64,000 bases of DNA. Origin: Terriglobus albidus. Lineage in GTDB: Bacteria; Acidobacteriota; Terriglobia; Terriglobales; Acidobacteriaceae. The position numbers were made by a program, and so were the translations under genes. How positions within the stretch are numbered: position 1 is the first letter of the stretch; each line of letters begins with the position of its first letter. The notes below the pieces were generated by a model that searched no databases, was not told where the DNA came from, and saw only the letters and a program-made list of their open reading frames with translations. Where the stretch lies: contig NZ_JAGTAS010000050.1 in the NCBI RefSeq assembly GCF_025685425.1, positions 62,001 to 126,000 of the forward strand, given 5' to 3'. Shown one piece after another: positions 1 through 64,000 of this stretch.

Positions 1-32
1 GGGTTACGCAGTAGGTTTAGGGGAATGAAATG

Positions 33-66
33 TGAAAACGCTCCGCAGAAGTGCGGAGCGTTTTTG
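33..66. terminator. Bidirectional rho-independent terminator
   Basis: A GC-rich stem (CGCTCCGC paired with GCGGAGCG) with a short AGAAGT loop is flanked by A residues on the left and a T run on the right. It can therefore end transcription from either side, including the minus-strand folD-coaE-htrA operon that stops at 216. Confidence 0.8.
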
Positions 67-111
67 TTCGGGGTTGAAGATGTATTGGGTGATCGCCGTC
101 AACGACGGTCC

Positions 112-205
112 TATAGAGCGGGCTTTCAGCCCTTCTCTCCTCTATTGCGGCGCTACCTGGGGCGTTGCCCCAGGCTGATATAGAGCGCGCCTTCAGCGCT
201 TTTTG
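112..205. repeat. Extragenic palindromic repeat, family A copy 1
   Basis: About 94 bases made of three small palindromes: GGGCTTTCAGCCC, CCTGGGGCGTTGCCCCAGG and GCGCCTTCAGCGC, the outer ones preceded by TATAGAGCG-like words. A second copy with the same order and spacing lies at 8941-9033, upstream of selO. It lies just downstream of the htrA stop. It looks like a REP/BIME-type element; no coding potential was seen. Confidence 0.7.
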
Positions 206-215
206 GTGGCGAATT

Positions 216-1406
216 CTACGTTTGGCGTTCGCTGGCTTCGCTCAGGGTGACGCGCAACTCAAGCTTCTTGCGTCCGCGGAAGATTGTGACTGTGACCGTA
301 TCGCCTGCCTTATGGGAGTTCATCACGTCGGAGACATCCTGCTGGGTGGTGATGTCCTGTCCATCGATTTTGACGATGAGGTCACCACCGATCATCACCG
401 GTGTGTTGCCCATGTAAGCGCGCTGTGAGCCGCCCTTCAGGCCGGCCCGTTCTGCGGCACCGCCGGGCAGGACCCTCTCCACCAGGACTCCGTAGTCGGC
501 TGCGAGGCCCAGCTGGTCGGCGATATCCGGGCCGATGGGCAGTGTGACAACATCCAGCGCCGGACGGCGAACATGGCCATAGCGGGCGAGGTCGTCGACG
601 AAGGCACGGGCAGTATTGATGGGGATGGCGAAGCCGATGCCGGCGCTCTGGTCGCTGCCGTTGGAGGCAATCATCGTGTTGATGCCGATGACCTCGCCGC
701 GCGAGTTCAATAGCGGTCCACCGGAGTTGCCGGGGTTGATGGCGGCGTCGGTCTGGATAGCGTTGTCGATGGCTGCTCCTGTCGGTCCGCGGACGGAGCG
801 AAGGGCGGAGATGATGCCGCGGGTCATGGTTCCGTTCAAGCCGAAGGGATTGCCGATGGCATAGACCTTCTGCCCAACGACGATGTTCTTGGAGTCGGCC
901 AGGGTGACAGGAGTCAGGTTGGGCGCATTGATCTGCAGTAGCGCCAAGTCATGGCTCTTATCCACCTGAACCACATTGGCCTTGTACTTGTGCTTGTCGC
1001 TCAGCGTGACTTCGATGCGTTGGCCATCCTGAATCACGTGGTTGTTGGTGAGGATGTGGCCCTCTTTATCGATGATGAACCCGGTACCCATACCCTGCTG
1101 GGGAACAGGACCGTAGAAGAAATCGAATGCGACGGTCGTAGAGGTAACGTTCACCACGCTCGGCAGTGTGCGCTTGTAAACGTTGATGTTGTTCTGCTCT
1201 TCCGCATCAAACTCCGGCGCTGCGTTGGCGACGGTCATATGGAAGTTGCCCAGAGGGCCGTTCACCGCGGTTGTTCCATTGCCCGGCAGTGACGGAAAGG
1301 CGCTCTTCACCCAGTTACCGATGGTTCCTGACGGCACCATGTAGGTTGTCAGCAGGTAGAAACCGCTCACCAGAAGGAGCACGAGCAGTACGCGACGCAT
1401 CTTCAT
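216..1406 (-). CDS. HtrA/DegP-family serine protease with one PDZ domain
   Basis: Envelope quality-control protease of the S1C (HtrA/Deg) family, 396 aa. Residues 5-22 form an N-terminal hydrophobic anchor, so the catalytic domain should face the periplasm. The triad is visible: His123 (TNNHV), Asp153 (SHDLALL) and Ser228 (NPGNSGG). One PDZ domain covers about 290-390, including GGDLIVKIDG. With an N-terminal anchor and a single PDZ domain it resembles DegS-type proteins more than two-PDZ DegP, but a sigma-E role is not shown. The start is the first of two close ATGs, preceded by AAGGAAG. It is the last gene of a minus-strand operon, 34 bases after coaE. Family certain; substrate unknown. Confidence 0.93.
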   Translation of the reverse strand: MKMRRVLLVLLLVSGFYLLTTYMVPSGTIGNWVKSAFPSLPGNGTTAVNGPLGNFHMTVANAAPEFDAEEQNNINVYKRTLPSVVNVTSTTVAFDFFYGPVPQQGMGTGFIIDKEGHILTNNHVIQDGQRIEVTLSDKHKYKANVVQVDKSHDLALLQINAPNLTPVTLADSKNIVVGQKVYAIGNPFGLNGTMTRGIISALRSVRGPTGAAIDNAIQTDAAINPGNSGGPLLNSRGEVIGINTMIASNGSDQSAGIGFAIPINTARAFVDDLARYGHVRRPALDVVTLPIGPDIADQLGLAADYGVLVERVLPGGAAERAGLKGGSQRAYMGNTPVMIGGDLIVKIDGQDITTQQDVSDVMNSHKAGDTVTVTIFRGRKKLELRVTLSEASERQT

Positions 1407-1440
1407 ATAACTTCCTTTACGTTTCCTTTGCCTGTGAAGT

Positions 1441-2076
1441 TCAGGCCTTAAACGATTCTAGGCTCTCAGAGGCTGCTTTGAGCGCCTCCCACACCTGGAG
1501 GACCTGCCGGCGCAGATCTTCGAGCGTGCCGTCATTCCGGATCAGGAAATGGGATCGCTGCATTTTTTCAAAGTCGGACATCTGCGCCTCCATACGGCGG
1601 CGCGCATCGTCTACCGTTGCTCCCGGCTGCCGCGCCAGGAAGCGTTCGATGCGAACCTGTTCCGGAGCATAAACCAGTACGATCCGGTCGAAACGATCGC
1701 GCAGGTTGCCATATTTCGTCTCGAAGAGCAGTGCGGTTTCGACGACGCAGACGGCATTGGGTTCGCGTTGTCCGATCTCTGTCATCCATGCGGCCTGGGC
1801 TGCGATGGTGGCCGGATGGACGATGGCGTTCAATTCCTCGACGCGGCCGTCGGTGAAGGCGATCTTTGCCAGCCGCGCACGATCCAGCGTGCCGTCGGCT
1901 GCGAGCACCTCTGTGCCGAAGTGCGCGACAATACGGTCGAAAACGTCATGGCCCGGCTGCATCAGCCTGCGGCCGATCTCATCGGCCTGGATAACGTGCG
2001 CTCCAAGCTCGAGCAGCATGGCGGCCACGGTTGATTTGCCGCTACCGAGGCCGCCTGTAAGTCCTACACGCAGCAT
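1441..2076 (-). CDS. coaE: Dephospho-CoA kinase
   Basis: Catalyses the last step of coenzyme A synthesis, ATP-dependent phosphorylation of dephospho-CoA, in the cytoplasm. The 211-aa length is normal. The P-loop is at residues 8-16 (GGLGSGKST), followed by the family-typical QADEIGR and by HPATIAAQ near the middle of the protein. The ATG lies only two bases after the folD stop codon, so the two are almost certainly co-transcribed and possibly translationally coupled. htrA follows 34 bases downstream. Nothing unusual is seen. Confidence 0.95.
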   Translation of the reverse strand: MLRVGLTGGLGSGKSTVAAMLLELGAHVIQADEIGRRLMQPGHDVFDRIVAHFGTEVLAADGTLDRARLAKIAFTDGRVEELNAIVHPATIAAQAAWMTEIGQREPNAVCVVETALLFETKYGNLRDRFDRIVLVYAPEQVRIERFLARQPGATVDDARRRMEAQMSDFEKMQRSHFLIRNDGTLEDLRRQVLQVWEALKAASESLESFKA

Positions 2077-2078
2077 TG

Positions 2079-2993
2079 CTACACGCCCCGGCGTTGCCTT
2101 GCTGCGCGGACGGTGTTCTTCATCAGCATGGCGATGGTCAATGCTCCTACGCCTCCGGGGACCGGAGTGTAGGCTCCGCTGACGGCGAAGGCACGAGGAT
2201 CGACATCGCCGACGACGGTATATCCACGTTTGGCAAAGCCATCGGAGCGAGATGTGTCATCGGGGAAGAACTTCTCCATCTCGGCGCGATCGTTCACGCG
2301 GTTGATGCCAACATCGATGATGGTTGCACCGGGCTTGACCATCTCTTCCGTGATGAAGCCGGGGCGGCCGATGGCGGCGACCAGAATGTCAGCGTGACGG
2401 GTGTAATTCACCAGGTTGGAGGTCTTCGAGTGGCAGACACTCACCGTAGCGCTCGCGTTCAGCAGCATCATAGCCGCAGGCTTGCCAACGATATCACTGC
2501 GTCCCACGACGACGGCATTGGCTCCGGCGATTGCGATCTTGCTGCGCTCAAGAATCTCGATGATGCCTGCCGGTGTGCAGGGAGCAAGCGCAGGCTGACC
2601 TGCCTGCAGCCGGCCCGCGTTGACTGGATGAAATCCGTCAACGTCCTTCTGCGGATCAATAGCCTCAAGCAGACGCTTGGTGTCCACCTGCTTCGGCAGT
2701 GGAAGCTGAATCAGGATGCCGTCAACATCCGGGCGCGCGTTGAGCTCTGCAACCAGAGCGAGCATCTCTTCGGTGGTGATGGTCTCAGGCGGCGTGATCA
2801 TCTCGCTGCCGATACCGAGTTCGCCGCAGGTCTTTACCTTGCTGCGGACATAGATCTCAGAGGCGGCAACATGGCCCACCAGCACGACAACGAGTTTAGG
2901 GGTAATGCCGCGTGCGGCTAGTTCTTTCGCTTCGGCAGCAACTTCGTTCTTAATCTCGCCGGCAATGGCGACTCCGTCTAACAGCTTTGCCAC
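2079..2993 (-). CDS. folD: Bifunctional methylenetetrahydrofolate dehydrogenase/cyclohydrolase
   Basis: Interconverts 5,10-methylene- and 10-formyl-tetrahydrofolate with NADP in the cytoplasm. Family motifs are in order: IYVRSK with the catalytic lysine, LIQLPLPKQVD, the nucleotide-binding GRSDIVGKPAA and the C-terminal PVPGGVGALT. The open frame extends 43 codons upstream to an ATG at 3122, but that extension has no family resemblance. A GTG at 2993 has GGAG nine bases upstream and gives a protein starting MAKLLDGVAIAGEI, which lines up with the usual FolD N-terminus and gives a normal 304 aa. I therefore choose the GTG. First gene of the folD-coaE-htrA operon. Confidence 0.94.
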   Translation of the reverse strand: MAKLLDGVAIAGEIKNEVAAEAKELAARGITPKLVVVLVGHVAASEIYVRSKVKTCGELGIGSEMITPPETITTEEMLALVAELNARPDVDGILIQLPLPKQVDTKRLLEAIDPQKDVDGFHPVNAGRLQAGQPALAPCTPAGIIEILERSKIAIAGANAVVVGRSDIVGKPAAMMLLNASATVSVCHSKTSNLVNYTRHADILVAAIGRPGFITEEMVKPGATIIDVGINRVNDRAEMEKFFPDDTSRSDGFAKRGYTVVGDVDPRAFAVSGAYTPVPGGVGALTIAMLMKNTVRAARQRRGV

Positions 2994-3163
2994 GTTTTTT
3001 GTCTCCACAACAATCGTACCGGGAACTGGGGTTGCCTGTTGTCCGTAAGAAAATGTCACAAAAGGGTTACAACTGGTTACTTCAGATGCTGCAACTCGAA
3101 GGCAACAAAAGCGTCTAATCAATTACAGGTGGTAGGAAGCTCGCGAAAGGAGCGGAGAGACAG

Positions 3164-3412
3164 ATGGCACAGGAGATAGAAAACGGCATCGAGAAGTTCA
3201 CAGAACAGGACCTCGCAGGCCTGCGGAACGACCTGTTGCAATCAGGGCTGGATAGCTGGCAGGCAGGGGAGTTGATTTCCAACTTTCTAATGGGTCGCGG
3301 CTATGGCGTATCGAACCAGGCGGCACGGAATGCTGCCACACGCATTGAGTCCGCTTCCTGTTCATTGGAGTCCATGCAACGCGAACTGGAGAGTGTTGCG
3401 TTGGTGATGTAG
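3164..3412 (+). CDS. Small conserved-looking protein of unknown function (82 aa)
   Basis: I do not recognise this protein. It is a cytoplasmic-looking, mostly helical, acidic 82-aa product with no signal peptide, cysteine pair or membrane segment. It has a strong ribosome site (AAAGGAGCGGAGAG) just before the ATG and is followed 23 bases later by a clear terminator, so it is very likely a real single-gene transcript. It is divergent from folD across about 170 bases. The sequence ends in SLESMQRELESVALVM, which could pack as a helix for dimerisation. No function is assigned. Confidence 0.75.
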   Translation: MAQEIENGIEKFTEQDLAGLRNDLLQSGLDSWQAGELISNFLMGRGYGVSNQAARNAATRIESASCSLESMQRELESVALVM

Positions 3413-3435
3413 TTCAGGATTGATGTTAAGAAGTA

Positions 3436-3464
3436 AAGGCCCGCGAAATTTGCGGGCTTTTCTT
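3436..3464 (+). terminator. Rho-independent terminator
   Basis: The stem GCCCGC/GCGGGC has an AT-rich loop and is followed by TTTTCTT. It ends the 82-aa gene. The A-rich left flank may also serve the convergent permease gene that stops at 3483. Confidence 0.85.
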
Positions 3465-3482
3465 CATTTTGGGAATGGATTT

Positions 3483-4775
3483 TTATTCGTACTTCAGTGT
3501 GGTAACCGGGTCGAGTTCAGCGGCGCGGCGCGCAGGTAACGTACCGAAGATGACTCCGACGATGACTGATGTGAACAAGGAAACCACAGCCGACATCCAG
3601 GAGTGGGGAACCTTGAAGGGTGTCAGGAAGCTGACACTAAAGGGAATTGCAAGACCGATCACGGTGCCGACGACACCGCCGGAGAGTGAAAGAAAGACAC
3701 TCTCGGTGAGGAACTGCATCAGGATCTCGCGACGGGTAGCGCCTAGGGCTTTGCGGATACCGATCTCGCGGATACGCGCCTGCACATTGGCCAGCATGGA
3801 GTTCATAATGCCCACGCCACTCACGATGAGCGTGATGGCGGCAGCTAATGTGAGTACGATCGTCAGCATTGTGGCGATCTGACCCATTACATGCAGCACC
3901 TGTGTCAGGGTAAAGGCGGTATAGACGCTGGTGGGACGATGGCGCGCCTTGATGATCTCCAGAATGCGCTTGGCGGCCGGCTCAACCTGGGAACTGTTGG
4001 CCACGGTAAAGAAGATCTGCTTTACGCTGTCTGTGCCCTGGAAGTAGCGGGCGACCTGATAGGGGATCAGGATGGTTTGATCGCTGATCTCTGATTGACC
4101 AAAGGTTTCGACGCTTTCTTCAAAGACGCCGACGATCAGGAAGGGAATTCCGCTAACGGTCAATGTGTTGCCGATTGCGCCCTCCGAGCCGCCGAAGAGC
4201 GCTCGGGCCAGGGGCTTGACGATGACGGCCACCTTGGCGTGGGAGTTTGCATCTTGCTCGTCAAAGAAGCGGCCGCTCAGCACCTTCAGATTGCGTACCC
4301 GCTTGTATTGCGGCGAGACGCCCAGGAGCATGGCGTCTTTGGTGATACCGCTTCCCATGCTGATGCGGTCGTGGAACTCCAGCATCGGCGAGGAGGCGAT
4401 GATGCCGGGTACGGCGGAGTTTACCGCTTCCATGTCGGCATTGGTCATGAAATCCGGCGTCGAGGTATTGTCGGGCCCGGCGACGCTGCCGCCGTTGAAC
4501 TGCATCTCGATCATGTTGGGGCCGATCGAGGAGATCAGGTTCAAGGCGTAGTTCTTGCCGGTAAGGCCCAGAGTGACGACGAGGATGATGGAGGCGGACC
4601 CGATGACCATGCCCAGCATGGTGAGCAGAAAACGGGCCTTGCTGGCCTTAAAGCTGTCGATGGCAAGGTTGATCGTCTCCGAGAACATCAGGGAGGTCTT
4701 GGCAGACTTCAGGGTGCTCTCAAAGGTCCTCGGCCGTTGCGCCGGGCGCGCCGTAGATGAAGCTACAGTGGCCAT
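3483..4775 (-). CDS. MacB/FtsX-type ABC transporter permease
   Basis: Inner-membrane permease subunit of the MacB/FtsX family, 430 aa. It has one transmembrane helix near residues 48-68 (FLLTMLGMVIG), then a long periplasmic MacB-type domain (about 75-290). Three C-terminal helices follow, with the diagnostic cytoplasmic loop REIGIRKALGATRREILMQF and the ending LPARRAAELDPVTTLKYE. MacB-type permeases move lipoproteins, peptides or drugs, or transmit mechanical signals, with a separate ATPase. No ATPase or membrane-fusion gene is next to it here, which is unusual. The ATG has AGAGGA upstream. Family sure, substrate unknown. Confidence 0.9.
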   Translation of the reverse strand: MATVASSTARPAQRPRTFESTLKSAKTSLMFSETINLAIDSFKASKARFLLTMLGMVIGSASIILVVTLGLTGKNYALNLISSIGPNMIEMQFNGGSVAGPDNTSTPDFMTNADMEAVNSAVPGIIASSPMLEFHDRISMGSGITKDAMLLGVSPQYKRVRNLKVLSGRFFDEQDANSHAKVAVIVKPLARALFGGSEGAIGNTLTVSGIPFLIVGVFEESVETFGQSEISDQTILIPYQVARYFQGTDSVKQIFFTVANSSQVEPAAKRILEIIKARHRPTSVYTAFTLTQVLHVMGQIATMLTIVLTLAAAITLIVSGVGIMNSMLANVQARIREIGIRKALGATRREILMQFLTESVFLSLSGGVVGTVIGLAIPFSVSFLTPFKVPHSWMSAVVSLFTSVIVGVIFGTLPARRAAELDPVTTLKYE

Positions 4776-4888
4776 ATCCTCTTCTCATTAGAGCACTTCT
4801 CCCTGAAAAAGAAGCACGAAAAACGGGCGAAAATCGCACCCGGAGGGGCGGGCTTGGTATGCTAACCCTCAGCGCACCCGCCTCAAGC

Positions 4889-4978
4889 GGAGGGATGTGT
4901 GAGTGGTTGAAACAGGCGGTCTTGAAAACCGCTTTGGGCGAAAGTCCAACGGGGGTTCGAATCCCTCTCCCTCCGCCA
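4889..4978 (+). tRNA. tRNA-Ser (anticodon TGA)
   Basis: The acceptor stem GGAGGGA pairs with TCCCTCC, followed by discriminator G and an encoded CCA (4976-4978). The anticodon arm GCGGT-CTTGAAA-ACCGC gives anticodon TGA at 4923-4925. A long variable arm, as in class II tRNAs, precedes the T arm with GTTCGAATC. The total length of 90 bases fits serine tRNA and reads UCA-type codons. Confidence 0.96.
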
Positions 4979-5056
4979 TAAACGGCTTAAAGTGCGTCCT
5001 GAGTTGCCCGGGATTTCCCGGAATCTGCTCAGAAACCAACCTTTTCGGCGCGCGCT

Positions 5057-6148
5057 TTGCTTTACACGACCAACAATCTAAGAATTAAGTCGACCCGAGT
5101 CGTTCTGCCTCCGGTCTTTCTGGAAGAAGAGATGCCCGTCACGGAGCGGGCCTCAGCTACCGTTTTTGATGCGCGTCACCAGATCGTCGAAGTGCTCGAC
5201 GGTATCGACGACCGTCTTGTCGTAGTGGTCGGCCCCTGCTCGATCCACGACCCAGACGCTGCCCGCGAGTATGCCGGGCTGCTGCGCGAGGCGATTGCGG
5301 AGCTCTCGGACGAGCTGATGATCGTGATGCGGCTGTATTTCGAGAAGCCGCGGACCACGGTCGGCTGGAAGGGATTGATCAACGATCCGTACCTCGATGA
5401 GTCGTTCCGCATCAACGATGGCCTTCGCATCGCACGCCGGCTGCTGCTCGATCTGGCGGAGATGAGTGTGCCGGCAGGCACGGAGTTCCTGGACATGATC
5501 TCGCCGCAGTACGTGGCGGATCTTGTCAGTTGGGGAGCCATCGGAGCACGTACGACGGAGAGCCAGGTGCATCGCCAGCTCGCCTCCGGACTTTCCTGCC
5601 CGGTTGGCTTCAAGAACGGCACCTCGGGTAATGTGCAGATCGCGATCGACGCGATTCTTTCGGCGAACCATCCGCATACGTTTCTGGGAACTTCGGACAC
5701 GGGACAGTCGGCGATTTTGCTGACATCGGGCAATCCGGATTGTCACATCATCCTGCGCGGTGGCCGCCAGACGACGAACTTCGATGCGGCCTCGGTGGCT
5801 TCAACGGCGGAGCAGATGGAAAAGGCCTGGGTCAAGCCGCGCATCATGATCGACTGCAGCCATGCGAACAGCGGGAAAGATCATCGTAAGCAGGGAGCTG
5901 TCTGCCGCGATGTTGCCGGACAGATCGCCGCAGGCGACAGCCGCATCATGGGTGTGATGATCGAGAGCAATCTCGTCGCCGGCACACAGCCTCTCGTGAA
6001 CGGTAAGGCGCAGGTGTACGGGCAGAGCATCACGGATGCTTGTATCGACTGGGCCGAAACTCAGGTTCTGCTGCGTGAGCTTGCAGAGGCTGTGCGTGAA
6101 CGCCGAGTCAAGAAGGGCGCCGCTCAGGCGGTAACGGCTGCCGAGTAG
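5057..6148 (+). CDS. aroG: 3-deoxy-7-phosphoheptulonate synthase, class I (DAHP synthase)
   Basis: First enzyme of the shikimate pathway, condensing phosphoenolpyruvate and erythrose 4-phosphate in the cytoplasm. The 363 aa match the AroFGH type in length and order: N-terminal TTNNLRIKSTRVVLPP, metal-ligand segment VVGPCSIHDP with Cys61, LRGGRQTTNFD, and MIDCSHANSGKDHRKQ near the C-terminus. The start at 5057 is supported because the N-terminal tail aligns with the E. coli enzymes from recall. Which aromatic amino acid inhibits it cannot be read with confidence, so the symbol is a family label. Single gene downstream of tRNA-Ser, ended by a terminator at 6181-6215. Confidence 0.95.
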   Translation: MLYTTNNLRIKSTRVVLPPVFLEEEMPVTERASATVFDARHQIVEVLDGIDDRLVVVVGPCSIHDPDAAREYAGLLREAIAELSDELMIVMRLYFEKPRTTVGWKGLINDPYLDESFRINDGLRIARRLLLDLAEMSVPAGTEFLDMISPQYVADLVSWGAIGARTTESQVHRQLASGLSCPVGFKNGTSGNVQIAIDAILSANHPHTFLGTSDTGQSAILLTSGNPDCHIILRGGRQTTNFDAASVASTAEQMEKAWVKPRIMIDCSHANSGKDHRKQGAVCRDVAGQIAAGDSRIMGVMIESNLVAGTQPLVNGKAQVYGQSITDACIDWAETQVLLRELAEAVRERRVKKGAAQAVTAAE

Positions 6149-6180
6149 GGCGAAGACATAGATTCAGGTGAGTCATTGAA

Positions 6181-6215
6181 GGCCCCGATCTTGTTGCAAT
6201 AGAGATCGGGGCCTT
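6181..6215 (+). terminator. Rho-independent terminator after the DAHP synthase gene
   Basis: The stem GGCCCCGATCT pairs with AGATCGGGGCC across a short loop and is followed by TTTACG. The position, 32 bases after the stop codon, fits a terminator. Confidence 0.85.
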
Positions 6216-6302
6216 TACGTTCGTCTAGGTCTCTTTGCCTAGCTTGTGCTTTTGAAGGAAGTGAAACAATACTTTCATCTCATTCCGGAGGCATTCGAAC
6301 CC

Positions 6303-6734
6303 GTGACCAAGAACCTTATGCGCGCCGCGCTGGCACTGCTGCTGGCTGCACCTTTCATCGCTCACGCCCAGAACAAGGCGGTCGACTTCAATCCGAAGAT
6401 GCCGTTCTCCGATGGCTTTATCGCGGGGAACACACTGTATGTCGCAGGCCAGCAGGGCCCTGACGATCATGGCAAGGTGACAGGCACCACCATTGAGTTT
6501 CAGGCGGAGCGCACGATTGCCGCCATTCAGCGCGTTGTCGAGAAGGCTGGTTTCAAGATGACCGATCTGGTCAGCGTGACTGTCTATGTGACCGACCTCA
6601 ATGACGTGCCCAAGATGAACGAGGTCTATAAGCGCCTGATGCCGAATCCAAAGCCGGCGAGGGCAACGGTAAAGGTTGCCGGTCTGATCGGCGATGCCAA
6701 GATTGAGATCTCGGCGATTGCTGTGAAGCAGTAG
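6303..6734 (+). CDS. Rid/YjgF-family protein with a Sec signal peptide
   Basis: Member of the Rid (YjgF/UK114) family predicted to be exported. I choose a GTG start at 6303, with GGAGG 11 bases upstream, giving 143 aa and a clean signal peptide (basic TKNLMR, hydrophobic AALALLLAAPF, then IAHAQ). An upstream in-frame ATG at 6246 would add 19 residues before the signal. The mature part has the family ending PARATVKVAG...IEISAIAVKQ. At the position of RidA's catalytic arginine (VARLP in enterobacterial RidA) this protein has glycine, so it is not an archetypal imine deaminase. Most Rid proteins are cytoplasmic. It stands alone between two terminator-like hairpins; substrate unknown. Confidence 0.88.
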   Translation: MTKNLMRAALALLLAAPFIAHAQNKAVDFNPKMPFSDGFIAGNTLYVAGQQGPDDHGKVTGTTIEFQAERTIAAIQRVVEKAGFKMTDLVSVTVYVTDLNDVPKMNEVYKRLMPNPKPARATVKVAGLIGDAKIEISAIAVKQ

Positions 6735-6754
6735 AGTAACGGGGGTAAAACTAA

Positions 6755-6787
6755 CGGCAGCCCAACGCATGGACATGTGGGCTGCCG
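6755..6787 (+). terminator. Hairpin after the exported Rid gene, probable weak terminator
   Basis: A ten-base stem CGGCAGCCCA/TGGGCTGCCG has a 13-base loop and sits 20 bases after the Rid stop codon. The following sequence (AAGTCGTTTGG) lacks a strong T run, so termination may be partial. Confidence 0.5.
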
Positions 6788-7204
6788 AAGTCGTTTGGAT
6801 TACTTCTACGCTATTCTCGAAGCAAGTCTTGGAGGATGATCGCGGCGTGCTGCATGACACCCTTAAGCACGGCACTTCGATGAAGCAGCGGCTGCAGGCT
6901 TTTGGGAAATATCTCTCAGAGGTGATGCACGACAGGGAACTCATCCTGCTGTATATCGAGTTCAAGACGTATGCGATTCGCAATCCGAAGTAGAAGCGTT
7001 TGGTGGAGTTGCCCTCGAGGTGATTGAGCAATATGCTGCGCAAGAAGTGGGAGAGTTTATTCCGGCCCTGAACGGAAGGATGCGCGCAGTGTGGTTGCTG
7101 GTGTGATCGATGGGTTGGCGTTGAATGTTTTGTTCGGTATCGGAGCAGGTTATCTTTGCAGTGTTGCAGCGGGTTGCGTGGAAAGAGTGATGGCGTCTCG
7201 TTGA
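6769..7204 (+). pseudogene. Remnant of a TetR/AcrR-type regulator (C-terminal part, frameshifted)
   Basis: An open stretch 6769-6993 encodes a sequence typical of the ligand-binding half of TetR regulators, for example QRLQAFGKYLSEVMHDREL then LLYIEFKTYAIRNP. After its stop, resemblance continues in other frames. Around 7020-7075 VIEQYAAQEVGEFIPAL can be read, and around 7079-7140 DARSVVAGVIDGLALNVLFG, a usual C-terminal TetR segment. No helix-turn-helix DNA-binding domain is present upstream, where the Rid gene ends instead. I infer a decayed regulator that lost its 5' half and gained frameshifts. The 74-codon open stretch is probably not a working gene. Confidence 0.6.
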
Positions 7205-7318
7205 GTGATGTTTGGTATTCCTAACCCACCCTAGCGATGGGGCACCCGGGCAGGGAAAATGAAAGACGAAGCATGTCCTTCGCTACGCTCAGAATGAGAC
7301 CTCTTTTAGAGGCACACA

Positions 7319-8833
7319 TTAGGTGCCGCAGAAGGTTTTGCTGACGTACTCTTCGGGACGGGCGGGTGTTGCGTAGCGTTCGAGGCCAGGTCGTTCGTCG
7401 AAGGGTTGCGCCAGCACCTGCAGGAGATCTTCGAAGGGTTGAAAGTCCTGCTTCTCGGTTGCTGCTTCCAGCGCTGCTTCTACCAGATGATTGCGTGGAA
7501 TGTAGATGGGATTGGTGCGGCGCATCTGTGCGGCGCGCTCTTCTGGTGAGAGATTCTCCTCTGCGAGCCGTTGGCGCCAGCGTGGCTCCCACTCATCGAA
7601 TGCTACCGGGTTGGTGAACATCGAGCGGACTGCGGCATTGCCTTCTATGCCGGTAGCGGCATCGCAGAGGCGACGGAAGGTCAACGTGTAGTCTGCACGT
7701 TGTTCCATCATGCGGTTGAGCAGATCTTCGGTCAGGCTGGTGTCCCTCTCCTGCTCGGTGGCTAAGCCTAGTTTCCGGCGCATGCCGGTGTTGAGCGCGG
7801 TTTCGTAGTGTTTGCCGAACTGCTCCAGGGATTCGTATGCGGAAGCGAGGCCGGCTTCATCGCCGCCCTCTTCTTCTACGAGTAGCGGGAGGATCGTCTC
7901 TGCGAGACGCGCCAGATTCCAGTGCATCGCGTTCGGCTGGTTACTGTAGGAGTAGCGGCCCTGGTGGTCGATGGAGCTGAAGACCGTGCGCGGATGGTAG
8001 GCCTCCATGAAGGCGCAGGGGCCGTAATCGATGGTCTCACCGGAGATCGAGGTGTTGTCCGTATTCATCACGCCGTGAATGAAGCCGAGCAGCATCCACT
8101 GGGCTACCAGTTTTGCCTGACGGGTGACGACTCCGTCCAGGAAGGCACGGTAGCGGCGCGTTACAATAGCCGCCTCTGGATAGTGCCGTTCGATGGCGTA
8201 GTCGGCAAGTCGGCGGAGCGCGGCGACGTCTCCCTGTGCGAAGAAGTATTGGAAGGTACCGACACGAAGATGACTTGAGGCGACACGTGTCAGCACGGCT
8301 CCGGGAAGCACGGTTTCGCGAAAGACAGGCTGGCCGGTAGTCACGGCGGCGAGCGATCGGGTTGTCGGTACACCCAATGTGGACATGGCTTCGCTGACGA
8401 TGTACTCGCGTAAGACCGGTCCGAGTGCGGCGCGGCCATCGCCATTACGCGAGAAGGGAGTACGGCCAGAGCCCTTGAGCTGAATGTCGTAGCGGATGCC
8501 GTCCCGTCCGATGACTTCGCCCAGGAGGTTTGCGCGGCCATCGCCGAGCTGCCGTACAAAGTATCCGAACTGGTGGCCGGCATAGGCCATGGCCAAAGGT
8601 TCGGAGCCTTCGGCGACACGGTTGCCCGCGAGCATAGCGACGCCTTCCGGACTGGCGAGAGCCTCCGCATCCAGGCCCAGCAGATCGGCGAGTTTCAGGT
8701 TCAGCTTCACTAACTTGGGAGCGGTGACTGGCGTGGGCGCAATTCGTGCGTAGAAGTTCTCCGGCAGCCGGGCGTAGCTGTTCGCAAAGGGAATGCGAAG
8801 GGGCGACAGGGCGCGATCCTCGGTCAGGCTCAT
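7319..8833 (-). CDS. selO: SelO/YdiU-family protein AMPylator
   Basis: Pseudokinase-fold enzyme that transfers AMP from ATP to protein Ser/Thr/Tyr residues; in E. coli it is linked to redox proteins and oxidative stress. The start is ATG 8833 (MSLTEDRALSPL), giving 504 aa close to the family norm. The open frame runs 46 codons further up, but that extension crosses toward a palindromic repeat and has no family resemblance. Visible motifs are GSGRTPFSRNGDGRAALGP for nucleotide binding and the metal-binding NTDNTSISGETIDYGP. The C-terminus ends TFCGT, with cysteine where eukaryotic SelO has selenocysteine. Single gene; its downstream flank holds short CACCC/GGGTG repeats. Confidence 0.95.
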   Translation of the reverse strand: MSLTEDRALSPLRIPFANSYARLPENFYARIAPTPVTAPKLVKLNLKLADLLGLDAEALASPEGVAMLAGNRVAEGSEPLAMAYAGHQFGYFVRQLGDGRANLLGEVIGRDGIRYDIQLKGSGRTPFSRNGDGRAALGPVLREYIVSEAMSTLGVPTTRSLAAVTTGQPVFRETVLPGAVLTRVASSHLRVGTFQYFFAQGDVAALRRLADYAIERHYPEAAIVTRRYRAFLDGVVTRQAKLVAQWMLLGFIHGVMNTDNTSISGETIDYGPCAFMEAYHPRTVFSSIDHQGRYSYSNQPNAMHWNLARLAETILPLLVEEEGGDEAGLASAYESLEQFGKHYETALNTGMRRKLGLATEQERDTSLTEDLLNRMMEQRADYTLTFRRLCDAATGIEGNAAVRSMFTNPVAFDEWEPRWRQRLAEENLSPEERAAQMRRTNPIYIPRNHLVEAALEAATEKQDFQPFEDLLQVLAQPFDERPGLERYATPARPEEYVSKTFCGT

Positions 8834-8940
8834 CGCTCTATTTTCCCCGATCTGTCGCGGACGTGTTTTTGTCGAAATATGGCGCAACTCTGCGCAGGAG
8901 AAGCCTGGCCTGGCGTACAACAGGGGTTTTGCTGAAGAGT

Positions 8941-9033
8941 TATAGAGCGGGCCTTCAGCCCTTTTCAGCATTGTGGCCTGCTACCTGGGGCGTTGCCCCA
9001 GGCTGGTATAGAACGCGCCTTCAGCGCTTTTTG
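8941..9033. repeat. Extragenic palindromic repeat, family A copy 2
   Basis: Same three-palindrome layout as 112-205 (GGGCCTTCAGCCC, CCTGGGGCGTTGCCCCAGG, GCGCCTTCAGCGC). It occupies the gap between selO and the response regulator. Another small palindrome, CCACCCTAACTCC-GTGAGGGTGG, lies just beyond at 9064-9090 and resembles a sequence at 7222-7250. Confidence 0.7.
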
Positions 9034-9124
9034 TGCATTATTAGGGATTCTGAGGTATCCCTTGCCCACCCTAACTCCGTGAGGGTGGGGCACCCGGCGG
9101 GACGAGCGTCTATCGAAAATTGGA

Positions 9125-9748
9125 CTACTGCAGGTCGACCAGACCGCGCTGCAGGGCGTAGATGGTGGCCTGGGTGCGGTCGCGGGCGCCCATCTTTTCC
9201 AGGATGGAGCTGACGTGGATGCGGACTGTCTTTTCGGCGATTCCCAGCTCTTCTGCGATCTCGCGGTTGGAGAAGCCTTGTGTAATGCAGGTCAGGACTT
9301 CGCTTTCGCGAGGGGTGAGATCGACCGAGGGCATGCGTTCGGCCAGGCGATGGAGAATCTCTTTGGGGATGTAACGGAGGCCGCGGCTTACGGTCAGCAC
9401 GGCATTGGTGACCTCTTCTCCGGAGGCGTCTTTGGTCAGGTAGCCCATGGCTCCGCCACGTACGGCGCGATAGATGTCTTCGCTGCCGCGATAGGCGGAG
9501 AGCACGATACATCGGGCGGTGGGAAAGTCTTTACGGATATGCTGCAACACCTCGAAGCCGCTCATGCGTGGCATTCGCAGGTCGAGCAGAACGACATCCG
9601 GGGTGAGCTGGTGGTAGAGGTCGATTCCCTGTTGACCGTCGCTGGCTTCACCCACCACCTTGATCTGAGGGTGGCTTGAGAGCACAGAGTGCAACGCCAT
9701 CCTTGCCAGGAAGTGATCTTCAATCAGGATGACGCGGATGGGGTTCAT
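9125..9748 (-). CDS. NarL/FixJ-type response regulator
   Basis: DNA-binding output of a two-component system, 207 aa. The receiver domain is residues 1-120 with acidic pair E10/D11, phospho-acceptor Asp56 (LLDLRMP), and the conserved LSAY and KDAS segments. A LuxR-type helix-turn-helix follows (TPRESEVLTCITQGFSNREIA). I start at the ATG at 9748, which overlaps the kinase stop as ATGA and has GGTGG eight bases upstream; an ATG four codons earlier (9760) is possible. The overlap with the sensor kinase gene implies translational coupling and a cognate pair. Target promoters are unknown; the nearby MFS and amidohydrolase genes are candidates. Confidence 0.93.
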   Translation of the reverse strand: MNPIRVILIEDHFLARMALHSVLSSHPQIKVVGEASDGQQGIDLYHQLTPDVVLLDLRMPRMSGFEVLQHIRKDFPTARCIVLSAYRGSEDIYRAVRGGAMGYLTKDASGEEVTNAVLTVSRGLRYIPKEILHRLAERMPSVDLTPRESEVLTCITQGFSNREIAEELGIAEKTVRIHVSSILEKMGARDRTQATIYALQRGLVDLQ

Positions 9749-12700
9749 AGGCCGATCCACCGGATTACATCTGTGTCCGACAAGCGCCGCGACGGATCGG
9801 GCGAGTCGTACGGCAACACGACAGAGACTTCAGTGCCTCGATTGAGCGCGCTCTCTACGTTGAAGCGTCCGCCGATCTTGCGAGCGCGCTCCTCCATGAC
9901 CAGCAGGCCGAAATGTCCGCGCCGGGTCCCAGTGCGATCCTGGGAAAAACCAACGCCATCGTCGTGAATCACCATCTTCAATGCGGATTCATCATACCGT
10001 AAATGCACAAGGATAGACTTGGGCTGCCCATGCCGTAGCGCATTGGAGACGGCCTCCTGCCCAATGCAAACAAGGTGATGCACGGATGCCGGCGGCAGCA
10101 GGATCTCGCGGCCTTCCACCGCCATGCGGGTCTCCACATCGTCCTGTTTGTAGTGCGAGCTGATGGCCTTCGACAGAGCCTGGGAGAGAACACCTGTAAC
10201 CTCGTCGGTGTCTCGCAGATCCCAGATGATGCGCCGTGCCTCTGCCTGACAGTGCGAGACCATACTGCGCGCCATGTCGCAGGCGTTCTTTGCGTCGGTA
10301 AGTTCATGGGCATCTTTATCGAGGGTGCGCGAAGCCGTTTCGAGCTGCCACGAGATGGCGGCAAAGCCGGCCATCAGAGTGTCATGGCACTCGCGCGCGA
10401 TGCGATTGCGTTCCTGCAGCACGATCCCCATGTTTCCTTTCACGCGGCGGATTCGGCGCGTATACAGGTGCGCTCCGAGGAAGAAGACGAGCATGCCGAC
10501 CAGCAGATAGAAGGTGTAGGTGGCGTAGAAGTGTGGCCGCTGCCGCACACTGATGGAGGCAACCGGAGTCATCCATGGATCGCCGCCGACACGCGCCTGC
10601 ACCTCGAAGGTGTAGGTGCCTGCCGGGATGCGGCGATAGCGCGCATACCGGGAATGCGTGGTCACCCAGCCTGAGTCATATCCTGTCAGGCGATAACGGA
10701 ACTCCGTCTGCGATGGGTTGGAGAGTCTGCTGGCATCGAAACGGAAGTTGATCTCACCCTCTGAGGGATCGATCACGACACGGTCGCCGGTCAGCAGCGA
10801 TTCAGCGCGGGTGTCATTGCCGAAGGTCCAGCCGGTGATGCGGGCGGTGGGCGGCGCCATGGTGGCGGTCTCGGCGAACGGAGTCGTTCGCGCGAAGCCC
10901 TTGCTGGTGGCGAAGTACATCACTCCATTGGGGAGTCGCGTTGCAGAAGGGCGCGATGGCCCACTGCAGTCGGAGGAGGGCATACCATCCTGCTTAATGA
11001 ACAGCGTCGAGGAGATGCGCTGCAGCTTTCCGGTCGACAGGTCGTTGAGGTCAGAGGCAAGAATCCTGACGATGCCCTGCGAGGTGCCCAGCCAGAGATG
11101 TCCATGTGCATCCTCCAACATGTTGTAGATAGGCATGGAAGGAAGCCCGGCGTCGCTGGGCAAAGGGAATGCCCGGTCGCCGGCGATGCGGGAGAGTCCG
11201 CCGGTGCGGGACCCGGCCCAGACATTTCCGTGGGAGTCCAATGACAGCGAGAGCACATAAGGATGCGGCATCTCGCGAATCGTCTGGACCTGGCCATTGA
11301 CGATACGGAACAGGCCAGTACTGGTCGCCGCAAGGATGGATCCGTCAGTGTCTTCCAGAAGATCGGTGACGAGTTTTGAGGGAAGGTAGGTCTCGCCTCC
11401 GGTTGTTGCCGGAATGCCGCTGCGGAAGTAGTGCAGGCCGGTGTAGGTTCCGACCCATAAGCCTCCCTGCCGGTCAGAGTGCAGCACGCTTACAGCATTG
11501 ACGGGAGACTCGATTCCCAACTGGTGATGGCTCCATGTCTCTCCGTTGAAGGAGTAGATGCCATCGAACCAGGTTCCCACCCAGATGCGGCCGTGTTTGT
11601 CTTCCGTAATCGTCCGGATGGGCGTCCTGACGGGCATTCCGGGAATGTGGACGGGAGTAATGACGCCATTGTGCTGACGGAATACGCCTTGTCCCCAGGT
11701 TCCGAGCCACAGGTCTCCCTTGCTGTCGCCAAAAGCTACGGCAGAGTAGGAGGGTTTGAAGTCCGGAGCCTGCAGCATGGCAAATGGCGCCCGCCGCCAC
11801 CGGCTAAGGCCTCCGGTCAGCCCGCCGATCCAAAGATTGTCCTCGTCATCGACAAAGAGTGTGCGTACAGTGTCGTCCGGCAGGCCATCTGTCGTAGACC
11901 ATCCCGATGCGCCTCCGTTATTCCAGCGAAAGAGGCCGCTGTTTTTGGTGCCGATCCAGAGGTTGTGTTGCCGGTCGCCGATCAGGACGGTGACCTGGGT
12001 GGCAACCTGCATGCGCTGGGTGAACGTGAGTTCCTGTCCGCTGCGTTCATTCGCTTCCAGAACCGCATGCATGGTGCCCAGCCACAGACGGGAGGTACGG
12101 TCGCGATACACGGAGGTGGGCTCGCCGAACTGTGCGGGAACGGGCAGATGCGTTACTCCGTGGCTGGTCCAGTGAAAGAGTCCTGACGAGGTGACGAAAT
12201 ACATGCCCCCGTGCATGTCTTCGGCGAAGACGGTCGTAATGTCACCGCCGATAATGCCGACGTTTGGAACTGTCTCAAGCTGGTTATTACGGTAGCGCAG
12301 AATTCCATACTGGGTCGCGATCCAGAGGGTTCCATCATGGTCAAAGGCCATCGTCCGGATGCGCTCGTTCTCGTGTCCTGCCGCACTGCTGATGTTGACT
12401 GCGCCCGTGGCCGTCTGGTGGATTACGCCGGCGCCATCGGTGCCGATCCAAAGGTCGTCTGCCAGGCCTGGGAGGACGGCATTGACGGCATCGATGTTCA
12501 TGGTTGCCGCATTTGGCATGGAGAGGCGCTGGAAGGTCTGGCCGTCGAAGGTGGAGACGCCGGAGAAGGTCGCGAGCAGCAGGGTTCCATCGGCACGTTG
12601 CGCGATCATGCGCACGTTGCTTTCAGGCAGCCCGTCTTCCACCTGCCACTCCTGTTTCTGGTACTCGGCAAGGCCGATCGGCGCAAGTGTGGGCGTCGCC

Positions 12701-12768
12701 TGCGGAAAGGCGGAGGCAGACAGGAAGGCGAGGGCCAGAAGCAGCCCAAAGGTACATCGACGAAGCAT
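9745..12768 (-). CDS. Sensor histidine kinase with periplasmic beta-propeller (Reg_prop, Y_Y_Y, HisKA_3)
   Basis: Large membrane sensor, 1007 aa from ATG 12768, which leaves a compact signal peptide (MLRRCTFGLLLALAFL...AFPQA); an ATG at 12813 would add 15 residues. The periplasmic part contains repeated propeller blades with words such as LWIGT, LWLGTWGQGV and IWVGTWFDGI, then a Y_Y_Y-like domain (FRYRLTGYDSGW, YTFEVQARV). One transmembrane helix follows (FYLLVGMLVFFLGAHLY). The HisKA_3 domain has the phospho-histidine in IARECHDTLMAG, and the ATPase domain has QEAVSNALRHG and DDGVGF. This is the sensing layout of Bacteroides glycan sensors, but with a HisKA_3 kinase and separate regulator. 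It follows the MFS gene by 53 bases. Confidence 0.93.
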   Translation of the reverse strand: MLRRCTFGLLLALAFLSASAFPQATPTLAPIGLAEYQKQEWQVEDGLPESNVRMIAQRADGTLLLATFSGVSTFDGQTFQRLSMPNAATMNIDAVNAVLPGLADDLWIGTDGAGVIHQTATGAVNISSAAGHENERIRTMAFDHDGTLWIATQYGILRYRNNQLETVPNVGIIGGDITTVFAEDMHGGMYFVTSSGLFHWTSHGVTHLPVPAQFGEPTSVYRDRTSRLWLGTMHAVLEANERSGQELTFTQRMQVATQVTVLIGDRQHNLWIGTKNSGLFRWNNGGASGWSTTDGLPDDTVRTLFVDDEDNLWIGGLTGGLSRWRRAPFAMLQAPDFKPSYSAVAFGDSKGDLWLGTWGQGVFRQHNGVITPVHIPGMPVRTPIRTITEDKHGRIWVGTWFDGIYSFNGETWSHHQLGIESPVNAVSVLHSDRQGGLWVGTYTGLHYFRSGIPATTGGETYLPSKLVTDLLEDTDGSILAATSTGLFRIVNGQVQTIREMPHPYVLSLSLDSHGNVWAGSRTGGLSRIAGDRAFPLPSDAGLPSMPIYNMLEDAHGHLWLGTSQGIVRILASDLNDLSTGKLQRISSTLFIKQDGMPSSDCSGPSRPSATRLPNGVMYFATSKGFARTTPFAETATMAPPTARITGWTFGNDTRAESLLTGDRVVIDPSEGEINFRFDASRLSNPSQTEFRYRLTGYDSGWVTTHSRYARYRRIPAGTYTFEVQARVGGDPWMTPVASISVRQRPHFYATYTFYLLVGMLVFFLGAHLYTRRIRRVKGNMGIVLQERNRIARECHDTLMAGFAAISWQLETASRTLDKDAHELTDAKNACDMARSMVSHCQAEARRIIWDLRDTDEVTGVLSQALSKAISSHYKQDDVETRMAVEGREILLPPASVHHLVCIGQEAVSNALRHGQPKSILVHLRYDESALKMVIHDDGVGFSQDRTGTRRGHFGLLVMEERARKIGGRFNVESALNRGTEVSVVLPYDSPDPSRRLSDTDVIRWIGL

Positions 12769-12821
12769 GGTGATGCCTGTTACTACGGCAACATATCTTC
12801 GAGCAGATCGCAAACAAATCT

Positions 12822-14180
12822 TTACGCGACGTTGACCCGGACTTCATCTTGCGGCAGAAGCAGGGGGACCTCTGGATGGACAAACAGCCAGCAGACGCCG
12901 CCAAGTGCGGCGAAGCCGGCGGCGACGGCGAAGGAGACGGTCCAGCCGAAGTTCTGGGCGATCCACGGGGTCAGGGAGGCGGTGACGGCTCCCCCTAACT
13001 GCCCGCCCATGTTCACGATCGAGGAAAAGACGGCAGAACGGCGGCCGGCGATGTCATTGGAGGCCGACCAGAACGAGCTCTGCGAGATGTAGAGAGCACC
13101 GGCGCCGCAGGCAAGAATCAAGCCGGCGACCAGGGGACTCTTGGCCCGCGAACCCAATAGAAGGAAGACGCCGGTCAGGAACAGCGCTCCGGTCGCCAAG
13201 TAGCAGCGCCCGATGCGAAGTCCTTTGGTCCCCGAGAGCCAGTCGCTCGCTGCTCCGCCGGCGAGGCAGCACAGTGTCATCGACAGGAACGGGAGCATGG
13301 AGATCTGGGCGCTCGCCTTCAGATCGACTCCACGGACCTTCGCCATATAGAGGAAGAACCAGCTGAAGTAGATCCAGGAGATGTAGCCGAAGCAGAAGTA
13401 GCCCATCATCAGCGCAGGGAGATCGCGGCGCCCGAAGAGTTGCTTCCAGGAAAACGAGATCGGCTGGCCGTTGCTGCCGTTTCCGTTGCCGTTGCGAAGG
13501 TCGCGGTCGGGGCGTGCCGAGAGGCCGACTTCAATCTCCTGCAGCTCGGTCATCGAAAGCGAGGGATGTTCGTTCGGAGTGTCGCGCGAGACGAACCACC
13601 AGACCAGGCCGATGCCTGTGCCGAGCAGGGCGCTGAAATAAAAGGCAGCGCGCCACCCATCGTGAGCAATGATCCAGTTGAGGAGCGGGGGAGTGAGGCC
13701 GCTGCCAGCGCCTACGCCGGCGAAGATCAGGCCATTGATGATGCCGCGCTCACTGACCGGGATCCACTGGGCGACGAACTGATTGGCTGCGGGATAGACT
13801 ACGGCTTCTCCAGCCCCGAGGATCAGGCGGATGGCGATCAGGAAGAAGACGGCTCCAGGCACGCCGGTGGGCAGCACGGCTACCATCAAGGTCGCCACAC
13901 CCCACCATAAGGTCCCGATGGTCAGAACGCGACGCGGTCCAAAGCGGGCGGCGAGCCATCCCGCGGGAATTTGAAATCCTGCATAGCCGATCAGAAATGC
14001 GCTGAAGATGAGTCCTAGCCGCTGGTAACCGAGTCCGAACTCCTCGCTGATCTGAAGGCCGGCGATCGAGATATTGGTGCGGTCAAGGAAGGCAATCGCG
14101 CTCAGAGCGAACAGCAGAACTGCAAGAAAAAAGCGAAGCTTATAGACCTTCCCGAAACTGACCATGTGGAGTAACAGCAT
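12822..14180 (-). CDS. MFS transporter of the anion:cation symporter (ACS) type
   Basis: Twelve-helix inner-membrane transporter, 452 aa. The N-terminal FALSAIAFLDRTNISIAG, the loop AARFGPRR and RLILGAGEAVVYPAANQFVAQWIP are typical of the ACS/phthalate-permease group, which carries sugar acids and other organic anions (galactonate, glucarate, tartrate). A cytoplasmic loop in the middle (about 215-240) is rich in Asn/Gly. The start at 14180 is uncertain; an ATG five codons later (14165) is equally plausible. It is divergent from the amidohydrolase gene and upstream of the two-component pair, so it may import the product of the exported pathway at 14.3-23.6 kb. That link is inference. Confidence 0.88.
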   Translation of the reverse strand: MLLLHMVSFGKVYKLRFFLAVLLFALSAIAFLDRTNISIAGLQISEEFGLGYQRLGLIFSAFLIGYAGFQIPAGWLAARFGPRRVLTIGTLWWGVATLMVAVLPTGVPGAVFFLIAIRLILGAGEAVVYPAANQFVAQWIPVSERGIINGLIFAGVGAGSGLTPPLLNWIIAHDGWRAAFYFSALLGTGIGLVWWFVSRDTPNEHPSLSMTELQEIEVGLSARPDRDLRNGNGNGSNGQPISFSWKQLFGRRDLPALMMGYFCFGYISWIYFSWFFLYMAKVRGVDLKASAQISMLPFLSMTLCCLAGGAASDWLSGTKGLRIGRCYLATGALFLTGVFLLLGSRAKSPLVAGLILACGAGALYISQSSFWSASNDIAGRRSAVFSSIVNMGGQLGGAVTASLTPWIAQNFGWTVSFAVAAGFAALGGVCWLFVHPEVPLLLPQDEVRVNVA

Positions 14181-14273
14181 ACGAGTCTCTGCAATGAACG
14201 AAGTAGGTCCAATGTCTTACGTTAATGCGGGGCAAACCACCCATGACAATCACATGAAATGGAGAGAACAATC

Positions 14274-15614
14274 GTGGAATTCCAAATACTGGCGGTAAAG
14301 GCTTTGCGGAACAAGTTTCTGGTTCAATCGGTGCTTCTGCTGGCGTCATGCATTACTGCGGCAAACGCTCAGCACTACGACCTCATTGTGCAGCACGGTC
14401 ATGTCATCGATCCGAAGAACGGCATCGACGGCGTAATGGATGTTGCGGTGCTGGATGGAAAGATTGCTAAGGTAGCCAAATCCATCGCTGCTTCCGAAGC
14501 GGTGAAGGCCGTGGATGCAACGGGGCTCTACGTCACGCCCGGTCTGATCGATATCCACGCTCATGTGTATGCGGGGACCGGTGAGCGCAACTCGTATGCG
14601 GGAGACAACAGCATCTATCCCGACGGCTTCACCTTCCGTGTTGGCGTTACGACGGTTGTGGATGCTGGAGGATCCGGCTGGCGGAACTTTGAGGACTTCA
14701 AGGACCGCGTTATCGATCGGTCTCACACCCGCATCCTGGCCATGCTGAATATTGTTGGCAGCGGCATGCGCGGTCCCAAGTACGAGCAGAATCTTGATGA
14801 CATGGACGGCGAGGCCACCGGAAAGATGGCGCTGAAGTATCCCGGACTGATCGTCGGTATTAAGAGCGCCCATTTTGAAGGACCTGAATGGAAGCCTTAT
14901 GAGCAAGCGGTGATTGCGGGTAATATCGCCAAGATTCCCGTGATGATCGACTACGGCGCCAACCGTAAGGAGCGGCCGCTGTACGATCTGCTCTCGAAGG
15001 TACTGCGCCCGGGCGATATCTATACCCACATGTACTCTGGCCTGCGCGGCGAGCAGGATGCTACGACCGGCAAGACGAGCGAAGCTCTTAAGATCGGCCG
15101 CAAACGTGGCATCTACTTCGATGTGGGCCACGGTGGCGGAAGCTTCAACTGGACGGTAGCAGTGCCGCTGGTGAAGGAAGGATTCATTCCGGACTCCATT
15201 TCGACAGACATCCACATCACCAGCATGAACGCCGGCATGAAAGACCAGTTGAATGTTGCGAGCAAGATGATGGCGCTTGGATTGTCACTGCAGGAGGTCG
15301 TGAAGGAGATGACTTCGAATCCGGCAAAGGAGATTCAGCACCCTGAGCTTGGCAATCTTTCCGAAGGCTCGCCTGCTGATATTGCGGTGCTGCGTCTTGA
15401 GACTGGAAAGTTCGGTTTCGTCGATATGAACAACACGGTCTATCCGGGCACGAAAAAACTTGCCTGCGAGCTGACCGTTCATGACGGCAAGGTCGTGTAT
15501 GACCTGAACGGCCTGTCGGCGGATCCATGGGATGGAAAAGTCGTTACACCGGCGCAGGCGAAGCGCTTTACCACGATGCACGTTCGCCCGGAAAAGCCCT
15601 CCGTCGCCCACTGA
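14274..15614 (+). CDS. Exported amidohydrolase (EF_0837-like metallohydrolase)
   Basis: Metal-dependent hydrolase of the amidohydrolase superfamily, 446 aa. The HxH metal motif is in LIDIHAHVY, a candidate carbamylated lysine is in VGIKSAHFEG, later metal ligands are probably in DIYTHMYSG and DVGHGGGSF, and the aspartate is in STDIH. The closest type I recall is the EF_0837/AHA_3915 group, often next to SelA-like enzymes of D-glucosaminate use. I choose GTG 14274, with GGAGAG seven bases upstream; ATG 14259 is five codons earlier. A Sec signal peptide (FLVQSVLLLASCITAANAQ) predicts a periplasmic enzyme, odd for this group. First gene of the plus-strand block; substrate unproven. Confidence 0.87.
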   Translation: MEFQILAVKALRNKFLVQSVLLLASCITAANAQHYDLIVQHGHVIDPKNGIDGVMDVAVLDGKIAKVAKSIAASEAVKAVDATGLYVTPGLIDIHAHVYAGTGERNSYAGDNSIYPDGFTFRVGVTTVVDAGGSGWRNFEDFKDRVIDRSHTRILAMLNIVGSGMRGPKYEQNLDDMDGEATGKMALKYPGLIVGIKSAHFEGPEWKPYEQAVIAGNIAKIPVMIDYGANRKERPLYDLLSKVLRPGDIYTHMYSGLRGEQDATTGKTSEALKIGRKRGIYFDVGHGGGSFNWTVAVPLVKEGFIPDSISTDIHITSMNAGMKDQLNVASKMMALGLSLQEVVKEMTSNPAKEIQHPELGNLSEGSPADIAVLRLETGKFGFVDMNNTVYPGTKKLACELTVHDGKVVYDLNGLSADPWDGKVVTPAQAKRFTTMHVRPEKPSVAH

Positions 15615-15644
15615 GCATAGACGGGCGGTAGGTCAATCGTCCTA

Positions 15645-15683
15645 GCTATAGCCCTGTCATCAGGCTGATGACAGGGCTATAGC
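15645..15683. other. Perfect 18-bp inverted repeat with 3-base loop
   Basis: GCTATAGCCCTGTCATCA is matched exactly by its reverse complement around GGC. It lies 30 bases after the amidohydrolase stop. No T run follows on either side, so it is not a standard intrinsic terminator. It may stabilise the 3' end of the upstream mRNA, act as a protein site, or separate expression of the amidohydrolase from the receptor. Confidence 0.75.
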
Positions 15684-15823
15684 AAAGGGCCCATTGTTGT
15701 TGTCACAAATCTCTAAAAGTAAGTAAAACCTGTCGGAACAGGATGGGAAGCGGATTACAAGAAGGACCGGTTTTTCGAGATTTGTTTTTTTGGATATGAA
15801 ATTTAGCTTTCAGGAGGCACTGC

Positions 15824-18800
15824 GTGAGGAAGTCACTGTTGTTGCTTGTTGTTTTGCTGTTCGTGGGAAGTTTTGCGTCTGCACAGGTTGCTAACAATAC
15901 TCAGCTTGTTGGCACCATCACCGATCCAAGCGGCGGCCTGGTTTCCGGTGCAAAGGTCACCGCGACCAACACCGACACTCAAGTGAAGTATGAGGGAACC
16001 ACCAACGGGGAGGGGTACTACACCATTCCGTTTGTTGCGCCCGGAACTTATGACATCGCTGTAGAGCAGGCCGGTTTTGCGAAGACGGTCAGCAAGGGCG
16101 CCGTCGTTATCCTGAACCAGTCCGCGCGTACTGATATCACGTTGAAAGTTGGCGATGTCGCGAGCGTGGTTTCGGTTACCGCCGATACACCGGCGCTCTC
16201 CACGGACGATGCGCTGATCGGCGACACGGTGGAGCGGGCAAAGGTAGAGAACCTGCCGATGAACACCCGCCGCGTGATGGATCTGGCGACGACAGCTTCC
16301 AACGTCATCATCGGCCCCAAGACATCGTTCACCGGTGTGCCTCCGGGTGCGAACTACATCGGCGCCGGAACGCGCGAGGTGGCGAACTCACTGACGCTCG
16401 ACGGTATCACGATCATGAACTCGCTGATCTCGTCGTCTCCGGTGACACCGAATCCCGATGCTATTTCGGCGGTTCAGGTACAGAGCGGTAACTACACCGC
16501 GCAGTACGGCGCCTACATGGGTATCCACATCAACTCGGATACGAAGTCGGGTACGAATTCCCTTCATGGCACGGTATACGACTACATCCAGAACGATTAC
16601 TTCAATGCCAAGCCCTGGCTTGCTGCCAAGGGATTGCGTACGCCGTTCATGCGATTCAATCAGTTCGGCGGCGTAGTCAGCGGGCCGGTGACGATTCCGT
16701 TCCTCTACAACGGCCGCGATAAGACCTTCTTCACGGGGTCATACGAAGGCCTGCGTCAGTATCAGCAGACCTCCAGTGTGACAACGGTTCCCACGCTGAA
16801 GATGCGCACGGGAGATTTTTCTGAGTTGCTTCCCAGCCTGCAGCTTTATAACCCGACGAACCGTACGACGCCTTACGCGAACAATCAGCTTCCTGTGTCT
16901 GCCGTCGCGGCAAAACTGATGCAGTACTATCCGAATCCGACGAATTCGGCGCTCACCAGCAACTTCAATAGTTATGTTCCTCTCACGATCGAGCAAAACC
17001 AAACGCTCGATCGTGTCGATCACAACATCGGCCAGAACGTCCGTCTCTTCGGTCGTTTCCTCTGGCAGAAGTTGACCTATGTCAATGGCAATGCCGTCGC
17101 CACCTCGTCAGCCTACTCGCCGACGATGGACCGCAATGGCGTGATCGGTTACACGCACATCATTACGCCGACATTTATCAACGATCTGCGCGTTGGCTTC
17201 AACACCCTAACCAGCGATGTAAACAACCAGTTCGCACAGAGCGGCCAAAAGAGTGCCGGTTCGGCGCTTGGAATCCCCGGCTTCACTGCCGACGTCGATA
17301 ACAATAACCCCGGTATCCCTACCATCACGGTGACCGGCTATGCCAGCCTCGGTTCTTCCGGTTCCAACTGGAAGCAGGACGACCGCACCGTACACGCCTA
17401 TGACCAGATCAGCTGGACCAAGGGCAAGCACACCATCATGGCGGGCGCCGACATCCGCCGCATGACGATCGGCCGCGCGGCGCAGAACGATCCTCGCGGT
17501 AACTTCACGTTCAGCGGCCGGTACAGCACGCAGTGTGTAGCGACAACAGACCCGACGAAACCGTGCGCGAACGCAGTTTCGGGCAATGGTCTGGCTGACA
17601 TGGTGTTGGGCTACGCTGCTAGTATCGTCACACCGACGTTCCAGGTGAAGGGCTCGGTCGGTAGCTGGCGTAACGGTTACTTTGTTCAGGACAACTGGCA
17701 GGTCACCCCGAAGCTGACTTTGCTTTACGGTATGCGTTACGAGCAGCCAACCATCCCGTACTCGCTGAATGGTTATGCTCGCATTTTGAACTCCACTTAT
17801 ACCGCGTTGATTCCGTCCAGCACTGCAACCACCGGGGCTGCCTTTACGCCGACGCCTGGTTTCCAGTTCACCGGCGCGAACAACAATCTGTGGGCTCCAC
17901 GCCTTGGCTTCGCCTATCGCGCCACCGACAAAATTGTGGTTCGTGGTGGCGGCGGTATTTATTACAACCCAAATCACTTGAATGCGTTTACGCTCGCCAG
18001 CGGGAATTATCCTTTGGCGAACAGCACGACCTATACCGCGAATACGTACTTCTCGACCAACACCTTCTCAAACCCGAGCGGCGGAGCAGCCGGTGCGGGT
18101 GGCTGTAACCCCAATGTCGCGGGAACCTACTGCAACGCGTTTACCGACGCCGCCAGTTTGCCGACGCCTCGGATGTATCAGTGGAACCTCGATTCCGGTG
18201 TCGAGCTCTGGAAGGATGCGGCCTTCGAGCTGCAGTATCTTGGCTCTCGTTCGATTCACCTCGACTACTCGTGGCAGCCGAATACGCCGACTCCTGGAGC
18301 AGGCACGCTTAACTCGCGCCGTCCTTACCAGGGTTTCGGTGCTATCCGCCAGATCACCAATGGCGGATGGGCGACCTACAACGGCCTTACGTCAATCTTC
18401 CGTCAGCGTCTGAACCATGGTCTTACGGCCAACCTGTCGTATACCTGGGCTCATAATCTGGATACCTCCAACGATGCGAACGGCGGCGGCTACCTGATGA
18501 ATCCGTACAACATCAAGGCTGACTACGGCAATTCGAACTGGGATATCCGCCACCGCTTCGTCGGTACAGTGCTATATCAGTTCCCCAACTTTGCCGGCTA
18601 CAACTACGCGGTTCGCACCGCCCTTGGCGGGTGGCAGGCAAATGCTATCGTTACCCTGCAGACCGGTATGCCATTCAATGTCGGTCTGTCGTCTGACGTT
18701 GCGAACACCGGCACCAATGGTATCCAGCGTCCGAACTTTGTAAAGCGCGTCGCGAACAACTGCAACGGAGCCTTCGTTGTCAAAAATGGGACCAGCGCCA

Positions 18801-19102
18801 GCTGTATCGATGCCACTGCGTACGCAACTCCGGCGCAGTACACCTATGGCAATCTGCACCGCAATGATGCGAAGGGAGCGGGACGTGAGCTTGTGAACTT
18901 CTCGATGTTCAAGAACTTCCAGGTCTATGAGCGTCTGCAGTTCCAGTTCCGTGCGGAAGCATTCAACGTATTCAACCACGCAAACCCCAGCAATCCGAAC
19001 AGCGGCGGCAACCCGCAGCTCGGCACCGCGAGCTTCGGAACCATTACCAGCACGCAGACCGATCCGCGTGTGCTGCAACTGGTGGGCAAGATCAACTTCT
19101 AA
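15824..19102 (+). CDS. Oar-like TonB-dependent receptor with carboxypeptidase-type N-terminal domain
   Basis: Outer-membrane receptor, 1092 aa, starting at a GTG with AGGAGG upstream. The signal peptide (RKSLLLLVVLLFVGSFASAQ) is followed by a carboxypeptidase regulatory-like domain (about 25-105: VGTITDPSGGLVSGAKV, NGEGYYTIPFV). Then come a plug domain (about 125-240) and a beta barrel ending in an aromatic terminus (LVGKINF). Such receptors are abundant in Acidobacteriota and are thought to take up glycans or peptides by TonB energy; the ligand cannot be read. It is flanked by the exported amidohydrolase and RraA-like genes on the same strand, so its ligand may feed that pathway. A terminator at 19123-19158 separates it from the next gene. 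Confidence 0.93.
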   Translation: MRKSLLLLVVLLFVGSFASAQVANNTQLVGTITDPSGGLVSGAKVTATNTDTQVKYEGTTNGEGYYTIPFVAPGTYDIAVEQAGFAKTVSKGAVVILNQSARTDITLKVGDVASVVSVTADTPALSTDDALIGDTVERAKVENLPMNTRRVMDLATTASNVIIGPKTSFTGVPPGANYIGAGTREVANSLTLDGITIMNSLISSSPVTPNPDAISAVQVQSGNYTAQYGAYMGIHINSDTKSGTNSLHGTVYDYIQNDYFNAKPWLAAKGLRTPFMRFNQFGGVVSGPVTIPFLYNGRDKTFFTGSYEGLRQYQQTSSVTTVPTLKMRTGDFSELLPSLQLYNPTNRTTPYANNQLPVSAVAAKLMQYYPNPTNSALTSNFNSYVPLTIEQNQTLDRVDHNIGQNVRLFGRFLWQKLTYVNGNAVATSSAYSPTMDRNGVIGYTHIITPTFINDLRVGFNTLTSDVNNQFAQSGQKSAGSALGIPGFTADVDNNNPGIPTITVTGYASLGSSGSNWKQDDRTVHAYDQISWTKGKHTIMAGADIRRMTIGRAAQNDPRGNFTFSGRYSTQCVATTDPTKPCANAVSGNGLADMVLGYAASIVTPTFQVKGSVGSWRNGYFVQDNWQVTPKLTLLYGMRYEQPTIPYSLNGYARILNSTYTALIPSSTATTGAAFTPTPGFQFTGANNNLWAPRLGFAYRATDKIVVRGGGGIYYNPNHLNAFTLASGNYPLANSTTYTANTYFSTNTFSNPSGGAAGAGGCNPNVAGTYCNAFTDAASLPTPRMYQWNLDSGVELWKDAAFELQYLGSRSIHLDYSWQPNTPTPGAGTLNSRRPYQGFGAIRQITNGGWATYNGLTSIFRQRLNHGLTANLSYTWAHNLDTSNDANGGGYLMNPYNIKADYGNSNWDIRHRFVGTVLYQFPNFAGYNYAVRTALGGWQANAIVTLQTGMPFNVGLSSDVANTGTNGIQRPNFVKRVANNCNGAFVVKNGTSASCIDATAYATPAQYTYGNLHRNDAKGAGRELVNFSMFKNFQVYERLQFQFRAEAFNVFNHANPSNPNSGGNPQLGTASFGTITSTQTDPRVLQLVGKINF

Positions 19103-19122
19103 ATGTTGGAACTCCCTCTTTC

Positions 19123-19158
19123 GAGGCCGCTGGTGCAAGCCCAGCGGCCTCATTTTTC
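19123..19158 (+). terminator. Rho-independent terminator after the TonB receptor gene
   Basis: The 11-base stem GAGGCCGCTGG/CCAGCGGCCTC has a seven-base loop and is followed by ATTTTTCG. It should reduce read-through into the RraA-like gene, so the receptor may be expressed at a different level from the enzymes. Confidence 0.88.
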
Positions 19159-19189
19159 GTTTAGTGTTGTCGAACAGGAGTAAATCGGC

Positions 19190-19951
19190 ATGCGTATGCG
19201 TAAAACGTTGTTGTGGGCGGGAAATGCCTTTGTGATCGTGGCGGCGGTTGCGCTGCTGGCAATGAAGCAGGAGACGGTTGCCTCTCCGGAAGAGCTGCAG
19301 AAGAACCCTGAAGCGGTTCTCGAGGGCTACCGGCATGTGGAGGCGGCTTCCGTCTCTGATGCGGCCGAACAGGTGCTGCATGAGAAGCGGTACATGTCAC
19401 ACAAGATGCAGGCGATCTTTCCGACCAAGTTCGTTGGCACGGCGTTGACGGTGCAGCTCCTCAAGCAGGAGAACAACGATCCGAATGCGCTGCAGGGCAT
19501 GCTGCAGGCGATCGACAGCGGCGGCAAGGACAATGTGTATGTTATGCAGGTGCAGGACGGAGCGGACATCGCCGGCATGGGGGGCCTGATGGGGACGGCC
19601 ATGTGGTCGCGCGGATTCTCCGGGGCCGTGATCGACGGTGGTGTGCGCGATCTGCCGCAGTTGAAGCGAATCGGTTTTCCTGTCTACGCCACCGGCGTGG
19701 TGCCTTCGACTTCGGTCAGTCACTACCGCTTCGGAGGGATGAATGTCCCGGTCGTCTGTGATGGTGTAAAGGTGAATCCAGGCGACATTATTTCTGCTGA
19801 CCAGGATGGCGTCGTGGTGATTCCTAAGGACAAGGCGGTTGAGGTGCTGATCCGGGCGCAGAAGCTCGATCAGACCGAACATGCCATGTATCCCTACATC
19901 GAAAAGTTGCATTCGATTGTGGCCGCGGTGAAGGAGTTTGGGCGGATCTAA
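19190..19951 (+). CDS. RraA-like protein (HMG/CHA aldolase fold) with N-terminal signal anchor
   Basis: RraA-fold protein, 253 aa. The core motif is GGLMGTAMWSRGFSGAV then DGGVRD, which in aldolases of this family holds the active-site Arg-Asp pair. Family members cleave 4-hydroxy-4-methyl-2-oxoglutarate-type 2-oxo acids or decarboxylate oxaloacetate; others only bind RNase E. The N-terminus (RKTLLWAGNAFVIVAAVALLAM) is a signal peptide or anchor with no clear cleavage site, so the enzyme should sit on the periplasmic side, unlike known cytoplasmic members. The ATG has GGAG upstream. It lies between a TonB receptor and two exported PLP enzymes, consistent with a late step on a 2-oxo acid. Reaction unproven. 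Confidence 0.87.
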   Translation: MRMRKTLLWAGNAFVIVAAVALLAMKQETVASPEELQKNPEAVLEGYRHVEAASVSDAAEQVLHEKRYMSHKMQAIFPTKFVGTALTVQLLKQENNDPNALQGMLQAIDSGGKDNVYVMQVQDGADIAGMGGLMGTAMWSRGFSGAVIDGGVRDLPQLKRIGFPVYATGVVPSTSVSHYRFGGMNVPVVCDGVKVNPGDIISADQDGVVVIPKDKAVEVLIRAQKLDQTEHAMYPYIEKLHSIVAAVKEFGRI

Positions 19952-20018
19952 ATGAACGTCCAAACTTACCAGGTGAGAAGTAGGGCTTTCAGAAACAGCC
20001 CAACGTTTTATGCCCGGT

Positions 20019-20050
20019 AATCAGCGGGCTGAAGCCCGCTGCTCCCATCA
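20019..20050. repeat. Solo REP-like palindrome (family B right-end unit)
   Basis: AGCGGGCTGAAGCCCGCT followed by GCTCCCA, identical in its core to the right ends of the larger repeats at 23605-23760 and 49239-49389. A separate small hairpin, GGGCTTTC...AACAGCCC, is at 19983-20001. These fill the gap between the RraA-like and first SelA-like genes. Confidence 0.65.
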
Positions 20051-20158
20051 TCCCGGACTCCCTAGGTCATCTGCCCGATGACATCGTTTCCACTTGCCGT
20101 TTCAAATAGTTCCACACCGAAGGTGACATGCCTGTTCGTGCTGGAAAGGGGACTTCCT

Positions 20159-21430
20159 TTGCCTCGCCGTGCTGATGATCATTCGATAAGCCGCCGCCGC
20201 CTGTTGGGCGCTGCCGGCGCCACTGTGGCTGCCTCACTGCTTCCGTCTTCTGCCGTAGCTGCTGCCGCCTCTACGGAACCAGCGGTGGACTACTACGATA
20301 AGCTGGGCGTTGCGAAGATCATCAACGCTGCCGGCACCTATACCTATCTGACGGCGGCGGTGATGGCGCCTCCGGTGCAGCGTGCTGTGGCCCTGGCCGC
20401 GCATCATCCTGTACGCCTGAAGGATCTTCAGCGAGCCTCCGGCGAGTACATCGCCAAGCGCCTGAAGTGCGAAGGCGCAGTGGTGAGTTCGGGCGCTTCA
20501 GCGGCGCTTACGCTGGGGACGGCTGCGTGCGTCGCGGCCAAGGGAAATCTGAAGTCGAATGAGATTCCGCTGCAGGCTCGCGAGCGTGGTTACGAGGTGA
20601 TCGTGCAGAAGAAGCATCGCTACGAGTATGACCACGCGATGCTGATCTGCGGTGTAAATATCCGTGAAGTCGGAAGTCTGGAAGAGTACAAGAGCGCCTT
20701 CAACGAGCGCACGGTGATGACCAACTACTTCAACTCCGCCGGACCGGAGTCGGAGCCCGGCATTATCGACCGCGAGACCTGGCTGCAGGTTGCGCATGAG
20801 CATGGCGTACCGTGCCACCTGGATGCTGCTGCCGATGTTCCGCCGGTTTCGAATCTGTGGAAGTACACGGAGATGGGCTTTGATCTGGTGTGCTTCTCCG
20901 GCGGTAAGGGACTGCGCGGTCCGCAGAACGCGGGACTGCTGCTCGGTAAGAAGCACCTGACCGATCTTGCTTTAGAGAATGACAGTCCCAACAGCGACGC
21001 TGTCGGCCGTGGCATGAAGGTTGCCAAAGAACAGATGGTCGGCATGGTGGCGGCCGTGGACTGGATCCTGGAGCAGAATGACGAGGCGATCCAGGCAGAG
21101 AGCATGCGCCGTATCCGCACCATTGAGGCGGCTCTCAAAGGGATTCCTACGGTGACCACCAATGTGAATGTTCCGCCGGTCGCCAATCATGTGCCGCATC
21201 TGCTCATCAAGTACGATCCTGCAACGGTCGGGATCAAGCCACTGGAACTAGCAGCGAAGTTGCGTTCGCAGAAGCCATCGATCGAACTCAGCCCGGCTAC
21301 GGGTGTGCGTGGTCGCATTGAGGGAGCGGACGAGAATACGATTGTCGTCGGTGTGTGGATGCTGCAGCCGGGAGAGGCCGAGGTTGTGGCCAGCAGCCTG
21401 AAGCAGGTTCTGAAACACGCGAAAGCCTGA
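20159..21430 (+). CDS. Tat-exported SelA-like PLP enzyme, copy 1 (putative amino-sugar acid or amino acid ammonia-lyase)
   Basis: Fold-type I PLP enzyme of the SelA/DgaE-like group, 423 aa from a TTG at 20159 that has AAAGGGG upstream; an ATG at 20078 would add 27 residues before the signal. The N-terminus carries a twin-arginine signal (SISRRRLLGAAGATVAASLLP, cleavage near AVAAA). The PLP lysine is Lys250 in SGGKGLRGPQNAG, and HLDAAAD supplies the PLP-ring aspartate. The start of the core, GVAKIINAAGTYTYL, matches the family. True SelA needs Ser-tRNA(Sec) in the cytoplasm, so an exported copy cannot do that job. DgaE-type relatives remove ammonia from D-glucosaminate 6-phosphate. Export by Tat implies folding with PLP before transport. 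Confidence 0.86.
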   Translation: MPRRADDHSISRRRLLGAAGATVAASLLPSSAVAAAASTEPAVDYYDKLGVAKIINAAGTYTYLTAAVMAPPVQRAVALAAHHPVRLKDLQRASGEYIAKRLKCEGAVVSSGASAALTLGTAACVAAKGNLKSNEIPLQARERGYEVIVQKKHRYEYDHAMLICGVNIREVGSLEEYKSAFNERTVMTNYFNSAGPESEPGIIDRETWLQVAHEHGVPCHLDAAADVPPVSNLWKYTEMGFDLVCFSGGKGLRGPQNAGLLLGKKHLTDLALENDSPNSDAVGRGMKVAKEQMVGMVAAVDWILEQNDEAIQAESMRRIRTIEAALKGIPTVTTNVNVPPVANHVPHLLIKYDPATVGIKPLELAAKLRSQKPSIELSPATGVRGRIEGADENTIVVGVWMLQPGEAEVVASSLKQVLKHAKA

Positions 21431-21456
21431 GTTTATCCCCAAGGAGAGAAACAGTT

Positions 21457-21936
21457 ATGTCGACGAAGACCAGCCGCAGAAACCTATTGAAGAATGCAGC
21501 CGCTGCCGCCGGAGCGATTGGCGGAGCCGCTGTCCTGACTGAGAGCGCGCATGCTGCGGCAGCCCCTGAAGCTCCACAGAAGAAGTCATATGGTCCGCCG
21601 CCGAAGAATGGCGAGGCTCCGCTCTTCAGCAGCGTGATCTCGTACGGCAACCTGGTCTTTCTTGCCGGTGTCGGCGCTCACTTCCAGGGAACGATCGAAG
21701 AGCACACCAAGCATGTTCTCGACGAGCTGGAGAAGAACCTCGCCAGCGCGGGCTCTTCCATGGAGAAGGTGTTGAAGGTGAACGTTTACCTGAACGACAT
21801 TAAGGACTGGGAGCGCATGAACACCGTGTACAAGGGCCGCTGGGGCAAGGTTCCTCCGGTGCGCACCACAGTTGCTCCGGCCGGCGGTATCCCTGGCAAT
21901 TCGCTGGTTGAGATTGACCTCATCGCCTATATCTAA
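21457..21936 (+). CDS. Tat-exported Rid-family protein
   Basis: Rid/YjgF-family protein of 159 aa. ATG 21457 is chosen because AAGGAGAG precedes it and it begins directly with a Tat signal (TSRRNLLKNAAAAAGAIGG, cleavage near AHAAA). Family features include VISYGNLVFLAGVGA, VLKVNVYLNDIKDWERMN and the C-terminal LVEIDLIAYI. The arginine that holds the substrate carboxylate in archetypal RidA is replaced by glycine (VAPAGGIPG). Rid proteins usually hydrolyse enamine/imine products of PLP enzymes. Its position between two exported PLP enzymes (26 and 33 bases apart) strongly suggests it serves their product in the periplasm, though the missing arginine weakens any claim of RidA-type chemistry. 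Confidence 0.88.
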   Translation: MSTKTSRRNLLKNAAAAAGAIGGAAVLTESAHAAAAPEAPQKKSYGPPPKNGEAPLFSSVISYGNLVFLAGVGAHFQGTIEEHTKHVLDELEKNLASAGSSMEKVLKVNVYLNDIKDWERMNTVYKGRWGKVPPVRTTVAPAGGIPGNSLVEIDLIAYI

Positions 21937-21969
21937 AGATCAAACGATAACCATCAGGAGACGAAATTT

Positions 21970-23583
21970 ATGTGTGCGCTGCCGAAACTGCGTCCTACGC
22001 GACGTGATCTACTCAAGCAGACCGGAGCTCTTTCAGCCCTTGCCGCGGTATCGCCGCTGGCTGCCGCTGGAAGCGCCGAGGCCCAGGCAGCGCACTCCGC
22101 TCCTTCTCACGCTGTCACCTTCCAGCCCGGAACGCTGCAGGATAATCTCTTCACCAAACTGGGTGTGCGCCCCATTATCAACGCGCATGGCACCTTCACC
22201 ATCATCACCGGCTCGCGGTCGTTGCCCGAAGTGAAGCAGGCGATGTATGAGGCCTCCAACTACTACGTGCATCTGGATGAGCTGATGCCGAAGGTTGGCG
22301 CCGAGATTGCCAAGCTGGTCGGTGCAGAGCATGCTGTAGTGACTACCGGCTGCGAAGCGGCGATTGCGCTGGCTACGGTCGCCTGTTCCTGCGGCACCGA
22401 TCCGGAGCTCTCGCAGGCTTTCCCGTACAAGCGCAAGAAGAGCCAGGTCATCATCCCTAAGCACTCCCGTAACCCGTACGACTTTGGCGTCCGTATGACC
22501 GGCGCCGAGATCGTAGAAGTGGACTCGGCAGAGGAGCTGCAGGCAAAGCTCACCGATCAGGTTGCGATGATCTACATCCTCTCCGGCCCGGCAGCGGAGA
22601 AGGGGCCTCTCTCGATTCCTTCCATCTGCGCGATGGCGAAGACGAAGAACGTTCCCGTCTTTGTCGATGCCGCCGCCGAAGAGCCGCTGGTTCCCAATAT
22701 CCATCTGCAGCATGGCGCAACGCTGGTCGGTTACTCCGGCGGTAAGTGCCTGCGCGGGCCGCAGGCGGCCGGCATGCTGATCGGCCAGACTGACCTGGTG
22801 AAGGCAGCATGGTTCCAGGCTTCGCCGCATCACAACTACGGCCGCGCTTATAAAGTCGGCAAGGAAGAGATCATGGGACTGCTGGCCGCTGTGCGCCAGT
22901 GGTACAAGCGGGACCACGATGCCGAGCAGAAGGCGTGGAAGAGCTGGCTCGATCAGATCGCGGACAAGATCAAGGGGCTCCCATCTGTTCGCATTGAATA
23001 TCTGCAGCCCGAGGATCTTTCCAATCGTTCGCCTCGCCTGCGGGTTCACTGGGATGCGAATCAGGTGAAGATCACCGGTACGGAGCTGTTCAAGCGCCTC
23101 GACGAAGGGACGCCGCGCATCATGCTCGACGGTGGTACTGGCGTTCGTCCGGACAAGATGGAGAGCTCCTTCACCATCATGCCGTACATGCTTGAGGCAT
23201 GGGAGATTCCGATCATCGCAGATGCGATCTACGAGGCGATGACGAAGCCCGGTCACTATGAGAATCCAGTGATCCCCGCAGGAGCGGCGCAGGTCGACGG
23301 CAAGTGGGCTGTTTCGTTGAAATACACCCGAGGAACCGCGGAGCAAACCTTCGATCTGCAGCAGAACGGCAGCGATCTGAAGGGCAAGCAGGTTGGCGCT
23401 ATCTATCAGGCCGATCTGACGGGCAGCATCCATGGCAATGACCTGAAGCTGCACGCTCGTATGCCGGTCAGCGGCCATGAGGTGATCTGGGATTTCACCG
23501 GAACCGTGCAGGGAAATAGTGCTTCGGGTACAGTGGCGTTGGGTGAGTACGGTATGGCGGAGTGGAAGGCTGTGCGCGCTTAG
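21970..23583 (+). CDS. Tat-exported SelA-like PLP enzyme, copy 2, with extra C-terminal beta domain
   Basis: Second SelA/DgaE-like PLP enzyme, 537 aa. The N-terminus is a Tat signal (RPTRRDLLKQTGALSALAAV, cleavage near AEAQA). The PLP lysine is Lys259 in SGGKCLRGPQAAG, with FVDAAAEE before it. The core starts at GVRPIINAHGTFT. Unlike copy 1, about 105 extra residues follow the catalytic domain (from about 430: VDGKWAVSLKYTRGTAEQTF to the end), predicted as a beta-rich, lipocalin- or cell-surface-like module. The sequence is clearly diverged from copy 1, so this is not a recent duplication. It is last in the run and is followed by a palindromic repeat. Substrate unknown; the added domain might bind a polymer or tether the enzyme. 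Confidence 0.86.
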   Translation: MCALPKLRPTRRDLLKQTGALSALAAVSPLAAAGSAEAQAAHSAPSHAVTFQPGTLQDNLFTKLGVRPIINAHGTFTIITGSRSLPEVKQAMYEASNYYVHLDELMPKVGAEIAKLVGAEHAVVTTGCEAAIALATVACSCGTDPELSQAFPYKRKKSQVIIPKHSRNPYDFGVRMTGAEIVEVDSAEELQAKLTDQVAMIYILSGPAAEKGPLSIPSICAMAKTKNVPVFVDAAAEEPLVPNIHLQHGATLVGYSGGKCLRGPQAAGMLIGQTDLVKAAWFQASPHHNYGRAYKVGKEEIMGLLAAVRQWYKRDHDAEQKAWKSWLDQIADKIKGLPSVRIEYLQPEDLSNRSPRLRVHWDANQVKITGTELFKRLDEGTPRIMLDGGTGVRPDKMESSFTIMPYMLEAWEIPIIADAIYEAMTKPGHYENPVIPAGAAQVDGKWAVSLKYTRGTAEQTFDLQQNGSDLKGKQVGAIYQADLTGSIHGNDLKLHARMPVSGHEVIWDFTGTVQGNSASGTVALGEYGMAEWKAVRA

Positions 23584-23604
23584 ATTGAATCGGAGGTTTG
23601 GTCG

Positions 23605-23760
23605 GTGGGAGCCGTGGGCTTCAGCTCACGGTTACCGGTATTTATCGAAAAGGGCTTTTAGCCCTGGGCCTTCTCTGTCTGATCAGGGAAAAGCCCAGGG
23701 CTAAAAGCCCTTTTCTTTTTGCGTTGTATATCAGCGGGCTGAAGCCCCGCTGCTCCCACC
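23605..23760. repeat. Composite palindromic element, family B copy 1
   Basis: About 156 bases bounded by GTGGGAG and CTCCCAC. It contains three hairpins in order: CCGTGGGCTTCAGCTCACGG, a long central one (GGGCTTTTAGCCCTGGGC with its complement), and AGCGGGCTGAAGCCCCGCT. Related copies are at 49239-49389 and 61998-62142. It sits between the convergent ends of the PLP and GH29 genes and may also act as a bidirectional transcript end. Confidence 0.8.
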
Positions 23761-23774
23761 CGATCGAGGTAGTC

Positions 23775-25151
23775 CTAATTTTCTGCGGCGAAGAGTTGGA
23801 ATTCGCGGATGCGGGCGGTGCCGGCGGTGGAGAGCAGGTTCAGGCGGAAGCGGCTGGCGGTGACGGCGGGGAAGCGGTCGATCTTCTTATGGCCGATTGC
23901 GTGTCCTGTTGTTACCGGCTTCCAGGCTCCGTCGACCCAGGCTTCGATGCGATAGGTCTGTACCATCTGCCCGTCGGTCAGCCATTCCATTGTTAGGGAG
24001 CGGTCGACGCGTGTGGGTTTGGCGAATCGGACTTCGAGGGTCGCGCTGTGGGAACCGGTGGGTGCGCTCCAGAAGGTATCTGTATCGTTGTCGAGGGCCT
24101 TGCGTGTCTCGGCGTCAGGCATAACGGCGTTTGCTGCCAGATTCTTCTCGACACCGTAGTGCTTCTGGATGGCTTCACCGACCTCTTTCAGACGGGCGAC
24201 ATCGCTATCCGGTAGAAGGCCGCGATTATCCGGGGCTACACCCAGCATCCACTGGCCGCCTTTGCCGACGGAGTGTTCGTAACTATCCATCAGGTCGTCG
24301 ACAGACTTCAGCGAAGCCTCGTCATTCGGATGCCAGAACCAGTGCAGCTTCCGCAGTGGTGTGTCGACTTCGATCGGGCGCCAACGCAGATATCCATGGC
24401 GATCGATGACGTTCCAGTTCTCGTATTCGACTTTGCCGCTTTCATCACCGGCCCAGCGAGCATCACCGTACTCGAAGAGGCCTGTGTCAGCGAAGACGAT
24501 GGTGTTCGGTTGATAGGTCCGCAGCGTTTCGATGATCTTTTTGAAGTCGTAGACGTGTCCGCCGCTCCCGGCTCCGTCGAGCCAGAACTCGACAAGGTCA
24601 CCGTAGTGCGAGGCCAGTTCTTCCAGTTCCGCGCGGTAGTAGGCATCATAGGCTGCGTTGTCTTTGTACTTCGGCTCGTGGCGATCCCACGGAGAGAGAT
24701 AGACGCCGAAACGCAGGCCCTCGGCGCGTGCGGCCTCCGCGGCTTCGCGGACGAGATCTCCCTTGCCGCCTTTCCACGGACTTGCCTTGACACTGTAGTC
24801 TGTCTGGCCTGTTGGCCAAAGACAGAAGCCATCGTGATGCTTGGCTACAAGCACAACGTACTTCGCGCCGGAGGCTTTGATGGCTCGCATCCATTGGCGC
24901 GTATCGAGAGCAGTCGGATTGAAGGTGGAAGGTGATGCGGTGCCGTCACCCCATTCGCGATCGAGAAACGTGTTGGTGCTGAAGTGAAGAATGACACCGA
25001 ACTCGAGATCCTGCCACGCTGTTTGCTGGGGCGTTGGCTTGATCTCGGTGAAGTTCTGGGCCCAGGTGGTGGCAGGCAATAACAGCGTCAGGCCAAGGGC
25101 CATCCGGCGAATCCGGCCAATGGCCATCGGGCGAATCGAGAATCGGTACAA
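23775..25151 (-). CDS. Exported GH29 alpha-L-fucosidase with C-terminal F5/8-type module
   Basis: Glycoside hydrolase family 29 enzyme, 458 aa, releasing L-fucose from glycans in the periplasm or outside. A signal peptide is present (MALGLTLLLPATTWAQ within the N-terminus). Family motifs are FGVILHFSTNTF, AKHHDGFCLWPT and the nucleophile Asp192 in EFWLDGAG. A discoidin-like carbohydrate-binding module follows (about 345-455). A TTG start at 25151 is supported by GGAGG seven bases upstream, overlapping the end of the previous gene. In-frame ATGs at 25127 and 25103 remain possible, and the 5' codons include a short ATGGCC/ATCCGG duplication. Last gene of the lactonase-oxidase operon. Confidence 0.92.
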   Translation of the reverse strand: MYRFSIRPMAIGRIRRMALGLTLLLPATTWAQNFTEIKPTPQQTAWQDLEFGVILHFSTNTFLDREWGDGTASPSTFNPTALDTRQWMRAIKASGAKYVVLVAKHHDGFCLWPTGQTDYSVKASPWKGGKGDLVREAAEAARAEGLRFGVYLSPWDRHEPKYKDNAAYDAYYRAELEELASHYGDLVEFWLDGAGSGGHVYDFKKIIETLRTYQPNTIVFADTGLFEYGDARWAGDESGKVEYENWNVIDRHGYLRWRPIEVDTPLRKLHWFWHPNDEASLKSVDDLMDSYEHSVGKGGQWMLGVAPDNRGLLPDSDVARLKEVGEAIQKHYGVEKNLAANAVMPDAETRKALDNDTDTFWSAPTGSHSATLEVRFAKPTRVDRSLTMEWLTDGQMVQTYRIEAWVDGAWKPVTTGHAIGHKKIDRFPAVTASRFRLNLLSTAGTARIREFQLFAAEN

Positions 25152-25154
25152 GCT

Positions 25155-25748
25155 TCAGCCTCCGATGCGTGCAAGTCTTCCTTCGAGCATCGCATAGCGA
25201 TGGCTGTCGACGCACAGAGTTCCGTCGCGATCAAAGAGAAACTCCTGTGGGATGTTTGCACGCAGCTTGCGATGTACGGCGATCACCTCGCCGGCGGCGT
25301 TCTCTTCAGTGACAGAGAGCATGTTCAACACTCGTCCCCCGGCGGCGGCGATGGCGATGGAGCGGCCGTCGGGAGAGATGGCGATGTGATGTGGAGATAT
25401 CGCGGTGAGGGAGAGACCCTGCGTTGTCAGCCGCTGCAGACGGCCACTTGGATCGACACGATAGCTGGAGATCGCGCCGGCGGGCAGACCGAGATAGCTC
25501 ACGTATCCGTGAGTCACGTGCAGTACCTGCTGGTCACTGGCGTAGACCATGGCGGAGGGTAGGTCTGCCTTTTCGCTGTGTCTGCGCTGTCCGCGAACAA
25601 CGCTGTGAATCCAGCCGCCTTCGCGGTCGAGCTCGAAGGTGATGCCATCACCGATCGCGGCGAAGGCCCGTGTCATGGGAGCAGCGCAGATAGCAGCCCC
25701 TGCAATGCCTTGCAGTACTGAGCGACGTGTTGGTTTGAACTCTCGCAT
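25155..25748 (-). CDS. Tat-exported small propeller-like protein (partial lactonase-like)
   Basis: A 197-aa product with a twin-arginine signal (FKPTRRSVLQGIAGAAICAAP). The mature part has a propeller blade word, HHIAISPDGRSIAIAAAGGRV, like the lactonase encoded two genes upstream. At about 160 residues it is much shorter than a full seven-bladed lactonase (about 340). It may be a shortened descendant, a dimeric half-propeller or an unrelated small propeller. The start is taken at ATG 25748; an adjacent ATG at 25751 overlaps the previous stop as TAATG. It is tightly packed with its neighbours (overlap upstream, three bases downstream), so it is an operon member, presumably in the same sugar pathway. 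Confidence 0.75.
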   Translation of the reverse strand: MREFKPTRRSVLQGIAGAAICAAPMTRAFAAIGDGITFELDREGGWIHSVVRGQRRHSEKADLPSAMVYASDQQVLHVTHGYVSYLGLPAGAISSYRVDPSGRLQRLTTQGLSLTAISPHHIAISPDGRSIAIAAAGGRVLNMLSVTEENAAGEVIAVHRKLRANIPQEFLFDRDGTLCVDSHRYAMLEGRLARIGG

Positions 25749-25750
25749 CA

Positions 25751-27307
25751 TTATGCCTTCGGTCGGATTGACATCGAGTGATGGAACAGGTTGTGTGGAT
25801 CGTATTCCTTCTTCACCTGCTGCAGCAGCGGATAGAGATCGCCGGTGCCGTAATAGAGCGTGGTCCACTCCGGGCTCTCCAGCATATCGGCATCCGCATA
25901 GTTGATGTAGCAGCCCTCGAAGTTCTCATTGGGATACGGATAGCCGAGATGCTTTGGATCTGCAGAAGGGGTAGAGTACATGGCTTTGTAGCACTGGCGA
26001 ATTCCGTTCAGACGATAGTCATCGTCTGCCTCGTTCAGCCAATAGCTCTGGTACTGCAGTTTCATGATCGAGCTGCGCTGCGGGATCGCGGTATCGGCGA
26101 TGCGGGCAGGATTGTTGACCATGCCGCCGTAGGAGTCGATGGCCAGGATGAGGCCGCGGGTTGCGTCGCTCGTCATCTGGTCATAGAGCACATTGGCTTC
26201 CGCCACGGTAAAGCCCTTTTTCATATAGCAGGACTTGTATTTGGACCGGCGACGGTTTGAACCGTAAAGGCCGCTGCCTCCCTGTCCGCTGACGGTTGCC
26301 TCCACCCAGTTCAAGGCGCGTACGGGATGCGTTCCGTAGCAGACGGTGTCACCGACCAGTGGTCTCTGCTGTTGCTGCTGGCTAAACTCCTGTTGTTGCA
26401 GGTAATCGGGTGGAGCGTCCGCTGCAGGCCGGCATGTCTGGAAGAGATTCAGATATTCCTGCACCCAATCTCTGCCTTCGTTGTCATCGCCGGTCTGGGC
26501 GTAATGGAGACCGAGGCTCACTCGGCCGGATTTGCTGTTGCCCACAACAAGATTCGTGAAGACGGGATAAGTTGCAGGGTTTTTGTCGTTCTTGGCCCAG
26601 TAATCGCCGTAGGTCGTGACGATACGAACGAACTTCTCGCGCGTCATCTCCCTCCAATCCCAGGAGATATTGGCGGTGAGCACCTGCCGGGGCATCGGAG
26701 GAAGCTTGGCGAAGTGGAAGGCGGTGATGACGCCGAAATTCGAGCCCTGTCCACCACGCAGAGCGCGGAAGAGCGTGGGATGATGTTGCGCGTCGGCGTA
26801 GATGAGCTCCGCTTTGCCGGCCTGGTTGACGATAACGATCTCAACACCAGTCAGCCAGTCCACGGTAATACCGTACATGCGCGCCAGGGTCCCATAGCCT
26901 CCGCCGGAGACGTGGCCGCCCGCAGTGACCGTGTAGCAGGTGCCGCCGGGGATGACGACGCCACCCAGCTTATAGAGACGTTCGTAAACAACACCCAGCT
27001 TGGCTCCGGGCTGAATGATGTAGCTGCCTGGAGTTTCGCCGGTGCTGACACGGTCCATCATGCTGACGTCGAGCAAAACGCCGCCCGGATTGTTGACGAC
27101 CCAGTCTTCGTAACAATGGCCTGAAGAACGTACAGTCGGCCGCTGTCCGCGATCGATCGCCTGCTGCAGAGTGCGGACGACATCTTCGGCGCTGGTGCAG
27201 TACTCAACCTGCGCTACGCGCTGGCTGTCGGCGGCAGGGAAGCGAGCATTATTGCCGCGGCTGCAAACGTCAAAACGAACATCATTGCGATCAACAACGG
27301 AAGCCAT
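25751..27307 (-). CDS. Bicovalent FAD-linked oxidase (GOOX/BBE-like)
   Basis: Flavoprotein oxidase of the VAO/PCMH superfamily with a C-terminal BBE segment (CYINYADADML, PHNLFHHSMSI). Numbered from ATG 27307 it has 518 aa. Two predicted FAD-linking residues are His64 (SSGHCYEDW) and Cys124 (GGTCYTV), 60 residues apart as in glucooligosaccharide oxidase. Relatives oxidise sugars or oligosaccharides at C1 to lactones, passing electrons to oxygen or another acceptor. No signal peptide is visible, which conflicts with the Tat-exported lactonases beside it. AGGAGG lies close before this ATG; an ATG at 27331 would add eight residues. Likely substrate here is free L-fucose or a fucosylated sugar, an inference from GH29 in the operon. 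Confidence 0.87.
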   Translation of the reverse strand: MASVVDRNDVRFDVCSRGNNARFPAADSQRVAQVEYCTSAEDVVRTLQQAIDRGQRPTVRSSGHCYEDWVVNNPGGVLLDVSMMDRVSTGETPGSYIIQPGAKLGVVYERLYKLGGVVIPGGTCYTVTAGGHVSGGGYGTLARMYGITVDWLTGVEIVIVNQAGKAELIYADAQHHPTLFRALRGGQGSNFGVITAFHFAKLPPMPRQVLTANISWDWREMTREKFVRIVTTYGDYWAKNDKNPATYPVFTNLVVGNSKSGRVSLGLHYAQTGDDNEGRDWVQEYLNLFQTCRPAADAPPDYLQQQEFSQQQQQRPLVGDTVCYGTHPVRALNWVEATVSGQGGSGLYGSNRRRSKYKSCYMKKGFTVAEANVLYDQMTSDATRGLILAIDSYGGMVNNPARIADTAIPQRSSIMKLQYQSYWLNEADDDYRLNGIRQCYKAMYSTPSADPKHLGYPYPNENFEGCYINYADADMLESPEWTTLYYGTGDLYPLLQQVKKEYDPHNLFHHSMSIRPKA

Positions 27308-27314
27308 GCTCCTC

Positions 27315-28478
27315 CTAGATCCAGGTGGCAAACATCGGTGTATCGAGCGGATACCGGTGTACCGGGGCGGAAAGTTCGCCCGTAGCGAGATTGCGTTGCA
27401 GGACGACTATCTCACCGCTGTCCTGATTGCTGGCGATCATCCATTTGCCGGTGCGATCGAGTGCGATGTGACGCGTGGTTTTGCCGCCGTTCGGCGCAAG
27501 CTGTTTGAGCTTCAGCTTGCCCGAGGCGCGGTCGATATCGAAGACCGCGATGGTCTGATCGGCGATGCGGTTGCCGACGTACACGTTTCGTCCGTCCGCG
27601 GAGGCCAGAATCTCGCCGGCAAAGGCAGTATGTGGGGGGAAGTCCGGCTTCAGGGTTGAGACGCGGTCGATGGGCGTGATGCGGCCGCGTGTTGCATCCC
27701 ACGCCAGAATGTCGACAGTTGAGTCGAGCTCGTTCACACTATAGAGCCACTTGCCGTTGGGGTGAAACGAGATGTGGCGCGGCCCGCTTGCCGGCTTTGC
27801 CTGCCAGAGCGGAGGGTCGTTGGGCGTGAGCGCTGCGGTTGCCGCATCGATGCGATAGATGCAGATTCGGTCGAGGCCGAGATCGTTCACCAGAAGGAAG
27901 CGGCCGTCAGGTGAGACCTGCGCGGAGTGGGCATGCGACTTCGTCTGCCGTGACGGATCAGGTCCGCTGCCTTCGTACTGAAAGTGAGAGACCGCTTCGC
28001 TCAAGCTGCCATCGGGCTTGACGTGGTACGAGGCGATGCTGCCTCCTCCGTAGTTAGCGACAAAGACTGAGTGGCCGTCCGGCGAGAGGGAGAGGTGCGT
28101 GGGGCCGTTGCCGACGGAAGAGACTTTATTCAGCAGACGAAGCTCGCGAGAGCCGGGAATGGTCTCCAGCGCATTGACGCCGGAGTCGTCTTTGCCGTCC
28201 TCACTGACGGCATAGATCCGTGTGAGCGAGCCGACGCGGCGGGTGGCGAGGAAGCTCGGTGACACCAGGGTGGCAGCTAATGTGATGGAACCGAGTTCGC
28301 CTGTGGCTGCGTTCCAGTCGGCGGTGTAGATCCCTTTGCTGACCTTGCCGGTGGTTCCCAGCAGCACGCGGGTGGGAGTAACCGTGCCGGCGGCAGACGC
28401 GGAACGGATGGTGAACGCGGTCGCAAGACCGCCCCATACAAACTCTCTACGGGACAGTCGGGGGGTATTGACGGGCAT
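27315..28478 (-). CDS. Tat-exported seven-bladed propeller lactonase
   Basis: Lactonase of the 6-phosphogluconolactonase-like (YbhE/Pgl) propeller family, 387 aa. The N-terminus is a Tat signal (RLSRREFVWGGLATAF). Blade words repeat through the protein: THLSLSPDGHSVFVANYGGG, HAHSAQVSPDGRFLLVNDLG, RHISFHPNGKWLYSVNELDS and RHIALDRTGKWMIASNQDS. The ATG at 28478 follows GAGG by eight bases; an adjacent GTG at 28481 is possible. It opens the lactonase-oxidase-small propeller-GH29 operon. With the oxidase making a sugar lactone, this enzyme would hydrolyse it to the aldonic acid. Exact sugar unproven. Confidence 0.9.
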   Translation of the reverse strand: MPVNTPRLSRREFVWGGLATAFTIRSASAAGTVTPTRVLLGTTGKVSKGIYTADWNAATGELGSITLAATLVSPSFLATRRVGSLTRIYAVSEDGKDDSGVNALETIPGSRELRLLNKVSSVGNGPTHLSLSPDGHSVFVANYGGGSIASYHVKPDGSLSEAVSHFQYEGSGPDPSRQTKSHAHSAQVSPDGRFLLVNDLGLDRICIYRIDAATAALTPNDPPLWQAKPASGPRHISFHPNGKWLYSVNELDSTVDILAWDATRGRITPIDRVSTLKPDFPPHTAFAGEILASADGRNVYVGNRIADQTIAVFDIDRASGKLKLKQLAPNGGKTTRHIALDRTGKWMIASNQDSGEIVVLQRNLATGELSAPVHRYPLDTPMFATWI

Positions 28479-28718
28479 CACGTCGTCCTCAATCGTTTTT
28501 TCGATGCGCCAAGGGTAATTTGTGAGAACAGAAGATGAAATCGGGCAAAAGTCCTATGCCCTGGTCATGACATAAGCCTGACGACGTCTTCTGAGTGTCC
28601 CAGCGCAACTGTTGTTGAGTATGCCGGAAGCTCTTCATCGCTGTCAGGTTACAAGGATGGGTTTGTTTAGGGGTAAGGCAAAACAGAGGACGTTGTACTC
28701 GGAGTGGATGATTTGACC

Positions 28719-28849
28719 TCAGCGGCTGAAGCCGCCGTTCTTCGCGCCCTCGTACGGGACGGCTGAAAGCCGTCCCCTTAAGCAAGGCATTCGCACCTGC
28801 GGTGCGAAATGGTTGCGCTACGCGCAACGGCTTGTCAGCCGCTCATCCG
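28719..28849. repeat. Array of short palindromes in the 28479-28903 gap
   Basis: Four small hairpins in a row: GCGGCTGAAGCCGC, GGGACGGCTGAAAGCCGTCCC, TTCGCACCTGCGGTGCGAA and GTTGCGCTACGCGCAAC. The outer words CAGCGGCTGA and GTCAGCCGCT also pair. The unit resembles the other REP-like families in the window. The rest of this 425-base gap shows no gene; it must contain the promoter of the minus-strand lactonase operon. Confidence 0.65.
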
Positions 28850-28903
28850 TAAGCGCAGCAAAGCCCATCATTTGATGGCAACAGCCACGGAGAGTCAGCG
28901 GCT

Positions 28904-30559
28904 CTATGTCTTCGATCCTAACCGCATGCTTTCAGAGAGCAGAATGGCATCGGCGACCTCGCGCATCGACTTCCGCCGTTGCCGGCTCTCTTTCTGCATC
29001 ATGCGGTAGGCTTCGTCTTCGGAGATCTTCAGATCACGTTGCAGAATGCCTTTGGCGCGGTCGATCACCTTCCGCGATTCCAGCCGGTCTGCAAGCTGAA
29101 GATTTTCCGTCTCCAGGCGTGCCCGCTCGATTTCAGCGCCTACCAGAACGCCGATGGTCGCTAGCAGTCGGCGCTCGAGATCGGTATGGAAGTAGGGCTG
29201 CTTGTGCTGCAGGTTCAACACGCCCACGACGCGGCCGGCACAGAGGACCGGGATGCAGAGCATGGCTTCGAAGGTGTCTTCTGGGAGACTGCGGAAGGCG
29301 CTGAAGCGCGGATCTTCGCTGGCGCGTTCGGGAATGGAGACCGGCTCGCGATGTTCGGCGACCCATCCGGTGACGCCTTGTCCGACGGAGACCTTCAGTT
29401 GATCGATTTCGGCAGCATGCGGGTTGCGTGAGGCGCGAAGGACAAGTTTGTCCTCTTCCAGCGTGTAGATAAAGCAGGAGTCGCACGGCACCATCGCGCA
29501 GACGCAGGCGACGATGCGTGAAAGCACAACGTGCAATGGGTCGGTTGAGGTGAGGCTGCTGCTTACCTGCTGCAGAATGTCCAGCGGCGCCAGACCATCA
29601 CGGAAGCCCGCCATCGTTGAGGTAGAGGGTGCGACCTGCTGTACCGGCCATGCGGGCGGCTTCGGGACGACGGGCTCTGCCTCATCCTCCGGCTTGGCGC
29701 CGGCAAACGAATCGGACGAACGCTTCTCCGCAAGCACCTTGCGAGCGTACTGCGCTGCTTCATTCACCATGAAGCCCATGCGCGGCCGCGACGGCTCGAA
29801 GTCGGGCTTCAGGCCGTAGTGCAGAATCTCTTCGGTGGTTGTCGGTCCCACTGAGATGATGGCGATGGACTCGAGAGCACGCCGCATCTCTTCGGCGACG
29901 CCCATATCGCTGGCCACCTGAAAGAGATGAATCACCTGCACCGCGGTCATGAACAGAACTACATCGATGGAGCCATCGATGATCTCGCGTATCGCTTCCT
30001 GCAGCGGTGCAATGTCGAGCGGTAGTCCCCACTGATAGACCGGAACCTTGGTGACAGAGGCACAGCGATGAACGAGTTCGGCAATCAGCTCTGGGTTGGT
30101 GGCGCCATACTCCTGCACAGCGACGTCATAGCGCGCGAGCTTATCGCCGTACTTCTTATCCATCTGTGCAACTACTTCGCGCCATGTGCTGGGTTCGGCG
30201 GTGGTGACTGCGACAGGGACCTGCAACTCACGCAATGCGGCGACCGGCTTTACACCTCTGGCCACGATCTGCCGCTTGCGCAGTTGTTGCAATATCTTTT
30301 CGCGATCGAAGGTGGCGCTCAGTACCTCCATCATCTTCGCCACGCCCACACCGGTCATGAAGACGATGAGATCGATCTCCCCTGCGAGCAGGCGGCGGCC
30401 AAACTCCACACAGTCGGTATTCGAGCTGAGCGGAATTTCGCGCATGGATGGAACCACGAGCGGATCACCGTTGTAAGTGCGAATGAGCTTCTCTACCTCG
30501 CGCTCGCGGCGGGTTTCTAGAGATAACACTCGCAATCCTTCAAAGCTGGCGTGGGGCAT
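28904..30559 (-). CDS. HemD-like/GAF/ANTAR fusion regulator
   Basis: Three-domain protein, 551 aa. Residues 1-265 are uroporphyrinogen-III-synthase-like (VLSLETRREREVEKLI, FMTGVGVAKMMEVL, SVGPTTTEEILHYGL). After a Pro/Ala-rich linker, residues 335-485 form a GAF domain (VSVGQGVTGWVAEHREPVSI, GVLNLQHKQPYFHT). Residues 490-547 form an ANTAR domain (LESRKVIDRAKGILQRD, SEDEAYRMMQKESRQRRKSM). ANTAR domains bind paired RNA hairpins to prevent termination, as in NasR of nitrate assimilation. HemD-like domains fused to a DNA-binding domain regulate nitrogen genes in actinobacteria (NnaR). Divergent position from the nitrate-use run supports a regulatory role, perhaps also supplying uroporphyrinogen III for siroheme. 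The ATG follows GGAGA. Confidence 0.88.
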   Translation of the reverse strand: MPHASFEGLRVLSLETRREREVEKLIRTYNGDPLVVPSMREIPLSSNTDCVEFGRRLLAGEIDLIVFMTGVGVAKMMEVLSATFDREKILQQLRKRQIVARGVKPVAALRELQVPVAVTTAEPSTWREVVAQMDKKYGDKLARYDVAVQEYGATNPELIAELVHRCASVTKVPVYQWGLPLDIAPLQEAIREIIDGSIDVVLFMTAVQVIHLFQVASDMGVAEEMRRALESIAIISVGPTTTEEILHYGLKPDFEPSRPRMGFMVNEAAQYARKVLAEKRSSDSFAGAKPEDEAEPVVPKPPAWPVQQVAPSTSTMAGFRDGLAPLDILQQVSSSLTSTDPLHVVLSRIVACVCAMVPCDSCFIYTLEEDKLVLRASRNPHAAEIDQLKVSVGQGVTGWVAEHREPVSIPERASEDPRFSAFRSLPEDTFEAMLCIPVLCAGRVVGVLNLQHKQPYFHTDLERRLLATIGVLVGAEIERARLETENLQLADRLESRKVIDRAKGILQRDLKISEDEAYRMMQKESRQRRKSMREVADAILLSESMRLGSKT

Positions 30560-30677
30560 GACTCTCCGAAAACGGGTTGAGCTGCGTTGATGCCGAGGGA
30601 AATTGATTAAAAGATAATCAATCTCATTCTAGAACTGTACGGCCATCACGTACGAAAACGCCAATTGATCGTTCTCA

Positions 30678-30789
30678 GAGCATTTTCCCTGTTGCTGGGT
30701 ATCCCGCAAGAGGAGTGCAGCGGCGTTTTCATTGCGGAAAACGCCCATAGATGAGGAAACCCTCCTCTACACCTACAGGCAAAATGCTG
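30678..30789 (+). repeat. 112-bp terminal-inverted-repeat element, copy 1
   Basis: Begins GAGCATTTTCCCTGTTGCTG and ends ACCTACAGGCAAAATGCTG, the reverse complement of the start with two changes. Internally GGCGTTTTC-ATTGCG-GAAAACGCC forms a nine-base stem. Other copies are at 54433-54544 (same orientation) and 60302-60412 (opposite). It has no coding content and resembles a MITE. It lies between the divergent HemD-GAF-ANTAR and nitrite reductase genes. Confidence 0.85.
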
Positions 30790-30861
30790 CATGTGAATGT
30801 GCAGAATTCTTTTTCTGTCAGAGAATTACGAGGAAATTGCAAATCCTCCATGAAAAACCGC

Positions 30862-30890
30862 TTGCGTGTATCCCGGTATCGCCCTATACT
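30862..30890 (+). promoter_or_regulatory. Candidate sigma-70-type promoter for the nitrate-use operon
   Basis: TTGCGT at 30862-30867 and TATACT at 30885-30890 are separated by 17 bases, the ideal spacing. Transcription would begin near 30897, leaving a leader of about 240 bases before the nitrite reductase ATG at 31139. The match is good but is prediction only. Confidence 0.5.
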
Positions 30891-30900
30891 CCAAGCATTG

Positions 30901-30929
30901 CACCCTTCGGCTATGGCAGCCTGAAGGTG
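30901..30929 (+). other. Leader RNA hairpin just after the predicted nitrate-operon start
   Basis: CACCCTTCGGCT pairs with AGCCTGAAGGTG, eleven pairs with a single bulge on each side and loop ATGGC. It falls four bases after the predicted transcription start, so it would be the 5' end of the leader RNA. It could stabilise the RNA or be part of an ANTAR target, but the loop is five bases and not the AxxGxx hexaloop known for ANTAR targets. Confidence 0.4.
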
Positions 30930-31138
30930 TTGTCTGAAGGTGCGGCCCCTTGATGCGTCCGCCTTCGCCAAGTCTGAGCATTTCAAGTTTAGTAAGCTGC
31001 TCCGCGACGAGCCTGAGTTCACCGCCGATGTGTGCGTGTGGGATTGCTGCGTTCGTTCCGGAGTTTTTCGCATTGCCGCACAGGTGATTCAGGCCGTCGT
31101 ACATCATCCACCGATTGTTTTGCCGCGTGAGGATGTTT

Positions 31139-32932
31139 ATGTCGACGATGCCACACAATTTCGTCTCGCCGCAGTCGGGCTTCTCCGATGAGCAGGCACA
31201 GTATCTCCGTGGTTTCTTTGCGGGTGTGCAGCAGCGCCCGTTTGTTGGGCACTCGGCATCCGGTCAGATCACTTCGCAGCCTTCGGCCGGTACCGCTAAC
31301 CTTGCTGCGTCCGCAAAGGAAGAGACCTTCTTCGGCACGCCGGTCTCCGAGCTTTGCGCTGAAGAGGTCTGGAAGTACGAGCGCAATCCGCTGGATCTGT
31401 GGGATGAACTGCTGCAGACTGCGGCTTCCAATGAGGCCCCTGACGCAGAGCGTCGCTATCGTTTCAAGTTCCACGGTCTGTTTCATGTGGCCCCGGCGCA
31501 GGACTCCTTCATGCTGCGGATGCGCGTTCCTGGTGGCGTGATGACCTCCGCGCAGATACGCGGTGTCGCTACGATTGCTGAAAAGTTCGGCAACAGCCGC
31601 ATCGATCTCACGACCCGCGCCAATATCCAGCTCCGCGAGTTTGCGCCGAAGGATATCGTCAACGTGCTGAACAGCGTTCGCAAGCTCGGGATGAGCTCGA
31701 TGGGTTCCGGCGCGGATAACATTCGCAACATCACCGCATCGCCCATCTCCGGCTACGATCCGCAGGAGCTGATCGACGTACAGCCCTACGCCGACGCACT
31801 GCAGAACTACATCACCAACTCGCGGGATATGTTCGGCTTGCCGCGCAAGTTCAATATCGCCTTCGACAACGGCGGCGCCATCAGCGCACTTGCTGACACG
31901 AACGATATCGGCTTTGTAGCCGTCTCCGTTGGTGAAGGGAAGAGCGTGCCGGCGGGCGTCTATTTCCGTGTTCTGCTTTGCGGTATTACAGGACATAAGC
32001 AGTTCGCTTCGGACTGTGGTTTGCTGCTGAGACCTGACCAGCTTGTTGCTGTGGCCGCGGCGATGGTCCGCGTCTTTGCGGAGAACGGCGATCGCACCGA
32101 CCGCAAGAAGGCCCGCCTGAAGTATCTTGTCGACCGCTGGGGCGTCGAGAAGTTCCTGGAAGAGACGGAAAAGAAGCTTGCGTTTCCCATCCTGCGCGTC
32201 GATGCCTCCGAGTGCGAAGCCCGCGGTCCGATCAATCGCGCCGGACACCTTGGCGTGCACGCGCAGTCGCAGCCCGGCTTCTCCTATATCGGCGTCTGTG
32301 TTCCTGTGGGTTGGCTGCCTATCGCGCAGGCTCGCGTTATTGCTGATGTTGCCGAGCGCTTCGGCAGCGGTGAGCTCCGTCTGACAGTCTGGCAGAACCT
32401 GCTGATTCCGAATATTCCCGAAGACCGTGTTGCTGAAGCGTGCCGTGTCCTGCATCAGGCGGGACTCGAGACTGCGGCCGGTCGTGTGCAGAGCGGTACG
32501 GTAGCCTGCACCGGCAATCGCGGTTGTAAGTTCGCCGCCGCCGATACCAAGGGCCACGCATTGGAGATTGCGCGTTCGCTGGACAGCATGTTTGTGATCC
32601 ATCAGCCGGTCAACCTGCACGTGACTGGCTGCCCGCACTCCTGCGCGCAGCACTACATCGGCGATATCGGCCTGATGGGCGTAAAGGTTGGCGGTGAAGA
32701 AGGCTACCAGGTCAATCTTGGCGGCGGAGCAGACAACGACCAGGCCATGGCGCGCCAGCTCTTCCCGGCAATGAAGTACAGCGAGGTTCTGCCTGCCCTG
32801 CAGGCGATCTTCAAGGTCTACACCACACAGTGTGTGGAAGGTGAGAGCTTCCTCGCCTTCGCCAACAGGCACAGTGTTGAGGAGTTACGCAGTATGTGTA
32901 CCAGCGATGCCCCTGTGGAGGTGATGGCGTGA
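31139..32932 (+). CDS. nirA: Siroheme/4Fe-4S nitrite (or sulfite) reductase, NirA type
   Basis: Six-electron reductase of the NirA/sulfite-reductase hemoprotein family, 597 aa, cytoplasmic. It has two ferredoxin-like half domains (HVAPAQDSFMLRMRVPGG; QPGFSYIGVCVPVGWLP). The cluster-siroheme cysteines are Cys457, Cys463 (ACTGNRGC), Cys498 and Cys502 (GCPHSC). The ATG at 31139 follows GAGG by six bases; longer starts from 31115 are possible. The N-terminus has FSDEQAQYLRGFFAG, a motif shared with the next gene's product. The neighbouring nitrate reductase and nitrate carrier favour nitrite over sulfite. It overlaps the flavoprotein gene by four bases (GTGA), so the two probably form one NADPH-dependent complex. 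Confidence 0.9.
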   Translation: MSTMPHNFVSPQSGFSDEQAQYLRGFFAGVQQRPFVGHSASGQITSQPSAGTANLAASAKEETFFGTPVSELCAEEVWKYERNPLDLWDELLQTAASNEAPDAERRYRFKFHGLFHVAPAQDSFMLRMRVPGGVMTSAQIRGVATIAEKFGNSRIDLTTRANIQLREFAPKDIVNVLNSVRKLGMSSMGSGADNIRNITASPISGYDPQELIDVQPYADALQNYITNSRDMFGLPRKFNIAFDNGGAISALADTNDIGFVAVSVGEGKSVPAGVYFRVLLCGITGHKQFASDCGLLLRPDQLVAVAAAMVRVFAENGDRTDRKKARLKYLVDRWGVEKFLEETEKKLAFPILRVDASECEARGPINRAGHLGVHAQSQPGFSYIGVCVPVGWLPIAQARVIADVAERFGSGELRLTVWQNLLIPNIPEDRVAEACRVLHQAGLETAAGRVQSGTVACTGNRGCKFAAADTKGHALEIARSLDSMFVIHQPVNLHVTGCPHSCAQHYIGDIGLMGVKVGGEEGYQVNLGGGADNDQAMARQLFPAMKYSEVLPALQAIFKVYTTQCVEGESFLAFANRHSVEELRSMCTSDAPVEVMA

Positions 32933-34707
32933 GCGCGCAGCCCGTCCCTTTTATTCCGCACGATGCTCCCTTCAACGCCGACCAGCGTGCGTGGCTCAAT
33001 GGGTTTCTTGCGGGTCTCTACTCCAGCGCTCCTGCGCCAGAGATTTCGTCCGCGGCGGCGACGGCTTCGGAGAATGTGGCTGTGTACTTCGCCACGCAGA
33101 GCGGAACGGCTGAGCGCTTGGCGAAGAAGTTCGCCAAGGAGTTGAAGACCGCCGGCCACAATGCGACAGTTACGTCACTCACGGATGTAACGCCATCTCA
33201 TCTTGCAGAGCAGAGCAATGCCGTCTTTTTCGTCAGCACCTACGGCGACGGTGAGGCTCCGGATCATGCCAAGGCATTTCGCGATGCGCTGATGGGAGCG
33301 GATTCTCTGACTTTGACGTCACTGCGGTACTCCGTATTCGGTCTCGGAGACAAGACGTACGAGCAGTTCTGCCGCTTCGGCGTGGAACTGGACGATCGTC
33401 TGGCGGAACTCGGGGCGTTGCGCATCACGCCGCGCGTCGAGAGCGATGTTGATGTGGATGAACCCTTCGCTGCCTGGAAAGGTACATGCGTTACACAGAT
33501 CGGCACGAAGTCGAACGGTACGAATGGGACGAAGCACGCTGAGGTAGCGGCACCCGTTGCTGCGGCTCAGCCGGCGAAGCAATCACTGTATTCGCGTGAG
33601 AATCCGCTGCATGCCGCCGTGGTCGAGCGCCGCGCGCTGACCTCGAACATTTCGAGCAAGCTGACCATCCATCTGGGTCTGCAACTGAATGAAGATCTGC
33701 CGTATCAGGCGGGCGATGCGTGCGGTGTTCTGGCGCAGAATGATCCCGCTCTGGTGGACGAGACGCTGTCGCTGCTTCCGTTTGGCGCGGACACGATGGT
33801 GGAGGTTCCCAAGGCAGGCCCCTGTAGCATGCGTGAGGCTCTGCTGCATCACTATCAGCACACACGTTTGAGCCGCAAGATGGTGCAGGCGTTTGCGGAG
33901 AAGACAAAGTGCAAGACTCTGTCGGCCCTGCTGCCGGCGGAACAGGCTGCTCACCTGGACACGTTCCTGTATGACCGCGGCCTGATCGATCTGCTGCATG
34001 AGTATCCTGGCGCAATTGAGACACCGGAAGAGCTGCTTGCGATGCTGCCGCGTCTGGCGCCCCGGCTCTACTCCATCTCATCGAGCCCGGCGAAGCACGG
34101 CCTGGAACTTCACTGCACTATCGGCGTGGTGCGCTATCGCTCGCATAACCGTGAGCGTGGCGGCGTCGCATCCACCATGCTTGCCGAGCGGGTCAACGTG
34201 GGCGAGACGGTGCCGGTCTATATCCAGCCGAACAAGAAGTTCCGGCTTCCCGTCGATGGCAATACTCCCATCATCATGATTGGTCCGGGTACGGGGATTG
34301 CTCCTTTCCGCGGGTTCCTGCATGAGCGCGAAGCGCTTGGGCAGAAGGGCCGCAACTGGCTCTTCTTCGGCGAGCGCAGCGCACAGACTGACTATCTCTA
34401 CAGGGAAGAGCTGCGCTCCATGTCGGAGAGTGGCCATCTTACGCGGCTCGATACCGCCTTCTCCCGCGATCAGGCGCACAAAATCTACGTGCAGGATCGC
34501 ATGATCGAGCACGGCGCGACCTTCTGGCAGTGGCTGCAGGAAGATGCCCGCGTCTATGTCTGCGGCGACGCTGCGCGCATGGCTAAAGATGTGGACTCGG
34601 CGCTGCATACGCTGATCGAGAAGCACGGCGGTATGAGCACCGAAGCTGCCCGCGAATACGTTACGCAGATGCATGACGACGGCCGGTATCACCGCGACGT
34701 CTACTAA
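32929..34707 (+). CDS. NADPH-dependent diflavin reductase (CysJ-like flavoprotein subunit)
   Basis: Electron-donating flavoprotein, 592 aa. Order: N-terminal helical motif FNADQRAWLNGFLAGLYSS (10-28), FMN flavodoxin domain (about 45-190: YFATQSGTAERLA, STYGDGEAPD, GLGDKTYEQF), then FAD domain with RLYSISSSP. The NADPH-binding part has IGPGTGIAPFRGFLHER and a C-terminal DVY aromatic end. GTG 32929 is preferred: GGAGG stands seven bases upstream and it overlaps the nirA stop as GTGA. It is the CysJ layout, but here it is coupled to a nitrite-reductase-like partner in a nitrate locus. It most likely passes NADPH electrons to that reductase, and possibly also to the nitrate reductase. Confidence 0.92.
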   Translation: MSAQPVPFIPHDAPFNADQRAWLNGFLAGLYSSAPAPEISSAAATASENVAVYFATQSGTAERLAKKFAKELKTAGHNATVTSLTDVTPSHLAEQSNAVFFVSTYGDGEAPDHAKAFRDALMGADSLTLTSLRYSVFGLGDKTYEQFCRFGVELDDRLAELGALRITPRVESDVDVDEPFAAWKGTCVTQIGTKSNGTNGTKHAEVAAPVAAAQPAKQSLYSRENPLHAAVVERRALTSNISSKLTIHLGLQLNEDLPYQAGDACGVLAQNDPALVDETLSLLPFGADTMVEVPKAGPCSMREALLHHYQHTRLSRKMVQAFAEKTKCKTLSALLPAEQAAHLDTFLYDRGLIDLLHEYPGAIETPEELLAMLPRLAPRLYSISSSPAKHGLELHCTIGVVRYRSHNRERGGVASTMLAERVNVGETVPVYIQPNKKFRLPVDGNTPIIMIGPGTGIAPFRGFLHEREALGQKGRNWLFFGERSAQTDYLYREELRSMSESGHLTRLDTAFSRDQAHKIYVQDRMIEHGATFWQWLQEDARVYVCGDAARMAKDVDSALHTLIEKHGGMSTEAAREYVTQMHDDGRYHRDVY

Positions 34708-34742
34708 GGCCGTACGAAGCAAGGAACGAGGAGCAAACGAAC

Positions 34743-36338
34743 GTGGCATTGCCGCTTCAGGAACGAGCGATGGAGACCGACAGCGCTGAGCTGGTGCGCC
34801 TCACCCTGGTTGAGGGTGGAGCTGCGCCCTCGCTGGTCAATGCGCTGATCCCATCGCGGCCGCTCGAGGCCGGAGAGCAGTATCGCTTCCACTTCGATAT
34901 GACGAAGTGTATCGGCTGCCGTTCCTGCGAGATTGCCTGCAATGAGCAGAACGGCAACCCTGCTGATATCAAATGGCGTCGTGTTGGCGAACTCGAAGGC
35001 GGCATCTATCCCAACGTGATGCGCACCTACCTCTCGATGGGATGCAATCACTGCCTCAGCGCCGATTGCCTGCGTGGATGTCCCGTCGATGCCTACAGCA
35101 AAGATCCGATTACGGGGATCGTGCTGCACTCTGCCGAAGCCTGCATCGGTTGCCAGTACTGTGTGTGGAACTGCCCCTATAGCGTTCCGCAGTTCAATCC
35201 GGAGCGCGGTGTGGTGGGCAAGTGCGATATGTGCCGCGATCGTCTGCTCGACAACCGCGAGCCTGCATGTGTCAATGCATGTCCGGAGAACGCGATCCAG
35301 ATTGAGATCGTGAACAAGAACGAGTGGACGGCAGACCACTCCCTCGCCGATTCGCCGGGTATGCCTCCTTCCGGTCAGACCGTTTCCACCACGCGCATCA
35401 CTCTGCCTGCGAAGAACTCCGTCACCTGGCTCGACCGTGTCGACACCGGTTCCATTGCGCTTGAGCATGCGCATCCTTCTCTTGTTGTGATGACCTCTGC
35501 GATGCAGGCAGCCTTTGGTCTGCTTTGCGGCCTGTTGCTCGATCGCGATCTCAGCGCTGTGAGCCTGTCGCTGTTGCTGCTTGTTACCGTCATTGCGATC
35601 AACATCTCCATCTTCCATCTTGGACGGCCTGCCTATGCCTGGCGTGCCCTGAAGATGTGGAAGCGTTCGTGGCTGAGCCGTGAGGTTCTCTGCTTCACAC
35701 TCTTCCTGGTCACGCTGACCGTATCCACCGGCGTTGCATGGGCATCGCTGCTGCGCCCTGCGCTGGAGCGCGCGGTGACTCCGCTGGCGATTCTCGCAGT
35801 CATGATCGGGCTTGCAGGCACGCTTGCCAGCGCCCGTATCTATCTGGTGAAGGCGCGTCCGGCCTGGAACATGATGCACACGCCGCTCGACTTCGTGCTC
35901 TCGGCTTTCCTGATGGCGGGGCCAGTGATGGCGGTGATGCAGGCTCCTGCGGTCTGGCTGGCAACGCGGCTGCAGGCAGTTGGGCTGACGGTAGCTCTCC
36001 CTCACGTCGCGCCGCATCCCCGTGCTGTAGCCCTGGCTGCCGTACTTTGGATCGCGAACCAGATCACACGCATCGTCCGGCTTCGCGGTTCAGCGATCTT
36101 TGAGCGCCACGCCAGTTACAACCATCTGCGTGGAGAGCAACTCTGGTGGAAGGTGGCTCTCTCCTGGATCTGCGCCATCCAGGCGGTACTCTTCCTTCTG
36201 GCGCCTATGCCCTGGCTTTCGCTCGCCGCGGCCTCTGCCGCTGTTCTTCTCAACCGCTATCTCTTCTTCGTCTCCGTTGTTCCGCTCAGTATGGGATTGA
36301 CCTTCAGCAATGGGTCTCATGGAAGGGCGGCAGTATGA
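34743..36338 (+). CDS. Fused DmsB-type four-cluster ferredoxin and DmsC-type membrane anchor
   Basis: Electron-transfer and membrane subunit in one chain, 531 aa. Residues 40-200 hold four 4Fe-4S motifs: CIGCRSCEIAC, CNHCLSADCLRGC, CIGCQYCVWNC and CDMCRDR...CVNAC. From about 245 to 525 there are roughly eight membrane helices of the DmsC family, with HLGRPAYAWRALK and KARPAWNMMHTPLD as typical loops. Such subunits oxidise menaquinol and pass electrons to a molybdenum enzyme. The usual arrangement is two genes; here they are joined. GTG 34743 has GAGGAG upstream. It overlaps the nitrate reductase gene by four bases (ATGA). The partnership suggests a quinol-linked route to nitrate, not typical for purely assimilatory enzymes. 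Confidence 0.9.
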   Translation: MALPLQERAMETDSAELVRLTLVEGGAAPSLVNALIPSRPLEAGEQYRFHFDMTKCIGCRSCEIACNEQNGNPADIKWRRVGELEGGIYPNVMRTYLSMGCNHCLSADCLRGCPVDAYSKDPITGIVLHSAEACIGCQYCVWNCPYSVPQFNPERGVVGKCDMCRDRLLDNREPACVNACPENAIQIEIVNKNEWTADHSLADSPGMPPSGQTVSTTRITLPAKNSVTWLDRVDTGSIALEHAHPSLVVMTSAMQAAFGLLCGLLLDRDLSAVSLSLLLLVTVIAINISIFHLGRPAYAWRALKMWKRSWLSREVLCFTLFLVTLTVSTGVAWASLLRPALERAVTPLAILAVMIGLAGTLASARIYLVKARPAWNMMHTPLDFVLSAFLMAGPVMAVMQAPAVWLATRLQAVGLTVALPHVAPHPRAVALAAVLWIANQITRIVRLRGSAIFERHASYNHLRGEQLWWKVALSWICAIQAVLFLLAPMPWLSLAAASAAVLLNRYLFFVSVVPLSMGLTFSNGSHGRAAV

Positions 36339-38572
36339 AGAAGCGGGTGACACAATACGCCAATGCCGTCGCCGAAGACCGCTCCAGAATGCAGCCGCTC
36401 ACATTCCTCCAGCGGATGCAGCGCTGGTTGGGCTTCGATACCGCGCGTACACAGTACCGCTATGGCAAAGATGCGCGCTTCGGTTACATCTCTGAGTCGC
36501 GCATCGCGGATACCTGGACGAAGACGACCTGCGGCTACTGCTCGGTTGGCTGCGGCATGCTGGTGGGCACGCGTAACGGCCGTCCTGTCGCCGCGCGTGG
36601 AAACCCTGATCATCCCGTCAATCTCGGCAAGCTCTGCCCCAAGGGACTCAGCGAGCACCTGATGATCGAGGCTGCCGGCCGCGCTACGACGCCGATGTTG
36701 CGCCGCGGCGGCCGTGGAACTCCGCTCGAGCCGGTCTCCTGGAAGGAAGCCATCGAAGTGATGGTGACGCGCATCGGTTCGATCCAGGAGCGTTTCGGCA
36801 ATGACTCGCTGGGCGTAATCAGCACCGGTCAGTTGGTGACGGAAGAGTTTTATACCCTCGGCAAACTGGTGCAGCTTGGTTTCCGCAGCCGCAATTATGA
36901 CGGCAACACCACGTTGTGCATGGCCAGCGCGGTTTCAGGCTACAAGCTGAGCTTCGGCTCCGACGGACCCCCGGGGGCCTATGCCGACATGGAGATGGCG
37001 GATGTTGTGCTGTTGATTGGGGCGAATATTGCGGACAATCATCCCATCCTGTGCAATCGCCTGCGCAAGAAGCCGGGGCAGATGCTGGTTGTTGTGGATC
37101 CGCGTGTCACCAAGACCGCGATGATGGCCGATCTTCACCTGCCGGTTAAGCCGCGTTCTGACATCGCACTGATCAATGGCATTGCGCATATCCTGCTGCG
37201 CGATGGCCTTGTTGATCGCGAATATATCCTCGAGCACGTTGAGGGGCTGGAGGAGTTCGTCAGCTTTGTCGCCGACTACACGCCGGAGGCGGTCAGCGCG
37301 ACCACAGGACTTACGGTCGAGACCATCGAGAAGGTGGCGCGCCTCTACGGAGAGGCGAAGTCGGCGTTCATCGGCTGGACGATGGGTGTGAATCACTCCA
37401 CCCAGGGTGCACATACCGTCGCGGCGATCAATAACCTCGCAATGATTACAGGCAACATCGGCCGGACGGGTGGCGCTCCGTTCTCCATCACCGGTCAGTG
37501 CAATGCGATGGGGTCGCGTGAGACCAGCTTCACCTCGGCCTTGCCTGGCTATCGGAAGTTCGATAATGCGGAAGATCGCAAGGCGCTCGCTCAGCTCTGG
37601 AAGATCGAGGAAGAAGAGCTGCCCACGGCACGCGGCCTTGCGTACCCGGATATCGTCGAAGCTGCCGTCAAGGGGCAGGTCAAGGCAATCTGGATCATTG
37701 CGACGAATCCCGTGGTCTCATTCCCGAATTTGAATCTGCTGAGGCAGGCCTTTGAGACGACGGAGTTCATCGTCGTGCAGGACGGTTTCTATCCCACGCC
37801 AACGATGGACTATGCCGATCTGGTTCTTCCCGCGGCCATCTGGGGTGAGAAGGAAGGGACGTATACCAATTCCGAGCGTCGTGTCAGCAAGGTGAATGCC
37901 TTTGCCACGCCTCCGGGGGAAGCCCGTCCTGACTTCGATATCTTCCTCGCGCTGGCCGAGCGTCTGGGCGTGAAGGACAGGCTCTTTCCGGGATGGCGCA
38001 GCACGCATGATGCCTGGCTCGAGTGGCAGAAGGTCTCCGCGGGCCGCATGTGCGATTACAGCGGATTTACCTGGCAGCAGCTCGAAGAGGAAGGCGGCAG
38101 GCAGTGGGGCGGGGAACGGCTCTACGGCGATGGCCAGTTCCCTCGCGAGAATGGCCGCGCTCTGCTGCACTGTGTTCCGTGTCTCCCGTTTGTGGAGCAG
38201 CCGAACACAGAGTTCGATTTGATCTTGAACACCGGACGCACCGTTGAGCACTGGCACACGCGCACCAAGACCGGCGCTGTCGCCATGCTTGACGCCATGT
38301 CTCCCAATGCATGGCTTGAGATGAATCCGGCCGATGCTTCGCGGCTCTCGCTGCGCCAGCATGATCGTGTCACGGTGCGCTCCAGGCGTGCCTCCGTTCG
38401 CGACGTTGAGTTGCGTATCACCGGGATTGTCGCTCCCGGACAGGTCTTCATGCCGTTCCATTTTGCTGAGCAGAACTCAAACCTCGTGACGCTGGGTGCC
38501 TTTGACCCAATCAGTCGCGAGCCTAACTTCAAGCAGTGCGCTGTGTGTGTCGAGCGTTCCGCTCTGAAATAG
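36335..38572 (+). CDS. nasA: NasA/NarB-type molybdopterin nitrate reductase catalytic subunit
   Basis: Molybdopterin oxidoreductase reducing nitrate to nitrite, 745 aa. The 4Fe-4S ligands are Cys66, Cys69, Cys73 (CGYCSVGC) and Cys101 (KLCPKG). Further family segments are CMASAVSGYK, LIGANIADNHPI, MGVNHSTQGAHTV, GGAPFSITGQCNAMGSRETS and a C-terminal molydopterin-dinucleotide domain with NTGRTVEHWHTRTKT. There is no Tat signal, so it works in the cytoplasm. ATG 36335 overlaps the previous stop as ATGA, excluding the longer in-frame extension upstream. The NasA-type sequence with a DmsB-DmsC-like partner is unusual. Assimilatory function is likely from the nitrite reductase and carrier genes, but electron supply is uncertain. 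Confidence 0.92.
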   Translation: MKKRVTQYANAVAEDRSRMQPLTFLQRMQRWLGFDTARTQYRYGKDARFGYISESRIADTWTKTTCGYCSVGCGMLVGTRNGRPVAARGNPDHPVNLGKLCPKGLSEHLMIEAAGRATTPMLRRGGRGTPLEPVSWKEAIEVMVTRIGSIQERFGNDSLGVISTGQLVTEEFYTLGKLVQLGFRSRNYDGNTTLCMASAVSGYKLSFGSDGPPGAYADMEMADVVLLIGANIADNHPILCNRLRKKPGQMLVVVDPRVTKTAMMADLHLPVKPRSDIALINGIAHILLRDGLVDREYILEHVEGLEEFVSFVADYTPEAVSATTGLTVETIEKVARLYGEAKSAFIGWTMGVNHSTQGAHTVAAINNLAMITGNIGRTGGAPFSITGQCNAMGSRETSFTSALPGYRKFDNAEDRKALAQLWKIEEEELPTARGLAYPDIVEAAVKGQVKAIWIIATNPVVSFPNLNLLRQAFETTEFIVVQDGFYPTPTMDYADLVLPAAIWGEKEGTYTNSERRVSKVNAFATPPGEARPDFDIFLALAERLGVKDRLFPGWRSTHDAWLEWQKVSAGRMCDYSGFTWQQLEEEGGRQWGGERLYGDGQFPRENGRALLHCVPCLPFVEQPNTEFDLILNTGRTVEHWHTRTKTGAVAMLDAMSPNAWLEMNPADASRLSLRQHDRVTVRSRRASVRDVELRITGIVAPGQVFMPFHFAEQNSNLVTLGAFDPISREPNFKQCAVCVERSALK

Positions 38573-38712
38573 CACTGTTCTGTAAGACTTTCTCGCGCCC
38601 ATGGCCGCCGCGAGTGTTGTACCGAGCCGAACCTGGAAGTTCGCTCCTGCCGTAGCAGTACTTCGTGCCGCAGTTATATTTCGACATTTCAGATCTCAGG
38701 GAGCCTTTCAAA

Positions 38713-39972
38713 ATGGCCAACGTAAAGCACTTTCTAAAATCCGGTCATCCAGCGACGCTTTTCGCATCGTTCCTCTACTTCGACTTCACCTTTGCTGTGT
38801 GGGTGCTGAACGGAGCGATGGGACCTTTCATCACCGAGCAGTTCCACCTCTCGCCGGCGCAGGTCGGCCTGATGGTCTCGCTGCCCACCATGGCAGGTGC
38901 TCTCATGCGCTTTCCGCTCGGCGTGCTGAGCCAGTACATCGGCCGTAAGAGCGCGGCGATCGTCGAGATGAGCTGCATCATCGTAGCGCTTCTCTATGGC
39001 TACTTCTTCGTGCACTCGTTCTCCAACGTGCTGGCAATGGGCGTTCTGCTGGGCACCGCCGGAGCAAGCTTCGGCGTAGCTCTCTCACTCGGCGCCGGCT
39101 GGTTCCCCAAACAGTACAAGGGACTGGCGATGGGAATCGCCGGAGCCGGGAACAGCGGTACGGCCGTCGCAGCCTTCTTCGCGCCGCGCCTGGCGAAGGC
39201 GTTCGGATGGTCGCACGTCTATGGCTTTGCAGCGCTGTTCATGCTGCTTCCGTTGATCGTGATGATCGTCTTCGCCAAGGAGCCGCCTGACGCCGAACAT
39301 CAGACGCTGCGCCAGCACCTCAAGTGCCTGGTGGAGCGCGATGGCTGGTACTTCAACCTTATCTACATCATCACTTTCGGCGGATTCCTCGGTCTCGCGA
39401 CCTTTCTGCCCTCGCTCTTCGTCGCGCAGTTCCACATTCCAAAGACGCAGGCCGGAACGCTCACCATGTGTGCCACGCTGCTTGGCAGCATGACCCGTGT
39501 TGTCGGTGGATGGTTTGCTGACCGTGTCGGCGGCGTCACAACGCTGAGTGTCGTCTTCCTGGTCGCCATTGCCGGCATCTTCGGCCTGGTGACTTCACCG
39601 TCCCTGGTAGTGACCACGGTGCTCTTCATGCTCTGCTTCGCCGCGCTTGGTGCAGGCAATGGCGCGACCTTCCAGCTTGTTCCGCTGCGCTGGCCGATTG
39701 CAACCGCGGTTGCCGGCAGCATGGTGGGTGAGATCGGCGCGCTGGGTGGCTCCATTCTGCCGAACGTGCTTGGGCAGTCCAAACAGCACACGGGATCATT
39801 CGCAGCAGGCTTCGCGGCCTACGCCGTCTTCGCGCTGCTGGTGCTGGTGATGCTGCGCATCGTTTCACGGAAGTGGACGCGTACCTGGGTCGGAGAAGGC
39901 GGCAGAGCCCTTGCTCATACCGCGATCGACCCCATGGATACGGAGAGCCAGGAGGAAGCGCTCGCCGTGTAA
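38713..39972 (+). CDS. NarK/NasA-family nitrate/nitrite MFS transporter
   Basis: Twelve-helix inner-membrane carrier for nitrate or nitrite, 419 aa. The nitrate signature motifs are visible: GIAGAGNSGTAVAAFFAPRL in helix 5 and FAALGAGNGATFQLVPLRW in helix 11. The arginine in MAGALMRFPLG is the likely substrate-binding residue of helix 2. ATG 38713 follows GGGAG by nine bases; an ATG 16 codons earlier (38665) is less convincing. The 140-base gap after nasA may carry its own control. Whether it is a proton symporter or nitrate/nitrite exchanger cannot be told from sequence alone. Confidence 0.92.
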   Translation: MANVKHFLKSGHPATLFASFLYFDFTFAVWVLNGAMGPFITEQFHLSPAQVGLMVSLPTMAGALMRFPLGVLSQYIGRKSAAIVEMSCIIVALLYGYFFVHSFSNVLAMGVLLGTAGASFGVALSLGAGWFPKQYKGLAMGIAGAGNSGTAVAAFFAPRLAKAFGWSHVYGFAALFMLLPLIVMIVFAKEPPDAEHQTLRQHLKCLVERDGWYFNLIYIITFGGFLGLATFLPSLFVAQFHIPKTQAGTLTMCATLLGSMTRVVGGWFADRVGGVTTLSVVFLVAIAGIFGLVTSPSLVVTTVLFMLCFAALGAGNGATFQLVPLRWPIATAVAGSMVGEIGALGGSILPNVLGQSKQHTGSFAAGFAAYAVFALLVLVMLRIVSRKWTRTWVGEGGRALAHTAIDPMDTESQEEALAV

Positions 39973-40078
39973 CGGCTCGCGTTTTCCCACACTGTCGTCC
40001 GCTTGTTTTTTCCCCGTCGCGTCTACCTGCTCTGACAGCGACTACACCCGTGGTGTGTCTTAAAAAGGAGATTCTTTC

Positions 40079-41551
40079 GTGAAATCCGCTCTCTTCGCCC
40101 TTATTTCGGTGGCATCTGTTGCGGCTTCGTTTGCGCAGGCCCCGCCCGCTCCTCCATCGTCTGCTGTAAATGTCACCGCTATTCTGCGTGAGCGCAGCAA
40201 CGTGACGCAGTGGTTTGCTGCGACGCCAACCTCGGAACGTTATGCCCACCAGGACTCATTGCTCCGGCTCGGCATAACGCAGCGCATTCGCCAGTGGGAC
40301 TATCAGCTCGAGATCGGTCAAAGCGCTGAGCTTGCGCTGCCGACCGATGCGGTTTCACCGGTTGCCGCGCAAGGCCAGCTAGGTCTTGGCGGCACCTACT
40401 ATGCCGCGAACAGCAACAATAGCAATCCCGCGGCTGCTTCTTTTCGTCAGGGGTTCCTGCGCTACCACTTCAAGAATGAGCCGGATACCTTGCGCGTAGG
40501 CCGCTTCGAATTCTTTGACGGTCAGGAGATCGTTCCGAAGAACAATACGTTGCTTTGGATACAGACCAACCGTGTCGGCCATCGACTTATCGGCAATTTC
40601 GGTTTCTCGAATGGACAGCGTTCCTTCGACGGCATTGAAGGCAAGCTTGGCGGCAAGAGCTGGAATCTGACGGCGATGGGCGGCCGCGCGACGCAGGGCG
40701 TCTTCAACATGAACGCCAACCCTGAATTGAACGTCGATGTGCAGTACCTGGCTTACACGCATGTGCTGGCAAAACAGCGCGTCATCGTTCGCGGCTTTGC
40801 TCTCGGCTATCACGACGGCCGTACCGGTCTGACCAAGACGGATAACCGCAGTGCTGCTGCGCGCGCGCTCGATCACAAGAACATTCGCATCGGCACCTTC
40901 GGCGGCAATCTATTGGCTGCTGTGCCGGCAGGGCGCACGACGGTCGACTTCCTCCTCTGGGGTGCGGGGCAGGTTGGCTCCTGGGGACTGCAGGATCATT
41001 CGGCAGGAGCGATTGCGGTGGAAGGCGGTCTGCGCTTCGATAAGGTCAAGACCACACCCTGGGTTCGCGGCGGCTATCTACGCTCGACCGGCGATAACAA
41101 TGCGACCGACGGGACGCACAACACCTTCTTTCAGGTGTTGCCGACACCGCGTATCTATGCGCGCTTCCCGTTCTACAACTCGATGAACTCGACCGACTCC
41201 TTCGTTCAGCTTATCGATAAGCCCAGCAAACGGGTCGATCTGCGTTCCGATCTTCACTTCCTCAAGCTCACCTCGGCCTCCGATTTCTGGTACCAGGGTG
41301 GCGGAGCCTTCGATAACAAGGTCTTTGGTTATACCGGACGACCGGCAAACAACCACAACAGCTTCAGTTCGCTGTATGACATCAGCGCCGACATTACGTT
41401 GACCAAGCAGTTTTCGCTGGGAACTTACTACGCGCATGCCTTCGGAAAGTCAGTCGTCAGTGCGATTTACCCGACGGAGGGCGGAGCGAACTACGGCTAC
41501 CTGGAGTTGAACTATCGTTTGCAGAAGGTCCTGGGCGGCCACAGCCACTAG
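40079..41551 (+). CDS. Outer-membrane porin of the alginate-export (AlgE-like) family
   Basis: Predicted beta-barrel outer-membrane protein, 490 aa. The signal peptide is KSALFALISVASVAASFAQA. The mature part has alternating amphipathic strands and family-like segments such as LRVGRFEFFDGQEIVPKN, RVGHRLIGNFGFSNGQRSFDG and a C-terminal NYGYLELNYRL. GTG 40079 is well supported by AAGGAG eight bases upstream. The family is named for alginate export, but many members are general or anion-selective porins. It is last in the nitrate run, 106 bases after the transporter, which suggests an outer-membrane entry route for nitrate. No alginate genes are nearby. Function inferred from context. Confidence 0.82.
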   Translation: MKSALFALISVASVAASFAQAPPAPPSSAVNVTAILRERSNVTQWFAATPTSERYAHQDSLLRLGITQRIRQWDYQLEIGQSAELALPTDAVSPVAAQGQLGLGGTYYAANSNNSNPAAASFRQGFLRYHFKNEPDTLRVGRFEFFDGQEIVPKNNTLLWIQTNRVGHRLIGNFGFSNGQRSFDGIEGKLGGKSWNLTAMGGRATQGVFNMNANPELNVDVQYLAYTHVLAKQRVIVRGFALGYHDGRTGLTKTDNRSAAARALDHKNIRIGTFGGNLLAAVPAGRTTVDFLLWGAGQVGSWGLQDHSAGAIAVEGGLRFDKVKTTPWVRGGYLRSTGDNNATDGTHNTFFQVLPTPRIYARFPFYNSMNSTDSFVQLIDKPSKRVDLRSDLHFLKLTSASDFWYQGGGAFDNKVFGYTGRPANNHNSFSSLYDISADITLTKQFSLGTYYAHAFGKSVVSAIYPTEGGANYGYLELNYRLQKVLGGHSH

Positions 41552-41877
41552 GGCATATAGGCGTACTCTCGTTGCCCCATTCTTTGTGACTCGTAGCTCC
41601 CGGCCAGTTTCGCCGGCTCGGCTGAGAACGCAAAGAGTGGGGCGCCGCTTTTAAGCGGTTTCTTTGGGGTATAGAGCTTGATCTTTGCGAGGACCTAGAT
41701 GCATTCCTGATGCTGTCTGGTGTTTTACCCGTGTCTTGGTGACGCATGCATTTGCAGAGCCGCCGAAGAAGCTGCAGCGACTGTAAGCAGCGGGAACAGT
41801 TGCTCAGGTATCTTTGATGACATCGTGGAGTGCATTCGAATCCGCGGGCTGCAATCGTTTTCGAAAGGTCTTCTGTC
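41552..41877. other. Intergenic region (326 bases) with a broken palindrome
   Basis: Contains CCCATTCTTTG at 41577-41587 and the near-complementary CAAAGAGTGGGG at 41632-41643, enclosing CCGGCCAGTTTCGCCGG. A related CCCATTCTTTG word occurs at 59893-59903. No gene is supported here. It must carry the promoter for the GH3-GH67 operon, but I see no clear -35/-10 pair. Confidence 0.5.
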
Positions 41878-44550
41878 ATGCGCTTGACTCACGTTCTCAC
41901 TCTGTTCGCCGGTATGCTGCCTGCTGCCGTCCTTGCGCAGGCGAAATTTCCTTATCAGGACACCCCCCTCACACCGGAACAGCGAGCGCACGATCTGGTT
42001 TCGCGGCTGACTCTGGAAGAGAAGGCGGCCCAGAGCGTCAACACCGCGCCTGCCATTCCGCGTCTGGGCGTGCCCGCCTATGACTATTGGAACGAAGGGC
42101 TTCACGGTATCGCTCGGTCTGGTCATGCGACGTTGTTTCCGCAGGCCATCGGCATGGCTGCGACCTGGGATGCGCCGCTGCTGCAGCAGATCGGCGATGT
42201 TGTCTCCACCGAAGCCCGCGCCAAGTACAACGACGCCGTCCGCAAAGGCATTCACAGCATCTACTTCGGTCTGACCATCTGGTCGCCGAATATCAATATC
42301 TTCCGTGACCCGCGCTGGGGTCGTGGACAGGAGACCTACGGAGAAGATCCGTACCTGACCGGAAGCCTGGGCCTGTCGTTCGTTCGTGGTCTGCAGGGGC
42401 CTGATCCGCAACATCCGCGTGCCATTGCCACGCCAAAGCACTTCGCCGTGCATAGCGGACCGGAGAATACGCGCCACAGCGCCAACATCGATCCTTCGGC
42501 ACACGATCTTTGGGAGACCTATCTGCCGCAGTTCCGCCGCACCATCGTCGAAGGCCAGGCCGGATCGATCATGTGCGCCTACAACGCCATCTATGGCAAG
42601 CCCGCATGCGCCAGTGATCTGCTATTGAAGGACATTCTGCGCGATGCCTGGAAGTTCAAGGGCTTCGTCACCTCCGACTGTGGCGCCATCGATGACTTCT
42701 ACCAGAAGACAGCACATCGCTACTCACCGGATAAGGAGCACGCTTCGGCGGCAGGCATCCTTGCCGGTACGGATACCAACTGCGGTCGGACCTACCAGGT
42801 GCTTCCGGCCTCGGTTCGGGCGGGACTGCTGAAGGAGAGCGATCTCGATACGACGTTGGAGCGTCTGTTTACTGCGCGCATGCGGCTCGGTCTCTTCGAT
42901 CCTCCGTCGAACTCGCCCTATGCGCAGATTCCGTATAGTCAGGATCGCGCACCAGCACATCTGGCGCTTTCGGAGCGTGCCGCGAAAGAGTCCATGGTGC
43001 TGCTCAAGAACGACGGCATTCTGCCGTTGCAGCCGGCGAAGTATAAGAAGGTTGCAGTTATCGGTCCGAATGCGGCGTCCCTTGCCGCGCTCGAGGGTAA
43101 CTACAACGCCGTCCCGAAGGATCCGGAGATGCCGGTCGATAGCCTGCGTAAGGCGCTTCGCGGCGCACAGGTCGTCTACGCCGAGGGCGCTCCCTATGCG
43201 GATGGGGCGCCGCTGCCGGTTCCGTCCACCATGTTCCGCACAGCGGCGACTGGTGGCCGCAATGGCCTGAAGGCCGAGTACTTCAACGGTATTGAGGGAG
43301 ATATCTTCGCAGCCAAGCCCGCTGCCGTGCGGCAGGACTCGCAAATCGATTTCGACTGGAACTCCGCTGCTCCTGTTGATGCGGTCAAGCAGGAGTTCTT
43401 CGGCGTTCGCTGGACTGGATATATTGCCGCTCCGCGGGCCGGCGACTTCGAGTTCAATATGCGGCTGGCGCACTGCTACCCGTGCGGCGATGAAGAGCGT
43501 TACCGCGTGACCGTCGATGGCCGCGAGGTGGCAACCTTCTCGACGCCTGCGAAGGATTTCCGTGAGAGCACGACGCCGCGCTTCCACATCCGTTTCGAAG
43601 ATACGAAGCCACATGCGATCGAGGTGACCTATGTGCATCGCGCTTCGCTCTTTGGCGGAGGTCTGACGATGGAGTGGGTGCCACCGGTTGGTTTGTTGCA
43701 ACAGGAGGCAGCAGAGGCAGCGCGTGATGCGGACCTGGTGATTGCGATGATTGGTCTCTCGCCGGAGCTTGAAGGCGAAGAGATGAAGATCAAGGTGGAA
43801 GGCTTCGATGGCGGCGACCGCACCGACGTCAAGCTTCCCGCAAGTCAGCAGCAGATGCTGGAGGCGGTGGCGCAATCGGGGAAGCCGATGGTGGTCGTGC
43901 TGATGAATGGCTCCGCGGTTGCCGCGCCCTGGGCGCAGGAGCACGCGAATGCGATTCTTGAGGCATGGTATCCCGGTGAGTTCGGCGGCAAGGCCATTGC
44001 CGATACTTTGCTTGGTGTCTACAACCCTGGGGGACGTCTTCCGGTGACCTTCTATCGGTCGATCAGCGATCTGCCTGCCTTCGACGACTATTCGATGAAG
44101 AACCGCACCTACCGGTACTTCCAGGGCACGCCGCTCTATGGCTTTGGATACGGTCTCAGCTATACGACCTTTACGTACTCCGGAGCGAAGACAGCGACCA
44201 ATGACTTGCACGCCGGCGAGCCTTTGAAGGTCGAGGTTACGGTCACGAACAGCGGCAAACGAGCCGGAGAAGAGGTGGCTCAGCTTTATCTACTTCCGCC
44301 GGCTTCGGGGAACGGTGGCCTCTCACCGAAGCTGCAACTTGAGGGCTTCCAGCGGATTGCGCTCAAACCAGGAGAGAGCCGCAAGCTTACTTACGAGCTT
44401 ACTGCGCGCGATCTTTCGCAAGTCGATGCAGAAGGAAATCGTGCGGTTCTCCCGGGTGAGTACTCTGTCGCCATCGGTGGATCGCAGCCGGGTCCGCAAT
44501 CGCAGACGGTGAGTTTCCGTATCAGCGGAAGCTACCCCGTTCCCCGGTAG
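41878..44550 (+). CDS. Exported GH3 beta-xylosidase/beta-glucosidase with inserted PA14 domain
   Basis: Glycoside hydrolase family 3, 890 aa. The signal peptide is RLTHVLTLFAGMLPAAVLAQ. The N-terminal barrel has the nucleophile Asp267 (FVTSDCGAID) and WGRGQETYGEDPYLTG. The C-terminal sandwich is interrupted by a PA14 domain at about 455-605 (LKAEYFNGIEGDIF, HCYPCGDEERYRVTVDG), and a fibronectin-III-like domain ends the chain. PA14 insertion is known to sharpen sugar specificity. ATG 41878 begins the signal peptide directly. The first gene of an operon with GH67 alpha-glucuronidase 26 bases later suggests it releases xylose from glucuronoxylan oligomers, though glucosidase activity is possible. 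Confidence 0.92.
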   Translation: MRLTHVLTLFAGMLPAAVLAQAKFPYQDTPLTPEQRAHDLVSRLTLEEKAAQSVNTAPAIPRLGVPAYDYWNEGLHGIARSGHATLFPQAIGMAATWDAPLLQQIGDVVSTEARAKYNDAVRKGIHSIYFGLTIWSPNINIFRDPRWGRGQETYGEDPYLTGSLGLSFVRGLQGPDPQHPRAIATPKHFAVHSGPENTRHSANIDPSAHDLWETYLPQFRRTIVEGQAGSIMCAYNAIYGKPACASDLLLKDILRDAWKFKGFVTSDCGAIDDFYQKTAHRYSPDKEHASAAGILAGTDTNCGRTYQVLPASVRAGLLKESDLDTTLERLFTARMRLGLFDPPSNSPYAQIPYSQDRAPAHLALSERAAKESMVLLKNDGILPLQPAKYKKVAVIGPNAASLAALEGNYNAVPKDPEMPVDSLRKALRGAQVVYAEGAPYADGAPLPVPSTMFRTAATGGRNGLKAEYFNGIEGDIFAAKPAAVRQDSQIDFDWNSAAPVDAVKQEFFGVRWTGYIAAPRAGDFEFNMRLAHCYPCGDEERYRVTVDGREVATFSTPAKDFRESTTPRFHIRFEDTKPHAIEVTYVHRASLFGGGLTMEWVPPVGLLQQEAAEAARDADLVIAMIGLSPELEGEEMKIKVEGFDGGDRTDVKLPASQQQMLEAVAQSGKPMVVVLMNGSAVAAPWAQEHANAILEAWYPGEFGGKAIADTLLGVYNPGGRLPVTFYRSISDLPAFDDYSMKNRTYRYFQGTPLYGFGYGLSYTTFTYSGAKTATNDLHAGEPLKVEVTVTNSGKRAGEEVAQLYLLPPASGNGGLSPKLQLEGFQRIALKPGESRKLTYELTARDLSQVDAEGNRAVLPGEYSVAIGGSQPGPQSQTVSFRISGSYPVPR

Positions 44551-44576
44551 CCCCGAAAGACACGAAAAGAGAATCG

Positions 44577-47180
44577 ATGATTTTGAAAAAGCACCATCTC
44601 CAGCCTGTTTCACTCTTCGCAAGCCTGATTGCGCTCTCGTCATTGCAAGGAGCGCTTGCCGAAGATGGCTCCGCTGCCTGGCTGCGCTATGCTGCGGTAG
44701 CAACGGCACAGTATCGGGCTGTCCCGACGCGGATTGTTCCTTCCTCGGATTCGCCGATAGAACGCGCAGCCGCCGAAGAGCTGCAGCGTGGTCTCAACAG
44801 CATGCTTGGTATTCATACGGAGATCGCCGCGCAAAGTGAATCGACACGGCGCGGCGCGGCAATCCGCCTGGTGCTGACACCAAGTGCGAACCCGGAAGTA
44901 CTGGACAGCTACACCATCGATACTTCTTCGACCGGCATCCGCATTGCCGCGAACACGCCACAGGCAGAGCTCTATGGTGTCTTTCATCTGTTGGAGCTGA
45001 TCGGCGCGGAACAGCCCCTGCCGAAGCACGAGGAACAGACTGCCGCAGCCGGCATCCGCTGGACCGATGAATGGGACAACCTGAACGGCACTATCGAACG
45101 GGGTTACGCCGGGCCATCGATCTTTTTCGAGAATGGCCATGTTCGTCAGGACTTGAGCCGTGCCGGTGAATATGCCCGCCTGCTTGCTTCGATTGGCATC
45201 AACGGTTGCAACGTGAATAACGTGAATGCCGATCTCGATCTGCTGACGCCAGCTCACATCCGCGAGTTCGCGCGTCTGGCCGAGGCCTTCCGCCCCTGGG
45301 GTGTCAGACTCGCATTGAGCGTTGATCTTACCTCGCCACAGACCGTGGGCGGTATGTCGACCTTCGATCCTCTCGATCCATCCGTGGCGGCGTGGTGGAA
45401 AGAGAAGGTCGATGAGATCTACCGCGTCATCCCTGATTTTGGCGGCTTCACGGTCAAAGCAGATTCGGAAGGGCGTAAGGGGCCATCGCAGTATGGACGT
45501 TCGCCTGCCGATGCAGCCAATGTACTGGCGCGTGCGCTGGCGCCGCATCACGGTGTGGTGCTCTATCGCGGATTTGTTTACAACAATCATCTCGACTGGA
45601 ATGACCACAAGGCTGACCGTGCACGCGCCGGCGTGGATAACTTCGCGCGTTACGACGGTACGTTTGAAGACAACGTCATCATCCAGATCAAGGAAGGCCC
45701 CATCGACTTTCAGGCGCGCGAGCCTGTCAGTCCCCTCTTTGCAGCGCTACGCCGTACCAACGTCGCCATCGAACTTCAAACCGCACAGGAATACACGGGC
45801 CAGCAGCGGCACATGGTCTGGCTGCCGAGCATGTGGCACTGGGTGCTGGATACCGACTTGCATGCCGAAAATCGCAGTACGCCGGTCAAGCAGATCGTAA
45901 CCGGTCACAGCTTCCCGCTTGAGAATGGAAAACCGCGCCGCAGCGGCTTCGTCTCCGTCACCAATGTCGGTATGGAGGCGAACTGGCTGCATCACCCCAT
46001 GGCGATGGCCAACCTGTACGGCTTCGGCAAGCTGGCATGGAATCCTGATCAGCCGCTCGCACAGATCATTGATCGCTGGACCCGTCTGACCTGGGGGAAC
46101 CGGCCTGAAGTTGTGAAGCTCATCGCCACGCTGCAGCTTGAAAGCTGGCAGGTCTATGAGGGCTATACCGGTCCTCATGGCATGGGAACGCTCACCAATA
46201 TCCTTGGCTATCACTTTGGCCCGGGGATTGAGTCAGCGGAGCGCAACGGATGGGGCCAGTGGTTCCGAGGGGAGAAGGATGGTATCGGGATGGACCGCAC
46301 TGCCAATGGCACCGGCTATATCCAACAATATCCGCCACAACTCGCGGCGAAGTATGAGTCGCTTGCCAGTTGTCCGGAAGACCTGCTGCTCTTCTTCCAT
46401 CATGTTCCTTACGACTACAAGCTGCGTAGTGGGAAGACGCTGGTGCAGGATATCTACGATACGCATTACGTCGCTGCGGCGCAGGCTGGAACGTACGTCA
46501 CTCGCTGGCAGGAGCTTCATGGCATGGTCGATGATGAGCGTTACGAGCAGGTACTGCGTCTCTTCGGCTTCCAGGCAGGGCACGCTATTGTGTGGCGCGA
46601 TGCCATCAACAACTGGTTCCAGCGTATCTCGCAGATTCCTGATGCACAGGGCAGAGTTGGCCACGAGCCAGGACGTATTGAGGCCGAGGCCATCATTGCG
46701 TCTGGATATGAGTCCATGGACGTCACTCCGTGGGAGACCGCATCTGGTGGCAAAGCGGTAGTTTGCCACAGGCCTGAGGGCTGCATGCTCGCATATACCT
46801 TTCCGCAGAGCTCAGGCACGTATGACATCGCGGTGCAGTACTTCGATATCTGGCGTGGTGTCTCTCGATATGAGCTGCGCCGCAATGGGGAGGTCGTTGC
46901 TACATGGCAGGCAGACGACACACTGCCTCCGGCACAGTTTGACGCGAATCCTGACGGTCAGACCTCGACGAGATTTACCGTGAACGGGATCACACTGCAG
47001 CAAGGCGACAAGTTGGAGCTGCATGCGGCTCCCGATCTGCGTTCAGAGCTCCAACCGGGCGCGCCTCATAAAGCAGCTCCCGGAGAGCTGGAGTCGCAGT
47101 CCCGTGTTCCGCGCGACTATCGCGAATATGCGCCGGTGGATTACATCGAAGTTACTCCCTCGGTGCGCAAGGTGAAGTAG
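44577..47180 (+). CDS. Exported GH67 alpha-glucuronidase with C-terminal CBM-like domain
   Basis: Removes 4-O-methyl-glucuronic acid from the ends of xylo-oligosaccharides, 867 aa. After a signal peptide (FASLIALSSLQGALAE), GH67 motifs appear in order: NGCNVNNVNAD, GFTVKADSEGRKGPSQYGR with the acid glutamate, QIKEGPIDFQAREPVSPLF with the base pair Asp/Glu, and ELQTAQEYTGQQRH. Typical members are near 700 aa; here an extra domain at about 700-865 (RIEAEAIIASGY, GTYDIAVQYFDIWRG) resembles a CBM6/35-type carbohydrate-binding module. Downstream genes for an SDR and mannonate dehydratase fit use of the released uronic acid. Confidence 0.94.
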   Translation: MILKKHHLQPVSLFASLIALSSLQGALAEDGSAAWLRYAAVATAQYRAVPTRIVPSSDSPIERAAAEELQRGLNSMLGIHTEIAAQSESTRRGAAIRLVLTPSANPEVLDSYTIDTSSTGIRIAANTPQAELYGVFHLLELIGAEQPLPKHEEQTAAAGIRWTDEWDNLNGTIERGYAGPSIFFENGHVRQDLSRAGEYARLLASIGINGCNVNNVNADLDLLTPAHIREFARLAEAFRPWGVRLALSVDLTSPQTVGGMSTFDPLDPSVAAWWKEKVDEIYRVIPDFGGFTVKADSEGRKGPSQYGRSPADAANVLARALAPHHGVVLYRGFVYNNHLDWNDHKADRARAGVDNFARYDGTFEDNVIIQIKEGPIDFQAREPVSPLFAALRRTNVAIELQTAQEYTGQQRHMVWLPSMWHWVLDTDLHAENRSTPVKQIVTGHSFPLENGKPRRSGFVSVTNVGMEANWLHHPMAMANLYGFGKLAWNPDQPLAQIIDRWTRLTWGNRPEVVKLIATLQLESWQVYEGYTGPHGMGTLTNILGYHFGPGIESAERNGWGQWFRGEKDGIGMDRTANGTGYIQQYPPQLAAKYESLASCPEDLLLFFHHVPYDYKLRSGKTLVQDIYDTHYVAAAQAGTYVTRWQELHGMVDDERYEQVLRLFGFQAGHAIVWRDAINNWFQRISQIPDAQGRVGHEPGRIEAEAIIASGYESMDVTPWETASGGKAVVCHRPEGCMLAYTFPQSSGTYDIAVQYFDIWRGVSRYELRRNGEVVATWQADDTLPPAQFDANPDGQTSTRFTVNGITLQQGDKLELHAAPDLRSELQPGAPHKAAPGELESQSRVPRDYREYAPVDYIEVTPSVRKVK

Positions 47181-47219
47181 TTTGGCTATGATCAAAGTCC
47201 TGGAATCGAAAGAACAATC

Positions 47220-47978
47220 ATGACTCTCTCTGGAATGACCGCCGTCGTCGTCGGCGGAACCTCGGGCATCGGCAAGGCGCTTGCGCTGGGGCTTGCACGT
47301 CACGGAGCCAATGTCGTCGCCACTTCGCGCTCGCAGCAGTCCGTCAACGAAATTGCGCGTGAGCTGCAGGCTCTCGGAACCAGGCATCTTGCGATTGCCA
47401 GCGATGTCGCCAGCCGCGCGTCTCTGGAAGCGCTTCGCGATGCTGTGCTCGCAGAGTTCGGTTCTATGGAGATTCTGGTGAACTCTGCCGGTATGACCAA
47501 GCGCATCCCCACGCTGGAGGTTGACGACGAACTCTGGAATCAGATTCTCGATGTGAACCTGACCGGAACGCTGCGCGCCTGCCAGGTCTTTGGAAAGGTC
47601 ATGCTGGAGCAGCGGTTTGGCCGCATCATCAACATCGCATCTCTCGCCAGCTTCGCCGCATTCCTCGAGGTTGCGCCTTACGGAGCAAGCAAGGCTGCTG
47701 TGGCGGCGCTCACGCAATCGCTGGCGGTGGAGTGGTCGCGCCATGGGGTCACGGTCAATGCCATTGCCCCTGGCATCTTTCCCACGGCGCTCAATCGCAA
47801 GATCATCGACAGCCCACGCGGACAGGAGTTGCTGATGCGCACACCCATGGCGCGCTTCGGCGAAGCAGAAGAGCTGGTCTCGACCGCAGTCTATCTGGCA
47901 GCGCGCGAAACGACATTTACCACCGGACAGATCATTGCGGTCGACGGCGGTTTCCTGGCAAGCGGTGTCAATCAGTAG
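47220..47978 (+). CDS. SDR-family oxidoreductase, candidate fructuronate reductase (mannonate oxidoreductase)
   Basis: Classical short-chain dehydrogenase, 252 aa, cytoplasmic. The nucleotide-binding motif is [13 protein letters not shown] follows, the catalytic Ser is in NIASLAS and YGASK gives the Tyr/Lys pair. The C-terminus [13 protein letters not shown] is typical. ATG 47220 lies 39 bases after GH67 and 29 bases before the mannonate dehydratase gene. Between D-glucuronate and D-mannonate cells need isomerase (UxaC) and reductase (UxuB) steps; neither classical gene is in the operon. This SDR could supply the reductase step or handle another uronate. That role is inference; the family call is firm. 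Confidence 0.85.
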
Positions 47979-48007
47979 CCCGGCGGCGACGACTCTGGAG
48001 AAGGTTT

Positions 48008-49216
48008 ATGAAGATTGAATCGGCAAAGCTTATCATCTGCTCCCCGGACCGCAACTTCGTCACGCTGAAGATTGTGACGGATGAGGGCATCTACGGTCTT
48101 GGTGATGCGACCCTGAATGGCCGCGAGCTTGCGGTCGCCTCGTATCTGACCGAGCATGTCCTTCCGTGTCTGATCGGGCGCGATCCTTTCCAGATCGAGG
48201 ATATCTGGCAGTATCTCTATCGCGGAGCCTACTGGCGCCGCGGTCCAGTGACGATGAGTGCGATTGCTGCAGTCGATATGGCGCTGTGGGATATCAAGGG
48301 TAAGGCTCTGAATACTCCGGTCTATAACCTGCTGGGTGGAAAGAGCAGGGAAGGTGTGCTGGTTTATACACACGCCAATGGATCCGACATCGCTGAGGCT
48401 GTTGACTCTGTGCAGCGCCATGCTGCCGAAGGCTATCTCGCGGTACGCGCGCAGTCTGGCGTGCCGGGTGTTGCCTCCAGCTACGGTGTGCCGAAGTCGG
48501 GCAAGCCGTATGAGCCGGCGGAGCGTGGTCTTCCCAGTGAGAGCCTGTGGTCGACGGAGAAGTATCTGAACTTCGTGCCGAAGTTGTTCGATGCTGTCCG
48601 CAAGGCATGCGGAGAAGATCTGCATCTACTGCATGATGTTCATCATCGCCTCACGCCGATCGAGGCAGCACGTCTGGGCAAAGCGCTTGAGCCGTATCAT
48701 CTCTTCTGGATGGAAGATCCGACTCCGGCTGAAAATCAGGAGGCCTTCCGTCTTATCCGCGAACATACCGTGACGCCCATCGCTACCGGCGAGGTCTTCA
48801 ACTCCTTCTGGGATGCGCATGACCTGATTCGCAACCAGTGGATCGACTATCTGCGCATGACCATCGTTCATGGCGGCGGTATCACGGCGCTGAAGAAGGC
48901 TGCCGACTTCGCGGCGGTGTATCAGGTGCGCACTGGCTTCCATGGAGCAACGGATCTATCCCCGGTCACCATGGCAGCGGCACTGCACTTCGGTTTGGCG
49001 ATTCATAACTTCGGCATCCAGGAGCACATGCCGCATACGAAGCTTATGGATGAGGTCTTTCCTCATGCTTATAGCTTCAATGCCGGTTATATGTATCCCG
49101 GCGATGCTCCGGGGCTCGGTGTGGAGATTGATGAGGCGTTGGCGGCGAAGTATCCGTATCAGCGGGCGTATCTTCCGATTGCGCGGAAGTTGGATGGAAC
49201 GTTGACGGATTGGTAG
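48008..49216 (+). CDS. manD: D-mannonate dehydratase, enolase superfamily (ManD/RspA type)
   Basis: Dehydrates D-mannonate to 2-keto-3-deoxygluconate in the cytoplasm, 402 aa. ManD-type features: [20 protein letters not shown], metal and acid-base segments [20 protein letters not shown] and [13 protein letters not shown], with [10 protein letters not shown] and LDGTLTDW at the end. ATG 48008 follows GGAGAAGG; the open frame extends 92 codons upstream but overlaps the SDR gene in another frame and is not the gene. Some ManD relatives act on gluconate or are nearly inactive. The glucuronoxylan neighbours support high-efficiency mannonate use. Confidence 0.93.
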
Positions 49217-49238
49217 TGGCGAGATCGGAAGATGGTTG

Positions 49239-49389
49239 GTGGGAGCCGTGGGCTTCAGCTCACGGTTTACGAAGTCAGAAAATAGATTGGGCTTTAGCTC
49301 TGGGCCGTATTACAAAAGCAAAGGCCCAGGGCTAAAGCCCATCTACTTTTACATTTTTATCAGCGGGCTGGAAGCCCGCTGCTCCCACC
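49239..49389. repeat. Composite palindromic element, family B copy 2
   Basis: Same layout as 23605-23760: GTGGGAG, CCGTGGGCTTCAGCTCACGG, a central hairpin GGGCTTTAGCTCTGGGCC with GGCCCAGGGCTAAAGCCC, then AGCGGGCTGGAAGCCCGCT and CTCCCAC. It lies between the convergent mannonate dehydratase and GH31 genes. Confidence 0.8.
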
Positions 49390-49392
49390 CGG

Positions 49393-49440
49393 TCGAGCTT
49401 CGCTCGAATACCCAGGTCCCCGTGGGACCTGGGGCACACG
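49393..49440. repeat. Short double palindrome, family C copy 1
   Basis: TCGAGCTTCGCTCGA followed by CCCAGGTCCCCGTGGGACCTGGG and GGCAC. The second copy is at 60073-60122. It sits just before the end of the GH31 gene and may help end its transcript. Confidence 0.6.
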
Positions 49441-49455
49441 GTGTTGTGACTCCCG

Positions 49456-51864
49456 CTACTGCACGATCACGTCCATGCTGCGGCCGGTGTCTTCTACGGT
49501 ACGTGTTTTTGCCGGCGTTGTGCCGTCGATGACTTCAATGCGGATCTCGTGCCACCAGGGGCGGAAGTCTCCTTCGTGCGCGCCGATGTGGACGCGCACC
49601 CGTCCGTTGCTCTGCTGCTCACAAGTGAAGCTCATGCGCAGGAAGTGTCCATTGCGATAGGCGAAGCTTGTGCCATCATCCTGGTAGATTGCGCCGCCGC
49701 ACTGCTCGCCGGGATAGACGCGCAGCGTCAGCGCCCCCTGCGGTTTCTCTTCGGTGCTCTGGGTGAGCGGAGCCAGTGGAAGAATCGATCCTTCGCGCAC
49801 GTAAACCGGAAGCTCTTCCAGCTTCGGTGTGATCATGATCGGTTTTACTGCTATGGCCGCATCGCGGATCTCCAGGTCGCGCGCTGCTGTCTTGGTGCGG
49901 CGGTCGAGCTTCTCGCCGGTCCAGTAGTCGTACCAGATGCCTGCGGGCAGATGCAGTTCATAGGGAGCAACTTCCTCCGGAGAAGGTGATGGAGCGATCA
50001 GAAGATTTGCGCCGAACATGTACTCTCCGCCGCCTGCGTCCAGGTCCATCGGATGTCCATCTGTGGTCGCGTGAGGGAATTCGAGGAAGAGCGGACGCAT
50101 GATGGGCATGCCATCACGCGAGGTCTCCTCTGCTGCCGTGTAGAGATAGGGCAGCAGGCGATATCGCTCTTCGATGTAGCGGCGACGAATCGCCTCATGC
50201 TGTGGTCCGTCAGCCCATGGCTCGTGATCGCGCGTGCCTTTGGCGGCGTGGTCGCGGTCGATTGGTTGAAAGGCTGCGAGTTGCAGCCAACGAGTCAGCA
50301 GATCGGGCGAGGGAGAACCGGCAAAGCCGCCCACATCGGCTCCACTCATGGAGAATCCGCTGAGCCCCAGGTTCAGCAGTTGTGGAACAGTCTGACGCAG
50401 ATGATTCCAGGTGGAGCTGTTGTCTCCGGTCCAGGTCGCAGCGTAGCGCTGCCCTCCGGCGTAGCTCGCGCGTGTCAGCACGAATGGCCTCTGGTTGGGC
50501 TGCAGCTTCAGTAAGCCTTCATAGGTCGCTCGCGAGTTCTCAAGGCCATAGATGTTGTGGATCTCCAGATGCGCCGCGGTGCGTTTTTGAAAGCCAGGTT
50601 CGTCGATGCGATGCTGCACATCGTCGGGCATTGTCTTTGTCGGATAAGTGAAGACCGCGGGCTCATTCATATCGTTCCAGAAGCCGGCGACCTTCTGAGA
50701 GGTGAACTCCTTGTACAACCCGCCCCACCACTCGCGTGTGGCCTTTTGCGTGAACTCCGGAAAGACCGAAGGTCCGGGCCACACCGGGCCAACATACGTT
50801 GAGCCATCCGGATTCTTTACGAAGTGGTCGCCGGCGGTCCCACTGTCATAGGGCGCATATCCTTCGTTCGGCGCCTTGGCGATGTGCAGGTCGGTGATGA
50901 CCACCAGGTGAAATTGCTTACGCGCCAGCTCGCTGACCATGGCGCTAAAGTTTGGGAACTTGATCTGGTCTACGGTGAAGGGCCGGTTCTTCTGCTGGAA
51001 ATCGATATCCAGGTAGACGGCATCGGCGGGAATGTGATCAGCGCGGAGGCGATCGGCGACCTCCATCAGCCGCGACTCCGGTTCGTAGCTGTAGCGCGAC
51101 TGCTGGAAACCCAGGCTCCACAGCGGAGGCAGCGGTGTGGGACCGGTCAGCCAGGCATAGGTCTCCACCACCTTCTTCGGATCGGGACCATAGATCAGGT
51201 AATAGTCGATCGGCCCATTGGATGCACCGAAGGAGTATGTATCCGGCATCTCGCGGCCGAAGTCGAAGAAGCTTCTCCAGGTGTTATCGAAGAGGACGCC
51301 TAAGGCAATGCCCGACTGGAAGCTGATGAAGAAGGGAATGCTCTTGTAGATGGGATCGGTCGACTCCTGCCAGCCGAAGTTGTCTGTGTTCCACATGGTG
51401 AAGGCCTGGCCGGCGCGGTCCAGGGGGCCGGGTTTGTCTCCCAGGCCGAAGAAGTGCTCAGTGGGCCACTTCCGTTTGTAGATGCGGAAGCGGTCTCCCT
51501 GCCATTGCACCGGCTCGATGTCCTGCTGCAGGAGATGCCCTGCGCGATCGGTCACGGCCAGCCGCAGTTTGTCACCGACGGTCACCTCGAGAGCTGCGGT
51601 TTCGAAGCCGCCTACCGTGGGAGTGACGTTGACCTGTGCTGTCCGCGCCTCGGGCAACACAGCCCACGAGGCATCCTCGGGTGCGTGCCCGCTTCGCCAC
51701 ATCCGCACTCGCAGGACATCGTCGCGTAGTGCGGTGACGCGCAGCGTACTGTCCCCGGCGGTGAACTCTCCTCCGTTCGGCAGAGGTTTACTCTGCGCTG
51801 GTTGGGAGAGGGCTGGCAGGCAGGAGAGAAACAGGACAACCAGGGACAGGAGACGCATGCGCAT
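49456..51864 (-). CDS. Exported GH31 alpha-glucosidase/alpha-xylosidase
   Basis: Glycoside hydrolase family 31, 802 aa. The signal peptide is RLLSLVVLFLSCLPALSQ. The N-terminal sandwich includes HFFGLGDKPGPLDRAGQAFTM, and the barrel has SRYSYEPESRL, VYLDIDFQ and the nucleophile Asp398 in GFWNDMNEPAVF. A later acid segment is TWTGDNSSTW. Enzymes with LDIDFQ tend to be alpha-glucosidases and those with other loops alpha-xylosidases, so substrate is not fixed here. It stands beside the PD40 regulator, TonB receptor and GH13 amylase, which favours starch or alpha-glucan. The first ATG of a close pair (MRMR) is used. Confidence 0.9.
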   Translation of the reverse strand: MRMRLLSLVVLFLSCLPALSQPAQSKPLPNGGEFTAGDSTLRVTALRDDVLRVRMWRSGHAPEDASWAVLPEARTAQVNVTPTVGGFETAALEVTVGDKLRLAVTDRAGHLLQQDIEPVQWQGDRFRIYKRKWPTEHFFGLGDKPGPLDRAGQAFTMWNTDNFGWQESTDPIYKSIPFFISFQSGIALGVLFDNTWRSFFDFGREMPDTYSFGASNGPIDYYLIYGPDPKKVVETYAWLTGPTPLPPLWSLGFQQSRYSYEPESRLMEVADRLRADHIPADAVYLDIDFQQKNRPFTVDQIKFPNFSAMVSELARKQFHLVVITDLHIAKAPNEGYAPYDSGTAGDHFVKNPDGSTYVGPVWPGPSVFPEFTQKATREWWGGLYKEFTSQKVAGFWNDMNEPAVFTYPTKTMPDDVQHRIDEPGFQKRTAAHLEIHNIYGLENSRATYEGLLKLQPNQRPFVLTRASYAGGQRYAATWTGDNSSTWNHLRQTVPQLLNLGLSGFSMSGADVGGFAGSPSPDLLTRWLQLAAFQPIDRDHAAKGTRDHEPWADGPQHEAIRRRYIEERYRLLPYLYTAAEETSRDGMPIMRPLFLEFPHATTDGHPMDLDAGGGEYMFGANLLIAPSPSPEEVAPYELHLPAGIWYDYWTGEKLDRRTKTAARDLEIRDAAIAVKPIMITPKLEELPVYVREGSILPLAPLTQSTEEKPQGALTLRVYPGEQCGGAIYQDDGTSFAYRNGHFLRMSFTCEQQSNGRVRVHIGAHEGDFRPWWHEIRIEVIDGTTPAKTRTVEDTGRSMDVIVQ

Positions 51865-51984
51865 GTTGGCAAGGAGACGGAAATCTCACACCTTGCCGCA
51901 ATGCTTCGCGGGCCAACTCTCCTTCATTTTTGTTTCATCTGCTAAGTCCAATGAAGTCAGTAGGAAGCGCGGCGAAATGAACGG

Positions 51985-54159
51985 CTATTTCCCGTCCAGA
52001 TCCAGCATGTACAGGTTCCCGGTCGCCGTGCGGGCACGTACCAAGGGGACATTGTCTGGGGTGATGCCGGAGAAGAAGTAGTCTGCGATGTCGCCGGTAC
52101 GGAAGCTGGTCAGGCTGGCTACTTCTTCCAGTTTTCCGTCTGGGATGGAGACCCGGTAGATCGGCTGGGTATTGGCCATAAAGGCGTGCAGGTAGATCGC
52201 CCGGCTGTCTGCCGACCACACAGGGTCCGCCACGGAGGTGGTGGCGAGCGTCTTCCAGGTCTTCGCGGCTACGTCATAGAGCACCAGTCTGCGCTGATCC
52301 AGGCTGATGGCAGCGATGTAGCGGCCATCGGGAGACCAGCGTGGACTGAAGTAGCCGTCAGAGTTCGGAATCGCCTCGGTCTTATGTGTTTCCAGGTTCA
52401 GCAACTGCAGATTGCGGGGAGTGCTCTCCATGCCCATCAGGTCGGTGACCCGCCCGAAGACCAGGGTCTTGCCATCGGCCGACCACGAGGGATCGCCGGC
52501 GTTGCGATTCTCCTGCAGCAGGGCGATAGGGCTGCCGCCGTCTGCCTGAATCGCATAGAGCTGCCACGCCTTTCCGGGCTGGCGAGCCATCAGTGCGAGC
52601 TGCTGGCCATCGAGCGACCACTGGGCGAGGAAGACCTGCATCGACTCGGGCGTGAGCTGGATCTTTTCGGATCCATCTACGCGTGCCCTCCATAGCCTCC
52701 CTTGTGGGTCGGTCCAGGCAACCCATTGTGCGTCTCGCGAGTAAGTGACCCGGCTTGCATTAGCGAGGAAGGCTCGCTCCGGCAGAAACTCCTTGTGCGC
52801 GGCGTCGAAGCGTTGCAGCTCTGACCGGGAATCAAGGCCCAGGAAGAAGATGCGGTGTCCGCTGCGGGCGGCGACCGGAGCCTGGAAATCCAGTGGACCG
52901 TTTGTGATTTTTGTCGGCGCCGAGCCTCCATTGTCCTGCCACAGGTCGGTATTGCCGTCGTGCGAAGACTGGAAGATGTAGTACTTGCCGTCCGGCGTCC
53001 AGGTGCCGCAGCATTCGTTCGCAGGTTTCGACCAGTTAGCCAGCAGAGGCTTGGGTTTGCGTGACTTGGAATCTATCTCCCAGAGAGACTGAGTATGGGC
53101 GATAGGGTCCAGGATGGTGAACCGAAGCACCTTGCCATCGGGAGACCAGCGAAGCCAGAACGCCCGCCCGAACGGAAGCGTCGCGAACGGGGTCGAGGCG
53201 CCATCCTGTAGATGAGTGATGAAGAGTTGTGATCCGGCGGCGTACAGAATGCCGGAGCCATCCGGCATCCAGGTCGCATCGTGGGCATTGATATTAGCTA
53301 CCCGCAGCGCCGATCCGCCGCCGGTCGGAACCACCCATAACGGTTGTTCGGATTCAGGAGACAAATGGCTGCGCAGCAATAATTTGGAGCCATCCGGTGA
53401 GAGGTCGCCGAGCGACGGAGCGGCGATCTCGCTGGGTACCGGCAACGGCATGGTGTCGCCGGTATTCACGAAGACCTGTGACAGAATTGTGCGTCCGTTT
53501 TCGATCTGCCCGGTGAAGATGCGCACGCCATCGGTGACGGCCGAGGGAAAGCTTTCCATCGCTGGAGCCCCGGGGGAGATGCGGCCGTGATGGGTTAACT
53601 GGGTGATGCGGTCGGGCTCGTGCCGTCCATGGGACTGGCCAAGATAGAAGCCCACGCCCGCGGCTGCCAGAACAGCCATCAATCCGACGCCGGAGAGGAC
53701 GAAGCGAATGGTGCGTAGAGAGAAGACTCGTTTGCCAACGCTCTCCGCAGGTGCAGGAGATGCCTGTTCTTCAGAAAGAGCGGTTGCCGGCGCTGACGGA
53801 GCCTGCGCCACGGCTTGGACAGGATAGGTAACCGGGGCGATGAACCGGTAGCCGCGGCGAGCGAGGGTCTCTACAAACCTTGGATTGTCAGCGGAGTCGC
53901 TCAGGGCTTCGCGGATTTTATTAATAGCTGTGCCCAGCGAATGATCGAAGTCGACGATTGTGTCTTTGCCCCACAGCCGCTGCTGCAACTCTTCCCGGGA
54001 CACAACCTCACCCGGGCGCTCGAGCAAGATGCTGAGCACTTTGAAGGGCTGACTCTGGATTTTGATTCGGTGGCCAGCCTTCCAGAGCTCGCCCGATTGC
54101 AGATCGGCCTCATAGAGCCCGAAGGATACCCGGGATGGGCTCTGGACCGTGGGTGACAT
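51985..54159 (-). CDS. Membrane-bound winged-helix regulator with periplasmic PD40/TolB-like propeller
   Basis: CadC-like one-component regulator, 724 aa. The N-terminal OmpR/PhoB-type DNA-binding domain (about 8-105) has LYEADLQSGELWKAGHRIKI, VLSILLERPGEVVSREELQQ and FVETLARRGYRF. A Pro/Ala linker and one membrane helix follow (RFVLSGVGLMAVLAAAGVGFYLG). The periplasmic part is a WD40-like PD40 propeller with repeated WSPDG words (LRWSPDGKVLRF, PRWSPDGRYIAAI). ATG 54159 has GAGG nine bases upstream; the frame extends 74 codons more without family resemblance. The gene is divergent from the TonB receptor at 54420, so it likely controls that receptor and nearby hydrolases in response to a periplasmic ligand. 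Confidence 0.9.
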   Translation of the reverse strand: MSPTVQSPSRVSFGLYEADLQSGELWKAGHRIKIQSQPFKVLSILLERPGEVVSREELQQRLWGKDTIVDFDHSLGTAINKIREALSDSADNPRFVETLARRGYRFIAPVTYPVQAVAQAPSAPATALSEEQASPAPAESVGKRVFSLRTIRFVLSGVGLMAVLAAAGVGFYLGQSHGRHEPDRITQLTHHGRISPGAPAMESFPSAVTDGVRIFTGQIENGRTILSQVFVNTGDTMPLPVPSEIAAPSLGDLSPDGSKLLLRSHLSPESEQPLWVVPTGGGSALRVANINAHDATWMPDGSGILYAAGSQLFITHLQDGASTPFATLPFGRAFWLRWSPDGKVLRFTILDPIAHTQSLWEIDSKSRKPKPLLANWSKPANECCGTWTPDGKYYIFQSSHDGNTDLWQDNGGSAPTKITNGPLDFQAPVAARSGHRIFFLGLDSRSELQRFDAAHKEFLPERAFLANASRVTYSRDAQWVAWTDPQGRLWRARVDGSEKIQLTPESMQVFLAQWSLDGQQLALMARQPGKAWQLYAIQADGGSPIALLQENRNAGDPSWSADGKTLVFGRVTDLMGMESTPRNLQLLNLETHKTEAIPNSDGYFSPRWSPDGRYIAAISLDQRRLVLYDVAAKTWKTLATTSVADPVWSADSRAIYLHAFMANTQPIYRVSIPDGKLEEVASLTSFRTGDIADYFFSGITPDNVPLVRARTATGNLYMLDLDGK

Positions 54160-54419
54160 CTTACTTAACCTCGCGCCAATGACTGTATCACCGATGTGAA
54201 ACGGACGCGGTGCGAACCCCGGCAGTGGTTGATTGCATCCATACAAGCAGCTCAGAAATAAAGAGTTATCTGGTGAAGAAGAATTGAACGAAAAAAGGCG
54301 GGGTGTGGATTGCGATGAGTCGTGCGAAGGCGACATGGTTCGCATCGCAGCCTGAATTTCCCCATTTTTGCGGACACCCATCCGCGCGGAGGAACAGGCG
54401 GCCTTTTGGAGGCACGTTT

Positions 54420-57400
54420 ATGAAGACGAATAGAGCATTTTCCCTGTTGCTGGGTATGCCGGAAGAGGAGTGCAGCGGCGTTTTCTTTGCGGAAAACGCC
54501 CATAGATGCGGAAGCCCTACTCTACACCTACAGGGAAAATGCTCCCGCCCTGAGATAAGAAGAGGGTTTGCCGGAGTTTGGATTGCCATGGCTCTCTGCC
54601 TGGCGATACTGTTCCCCGGTCAACTTCCGGCACAATCCGACACAGGACGTGTGACCGGAACGGTAACCGACGCGACTGGAGCTGTGATTCCCGGGGCGAC
54701 CGTAACCCTGGTCAACACTGACACCGGCGCCACCCAGACGGCGACCACCAACGGAGAGGGCTTCTATAACTTCTCGGCCGTGGTTCGCGGTAACTACCGC
54801 GTCGATGCCGCGATGACCGGGTTCGCCAAGAACACGCAGACTTTCGTCCTCCAGGTCTCTCAGGTGGAGACCGCCGACTTCCATCTCGCTCCCGGCGAGC
54901 AAAGCACCACGATCGATGTCACTTCGGCTGCTCCGGTTGTGAATCTCTCTACTTCCTCTACCGGGGCGGTAGTCGAAGGCCGCCAGGTGACGGAGCTTCC
55001 GATCAACGGACGCAACTTTACCCAGTTGGCCACGTTGGTTCCAGGTGTGACGCGCGGCGCGTTTTCGAGTGATGCCTCCGGACGCAATGGCAACTCTGAG
55101 ACCTTCCGATACAGCGACAGCGGCGGCGCCGCAATCTCCGCCAATGGCATGCGTCAGCAGGCGAACAACTTCCTGCTCGACGGTACGGACAACAATGAGT
55201 CACTGGTCAACGGCATTGTCTTCTTCACTCCGCCGGAGGCGATTCAGGAGTTCCGCGTCGATACTTCGGTGGCTCCTGCTGAGTTTGGCCGCGCCGGCGG
55301 AGCGATCATCAACACCTCGGTGAAGTCAGGCACGAATGCGATTCACGGCTCTCTCTTCGGCTACTACCGCAGCGCCGCCTTCGATGCCAACCCGAACTAC
55401 TTCAACCCGACCGCGGCGAAGCCTTCCTTCCAACGGAAGCAACTCGGCTTTGCTGCCGGCGGACCGATCTGGAAGGACAAGATCTTCCTCTTCGGCGACT
55501 ACCAGGCACTGCGTTTGCGGCAGCCGCAGGATACCGGTTATCACACGGTGCCAACAGCGCGTATGCGTACCGGCGACTTCGGTGAACTATTGGGGCAGAA
55601 TGTCACTACGGTTCCGGATGCAACGTTGACCGGTTGTACGGCGGTAAAGGTTGTCGGCGCGATCTATGACCCAACCACCTGCCTTCCCTTCACGAATAAC
55701 GTGATTCCAACGGCACGCCAGACCAAGGCCGCGATCAACTATCTGAATGCGTATCCGCTGCCTTCACGTGGCGGCCTGATCAATAACTACTACGTGGTGC
55801 GCAATCAGATCCGTAACTTCAACGACTTCGACGGACGTATCGACTTCCGTATCTCACAGAAGGACTCGGTCTTTGCCCGCTACAGTTATGGGCAGGACAA
55901 CTTCGACGTCAACAGCGAGTTCACCAATCTGCCGGCAGGCTTTGCATCAGGTGCGAATGTCAGCCATCCGCGCGGTGTTGCCGCAGGGTACACGCGTATC
56001 TTTACCGCGAACCTCGTCAATGAATTCCGCTTCGGATATGTTCGTCCGCAGTTTGGCTACATCCCTCCGATGTTTGGAACGCCGGTCTCGCAGAATCTGG
56101 GAATCGTGAATGCGAACCGCAATGCGCTGCTCGGTGGTGGAGCTCTGATCGGCGGCAGCAATACACAGATTGAGTACACCGGTGACGGTGGACCGTATAA
56201 CGTCCCTGAGAAGACCTACCAGTATGCTGATTCTCTGAGCTGGACTCATGGCAATCATGCCTTCAAGTTCGGCGCGAATGTCATTCGCCGTCGAGTGGAC
56301 TTCTTCCAGGGCAACAACGCCAAGGGTTACTTCATCATTGGCGGCGTGAACTATCCGGGAACGGGCCGCTTTACCGGTTACGAAACCAGCGAACTGGTCG
56401 CCGGCTTTACCGACTACCGCATCGGTTCGGCCAGCACCTACTTCAAGACTTTCAGCTGGGAGACCGGTTACTTTGCCCAGGACGACTGGAAGGTAAATCG
56501 CCGCCTGACGCTGAACCTCGGTCTTCGTTACGACCTCTATACCTATCCGTACGAGCAGGACAACAACCAGTCCAACTACGATGTTGCGGCAGGCATTCTG
56601 CGTGTCGCCGGAACCAACGGCAACTCGCGCAGCCTGATCGATACGGACAAAAACAACTTCGCTCCCCGGTTCGGCTTCGCTTATGACCTCTTCGGCAATG
56701 GCCGCACCTCGTTGCGTGGCGGTTACGGCATCTTCTACTTTGTTGATCGTGGCGGAGTCGGTAATCAGTTGAGCAACAATCCCGGCTACAACGGCTTCAG
56801 CGAATATCGTGCGACCGATGGCTATCGCATCACCTTCATGGGACAGGGCGCGCTGCGGGATAACAACAGCACGCATGCGACGAATGCCCTGCCGCTGCCG
56901 CAGTTCGGGCCTGGCTCGGTGAATCTGAATAATCCAACCAACGTCGGTCTGATCGCGCAGCCGAAGAACAGTCAGAACAGCATGGCGCAGAGCTGGAATC
57001 TGCAGATCCAGCAGCAGCTTGACCGTGCCACCAGCGTCAACCTGGCCTACGTCGGCACCAAGAGCGATCACCTGATGACGTGGTTCAACCTGAACTCGCC
57101 TGTGATCGGTGGTACGGGAAGCGGTTTGTATCCGAACCGCGGCACCATTACCTACGGTCTGGCAGGGGGTTCTGGAAACTACAATGGCCTGCAGATCTTC
57201 GTGAATCGGCAGATGTCGGCCGGCCTGCTTGCGACCGTTGCCTATACCTGGTCGCATACGCTCGATAACTCAAACGGCGCGTTCAAAAGCGGTACCTCGG
57301 ATGCCGGCGCACGTATCTTCATCATGCCCAGCGGTCCGAACCTGCGGGCGAATTACGGCAATAGCGACCAGGACCAGCGTCATGTCTTCACCGCGAGCGC

Positions 57401-57938
57401 TCTCTATCAGCTTCCGTTCGGACGTGGGCGCACCTTCGGCCGCAATATGAATCGTGCGCTCGACGAGGTGATCGGTGGATGGCAGACGAATACGATCACG
57501 TCGTTCGCCAGCGGCACGCCGATCGATATCAACTTAAATGGCGGAACAATTGATATCCGCCCTGACCTGATCTCATTCCAGAAGGTGGCTCGGTCACGGA
57601 TTACCGGTGCAGTCAATACCGGCAACCAGACCTATTTCAATGCCGTGGTGAAAGCGCCTCCCATCAATGCTTCCAACATGTACACCCGCATCGGAACCCT
57701 GAGCCGTAATAAGTTCACCGGACCTGGCTATAACAAGGTGGACTTCTCGGTCTTCAAGAACTTCTCCATTACAGAGCGGGTAAAGGCAGAGTTCCGGGCC
57801 CAGGCATACAACGTCTTCAATCACCCGCAGTTCAGCAATCCGCAGACGAATGCAGCGCAGGCGGACTTCGGAACGATCAACAGCATTCGTCAATACTCCG
57901 AGCGCCAGTTCGAGCTCGCGGGACACATCAACTTCTAA
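54420..57938 (+). CDS. Oar-like TonB-dependent receptor whose N-terminus contains a 112-bp repeat
   Basis: Outer-membrane receptor, 1172 aa from ATG 54420, which has GGAGG seven bases upstream. After MKTN the frame reads through the 112-bp repeat, then the real signal peptide core appears (RPEIRRGFAGVWIAMALCLA, ILFPGQLPAQ). The carboxypeptidase-type domain follows (VTGTVTDATGAVIPGATVTL), then plug (VTELPINGRNFTQLATLVPG) and a barrel ending LAGHINF. The signal peptide thus has an n-region of about 50 residues. Use of an internal ATG at 54588 (MALCLAILF) would give a signal without basic residues. Divergent from the PD40 regulator and followed by GH13, so an alpha-glucan ligand is plausible but not shown. 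Confidence 0.9.
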   Translation: MKTNRAFSLLLGMPEEECSGVFFAENAHRCGSPTLHLQGKCSRPEIRRGFAGVWIAMALCLAILFPGQLPAQSDTGRVTGTVTDATGAVIPGATVTLVNTDTGATQTATTNGEGFYNFSAVVRGNYRVDAAMTGFAKNTQTFVLQVSQVETADFHLAPGEQSTTIDVTSAAPVVNLSTSSTGAVVEGRQVTELPINGRNFTQLATLVPGVTRGAFSSDASGRNGNSETFRYSDSGGAAISANGMRQQANNFLLDGTDNNESLVNGIVFFTPPEAIQEFRVDTSVAPAEFGRAGGAIINTSVKSGTNAIHGSLFGYYRSAAFDANPNYFNPTAAKPSFQRKQLGFAAGGPIWKDKIFLFGDYQALRLRQPQDTGYHTVPTARMRTGDFGELLGQNVTTVPDATLTGCTAVKVVGAIYDPTTCLPFTNNVIPTARQTKAAINYLNAYPLPSRGGLINNYYVVRNQIRNFNDFDGRIDFRISQKDSVFARYSYGQDNFDVNSEFTNLPAGFASGANVSHPRGVAAGYTRIFTANLVNEFRFGYVRPQFGYIPPMFGTPVSQNLGIVNANRNALLGGGALIGGSNTQIEYTGDGGPYNVPEKTYQYADSLSWTHGNHAFKFGANVIRRRVDFFQGNNAKGYFIIGGVNYPGTGRFTGYETSELVAGFTDYRIGSASTYFKTFSWETGYFAQDDWKVNRRLTLNLGLRYDLYTYPYEQDNNQSNYDVAAGILRVAGTNGNSRSLIDTDKNNFAPRFGFAYDLFGNGRTSLRGGYGIFYFVDRGGVGNQLSNNPGYNGFSEYRATDGYRITFMGQGALRDNNSTHATNALPLPQFGPGSVNLNNPTNVGLIAQPKNSQNSMAQSWNLQIQQQLDRATSVNLAYVGTKSDHLMTWFNLNSPVIGGTGSGLYPNRGTITYGLAGGSGNYNGLQIFVNRQMSAGLLATVAYTWSHTLDNSNGAFKSGTSDAGARIFIMPSGPNLRANYGNSDQDQRHVFTASALYQLPFGRGRTFGRNMNRALDEVIGGWQTNTITSFASGTPIDINLNGGTIDIRPDLISFQKVARSRITGAVNTGNQTYFNAVVKAPPINASNMYTRIGTLSRNKFTGPGYNKVDFSVFKNFSITERVKAEFRAQAYNVFNHPQFSNPQTNAAQADFGTINSIRQYSERQFELAGHINF
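54433..54544 (+). repeat. 112-bp terminal-inverted-repeat element, copy 2, inside the TonB receptor reading frame
   Basis: Exact 15-base terminal inverted repeats: GAGCATTTTCCCTGT at the left and its complement at the right. The interior matches 30678-30789 closely. It begins after only four to five codons of the receptor gene (ATG 54420) and contains no stop in that frame, so it is translated as RAFSLLLGMPEEECSG and onward to about GKC. No target-site duplication is clear. Confidence 0.88.
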
Positions 57939-57957
57939 TCAACCTTGATGTAACTGG

Positions 57958-57992
57958 AATGGCACCGCGAGAGAGCGGTGCCATTCGTTTCT
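57958..57992 (+). terminator. Rho-independent terminator after the TonB receptor gene
   Basis: The 11-base stem AATGGCACCGC/GCGGTGCCATT has loop GAGAGA and is followed by CGTTTCTC. It lies 19 bases after the receptor stop and 23 bases before the GH13 start, so GH13 may depend on read-through or its own promoter. Confidence 0.85.
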
Positions 57993-58014
57993 CGTACGAG
58001 AGCTGGAGGCGGAA

Positions 58015-59850
58015 GTGAATTGGAAGATACGTGCATGGGCTGCAGGCATCGTCTTGAGTGCTGCTGCTACGGCCCACGCGCAGGGCGCACCCAAGATCGA
58101 GAAGATCGATCCGCCCAATTGGTGGGTGAATATGCCCAAAGCCATGCTGCTGGTGAAGGGTGAGAATCTCAACCAGGCGACGTTCACCCTGAGCGACCTC
58201 CATCTGCGCATTACGCAGATCAAGACATCGCCCAATGGCCATTGGGCAGAGCTCTGGCTGAATGCTTCCCCGCAGAAGGCGGAAGAGGTCACTATCTCAG
58301 CCCGCAATGAAGCAGGAAAAAGAAGCGCGACATTCAAGTTTCTTGCACGACGTGCTGCGACCGATGGCTTCGCCGGTTTCTCGTCGAAAGACGTGATGTA
58401 CCTCATCATGACCGACCGGTTTGCCGATGGGGATATCTCGAACGATACAGCCGGCGATCGTGAGAAGATCCGGGGCTGGCATGGCGGAGATCTGCGCGGC
58501 GTGATGCAACACCTCGACTATCTGCAGGATCTTGGCATCACGACGCTGTGGTTGACGCCGGTCTATCAGAACCACGAGGCCGACAGCTATCACGGCTATG
58601 GCGCGACCGATATGTACGCTGTCGACGAGCACTATGGTTCGATGGACGATCTCAAGGCGCTCAGCGCTGCGCTGCATCAGCGTGGCATGAAGCTGGTGCT
58701 CGATACGGTGCCGAATCACGTGGGTCCAAAACATCCATGGGTGGAAGATGAGCCTGAGCCTGACTGGTTCCATGGGACGCGCGCAAAGCATACAGTGGCC
58801 CAGGGAGACTTCAAGCCGCTGGTCGATCCGCATGCTTCCTGGCGCGATCAGAAGAATGTCACCGAGGGATGGTTTGCTGACATTCTGCCCGACATGAATC
58901 AGGAGAACCCGGCGGTCGCACAGTATCTGACACAGAACGCTCTCTGGTGGACGGAGATGGCGGGAGCTGATGGCCTTCGTATCGATACTTTCCCATATGT
59001 TGGCCGCAGCTTCTGGCAGGGCTTTCATGCGCAGTTGCACGGCTTGTATCCAAAGCTGACGACCGTTGGTGAGGTCTTCAATCCTGATGCGACGATCGTC
59101 TCGTCGTTTGCAGGAGGAGTGACGCGCACCGGTCTCGACACCGGTCTCGACACGCCTTTCGACTTTCCAAGCTACTTCGCGTTACGTGATGCCTTCGTGA
59201 AAGGAGAGCCCATGAGCAGGCTGGCGGAGACGCTACGCATGGACGCGCTCTATCCTCACCCGGAAAGGCTAACGCCTTTTCTTGGCAATCACGACACTAC
59301 ACGGTTCCTCTGGGAGAAGGGCGCGACGCTGCCTCGACTGAAGCTTGCCTTTGCCGTGTTGTTGACTATGCGCGGTATGCCGCAGATCTACTCCGGCGAT
59401 GAGATTGCAATGACCGGTGGAGAGGATCCTGACAATCGCAGAGATTTTCCCGGCGGCTGGGCGGACGATAGCCAGAATGCATTCACCAAAGACGGACGGA
59501 GCGCGGAGCAGGCGGAGGCGCATGACTGGGTTCGTAAGTTGGCAACCCTCCGTGGCAAATGCGAAGAGCTGCAACGCGGAGAAGAGCAGGTTTTGCTTGC
59601 TGACAAAGACGCGATTGTTTACGTTCGTGGCGACGCTCTCAACCTTGCAGCAGATGGCAAACGCAGAGTGGTCGTAGCGATCAACCGGTCGCAGGAGAGC
59701 CGGTCGATACAGATCGCAACGTCCGATACCAGTCTTGCCGGTGGTAAGACTGTTGAGATGCTGCTTGGGAATGGATCCGCCGACTCTTCCGGTGAGCACC
59801 TTGAGCTCAAGCTTCCAGCGGAGTCGGCCACGATCTTCAGCATTCGATAG
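58015..59850 (+). CDS. Exported GH13 alpha-amylase/cyclomaltodextrinase-like enzyme
   Basis: Glycoside hydrolase family 13, 611 aa. The signal peptide is NWKIRAWAAGIVLSAAATAHAQ. An Ig-like N-terminal domain (about 25-112) resembles that of cyclomaltodextrinases. The barrel has LVLDTVPNH, nucleophile Asp324 (DGLRIDTF), acid Glu353 (VGEVFNPD) and Asp427 (GNHDTTRF). A C-terminal sandwich ends the protein. GTG 58015 follows GGAGG by five bases. A 12-base tandem duplication near 59124-59150 encodes GLDTGLDT. Together with GH31 and the adjacent TonB receptor it forms a likely SusA-like alpha-glucan system in the periplasm. Confidence 0.92.
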   Translation: MNWKIRAWAAGIVLSAAATAHAQGAPKIEKIDPPNWWVNMPKAMLLVKGENLNQATFTLSDLHLRITQIKTSPNGHWAELWLNASPQKAEEVTISARNEAGKRSATFKFLARRAATDGFAGFSSKDVMYLIMTDRFADGDISNDTAGDREKIRGWHGGDLRGVMQHLDYLQDLGITTLWLTPVYQNHEADSYHGYGATDMYAVDEHYGSMDDLKALSAALHQRGMKLVLDTVPNHVGPKHPWVEDEPEPDWFHGTRAKHTVAQGDFKPLVDPHASWRDQKNVTEGWFADILPDMNQENPAVAQYLTQNALWWTEMAGADGLRIDTFPYVGRSFWQGFHAQLHGLYPKLTTVGEVFNPDATIVSSFAGGVTRTGLDTGLDTPFDFPSYFALRDAFVKGEPMSRLAETLRMDALYPHPERLTPFLGNHDTTRFLWEKGATLPRLKLAFAVLLTMRGMPQIYSGDEIAMTGGEDPDNRRDFPGGWADDSQNAFTKDGRSAEQAEAHDWVRKLATLRGKCEELQRGEEQVLLADKDAIVYVRGDALNLAADGKRRVVVAINRSQESRSIQIATSDTSLAGGKTVEMLLGNGSADSSGEHLELKLPAESATIFSIR

Positions 59851-60072
59851 CTAAGGCGCGTGGATAATTCGGGAGCAGTAGACACTCGTTGCCCCATTCT
59901 TTGCGGTTTTATCCCGAAGCGTGGGGTGTAGCGTGGGGTATCGCGCATCACCCGATCGTATTTGTTATTGCCCTGACGCTCGCCATAGGTAGAAAAGCAG
60001 ATTTCTCCGCTCAGCTTCACCCCAGCCAGCAAAGCTGACTGGGGACCCGATCGCTACGAAATGACAAAGAGA

Positions 60073-60122
60073 TTCGAGCTTCGCTCGAACCCCCAGGTCC
60101 CTTAAGGGACCTAGGGCACCCA
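60073..60122. repeat. Short double palindrome, family C copy 2, within a repeat-rich 276-base stretch
   Basis: TTCGAGCTTCGCTCGAA followed by CCCAGGTCCCTTAAGGGACCTAGGG and GCAC, as at 49393-49440. The stretch 59851-60126 also holds CCCCAGCCAGC/GCTGACTGGGG around 60021-60045. An AGCAGATTTCTCC...CGCTACGAAATGACAAA unit at 59997-60066 recurs in shorter form at 61928-61970. No gene was found in it. Confidence 0.6.
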
Positions 60123-60126
60123 GTGT

Positions 60127-60276
60127 ATGGGAAATAAACGCTGGGTTTTCGATCATCCTTTCTATCTGTTGCTGAACCTTGCGGTTGGTGGCGACTGGCC
60201 GAAGAGTCCGGATGTGACGACTCAGTTTCCGCAGCGGATGCTTGTGGACTACGTTCGCGTCTATCAGGCTCGGTAA
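60127..60276 (+). pseudogene. 3' remnant of a GH16 glucanase-type gene
   Basis: A 50-codon open stretch reads RWVFDHPFYLLLNLAVGGDW then PKSPDVTTQFPQRMLVDYVR and VYQAR before a stop. This is the usual C-terminal end of bacterial GH16 (laminarinase/beta-glucanase) domains. The catalytic core that should precede it is missing; family C repeats and other palindromes stand there instead. I infer a deletion that removed most of the gene. It has its own ATG by chance, but no function is expected. Confidence 0.75.
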
Positions 60277-60301
60277 TTCATACTTATGTGCAGAACCGCT
60301 G

Positions 60302-60412
60302 GAGCATTTTCCCTGTAGGTGTGGAGTAGGGCTTCCGCATCTATGGGCGTTTTCCGCAATGAAAACGCCACGGGACTCCCATTCCGGGATACCCTGCAAC
60401 AGGAAAATGCTC
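60302..60412 (-). repeat. Terminal-inverted-repeat element, copy 3 (opposite orientation)
   Basis: GAGCATTTTCCCTGTAGGTG at the left and CAACAGGAAAATGCTC at the right; the interior is the reverse complement of copies 1 and 2 with scattered changes (111 bases). It ends 18 bases before the GH1 start codon. The GH1 ribosome site (AAAGGAG) begins two bases beyond the element, so any older promoter of GH1 has been separated from the gene. Confidence 0.85.
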
Positions 60413-60430
60413 TAAAAGGAGTTTGCTGAG

Positions 60431-61888
60431 ATGTTGCTTTCTTTTTCCCGGCGCAGATTTGCGCAACTCTTAGGCGCCGCCACCGCAGCGCTTCCGTTTC
60501 GTGGAGTGGATGCACTCGCAGCGGCTCCTGGTGACGCTGCTGTCCGGCCATTGCCTTTTCCAAAGGGATTTCTCTGGGGTTCCGCGACTGCCTCCTACCA
60601 AGTCGAGGGCGCCGCAAAGGAAGATGGGCGCGGGCCATCCATCTGGGACACCTTCTCGCATACCGCGGGAAAGACACATAACGGTGACACCGGCGACGTA
60701 GCCGACGATTACTATCACCGCTATCGTGATGACATCCGCCTGATGAAAGATCTTGGGCTTACTGTTTGCCGGTTTTCGGTGTCGTGGTCACGCATCTTTC
60801 CAGATGGGACAGGCTCCCCAAACCAAAAGGGTGTTGATTTCTATAAGCAGATGGTGGATGCCATGCTCGAGGCCGGGATCAAGCCCTACGGCACGCTGTA
60901 TCACTGGGATCTGCCGCAGACATTACAGGACAAGGGTGGATGGGAAAATCGTGACACCGCGCAGGCATTTGCAGATTACGCGGGATATGTGGCTTCCAGG
61001 CTCTCTGACCGTGTGAAGCACTTTATGACGACCAACGAGATCCGCAGTTTTGTGGAGCTCGGTTATCGTGAGGGGATTCATGCTCCCGGACTGCGCCTGA
61101 GCAGGGCGAAGGTCACGCAGATTGCGCATCATGCAGTGCTGGGACATGGACTGGCCGTACAGGCCATCCGCGCGAAGGCAGTGCGTGATACACGTGTCGG
61201 TCTGGCGGAGAATCCTACCGTTACCAATCCTGCGCTTGAGACAGAAGAACATATCGCTGCGGCACATAAGGCCTTCCGCGAAGAGAATGCGATGTATCTC
61301 TCGGTCATTATGGAAGGCCGTTATACAGATCTGTATCTGAAGCAGCTCGGTGCCGATGCGCCGAAGTTCACGCCGGAGGAGCTACGCACGATTGCGAGTC
61401 CATTGGACTTTCTCGGTATCAACGTCTACGCGCCTACGTATGTCCGTGCCGATGCCGGCGAGCGAGGATATGTGATGATATCTCCGCCCTCCTCGTTTCC
61501 GAAGATGGCCAGCCCGTGGCTAACCGTTGGTCCGGAGAGCTTGTATTGGGCGCCGAAGCTGATTCACGATCTCTGGAAGGTGAAGGAGATGTACATCACC
61601 GAGAATGGTGCTTCTTCGGATGATGTAGTCGCTACTGATGGTCATGTCTATGACACTGACCGGGTGATGTATCTCCGCAACTATCTGATGCATCTGCAGC
61701 GTGCCGTCAGTCAGGGTGTCCCGGTGAAGGGGTACTTTCTCTGGAGCCTGTTGGATAACTTCGAGTGGGCTGATGGATACAGCAAACGCTTTGGCATTGT
61801 GTATGTGGACTTCGCCACGCAAAAGAGGATTCCGAAGCTGAGTTCCCAGTTTTATGCCGAGGTGATTCGGCGGAATGGGTTGGGGTAG
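60431..61888 (+). CDS. Tat-exported GH1 beta-glucosidase
   Basis: Glycoside hydrolase family 1, 485 aa. The N-terminus is a Tat signal (FSRRRFAQLLGAATAALPF). Family segments: FPKGFLWGSATASYQVEGAA, FSVSWSRIFPDG, LYHWDLPQTLQDKGGW, nucleophile Glu391 (YITENGA) and SLLDNFEWADGY. The acid/base glutamate is Glu203, but its motif is TTNEI instead of the common T(F/L)NEP, so the following proline is isoleucine; the enzyme may still work. ATG 60431 has AAAGGAG nine bases upstream. Export is less common for GH1, which usually works in the cytoplasm; here it would cleave beta-glucosides such as cellobiose in the periplasm. Confidence 0.92.
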   Translation: MLLSFSRRRFAQLLGAATAALPFRGVDALAAAPGDAAVRPLPFPKGFLWGSATASYQVEGAAKEDGRGPSIWDTFSHTAGKTHNGDTGDVADDYYHRYRDDIRLMKDLGLTVCRFSVSWSRIFPDGTGSPNQKGVDFYKQMVDAMLEAGIKPYGTLYHWDLPQTLQDKGGWENRDTAQAFADYAGYVASRLSDRVKHFMTTNEIRSFVELGYREGIHAPGLRLSRAKVTQIAHHAVLGHGLAVQAIRAKAVRDTRVGLAENPTVTNPALETEEHIAAAHKAFREENAMYLSVIMEGRYTDLYLKQLGADAPKFTPEELRTIASPLDFLGINVYAPTYVRADAGERGYVMISPPSSFPKMASPWLTVGPESLYWAPKLIHDLWKVKEMYITENGASSDDVVATDGHVYDTDRVMYLRNYLMHLQRAVSQGVPVKGYFLWSLLDNFEWADGYSKRFGIVYVDFATQKRIPKLSSQFYAEVIRRNGLG

Positions 61889-61997
61889 AGGGCTGCGGTG
61901 TAGGCACCTTTAAATCGATGGTAGAGAAGCAGATTTCTTCACTCCCTCCGGTCGCTACGAAATGACAAACAAAAAGACTGGACATTCGCCGAGATGG

Positions 61998-62142
61998 GTG
62001 GGAGCAGCGGGCTTCAGCCCGCTGATTAAGGTTACGTAGAAAAATGGGCTTTTAGCCCTGGGCTTTGATTGCTAAAGACCCAGGGCTAAAGCCTATTCAT
62101 GATTGAGTCGGAAGACCGTGGGCTGAAGCCCACGGCTCCCAC
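61998..62142. repeat. Composite palindromic element, family B copy 3 (inverted layout)
   Basis: GTGGGAGCAGCGGGCTTCAG at the left, a central hairpin GGGCTTTTAGCCCTGGGC with CCCAGGGCTAAAGCC, then CCGTGGGCTGAAGCCCACGG and CTCCCAC. The order of the two outer hairpins is reversed relative to copies 1 and 2, as expected for the opposite orientation. It lies between the convergent GH1 and GH92 genes. Confidence 0.8.
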
Positions 62143-62166
62143 CGTAAGGCAAGGACGATGCTCTAC

Positions 62167-64000
62167 CTATTGTGCGAGATCGAACCGCAATGTTCCGCCC
62201 TGCTTTAGAGCGTCGTGTGTGAGTTGAGAGTCCGTGATCTTCTTGCCGTTCCAGGTCACTTCGCGGACGGTGAACTTTCCGGCCTCGGCTCCTTTGGCGA
62301 TGACGTGCAGCTTCTGTCCATTGGGTAAGGAGATAGTTGCGTCGTCAAAGCGTGGAACGCCCAGCGTGTAGACCGGGATACCAGGGCATACCTGGTAAAG
62401 GCCGAGTGCGCTCATTACGTACCATGCGCTCATCTGCCCTGCATCATCATTCCCTGCGAGACCGTCGGGACCGTCTTTGTACTGGCTGTCCAGGATGGCG
62501 CGCACGTGCTGCTGCGTCTTCTCCGGAGCGCCTGCGAATGCGTACAGATAGGCGATGTGGTGGCTGGGCTCGTTGCCGTGCTCGTAGTAGTTCTTCGCGA
62601 AGAGCTCGTCGAGCTTGGCGACAAATTTTTCCCGGCCGCCGAGATACTCCATTAGTCCGGGTACATTCTGCGGAACGAAGAAGGTGTACTGCCATGGCAG
62701 ACCTTCGGTGATCCACGAGACATGTGCTGCGGGATCGAACGGTTCAGCCCACGATCCATCGCTGTTGCGTCCGCGCGCGAAACCTGTTTTGGGATCGATC
62801 ACATTTCGCCAGTTCTCTCCGCGTTTTGCAAAGAGAGCTGCGTCTTCGGTATGTCCCAGAACCTTGGCAAAGCGAGCCAGCATCGCATCGTCGTAGGCAT
62901 ACTCCAGCGTGCGGGAGACCTGCTCGTTCTTGTGGAAGGCGTCATCGATGTGATCTTCAAGCGGAATGTAGCCGTACTTCAGATACGAGTCCAGGCCACG
63001 GCGGCCTTTGCCGTCGAGATACTCGGCGCGATCCTGCGGAATGGTCAACGCATTCTTGCGCATCAGCTTGTAGGCGCTTTCAGTGTCGAAGCCGCGGATG
63101 CCCTTCTGCCATGCATCGATGATCATGGAGATCGAGTGATCGCCGACCATCTCCGAGGTGTAGCTGTTCCAAGCCGGGAAGATCGGCAAGTAGCCGCCCT
63201 GTTCTCCCTTGGTGATGATCGACTGCAGCATCGAGGCTTCAAGCTTCGGATCGAGGATCATCATCAGCGGCGCCTGGGCGCGGAAGATATCCCACACCGA
63301 GAAGTCATCGAACTGCGTCTGACCGGCCGCCGCGTGTTCCGCTGTGCCGTGATCGTGAAAGCGCGGATAGGTGCCGCTGACGTCGCTATAGGTACGGGGT
63401 TGCAGCATGGCGTGATACAGCGAGGTATAGAAGACTGTCTTCGCGGGATCATTGCCGCCGATCTGAATGCGGCCCAGAGCATCGTGCCAGGCCTTATGCG
63501 CCGTGGCCTCGACACGCTTCGCATCCCAGTCGGTAATCTCTACGCGAAGGTTGCGTCGCGCCTCTGCTTCGGAGACGAAGGAGCTGCCTACGCGGACGGT
63601 GATGGTCTCGCCCTTGTGTACGGCGCCAAAGTGCAGATATGCACCGAAGCCGGGCCGGGGCGCCGAGACCGGATTGGTGGCGGCAGCCGCTGAAGCTCCA
63701 CCAGTGGAGGTCATCATCTTTGGAACGACAACAACGCCTGCGGGCTTGTCGTCCCCGACCTGCTTCGTAATGCCGTCGTGCGCCTGCGCGCCGATATACG
63801 TTCCTACCGAAGTCACCGGATGATCGAATTCGGCTACGTACCAGGCGCTGTATCCTGCCGGTTTGCCGGAGCCTGCATACTCGCGACGGACTGGCACCTC
63901 TGCCGTCACCTCTTTGCCGGCAGCGCTGACATTGACCGAGCCCTCACCGGCGCGGGCATTGTTCTCAAAGACCACCCATCCATCGGCGGCATCTTCGGTG
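62167..64000 (-). CDS. GH92 alpha-mannosidase, 5' end outside the window
   Basis: Calcium-dependent alpha-mannosidase of family GH92; at least 611 residues are visible and the reading frame stays open to the window edge, so the true start and signal peptide are not seen. Family motifs in order: VFYTSLYHAMLQPRTYSDV, QTQFDDFSVWDIFRAQAPLM, GYLPIFPAWNSYTSEMVGDH, the late segment LAGNDDAGQMSAWYVMSALG and YQVCPGIPVYTLG. A glycine/alanine-rich loop (GGASAAAATNPVSA) interrupts the N-terminal sandwich. GH92 enzymes release mannose from N-glycan or fungal mannan chains. A conserved ending domain (VREVTWNGKKI) is intact. Convergent with GH1. Confidence 0.93.
   Translation of the reverse strand, partial: TEDAADGWVVFENNARAGEGSVNVSAAGKEVTAEVPVRREYAGSGKPAGYSAWYVAEFDHPVTSVGTYIGAQAHDGITKQVGDDKPAGVVVVPKMMTSTGGASAAAATNPVSAPRPGFGAYLHFGAVHKGETITVRVGSSFVSEAEARRNLRVEITDWDAKRVEATAHKAWHDALGRIQIGGNDPAKTVFYTSLYHAMLQPRTYSDVSGTYPRFHDHGTAEHAAAGQTQFDDFSVWDIFRAQAPLMMILDPKLEASMLQSIITKGEQGGYLPIFPAWNSYTSEMVGDHSISMIIDAWQKGIRGFDTESAYKLMRKNALTIPQDRAEYLDGKGRRGLDSYLKYGYIPLEDHIDDAFHKNEQVSRTLEYAYDDAMLARFAKVLGHTEDAALFAKRGENWRNVIDPKTGFARGRNSDGSWAEPFDPAAHVSWITEGLPWQYTFFVPQNVPGLMEYLGGREKFVAKLDELFAKNYYEHGNEPSHHIAYLYAFAGAPEKTQQHVRAILDSQYKDGPDGLAGNDDAGQMSAWYVMSALGLYQVCPGIPVYTLGVPRFDDATISLPNGQKLHVIAKGAEAGKFTVREVTWNGKKITDSQLTHDALKQGGTLRFDLAQ

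Follow-up and report, generated by a model that had tools for sequence, protein, structure and literature searches.

Relation to Described ANTAR and HemD-Type Regulators

The closest described systems are the proteobacterial regulators NasR (NIT-ANTAR) and NasT (REC-ANTAR), EutV/EutW of Enterococcus, and the actinobacterial NnaR proteins (HemD-Trans_reg_C). In the structure of EutV with RNA, the sole base-specific contact is to the G at loop position 4 (G4), which is held by stacking of Tyr164 together with Arg142, Lys149 and Glu160, while A at loop position 1 (A1) is uncontacted (PMC8934654). The two eut hairpins are joined by linkers of 5–12 nt, and longer ones abolish control (PMC3369931, PMC8934654). 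Streptomyces NnaR is without HemD activity according to published work as cited in PMC6277429.

The locus described here lies in a window of 64,000 nt from Terriglobus albidus (contig NZ_JAGTAS010000050.1, positions 62,001 to 126,000) and encodes a HemD-GAF-ANTAR fusion protein, which, judging from its sequence and surroundings, is probably a dedicated regulator of nitrate assimilation in Acidobacteriaceae that acts by transcription antitermination. By its predicted domains the fusion is none of NasR, NasT, EutV and NnaR, with an output like that of the first three and a HemD part like that of the last. It has in common with NasR and NasT the ANTAR output, the nitrate assimilation genes and leader hairpins with six-base loops; however, its sensor part is HemD-GAF in place of NIT or REC/NasS, C (C1) replaces their A at loop position 1, and the architecture was found here only in Acidobacteriaceae. 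The G4-contact residues and the presence of two hairpins are common with EutV/EutW, and the overlap between the second hairpin (P2) and a predicted terminator is matched in the window and in two further loci (L003 and L080), but is not general among the leaders; A1 and Met172 of the eut system are replaced by C1 and an invariant Arg526, the REC domain is missing, and the linker between the first hairpin (P1) and P2 is mostly 23–41 nt. Compared with the Ramesh-type dual-hexaloop RNA, the leaders thus show six-base loops and G4 but lack A1 and the short linker.

The initial annotation had drawn a parallel with NnaR, which stands insofar as a HemD-like part occurs in a regulator of nitrate/nitrite genes in both; otherwise it is an analogy only, as NnaR carries a DNA-binding winged helix (seen in the NnaR-type loci L219 and L220) where the fusion has GAF-ANTAR, and the NnaR-type proteins compared lack many of the HemD residues. 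Acidobacterial HemD-HemE, standalone HemD and Thermus-type HemD belong to the same HEM4 sub-family and share its invariant residues; these are or look biosynthetic, whereas the HemD of the fusion is joined to GAF-ANTAR beside nitrate genes. Neither a description of a HemD and ANTAR combination nor a paper on ANTAR control in Acidobacteriota was found in the open-access literature. If the reading proposed here is true, the fusion would bring to ANTAR nitrate regulation a sensor that resembles neither NIT (NasR) nor REC/NasS (NasT), and the ANTAR target rule would widen from A1/G4 to C1/G4 loops with longer linkers, so that targets of this type could escape searches relying on the classic motif.

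Domain Organization of the Fusion Protein

The fusion is a single open reading frame of 551 amino acids with an ATG start (28904..30559, minus strand), and the three domains attributed to it by the initial annotation were recovered in this one frame, each exceeding its curated Pfam cut-off: HEM4 (HemD) at residues 22–265 (29765..30496, 101 bits against 27.5), GAF at residues 342–477 (29129..29536, 62.7 bits against 22.4) and ANTAR (PF03861) at residues 488–540 (28940..29098, 67.2 bits against 27.3), all on the minus strand. Pfam gave no match to the NIT nitrate-sensing domain in the protein, and the winged helix (Trans_reg_C) of the NnaR regulators is absent, with GAF-ANTAR in its place. An AlphaFold model (mean pLDDT 74, moderate quality) resembled, in its N-terminal part, the Thermus HemD 1wcx (TM 0.81 on the target) and, in its middle part, PtsP-type GAF domains; for the C-terminal part, the sequence matches in the PDB were ANTAR proteins including EutV, Rv1626-type, NasR and AmiR. 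A search of the genome showed the fusion to be the only ANTAR protein encoded there.

The ANTAR residues that contact RNA, on which the initial annotation had placed weight, are kept in the alignment. With residue numbers mapped from EutV by alignment at a two-residue offset, the equivalents of the four G4-contact residues (Y518, R496, K503 and E514) are invariant across the fusions. The plug position is occupied by Met172 in EutV, and by Met also in Rv1626-type proteins, NasR and AmiR, whereas every fusion has Arg there (Arg526), as do the acidobacterial GAF-ANTAR proteins compared; the exchange of Met for Arg may go with the C1 loops described below.

Distribution and Association with Nitrate Assimilation Genes

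A scan of the species-genome collection yielded 10 orthologues, all from Acidobacteriaceae, nearly full length and about 50–97% identical, and a full-length fusion was present in 75 of the 298 genomes of the order, one of these copies being cut at residue 447. Because of this conservation, the frame is taken to be a real gene and no assembly accident. Across 347 genomes of the phylum, no fusion was listed outside Acidobacteriaceae. A tree of the HemD region places the fusions in a single group inside the family, together with two proteins (L068 and L069) that have lost GAF-ANTAR; most of the standalone HemDs and every HemD-HemE fusion branch off outside this group.

In the window, the fusion gene is divergent from a plus-strand run encoding a NirA-type siroheme nitrite reductase (ORF 31115..32932, with a likely ATG start at 31133 or 31139), a CysJ-like flavoprotein reductase (32896..34707), a 4Fe-4S ferredoxin fused to a DmsC-type membrane anchor (FeS/DmsC, 34743..36338), a NasA-type molybdopterin nitrate reductase (ORF 36146..38572, with a true start probably later), an MFS transporter that is a probable NarK-like nitrate/nitrite carrier (38665..39972) and an outer-membrane porin of the Alginate_exp family, a conserved neighbour (40079..41551). 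The CysJ-like flavoprotein after NirA and the DmsC-anchored ferredoxin adjoining NasA (31115–36338) represent an unusual, possibly membrane-linked assimilatory nitrate reductase set.

The link between the fusion and nitrate genes proposed by the initial annotation was borne out: NirA was detected in 63 of the 298 genomes, and the fusion accompanies it in 62 (Fisher p about 1e-49, the kinship of the genomes being ignored). In the remaining genome (G267), a contig begins only 744 bases from nirA, and this exception is attributed to the assembly edge because the sequence encoded there, ILLNDDLRR (translated by eye), reads as a fusion-like C-terminus. In most loci examined, about 0.3–4.4 kb separate the fusion gene from nirA; the two genes run in the same direction or in opposite ones, the porin often stands between them, and the gene order is conserved. 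Conversely, 13 genomes contained a fusion without NirA at the threshold used, and those examined adjoin SPFH/SPOR, nickel-insertion/AIRC or ROK/SDR genes; therefore, not every copy is a nitrate regulator. On gene context, the result did not go against the initial annotation, though some genomes have related fusions without nitrate neighbours (L054–L064). Fusion paralogues adjoining SPFH (Band_7) and SPOR-domain genes, with no nitrate genes, were observed at L054–L058.

Paired Hexaloop Hairpins in the nirA Leaders

Beyond what the initial annotation had seen, a candidate RNA target was found in the nirA leader. In the window, a promoter-like site of nirA predicted from sequence (TTGCGT-N17-TATACT, 30862..30890, plus strand), which also occurs in L003, L004 and L012 (the last by eye, with N17 from TTGCGC), is followed on the same strand by P1, GCGGCCC[CTTGAT]GCGTCCGC (30942..30962; first bracket, loop), with an imperfect stem, and by P2, GCTC[CGCGAC]GAGC (30999..31012), both with C1/G4 loops. 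The nirA leaders carry a pair of hexaloop hairpins with G in the fourth loop position, P2 being present in nearly all leaders and P1 in about two thirds. P2 is near-invariant, with the form GCTC[CNNGNN]GAGC and usually the loop CNNGAN. The strict P2 motif GCTCCNNGNNGAGC occurred 54 times on both strands of 2.1 Mb of loci, against about 2 copies expected from base counts, and most copies lie just upstream of nirA. Seven copies stand upstream of a separately standing FeS/DmsC-NasA unit, and this second site, which is not inherited from the nirA leader, speaks more strongly for a shared regulon than any other single argument. The strict motif was also present in 15 of another 19 nirA leaders, part of which came from genomes that had been sampled before, and variant hairpins were seen by eye in the other 4. 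Searched genome-wide, P2 alone occurred in numbers at chance level, and Rfam gave no RNA family at the nirA leader of the window.

P1 was assessed by scoring hexaloop hairpins, with no loop preselected, in the 98 nt upstream of P2 in 46 leaders and in dinucleotide shuffles. C1/G4 loops were found in 30 of the 46 leaders against 4.9 (sd 2.1) in shuffles and T1/G4 loops in 11 against 3.3, while classic A1/G4 loops stayed at chance (3 against 3.2); these leader statistics are inflated because the leaders share ancestry. The P1 stem varies with its pairing kept, four pairs being changed on both sides, a count that leans towards structure since the rows were preselected for pairing; the P2 stem never varies and therefore offers no covariation evidence. 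A covariance model trained on 20 leaders matched strongly (E below 1e-6) in 33 genomes, in every case at nirA leaders; most were training genomes, and two (G029 and G051) matched strongly although neither gave a training sequence. The more divergent leader of the window itself was not reached by this model. Among non-nitrate matches, the best (G105) was rejected as a target since it lies inside a coding region, and three weaker ones were rejected as they appear by eye to be coding too. Likewise set aside was a perfect A1/G4 hairpin in the window, GGCGTTTTC[ATTGCG]GAAAACGCC, which precedes the promoter-like site and is missing from L003 and L012.

Further hairpins were noticed in some leaders. 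In the clade whose fusion gene is the immediate upstream neighbour of nirA and runs in its direction, GAGAC/GTCTC hairpins bearing T1/G4 loops were seen by eye ahead of P1. In L091, L093 and L113, a third hairpin, its hexaloop reading CCCGAT or CCCGAC, is located some 36 nt upstream of P1.

The fusion protein most likely binds the P1 and P2 hairpins and switches the genes on, as inferred from these comparisons. An improbable alternative is that P1 and P2 are bound by another factor or act alone, the fusion having different targets; the missing A1 and short linker and the fusion paralogues without nitrate genes nearby would fit such a scheme, but the fusion is the only ANTAR protein of the genome, its co-occurrence with nirA is near-absolute, the G4-contact residues are conserved, and hexaloop G4 hairpins are the known ligand of ANTAR domains.

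Predicted Terminator and Proposed Antitermination Switch

The whole of P2 in the window can pair, at 13 of 14 bases, with the segment 31051–31064, which is directly followed by U residues (p 0.005 against shuffles), and this 3' arm with its U-tract (31051..31068, plus strand) forms a predicted terminator that excludes P2. The pairing is identical in L003 and is kept at 12 of 14 in L080 with changed bases. The minimum-energy fold contains a long helix (31004..31100, plus strand) that excludes P2 too. Across the leaders, the region after P2 is more stable than shuffles (mean z −2.2), the mean engagement of the P2 3' arm was not significant (p 0.15), neither one shared terminator nor a contiguous competing helix was found over all leaders, and whole-P2 pairing with a U-tailed segment was at chance outside the near relatives of the window. 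An antitermination switch of P2 against a terminator is therefore well drawn for the window and its near relatives, where the putative overlap is found, and plausible for the other leaders.

Antitermination of the nitrate genes is, taken as a whole, a reading well supported by sequence. In the proposed mechanism, the ANTAR domain would become active on RNA when the HemD and GAF sensor part reports the right state, and would then bind the six-base loops of P1 and P2 as the nirA mRNA emerges. With P2 held folded, its strand would be kept from pairing with the downstream terminator segment, the terminator would not form, and the nirA operon would be transcribed. Rather less likely, yet with a real chance of being right, is a scheme in which the P1 and P2 loops are bound and the outcome is Rho-dependent termination, or an effect on mRNA stability or on the translation of nirA; it would agree with the failure to find a common U-tailed terminator across the leaders and with the position of P2 in L009, L067 and L108, just 40–61 nt from the nirA start, which leaves little room for a terminator. 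Against this, the P2-overlapping hairpin of 13/14 bp that runs into a U-tract in the window and its near relatives is the textbook ANTAR arrangement.

Conservation of the HemD and GAF Domains

The HemD domain is about 43–51% identical to acidobacterial standalone HemD and HemD-HemE. Of the 31 positions chosen, at which acidobacterial HemD-HemE fusions never vary and standalone HemDs hardly do, it keeps every one. A Deinococcus HemD beside nirBD keeps 26 of the 31, and actinobacterial NnaR-type proteins keep 15–18, a gap that distance partly explains since the positions were chosen within the family. The domain is, on this alignment, clearly not decayed, and it may bind or even make uroporphyrinogen III, because all the residues conserved in biosynthetic relatives are kept. 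Related HemDs adjoin siroheme genes, with a Met8-type gene in L072 and a tetrapyrrole methylase gene beside the fusion in L065.

The same evidence bears on what the domain does for the fusion. It could simply be a working uroporphyrinogen-III synthase that supplies NirA with siroheme and senses nothing, leaving GAF alone as the sensor; this somewhat unlikely possibility would suit the complete set of invariant positions and the adjoining siroheme or nirBD genes of the relatives. However, a second, distant HemD lies elsewhere in the genome beside a hemC-like gene (hemC read by eye), so that the activity is not obviously needed, and the HemD domain is also kept in paralogues away from nitrate genes. 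For the signal, the least certain part of the proposal, our best guess is that uroporphyrinogen III or a siroheme intermediate occupies the HemD site and that GAF possibly binds a nitrogen-status ligand in addition. Tentatively, the fusion might then be a trigger enzyme, in which an active or ligand-binding HemD would let the uroporphyrinogen III/siroheme state gate ANTAR antitermination of nirA, the variant C1/G4 code being read with Arg where the Met plug stood. Since the fusion would link an enzyme fold of the heme pathway to RNA-level control of a siroheme-dependent enzyme, such cofactor-gated antitermination is directly testable.

In the GAF domain, a CDSC motif (residues 359–362; 29474–29485, minus strand) is invariant in the fusions, and the GAF cysteines possibly form a redox or metal site. 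Further cysteines at residues 435 and 440 are often conserved.

Several other gene arrangements were observed around related HemD genes. On Deinococcus plasmids, a related HemD gene overlaps nirD behind nirB (L149, 7992–8825). At L137 (4373–8118), a related HemD gene stands divergent to genes for a PAPS reductase and for a sulfite/nitrite-reductase-type protein carrying a ThiS-like domain at its C-terminus. In other Acidobacteriota, HemD is fused to HemE (URO-D) at L129 (6560–8584), where a ferrochelatase gene follows, and likewise at L130–L134, the domain scan covering L129. Elsewhere in the window, two copies of the Acido-Lenti-1 RNA (Rfam RF01687) are located at 156–200 and 8984–9028.

Follow-up and report, generated by a model that had tools for sequence, protein, structure and literature searches.

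We found a MITE-like palindromic element in frame within the first codons of a gene for an outer-membrane receptor, between the start codon and the hydrophobic core of the signal peptide. It is one of six N-terminal fusions that are backed by empty orthologues (the focal case and five others), all within one third of the genome. In the reading that we prefer, and consider quite probable, a MITE inserted in frame in the codons of the n-region, the ribosome would read through it, and the mature receptor would be unchanged.

The insertion at the receptor gene

The window (the whole stretch of 64,000 nt that we analysed) lies on contig C58 of the host genome, G000, which has 6.1 Mb. The features of the receptor locus are listed by position.

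54408..54412, plus strand: Shine-Dalgarno site GGAGG of the receptor gene, read in the sequence; kept in G001 and G008, and as GGAGG in G018
54420..54422, plus strand: ATG start codon 5' of the element; identical ATG in three element-free congeners
54420..57938, plus strand: gene for an Oar-type / TonB-receptor-like outer-membrane protein of 1172 aa (open reading frame, Pfam domains, dN/dS)
54431..54432, plus strand: left TA of the target-site duplication, from the empty sites
54433..54544, plus strand: palindromic, MITE-like element of 112 bp with 96% identity to the family consensus
54433..54447, plus strand: left terminal inverted repeat GAGCATTTTCCCTGT, read in the sequence
54478..54501, plus strand: inner hairpin GGCGTTTTCTTTGCGGAAAACGCC of the element, from sequence and folding
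54530..54544, plus strand: right terminal inverted repeat ACAGGGAAAATGCTC, read in the sequence
54545..54546, plus strand: right position of the target duplication, CC here and TA in the model; the length fits a 114-bp insertion on alignment to the empty sites
54576..54611, plus strand: codons of the signal-peptide hydrophobic core VWIAMALCLAIL, residues 53-64, from a hydropathy scan of filled and empty orthologues
54588..54590, plus strand: in-frame ATG inside the hydrophobic core, chosen as start by our in-house gene model and unlikely to be the true one

The sequence-only reading had described a 112-bp repeat with exact 15-base inverted ends inside a receptor gene, behind a well-supported ATG, and both points held at 54433-54544 and at ATG 54420, which shares its Shine-Dalgarno site with the three congeners. 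The element starts 13 nt after the start codon, counted from the A of the ATG. Its inverted ends are exact over 15 bp, and the 20-bp arms agree at 90%.

A Pfam search of the focal protein gave CarboxypepD_reg (PF13620, E 1.5e-20) and then an outer-membrane beta barrel, OMP_b-brl_4 (PF25183, E 3.3e-225), as in Oar-type, TonB-dependent-receptor-like proteins; no separate plug-domain match was listed at E 1e-5. Oar-type products like this one are usually annotated as TonB-dependent receptors. The nearest named record belongs to Acidobacteriaceae bacterium Bin6.3 (96%), followed by Edaphobacter and Granulicella proteins (67-68%).

A DNA search of 19 genomes of the genus found an element-free version of the locus in G001, G008 and G018. 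The N-termini there read MKTTNSPETRRGFAGVW, MKTTHSPETRKGFAGVW and MTSTHSPAVIRMGIPGW, and alignment to them resolves the N-terminus in the window as MKTN-[RAFSLLLGMPEEECSGVFFAENAHRCGSPTLHLQGKCS]-RPEIRRGFAGVW. Because these three congeners lack the repeat and show empty sites, the focal repeat is, judged from the alignment, an insertion into an ancestral gene. The ancestral target in the empty sites is ACATAGCCCTGAG, so the insertion struck a TA; by the same comparison the left TA is retained and the right copy is mutated to CC. The gene gained 114 nt and lost one codon (3 nt) beside the insertion, and the protein has 1172 aa, where the orthologues have 1135-1136. The reading frame stays open across the element, and the gain of 37 residues agrees with the figure of about 37 without a stop that had been read from the window. 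An n-region of about 50 residues had also been proposed, and the predicted hydrophobic core does begin at residue 53, vs 17-22 in the orthologues checked.

Comparison with orthologues lacking the element had been suggested as a check, and it bears on whether the protein had its extra N-terminus ancestrally. The three congeners lack it with aligned starts, and the inserted DNA is a repeat of several hundred copies, so we give an ancestral origin practically no probability.

The focal gene has no frameshift or stop across 1172 codons. Over 1135 codons, dN/dS is 0.041 vs G001 and 0.036 vs G008 (overall range 0.036-0.045), and 0.029 for G001 vs G008. These low gene-wide values mostly cover time before the insertion, because the insertion is young (96% of the consensus) and was seen in one genome only. 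Branch values derived from the pairwise ones are slightly higher for the window lineage (~0.047 vs ~0.03), and a raised substitution rate after the insertion is slight at best on these data.

Two observations concern the DNA next to the gene. The leader upstream of it (window 54206-54420) is conserved at ~90% in G001 and G008, a level equal to that of coding DNA, which suggests a conserved promoter or regulatory leader. A divergent neighbouring ORF of up to 798 aa (window 51985-54381, minus strand) lies beside the Oar-type gene; by eye its product resembles a DNA-binding region at the N-terminus with TolB-like beta-propeller repeats after it.

The element family and its relatives

Two further copies lie in the window.

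30677..30788, plus strand: second copy, intergenic, 94% identical; also present in G001 and empty in G008 (TA target)
60301..60415, minus strand: third copy; empty in G001 and G008 (TA target)

In the genome of the host, a soil acidobacterium, a half-end pattern with at most one mismatch gave 495 matches, and its reversed control gave 0. BLAST gave at least 57 strong matches to the element among the first 40 of 435 candidates scored. A profile search of 2.06 Mb, about one third of the genome (the window, C28:1-1.2 Mb, C39:1-400 kb and C50:1-400 kb), found 155 distinct copies, of which 137 reach at least ~100 bp. The density of ~75 per Mb extrapolates to ~460 copies per genome. Terminal inverted repeats across the family are 15-17 bp. 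A TA flanks both termini in 76 of 119 near-full-length copies. Copies match the consensus at a median of 90%, below the value for the focal copy. The consensus has a predicted fold of ~-51 kcal/mol and the focal element alone one of ~-49 kcal/mol. Clean TA empty sites at six other copies (window 30677, window 60301, and the TBDR2, TBDR3, RND adaptor and amidase genes described below) confirm, on the evidence of these alignments, that the family uses TA target duplication.

Within the genus, G000, G001, G008 and G010 are rich in copies, and most other genomes have none or very few. A search at the family level found matches in 41 of 398 genomes; outside the genus the identity reaches 85%.

Terminal pairs 12/105 and 13/104 have both arms changed together in 11-13 copies (e.g. 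TTCAC/GTGAA), which suggests either subfamilies whose arms match or a correction of one arm by the other. There are also head-to-tail arrays of 2-4 units in G000 (C39:265263-265719, C39:268761-269101 and C50:368694-369136), with a 114-116 bp period and a distinct junction, CTAATCGCATTTT.

The element has what defines a MITE: terminal inverted repeats, many dispersed copies, target duplication with empty sites, and, at 112 bp, no capacity to code for its own transposase. The best reading is a non-autonomous, TA-targeting, palindromic MITE-like family of Acidobacteriaceae. Of the features expected for a MITE derived from IS630/Tc1-mariner, the TA target duplication is present and ends in common with an IS630-type transposon were not found. 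We rejected the IS630 elements of the genome itself as mobilisers: PF13358 loci in G000 and G001 end in TTGATTCCTGC / TTGCTTCCTGC, which are not the ends of the element. No transposon-sized pair of element ends was recognised within the 2 Mb sampled, and a long autonomous relative with these ends was dropped as a candidate, with just one 419-bp pair in 2 Mb. Y1_Tnp genes gave 10 matches in G000; symmetrical ends with a TA duplication speak against a REP, or RAYT-mobilised, repeat, a type defined as a short hairpin that carries a conserved tetranucleotide on one side and sits beside a Y1 transposase gene. No Rfam family matched this stretch up to E 0.1, and we discarded a known RNA family as the identity of the element.

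RPE, ERIC/RU-1 and the 107-bp Correia element are established examples of bacterial MITEs that fuse in frame to genes (PMC2229807, PMC2759123, PMC10969869). The Rickettsia palindromic elements (RPE) are palindromic repeats of ~105-150 bp with a stable stem-loop, often in frame in unrelated protein genes; they are tolerated in proteins, and the gmk product is active (PMC2229807, PMC10969869). In-frame insertion in protein genes with a stable stem-loop is likewise a trait of the acidobacterial element. The two, likened by description only, belong to different lineages. RPE are found anywhere in a protein, whereas acidobacterial copies are overwhelmingly intergenic and most of those in genes fall at signal-peptide n-regions. 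For the acidobacterial element the TA target duplication is clear; for RPE it is uncertain.

ERIC/RU-1 and Correia/NEMIS resemble our element, again by description, in length (~100-130 bp), TA termini, target-site duplication and mostly intergenic location, and they form occasional in-frame fusions, including in genes with signal peptides (PMC2759123, PMC2229807). They come from other phyla, and the acidobacterial ends differ (GAGCATTTTCCCTGT, 15-17 bp). RUP of Streptococcus pneumoniae, a MITE mobilised by IS630-Spn1, is similar in being 107 bp long, TA-targeted and intergenic (PMC2229807). However, RUP is closed by stops in every frame and a candidate transposase is known for it, and here no transposon with matching ends was found. 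A literature search joining MITEs, Acidobacteria, inverted repeats and IS630 found no paper. As far as we searched, this family from acidobacteria appears to be new, as does the clustering of its in-gene copies at n-regions.

Insertions ahead of signal-peptide cores

Gene calls came from a simple in-house hexamer gene model, with one genome per species and partly from metagenome assemblies. By this model 83% of the sampled DNA is coding, and only 2 of the 155 copies lie inside gene models. The model sets starts 3' of elements, and N-terminal fusions were therefore sought separately. Together this gave ~8 of 155 sampled copies in genes; 6 of the 8, all in genes for exported proteins, fall after the start codon and before the signal-peptide core. 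Under a null of even spread over coding DNA, the chance that 6 of 8 in-gene copies fall in the first 20 codons is P ~3e-7, a value that is indicative only because the search for N-terminal fusions was partly directed, more so than the search for internal ones. The five cases besides the receptor in the window all have an in-frame element before the core.

C28:1129296: TBDR2, an Oar-type receptor; ancestral MTIKRFGFVFLLLACVC
C28:336568: TBDR3, an Oar-type receptor; ancestral MVRYMLLKKIARSLGSAAF
C28:376701: SAM-HAT protein; ancestral (M)RVFRYLALLLLV
C28:1081935: HlyD/RND adaptor lipoprotein; ancestral MTRWYAAAAMAAVML
C28:1058882: N-acetylmuramoyl-L-alanine amidase; ancestral MPWTKTVLFAAAAL

An all-frame scan through every copy found just one internal fusion with coding-like flanks. 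One of the two copies inside gene models is in a lytic transglycosylase (G000 C28:14544-14621, L091), where a partial copy adds 27 in-frame residues in a linker; the insertion is missing from the G001 and G008 orthologues. The second gene-model copy is at the C-terminal end of a putative gene at C28:274595. By reading, we judged the copies at C28:115107, C39:190557, C50:192954 and C28:947550 to be upstream of the real start and rejected them as fusions. A pattern scan of four genomes for more N-terminal fusions returned mostly chance matches to the short end pattern, and among the loci returned long frames recurred for the adaptor and TBDR2 cases only. About 15% of random copies are expected to keep a given frame both in register and open, which makes special design unnecessary.

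In all six fusions the frame is continuous from the ancestral start, via the element, into an unchanged hydrophobic core. The n-region goes from 5-21 to 41-55 residues and, ahead of the core, retains a positive net charge. G000, G001, G008 and G010 all have the adaptor and amidase insertions, which are open in frame in these four, and both sites are empty in G018. The adaptor copies have no indel in the four species; the adaptor start overlaps the stop of the upstream gene (GTGATGA), likewise in G018. The amidase copies have +6 nt in G008 and -3 nt in G010 and are still open, and their other frames have gained stops in at least one species. TBDR2 carries its insertion in frame in G000, G008 and G010 and is empty in G001, although the frame in the G010 assembly ends at a stop after 187 codons. 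Inside the shared adaptor element dN/dS is not low (~0.3-0.7, and >1 in one pair), so it is the frame that is retained and not the peptide sequence. This is as expected for a spacer that would be translated and then discarded.

At the amidase locus (G000 C28:1058882-1058996, L278; relatives L361, L363, L369, L370) the insertion struck the TAA stop of an overlapping upstream gene. The element's own TAG restores that stop, and both reading frames were kept by one insertion.

Translation, export and retention

The best reading of the start site is that the ribosome would pass through the element from the ancestral ATG. The sequence-only reading had allowed that translation now starts downstream. 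Candidate starts would be ATG 54588 or, inside the element, ATG 54456, and the element would then be effectively 5' untranslated. Our gene model does pick 54588, the only in-frame ATG, GTG or TTG between the element and the end of the core; a private C-to-G change creates the in-frame ATG at residue 13 (GGTATGCCG, consensus GGTATCCCG), and antisense copies carry an in-frame ATGAAAACG. However, 54588 sits inside the hydrophobic core, so its product would lose the positive n-region. No Shine-Dalgarno site was seen before it, and the ancestral Shine-Dalgarno site and ATG are intact. The amidase also speaks against a downstream start, as in G000 it has zero in-frame ATG, GTG or TTG between element and core, and its indels across four species are frame-keeping only. 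We think a new start very unlikely.

A second alternative is that the focal insertion is recent and mildly or strongly harmful, with the receptor poorly made or exported and the gene being lost. Its presence in one genome only, the slightly raised branch dN/dS, and a strong hairpin (~-49 kcal/mol) that starts 13 nt after the A of the ATG would fit. Predicted pairing at the Shine-Dalgarno site and ATG is nonetheless 0.59, similar to 0.47-0.74 in the orthologues, and we rejected a hairpin that blocks the start. The 1172 codons are free of frameshifts and stops, and equivalent insertions outlived speciation in the adaptor, amidase and TBDR2 genes. We regard a harmful insertion as unlikely, and the earlier suggestion that the insertion is tolerated is well supported by the intact gene (dN/dS ~0.04) and by sister insertions in frame across species.

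We have a proposal for how an in-frame, read-through insertion would arise and persist. A putative, possibly IS630-like, transposase would insert the element at a TA, and element and duplicated TA together, 114 bp, would by chance be open in the receptor frame. Translation would start at the ancestral ATG, with the ribosome unwinding the element hairpin while reading through, and the product would be a receptor with a ~52-residue, net-positive n-region before a hydrophobic core that is unchanged. Cleavage by signal peptidase would then take away the element-encoded peptide along with the signal peptide, leaving the mature protein unaltered. Nearly all in-gene insertions would be purged; because the n-region is variable and cleaved off, it would tolerate insertions, and most surviving in-gene copies would be found there, where the extra residues depart with the signal peptide. 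From the sequence comparisons we infer translation through the element, export and cleavage, and this selective reason.

Alternatively, the element may be kept for a tuning effect of its hairpin, or of the long n-region, on expression or export, as a functional extended signal peptide. Three of the six cases are Oar-type receptors, large proteins where export timing could matter, and two insertions are retained in four species. Against this, the peptide sequence of the adaptor element is unconserved, and unrelated small periplasmic enzymes are among the cases; we consider tuning improbable.

Autotransporters have an extended signal peptide region, which is a long n-region ahead of the hydrophobic core. 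The receptor had been likened to it, and the likeness stands for length alone; by origin the inserted peptide here would be a translated MITE, and it is unconserved as a peptide. The BKC-1 beta-lactamase has a 46-residue signal peptide that was lengthened by a recent insertion and still exports (PMC8262980). There the insertion is a 16-residue duplication in the hydrophobic region, in contrast to a mobile element in the n-region here.

Surviving in-frame MITE fusions are usually described as scattered, whereas here they are mainly in one place, from the start codon to the signal-peptide core. This points to a simple rule, that a part of a protein that is cut off can bear an insertion. More broadly, the n-region could be a general safe harbour, with insertions kept for speciation-scale times since n-regions of ~50 residues, or the hairpin in their codons, would be of use by shifting when, or how much, envelope protein is exported; we hold this to be a long shot. 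For annotation, the true start would lie 5' of the element, and in the focal gene our simple gene model picked a wrong one. A core that starts after residue 40-55 may be missed when signal peptides are predicted from the first residues. The shared insertions, some with in-frame indels, offer a natural test of the maximum length of a bacterial n-region.

The window also holds two other repeats. One of 54 nt occurs at 152-205 and 8980-9033, with the two copies 96% identical (GCTACCTGGGGCGTTGCCCCAGG...), and one of 40 nt occurs at 23729-23768 and 49358-49397, 90% identical (TATCAGCGGGCTGAAGCCCCGCTGCTCCCACCC).
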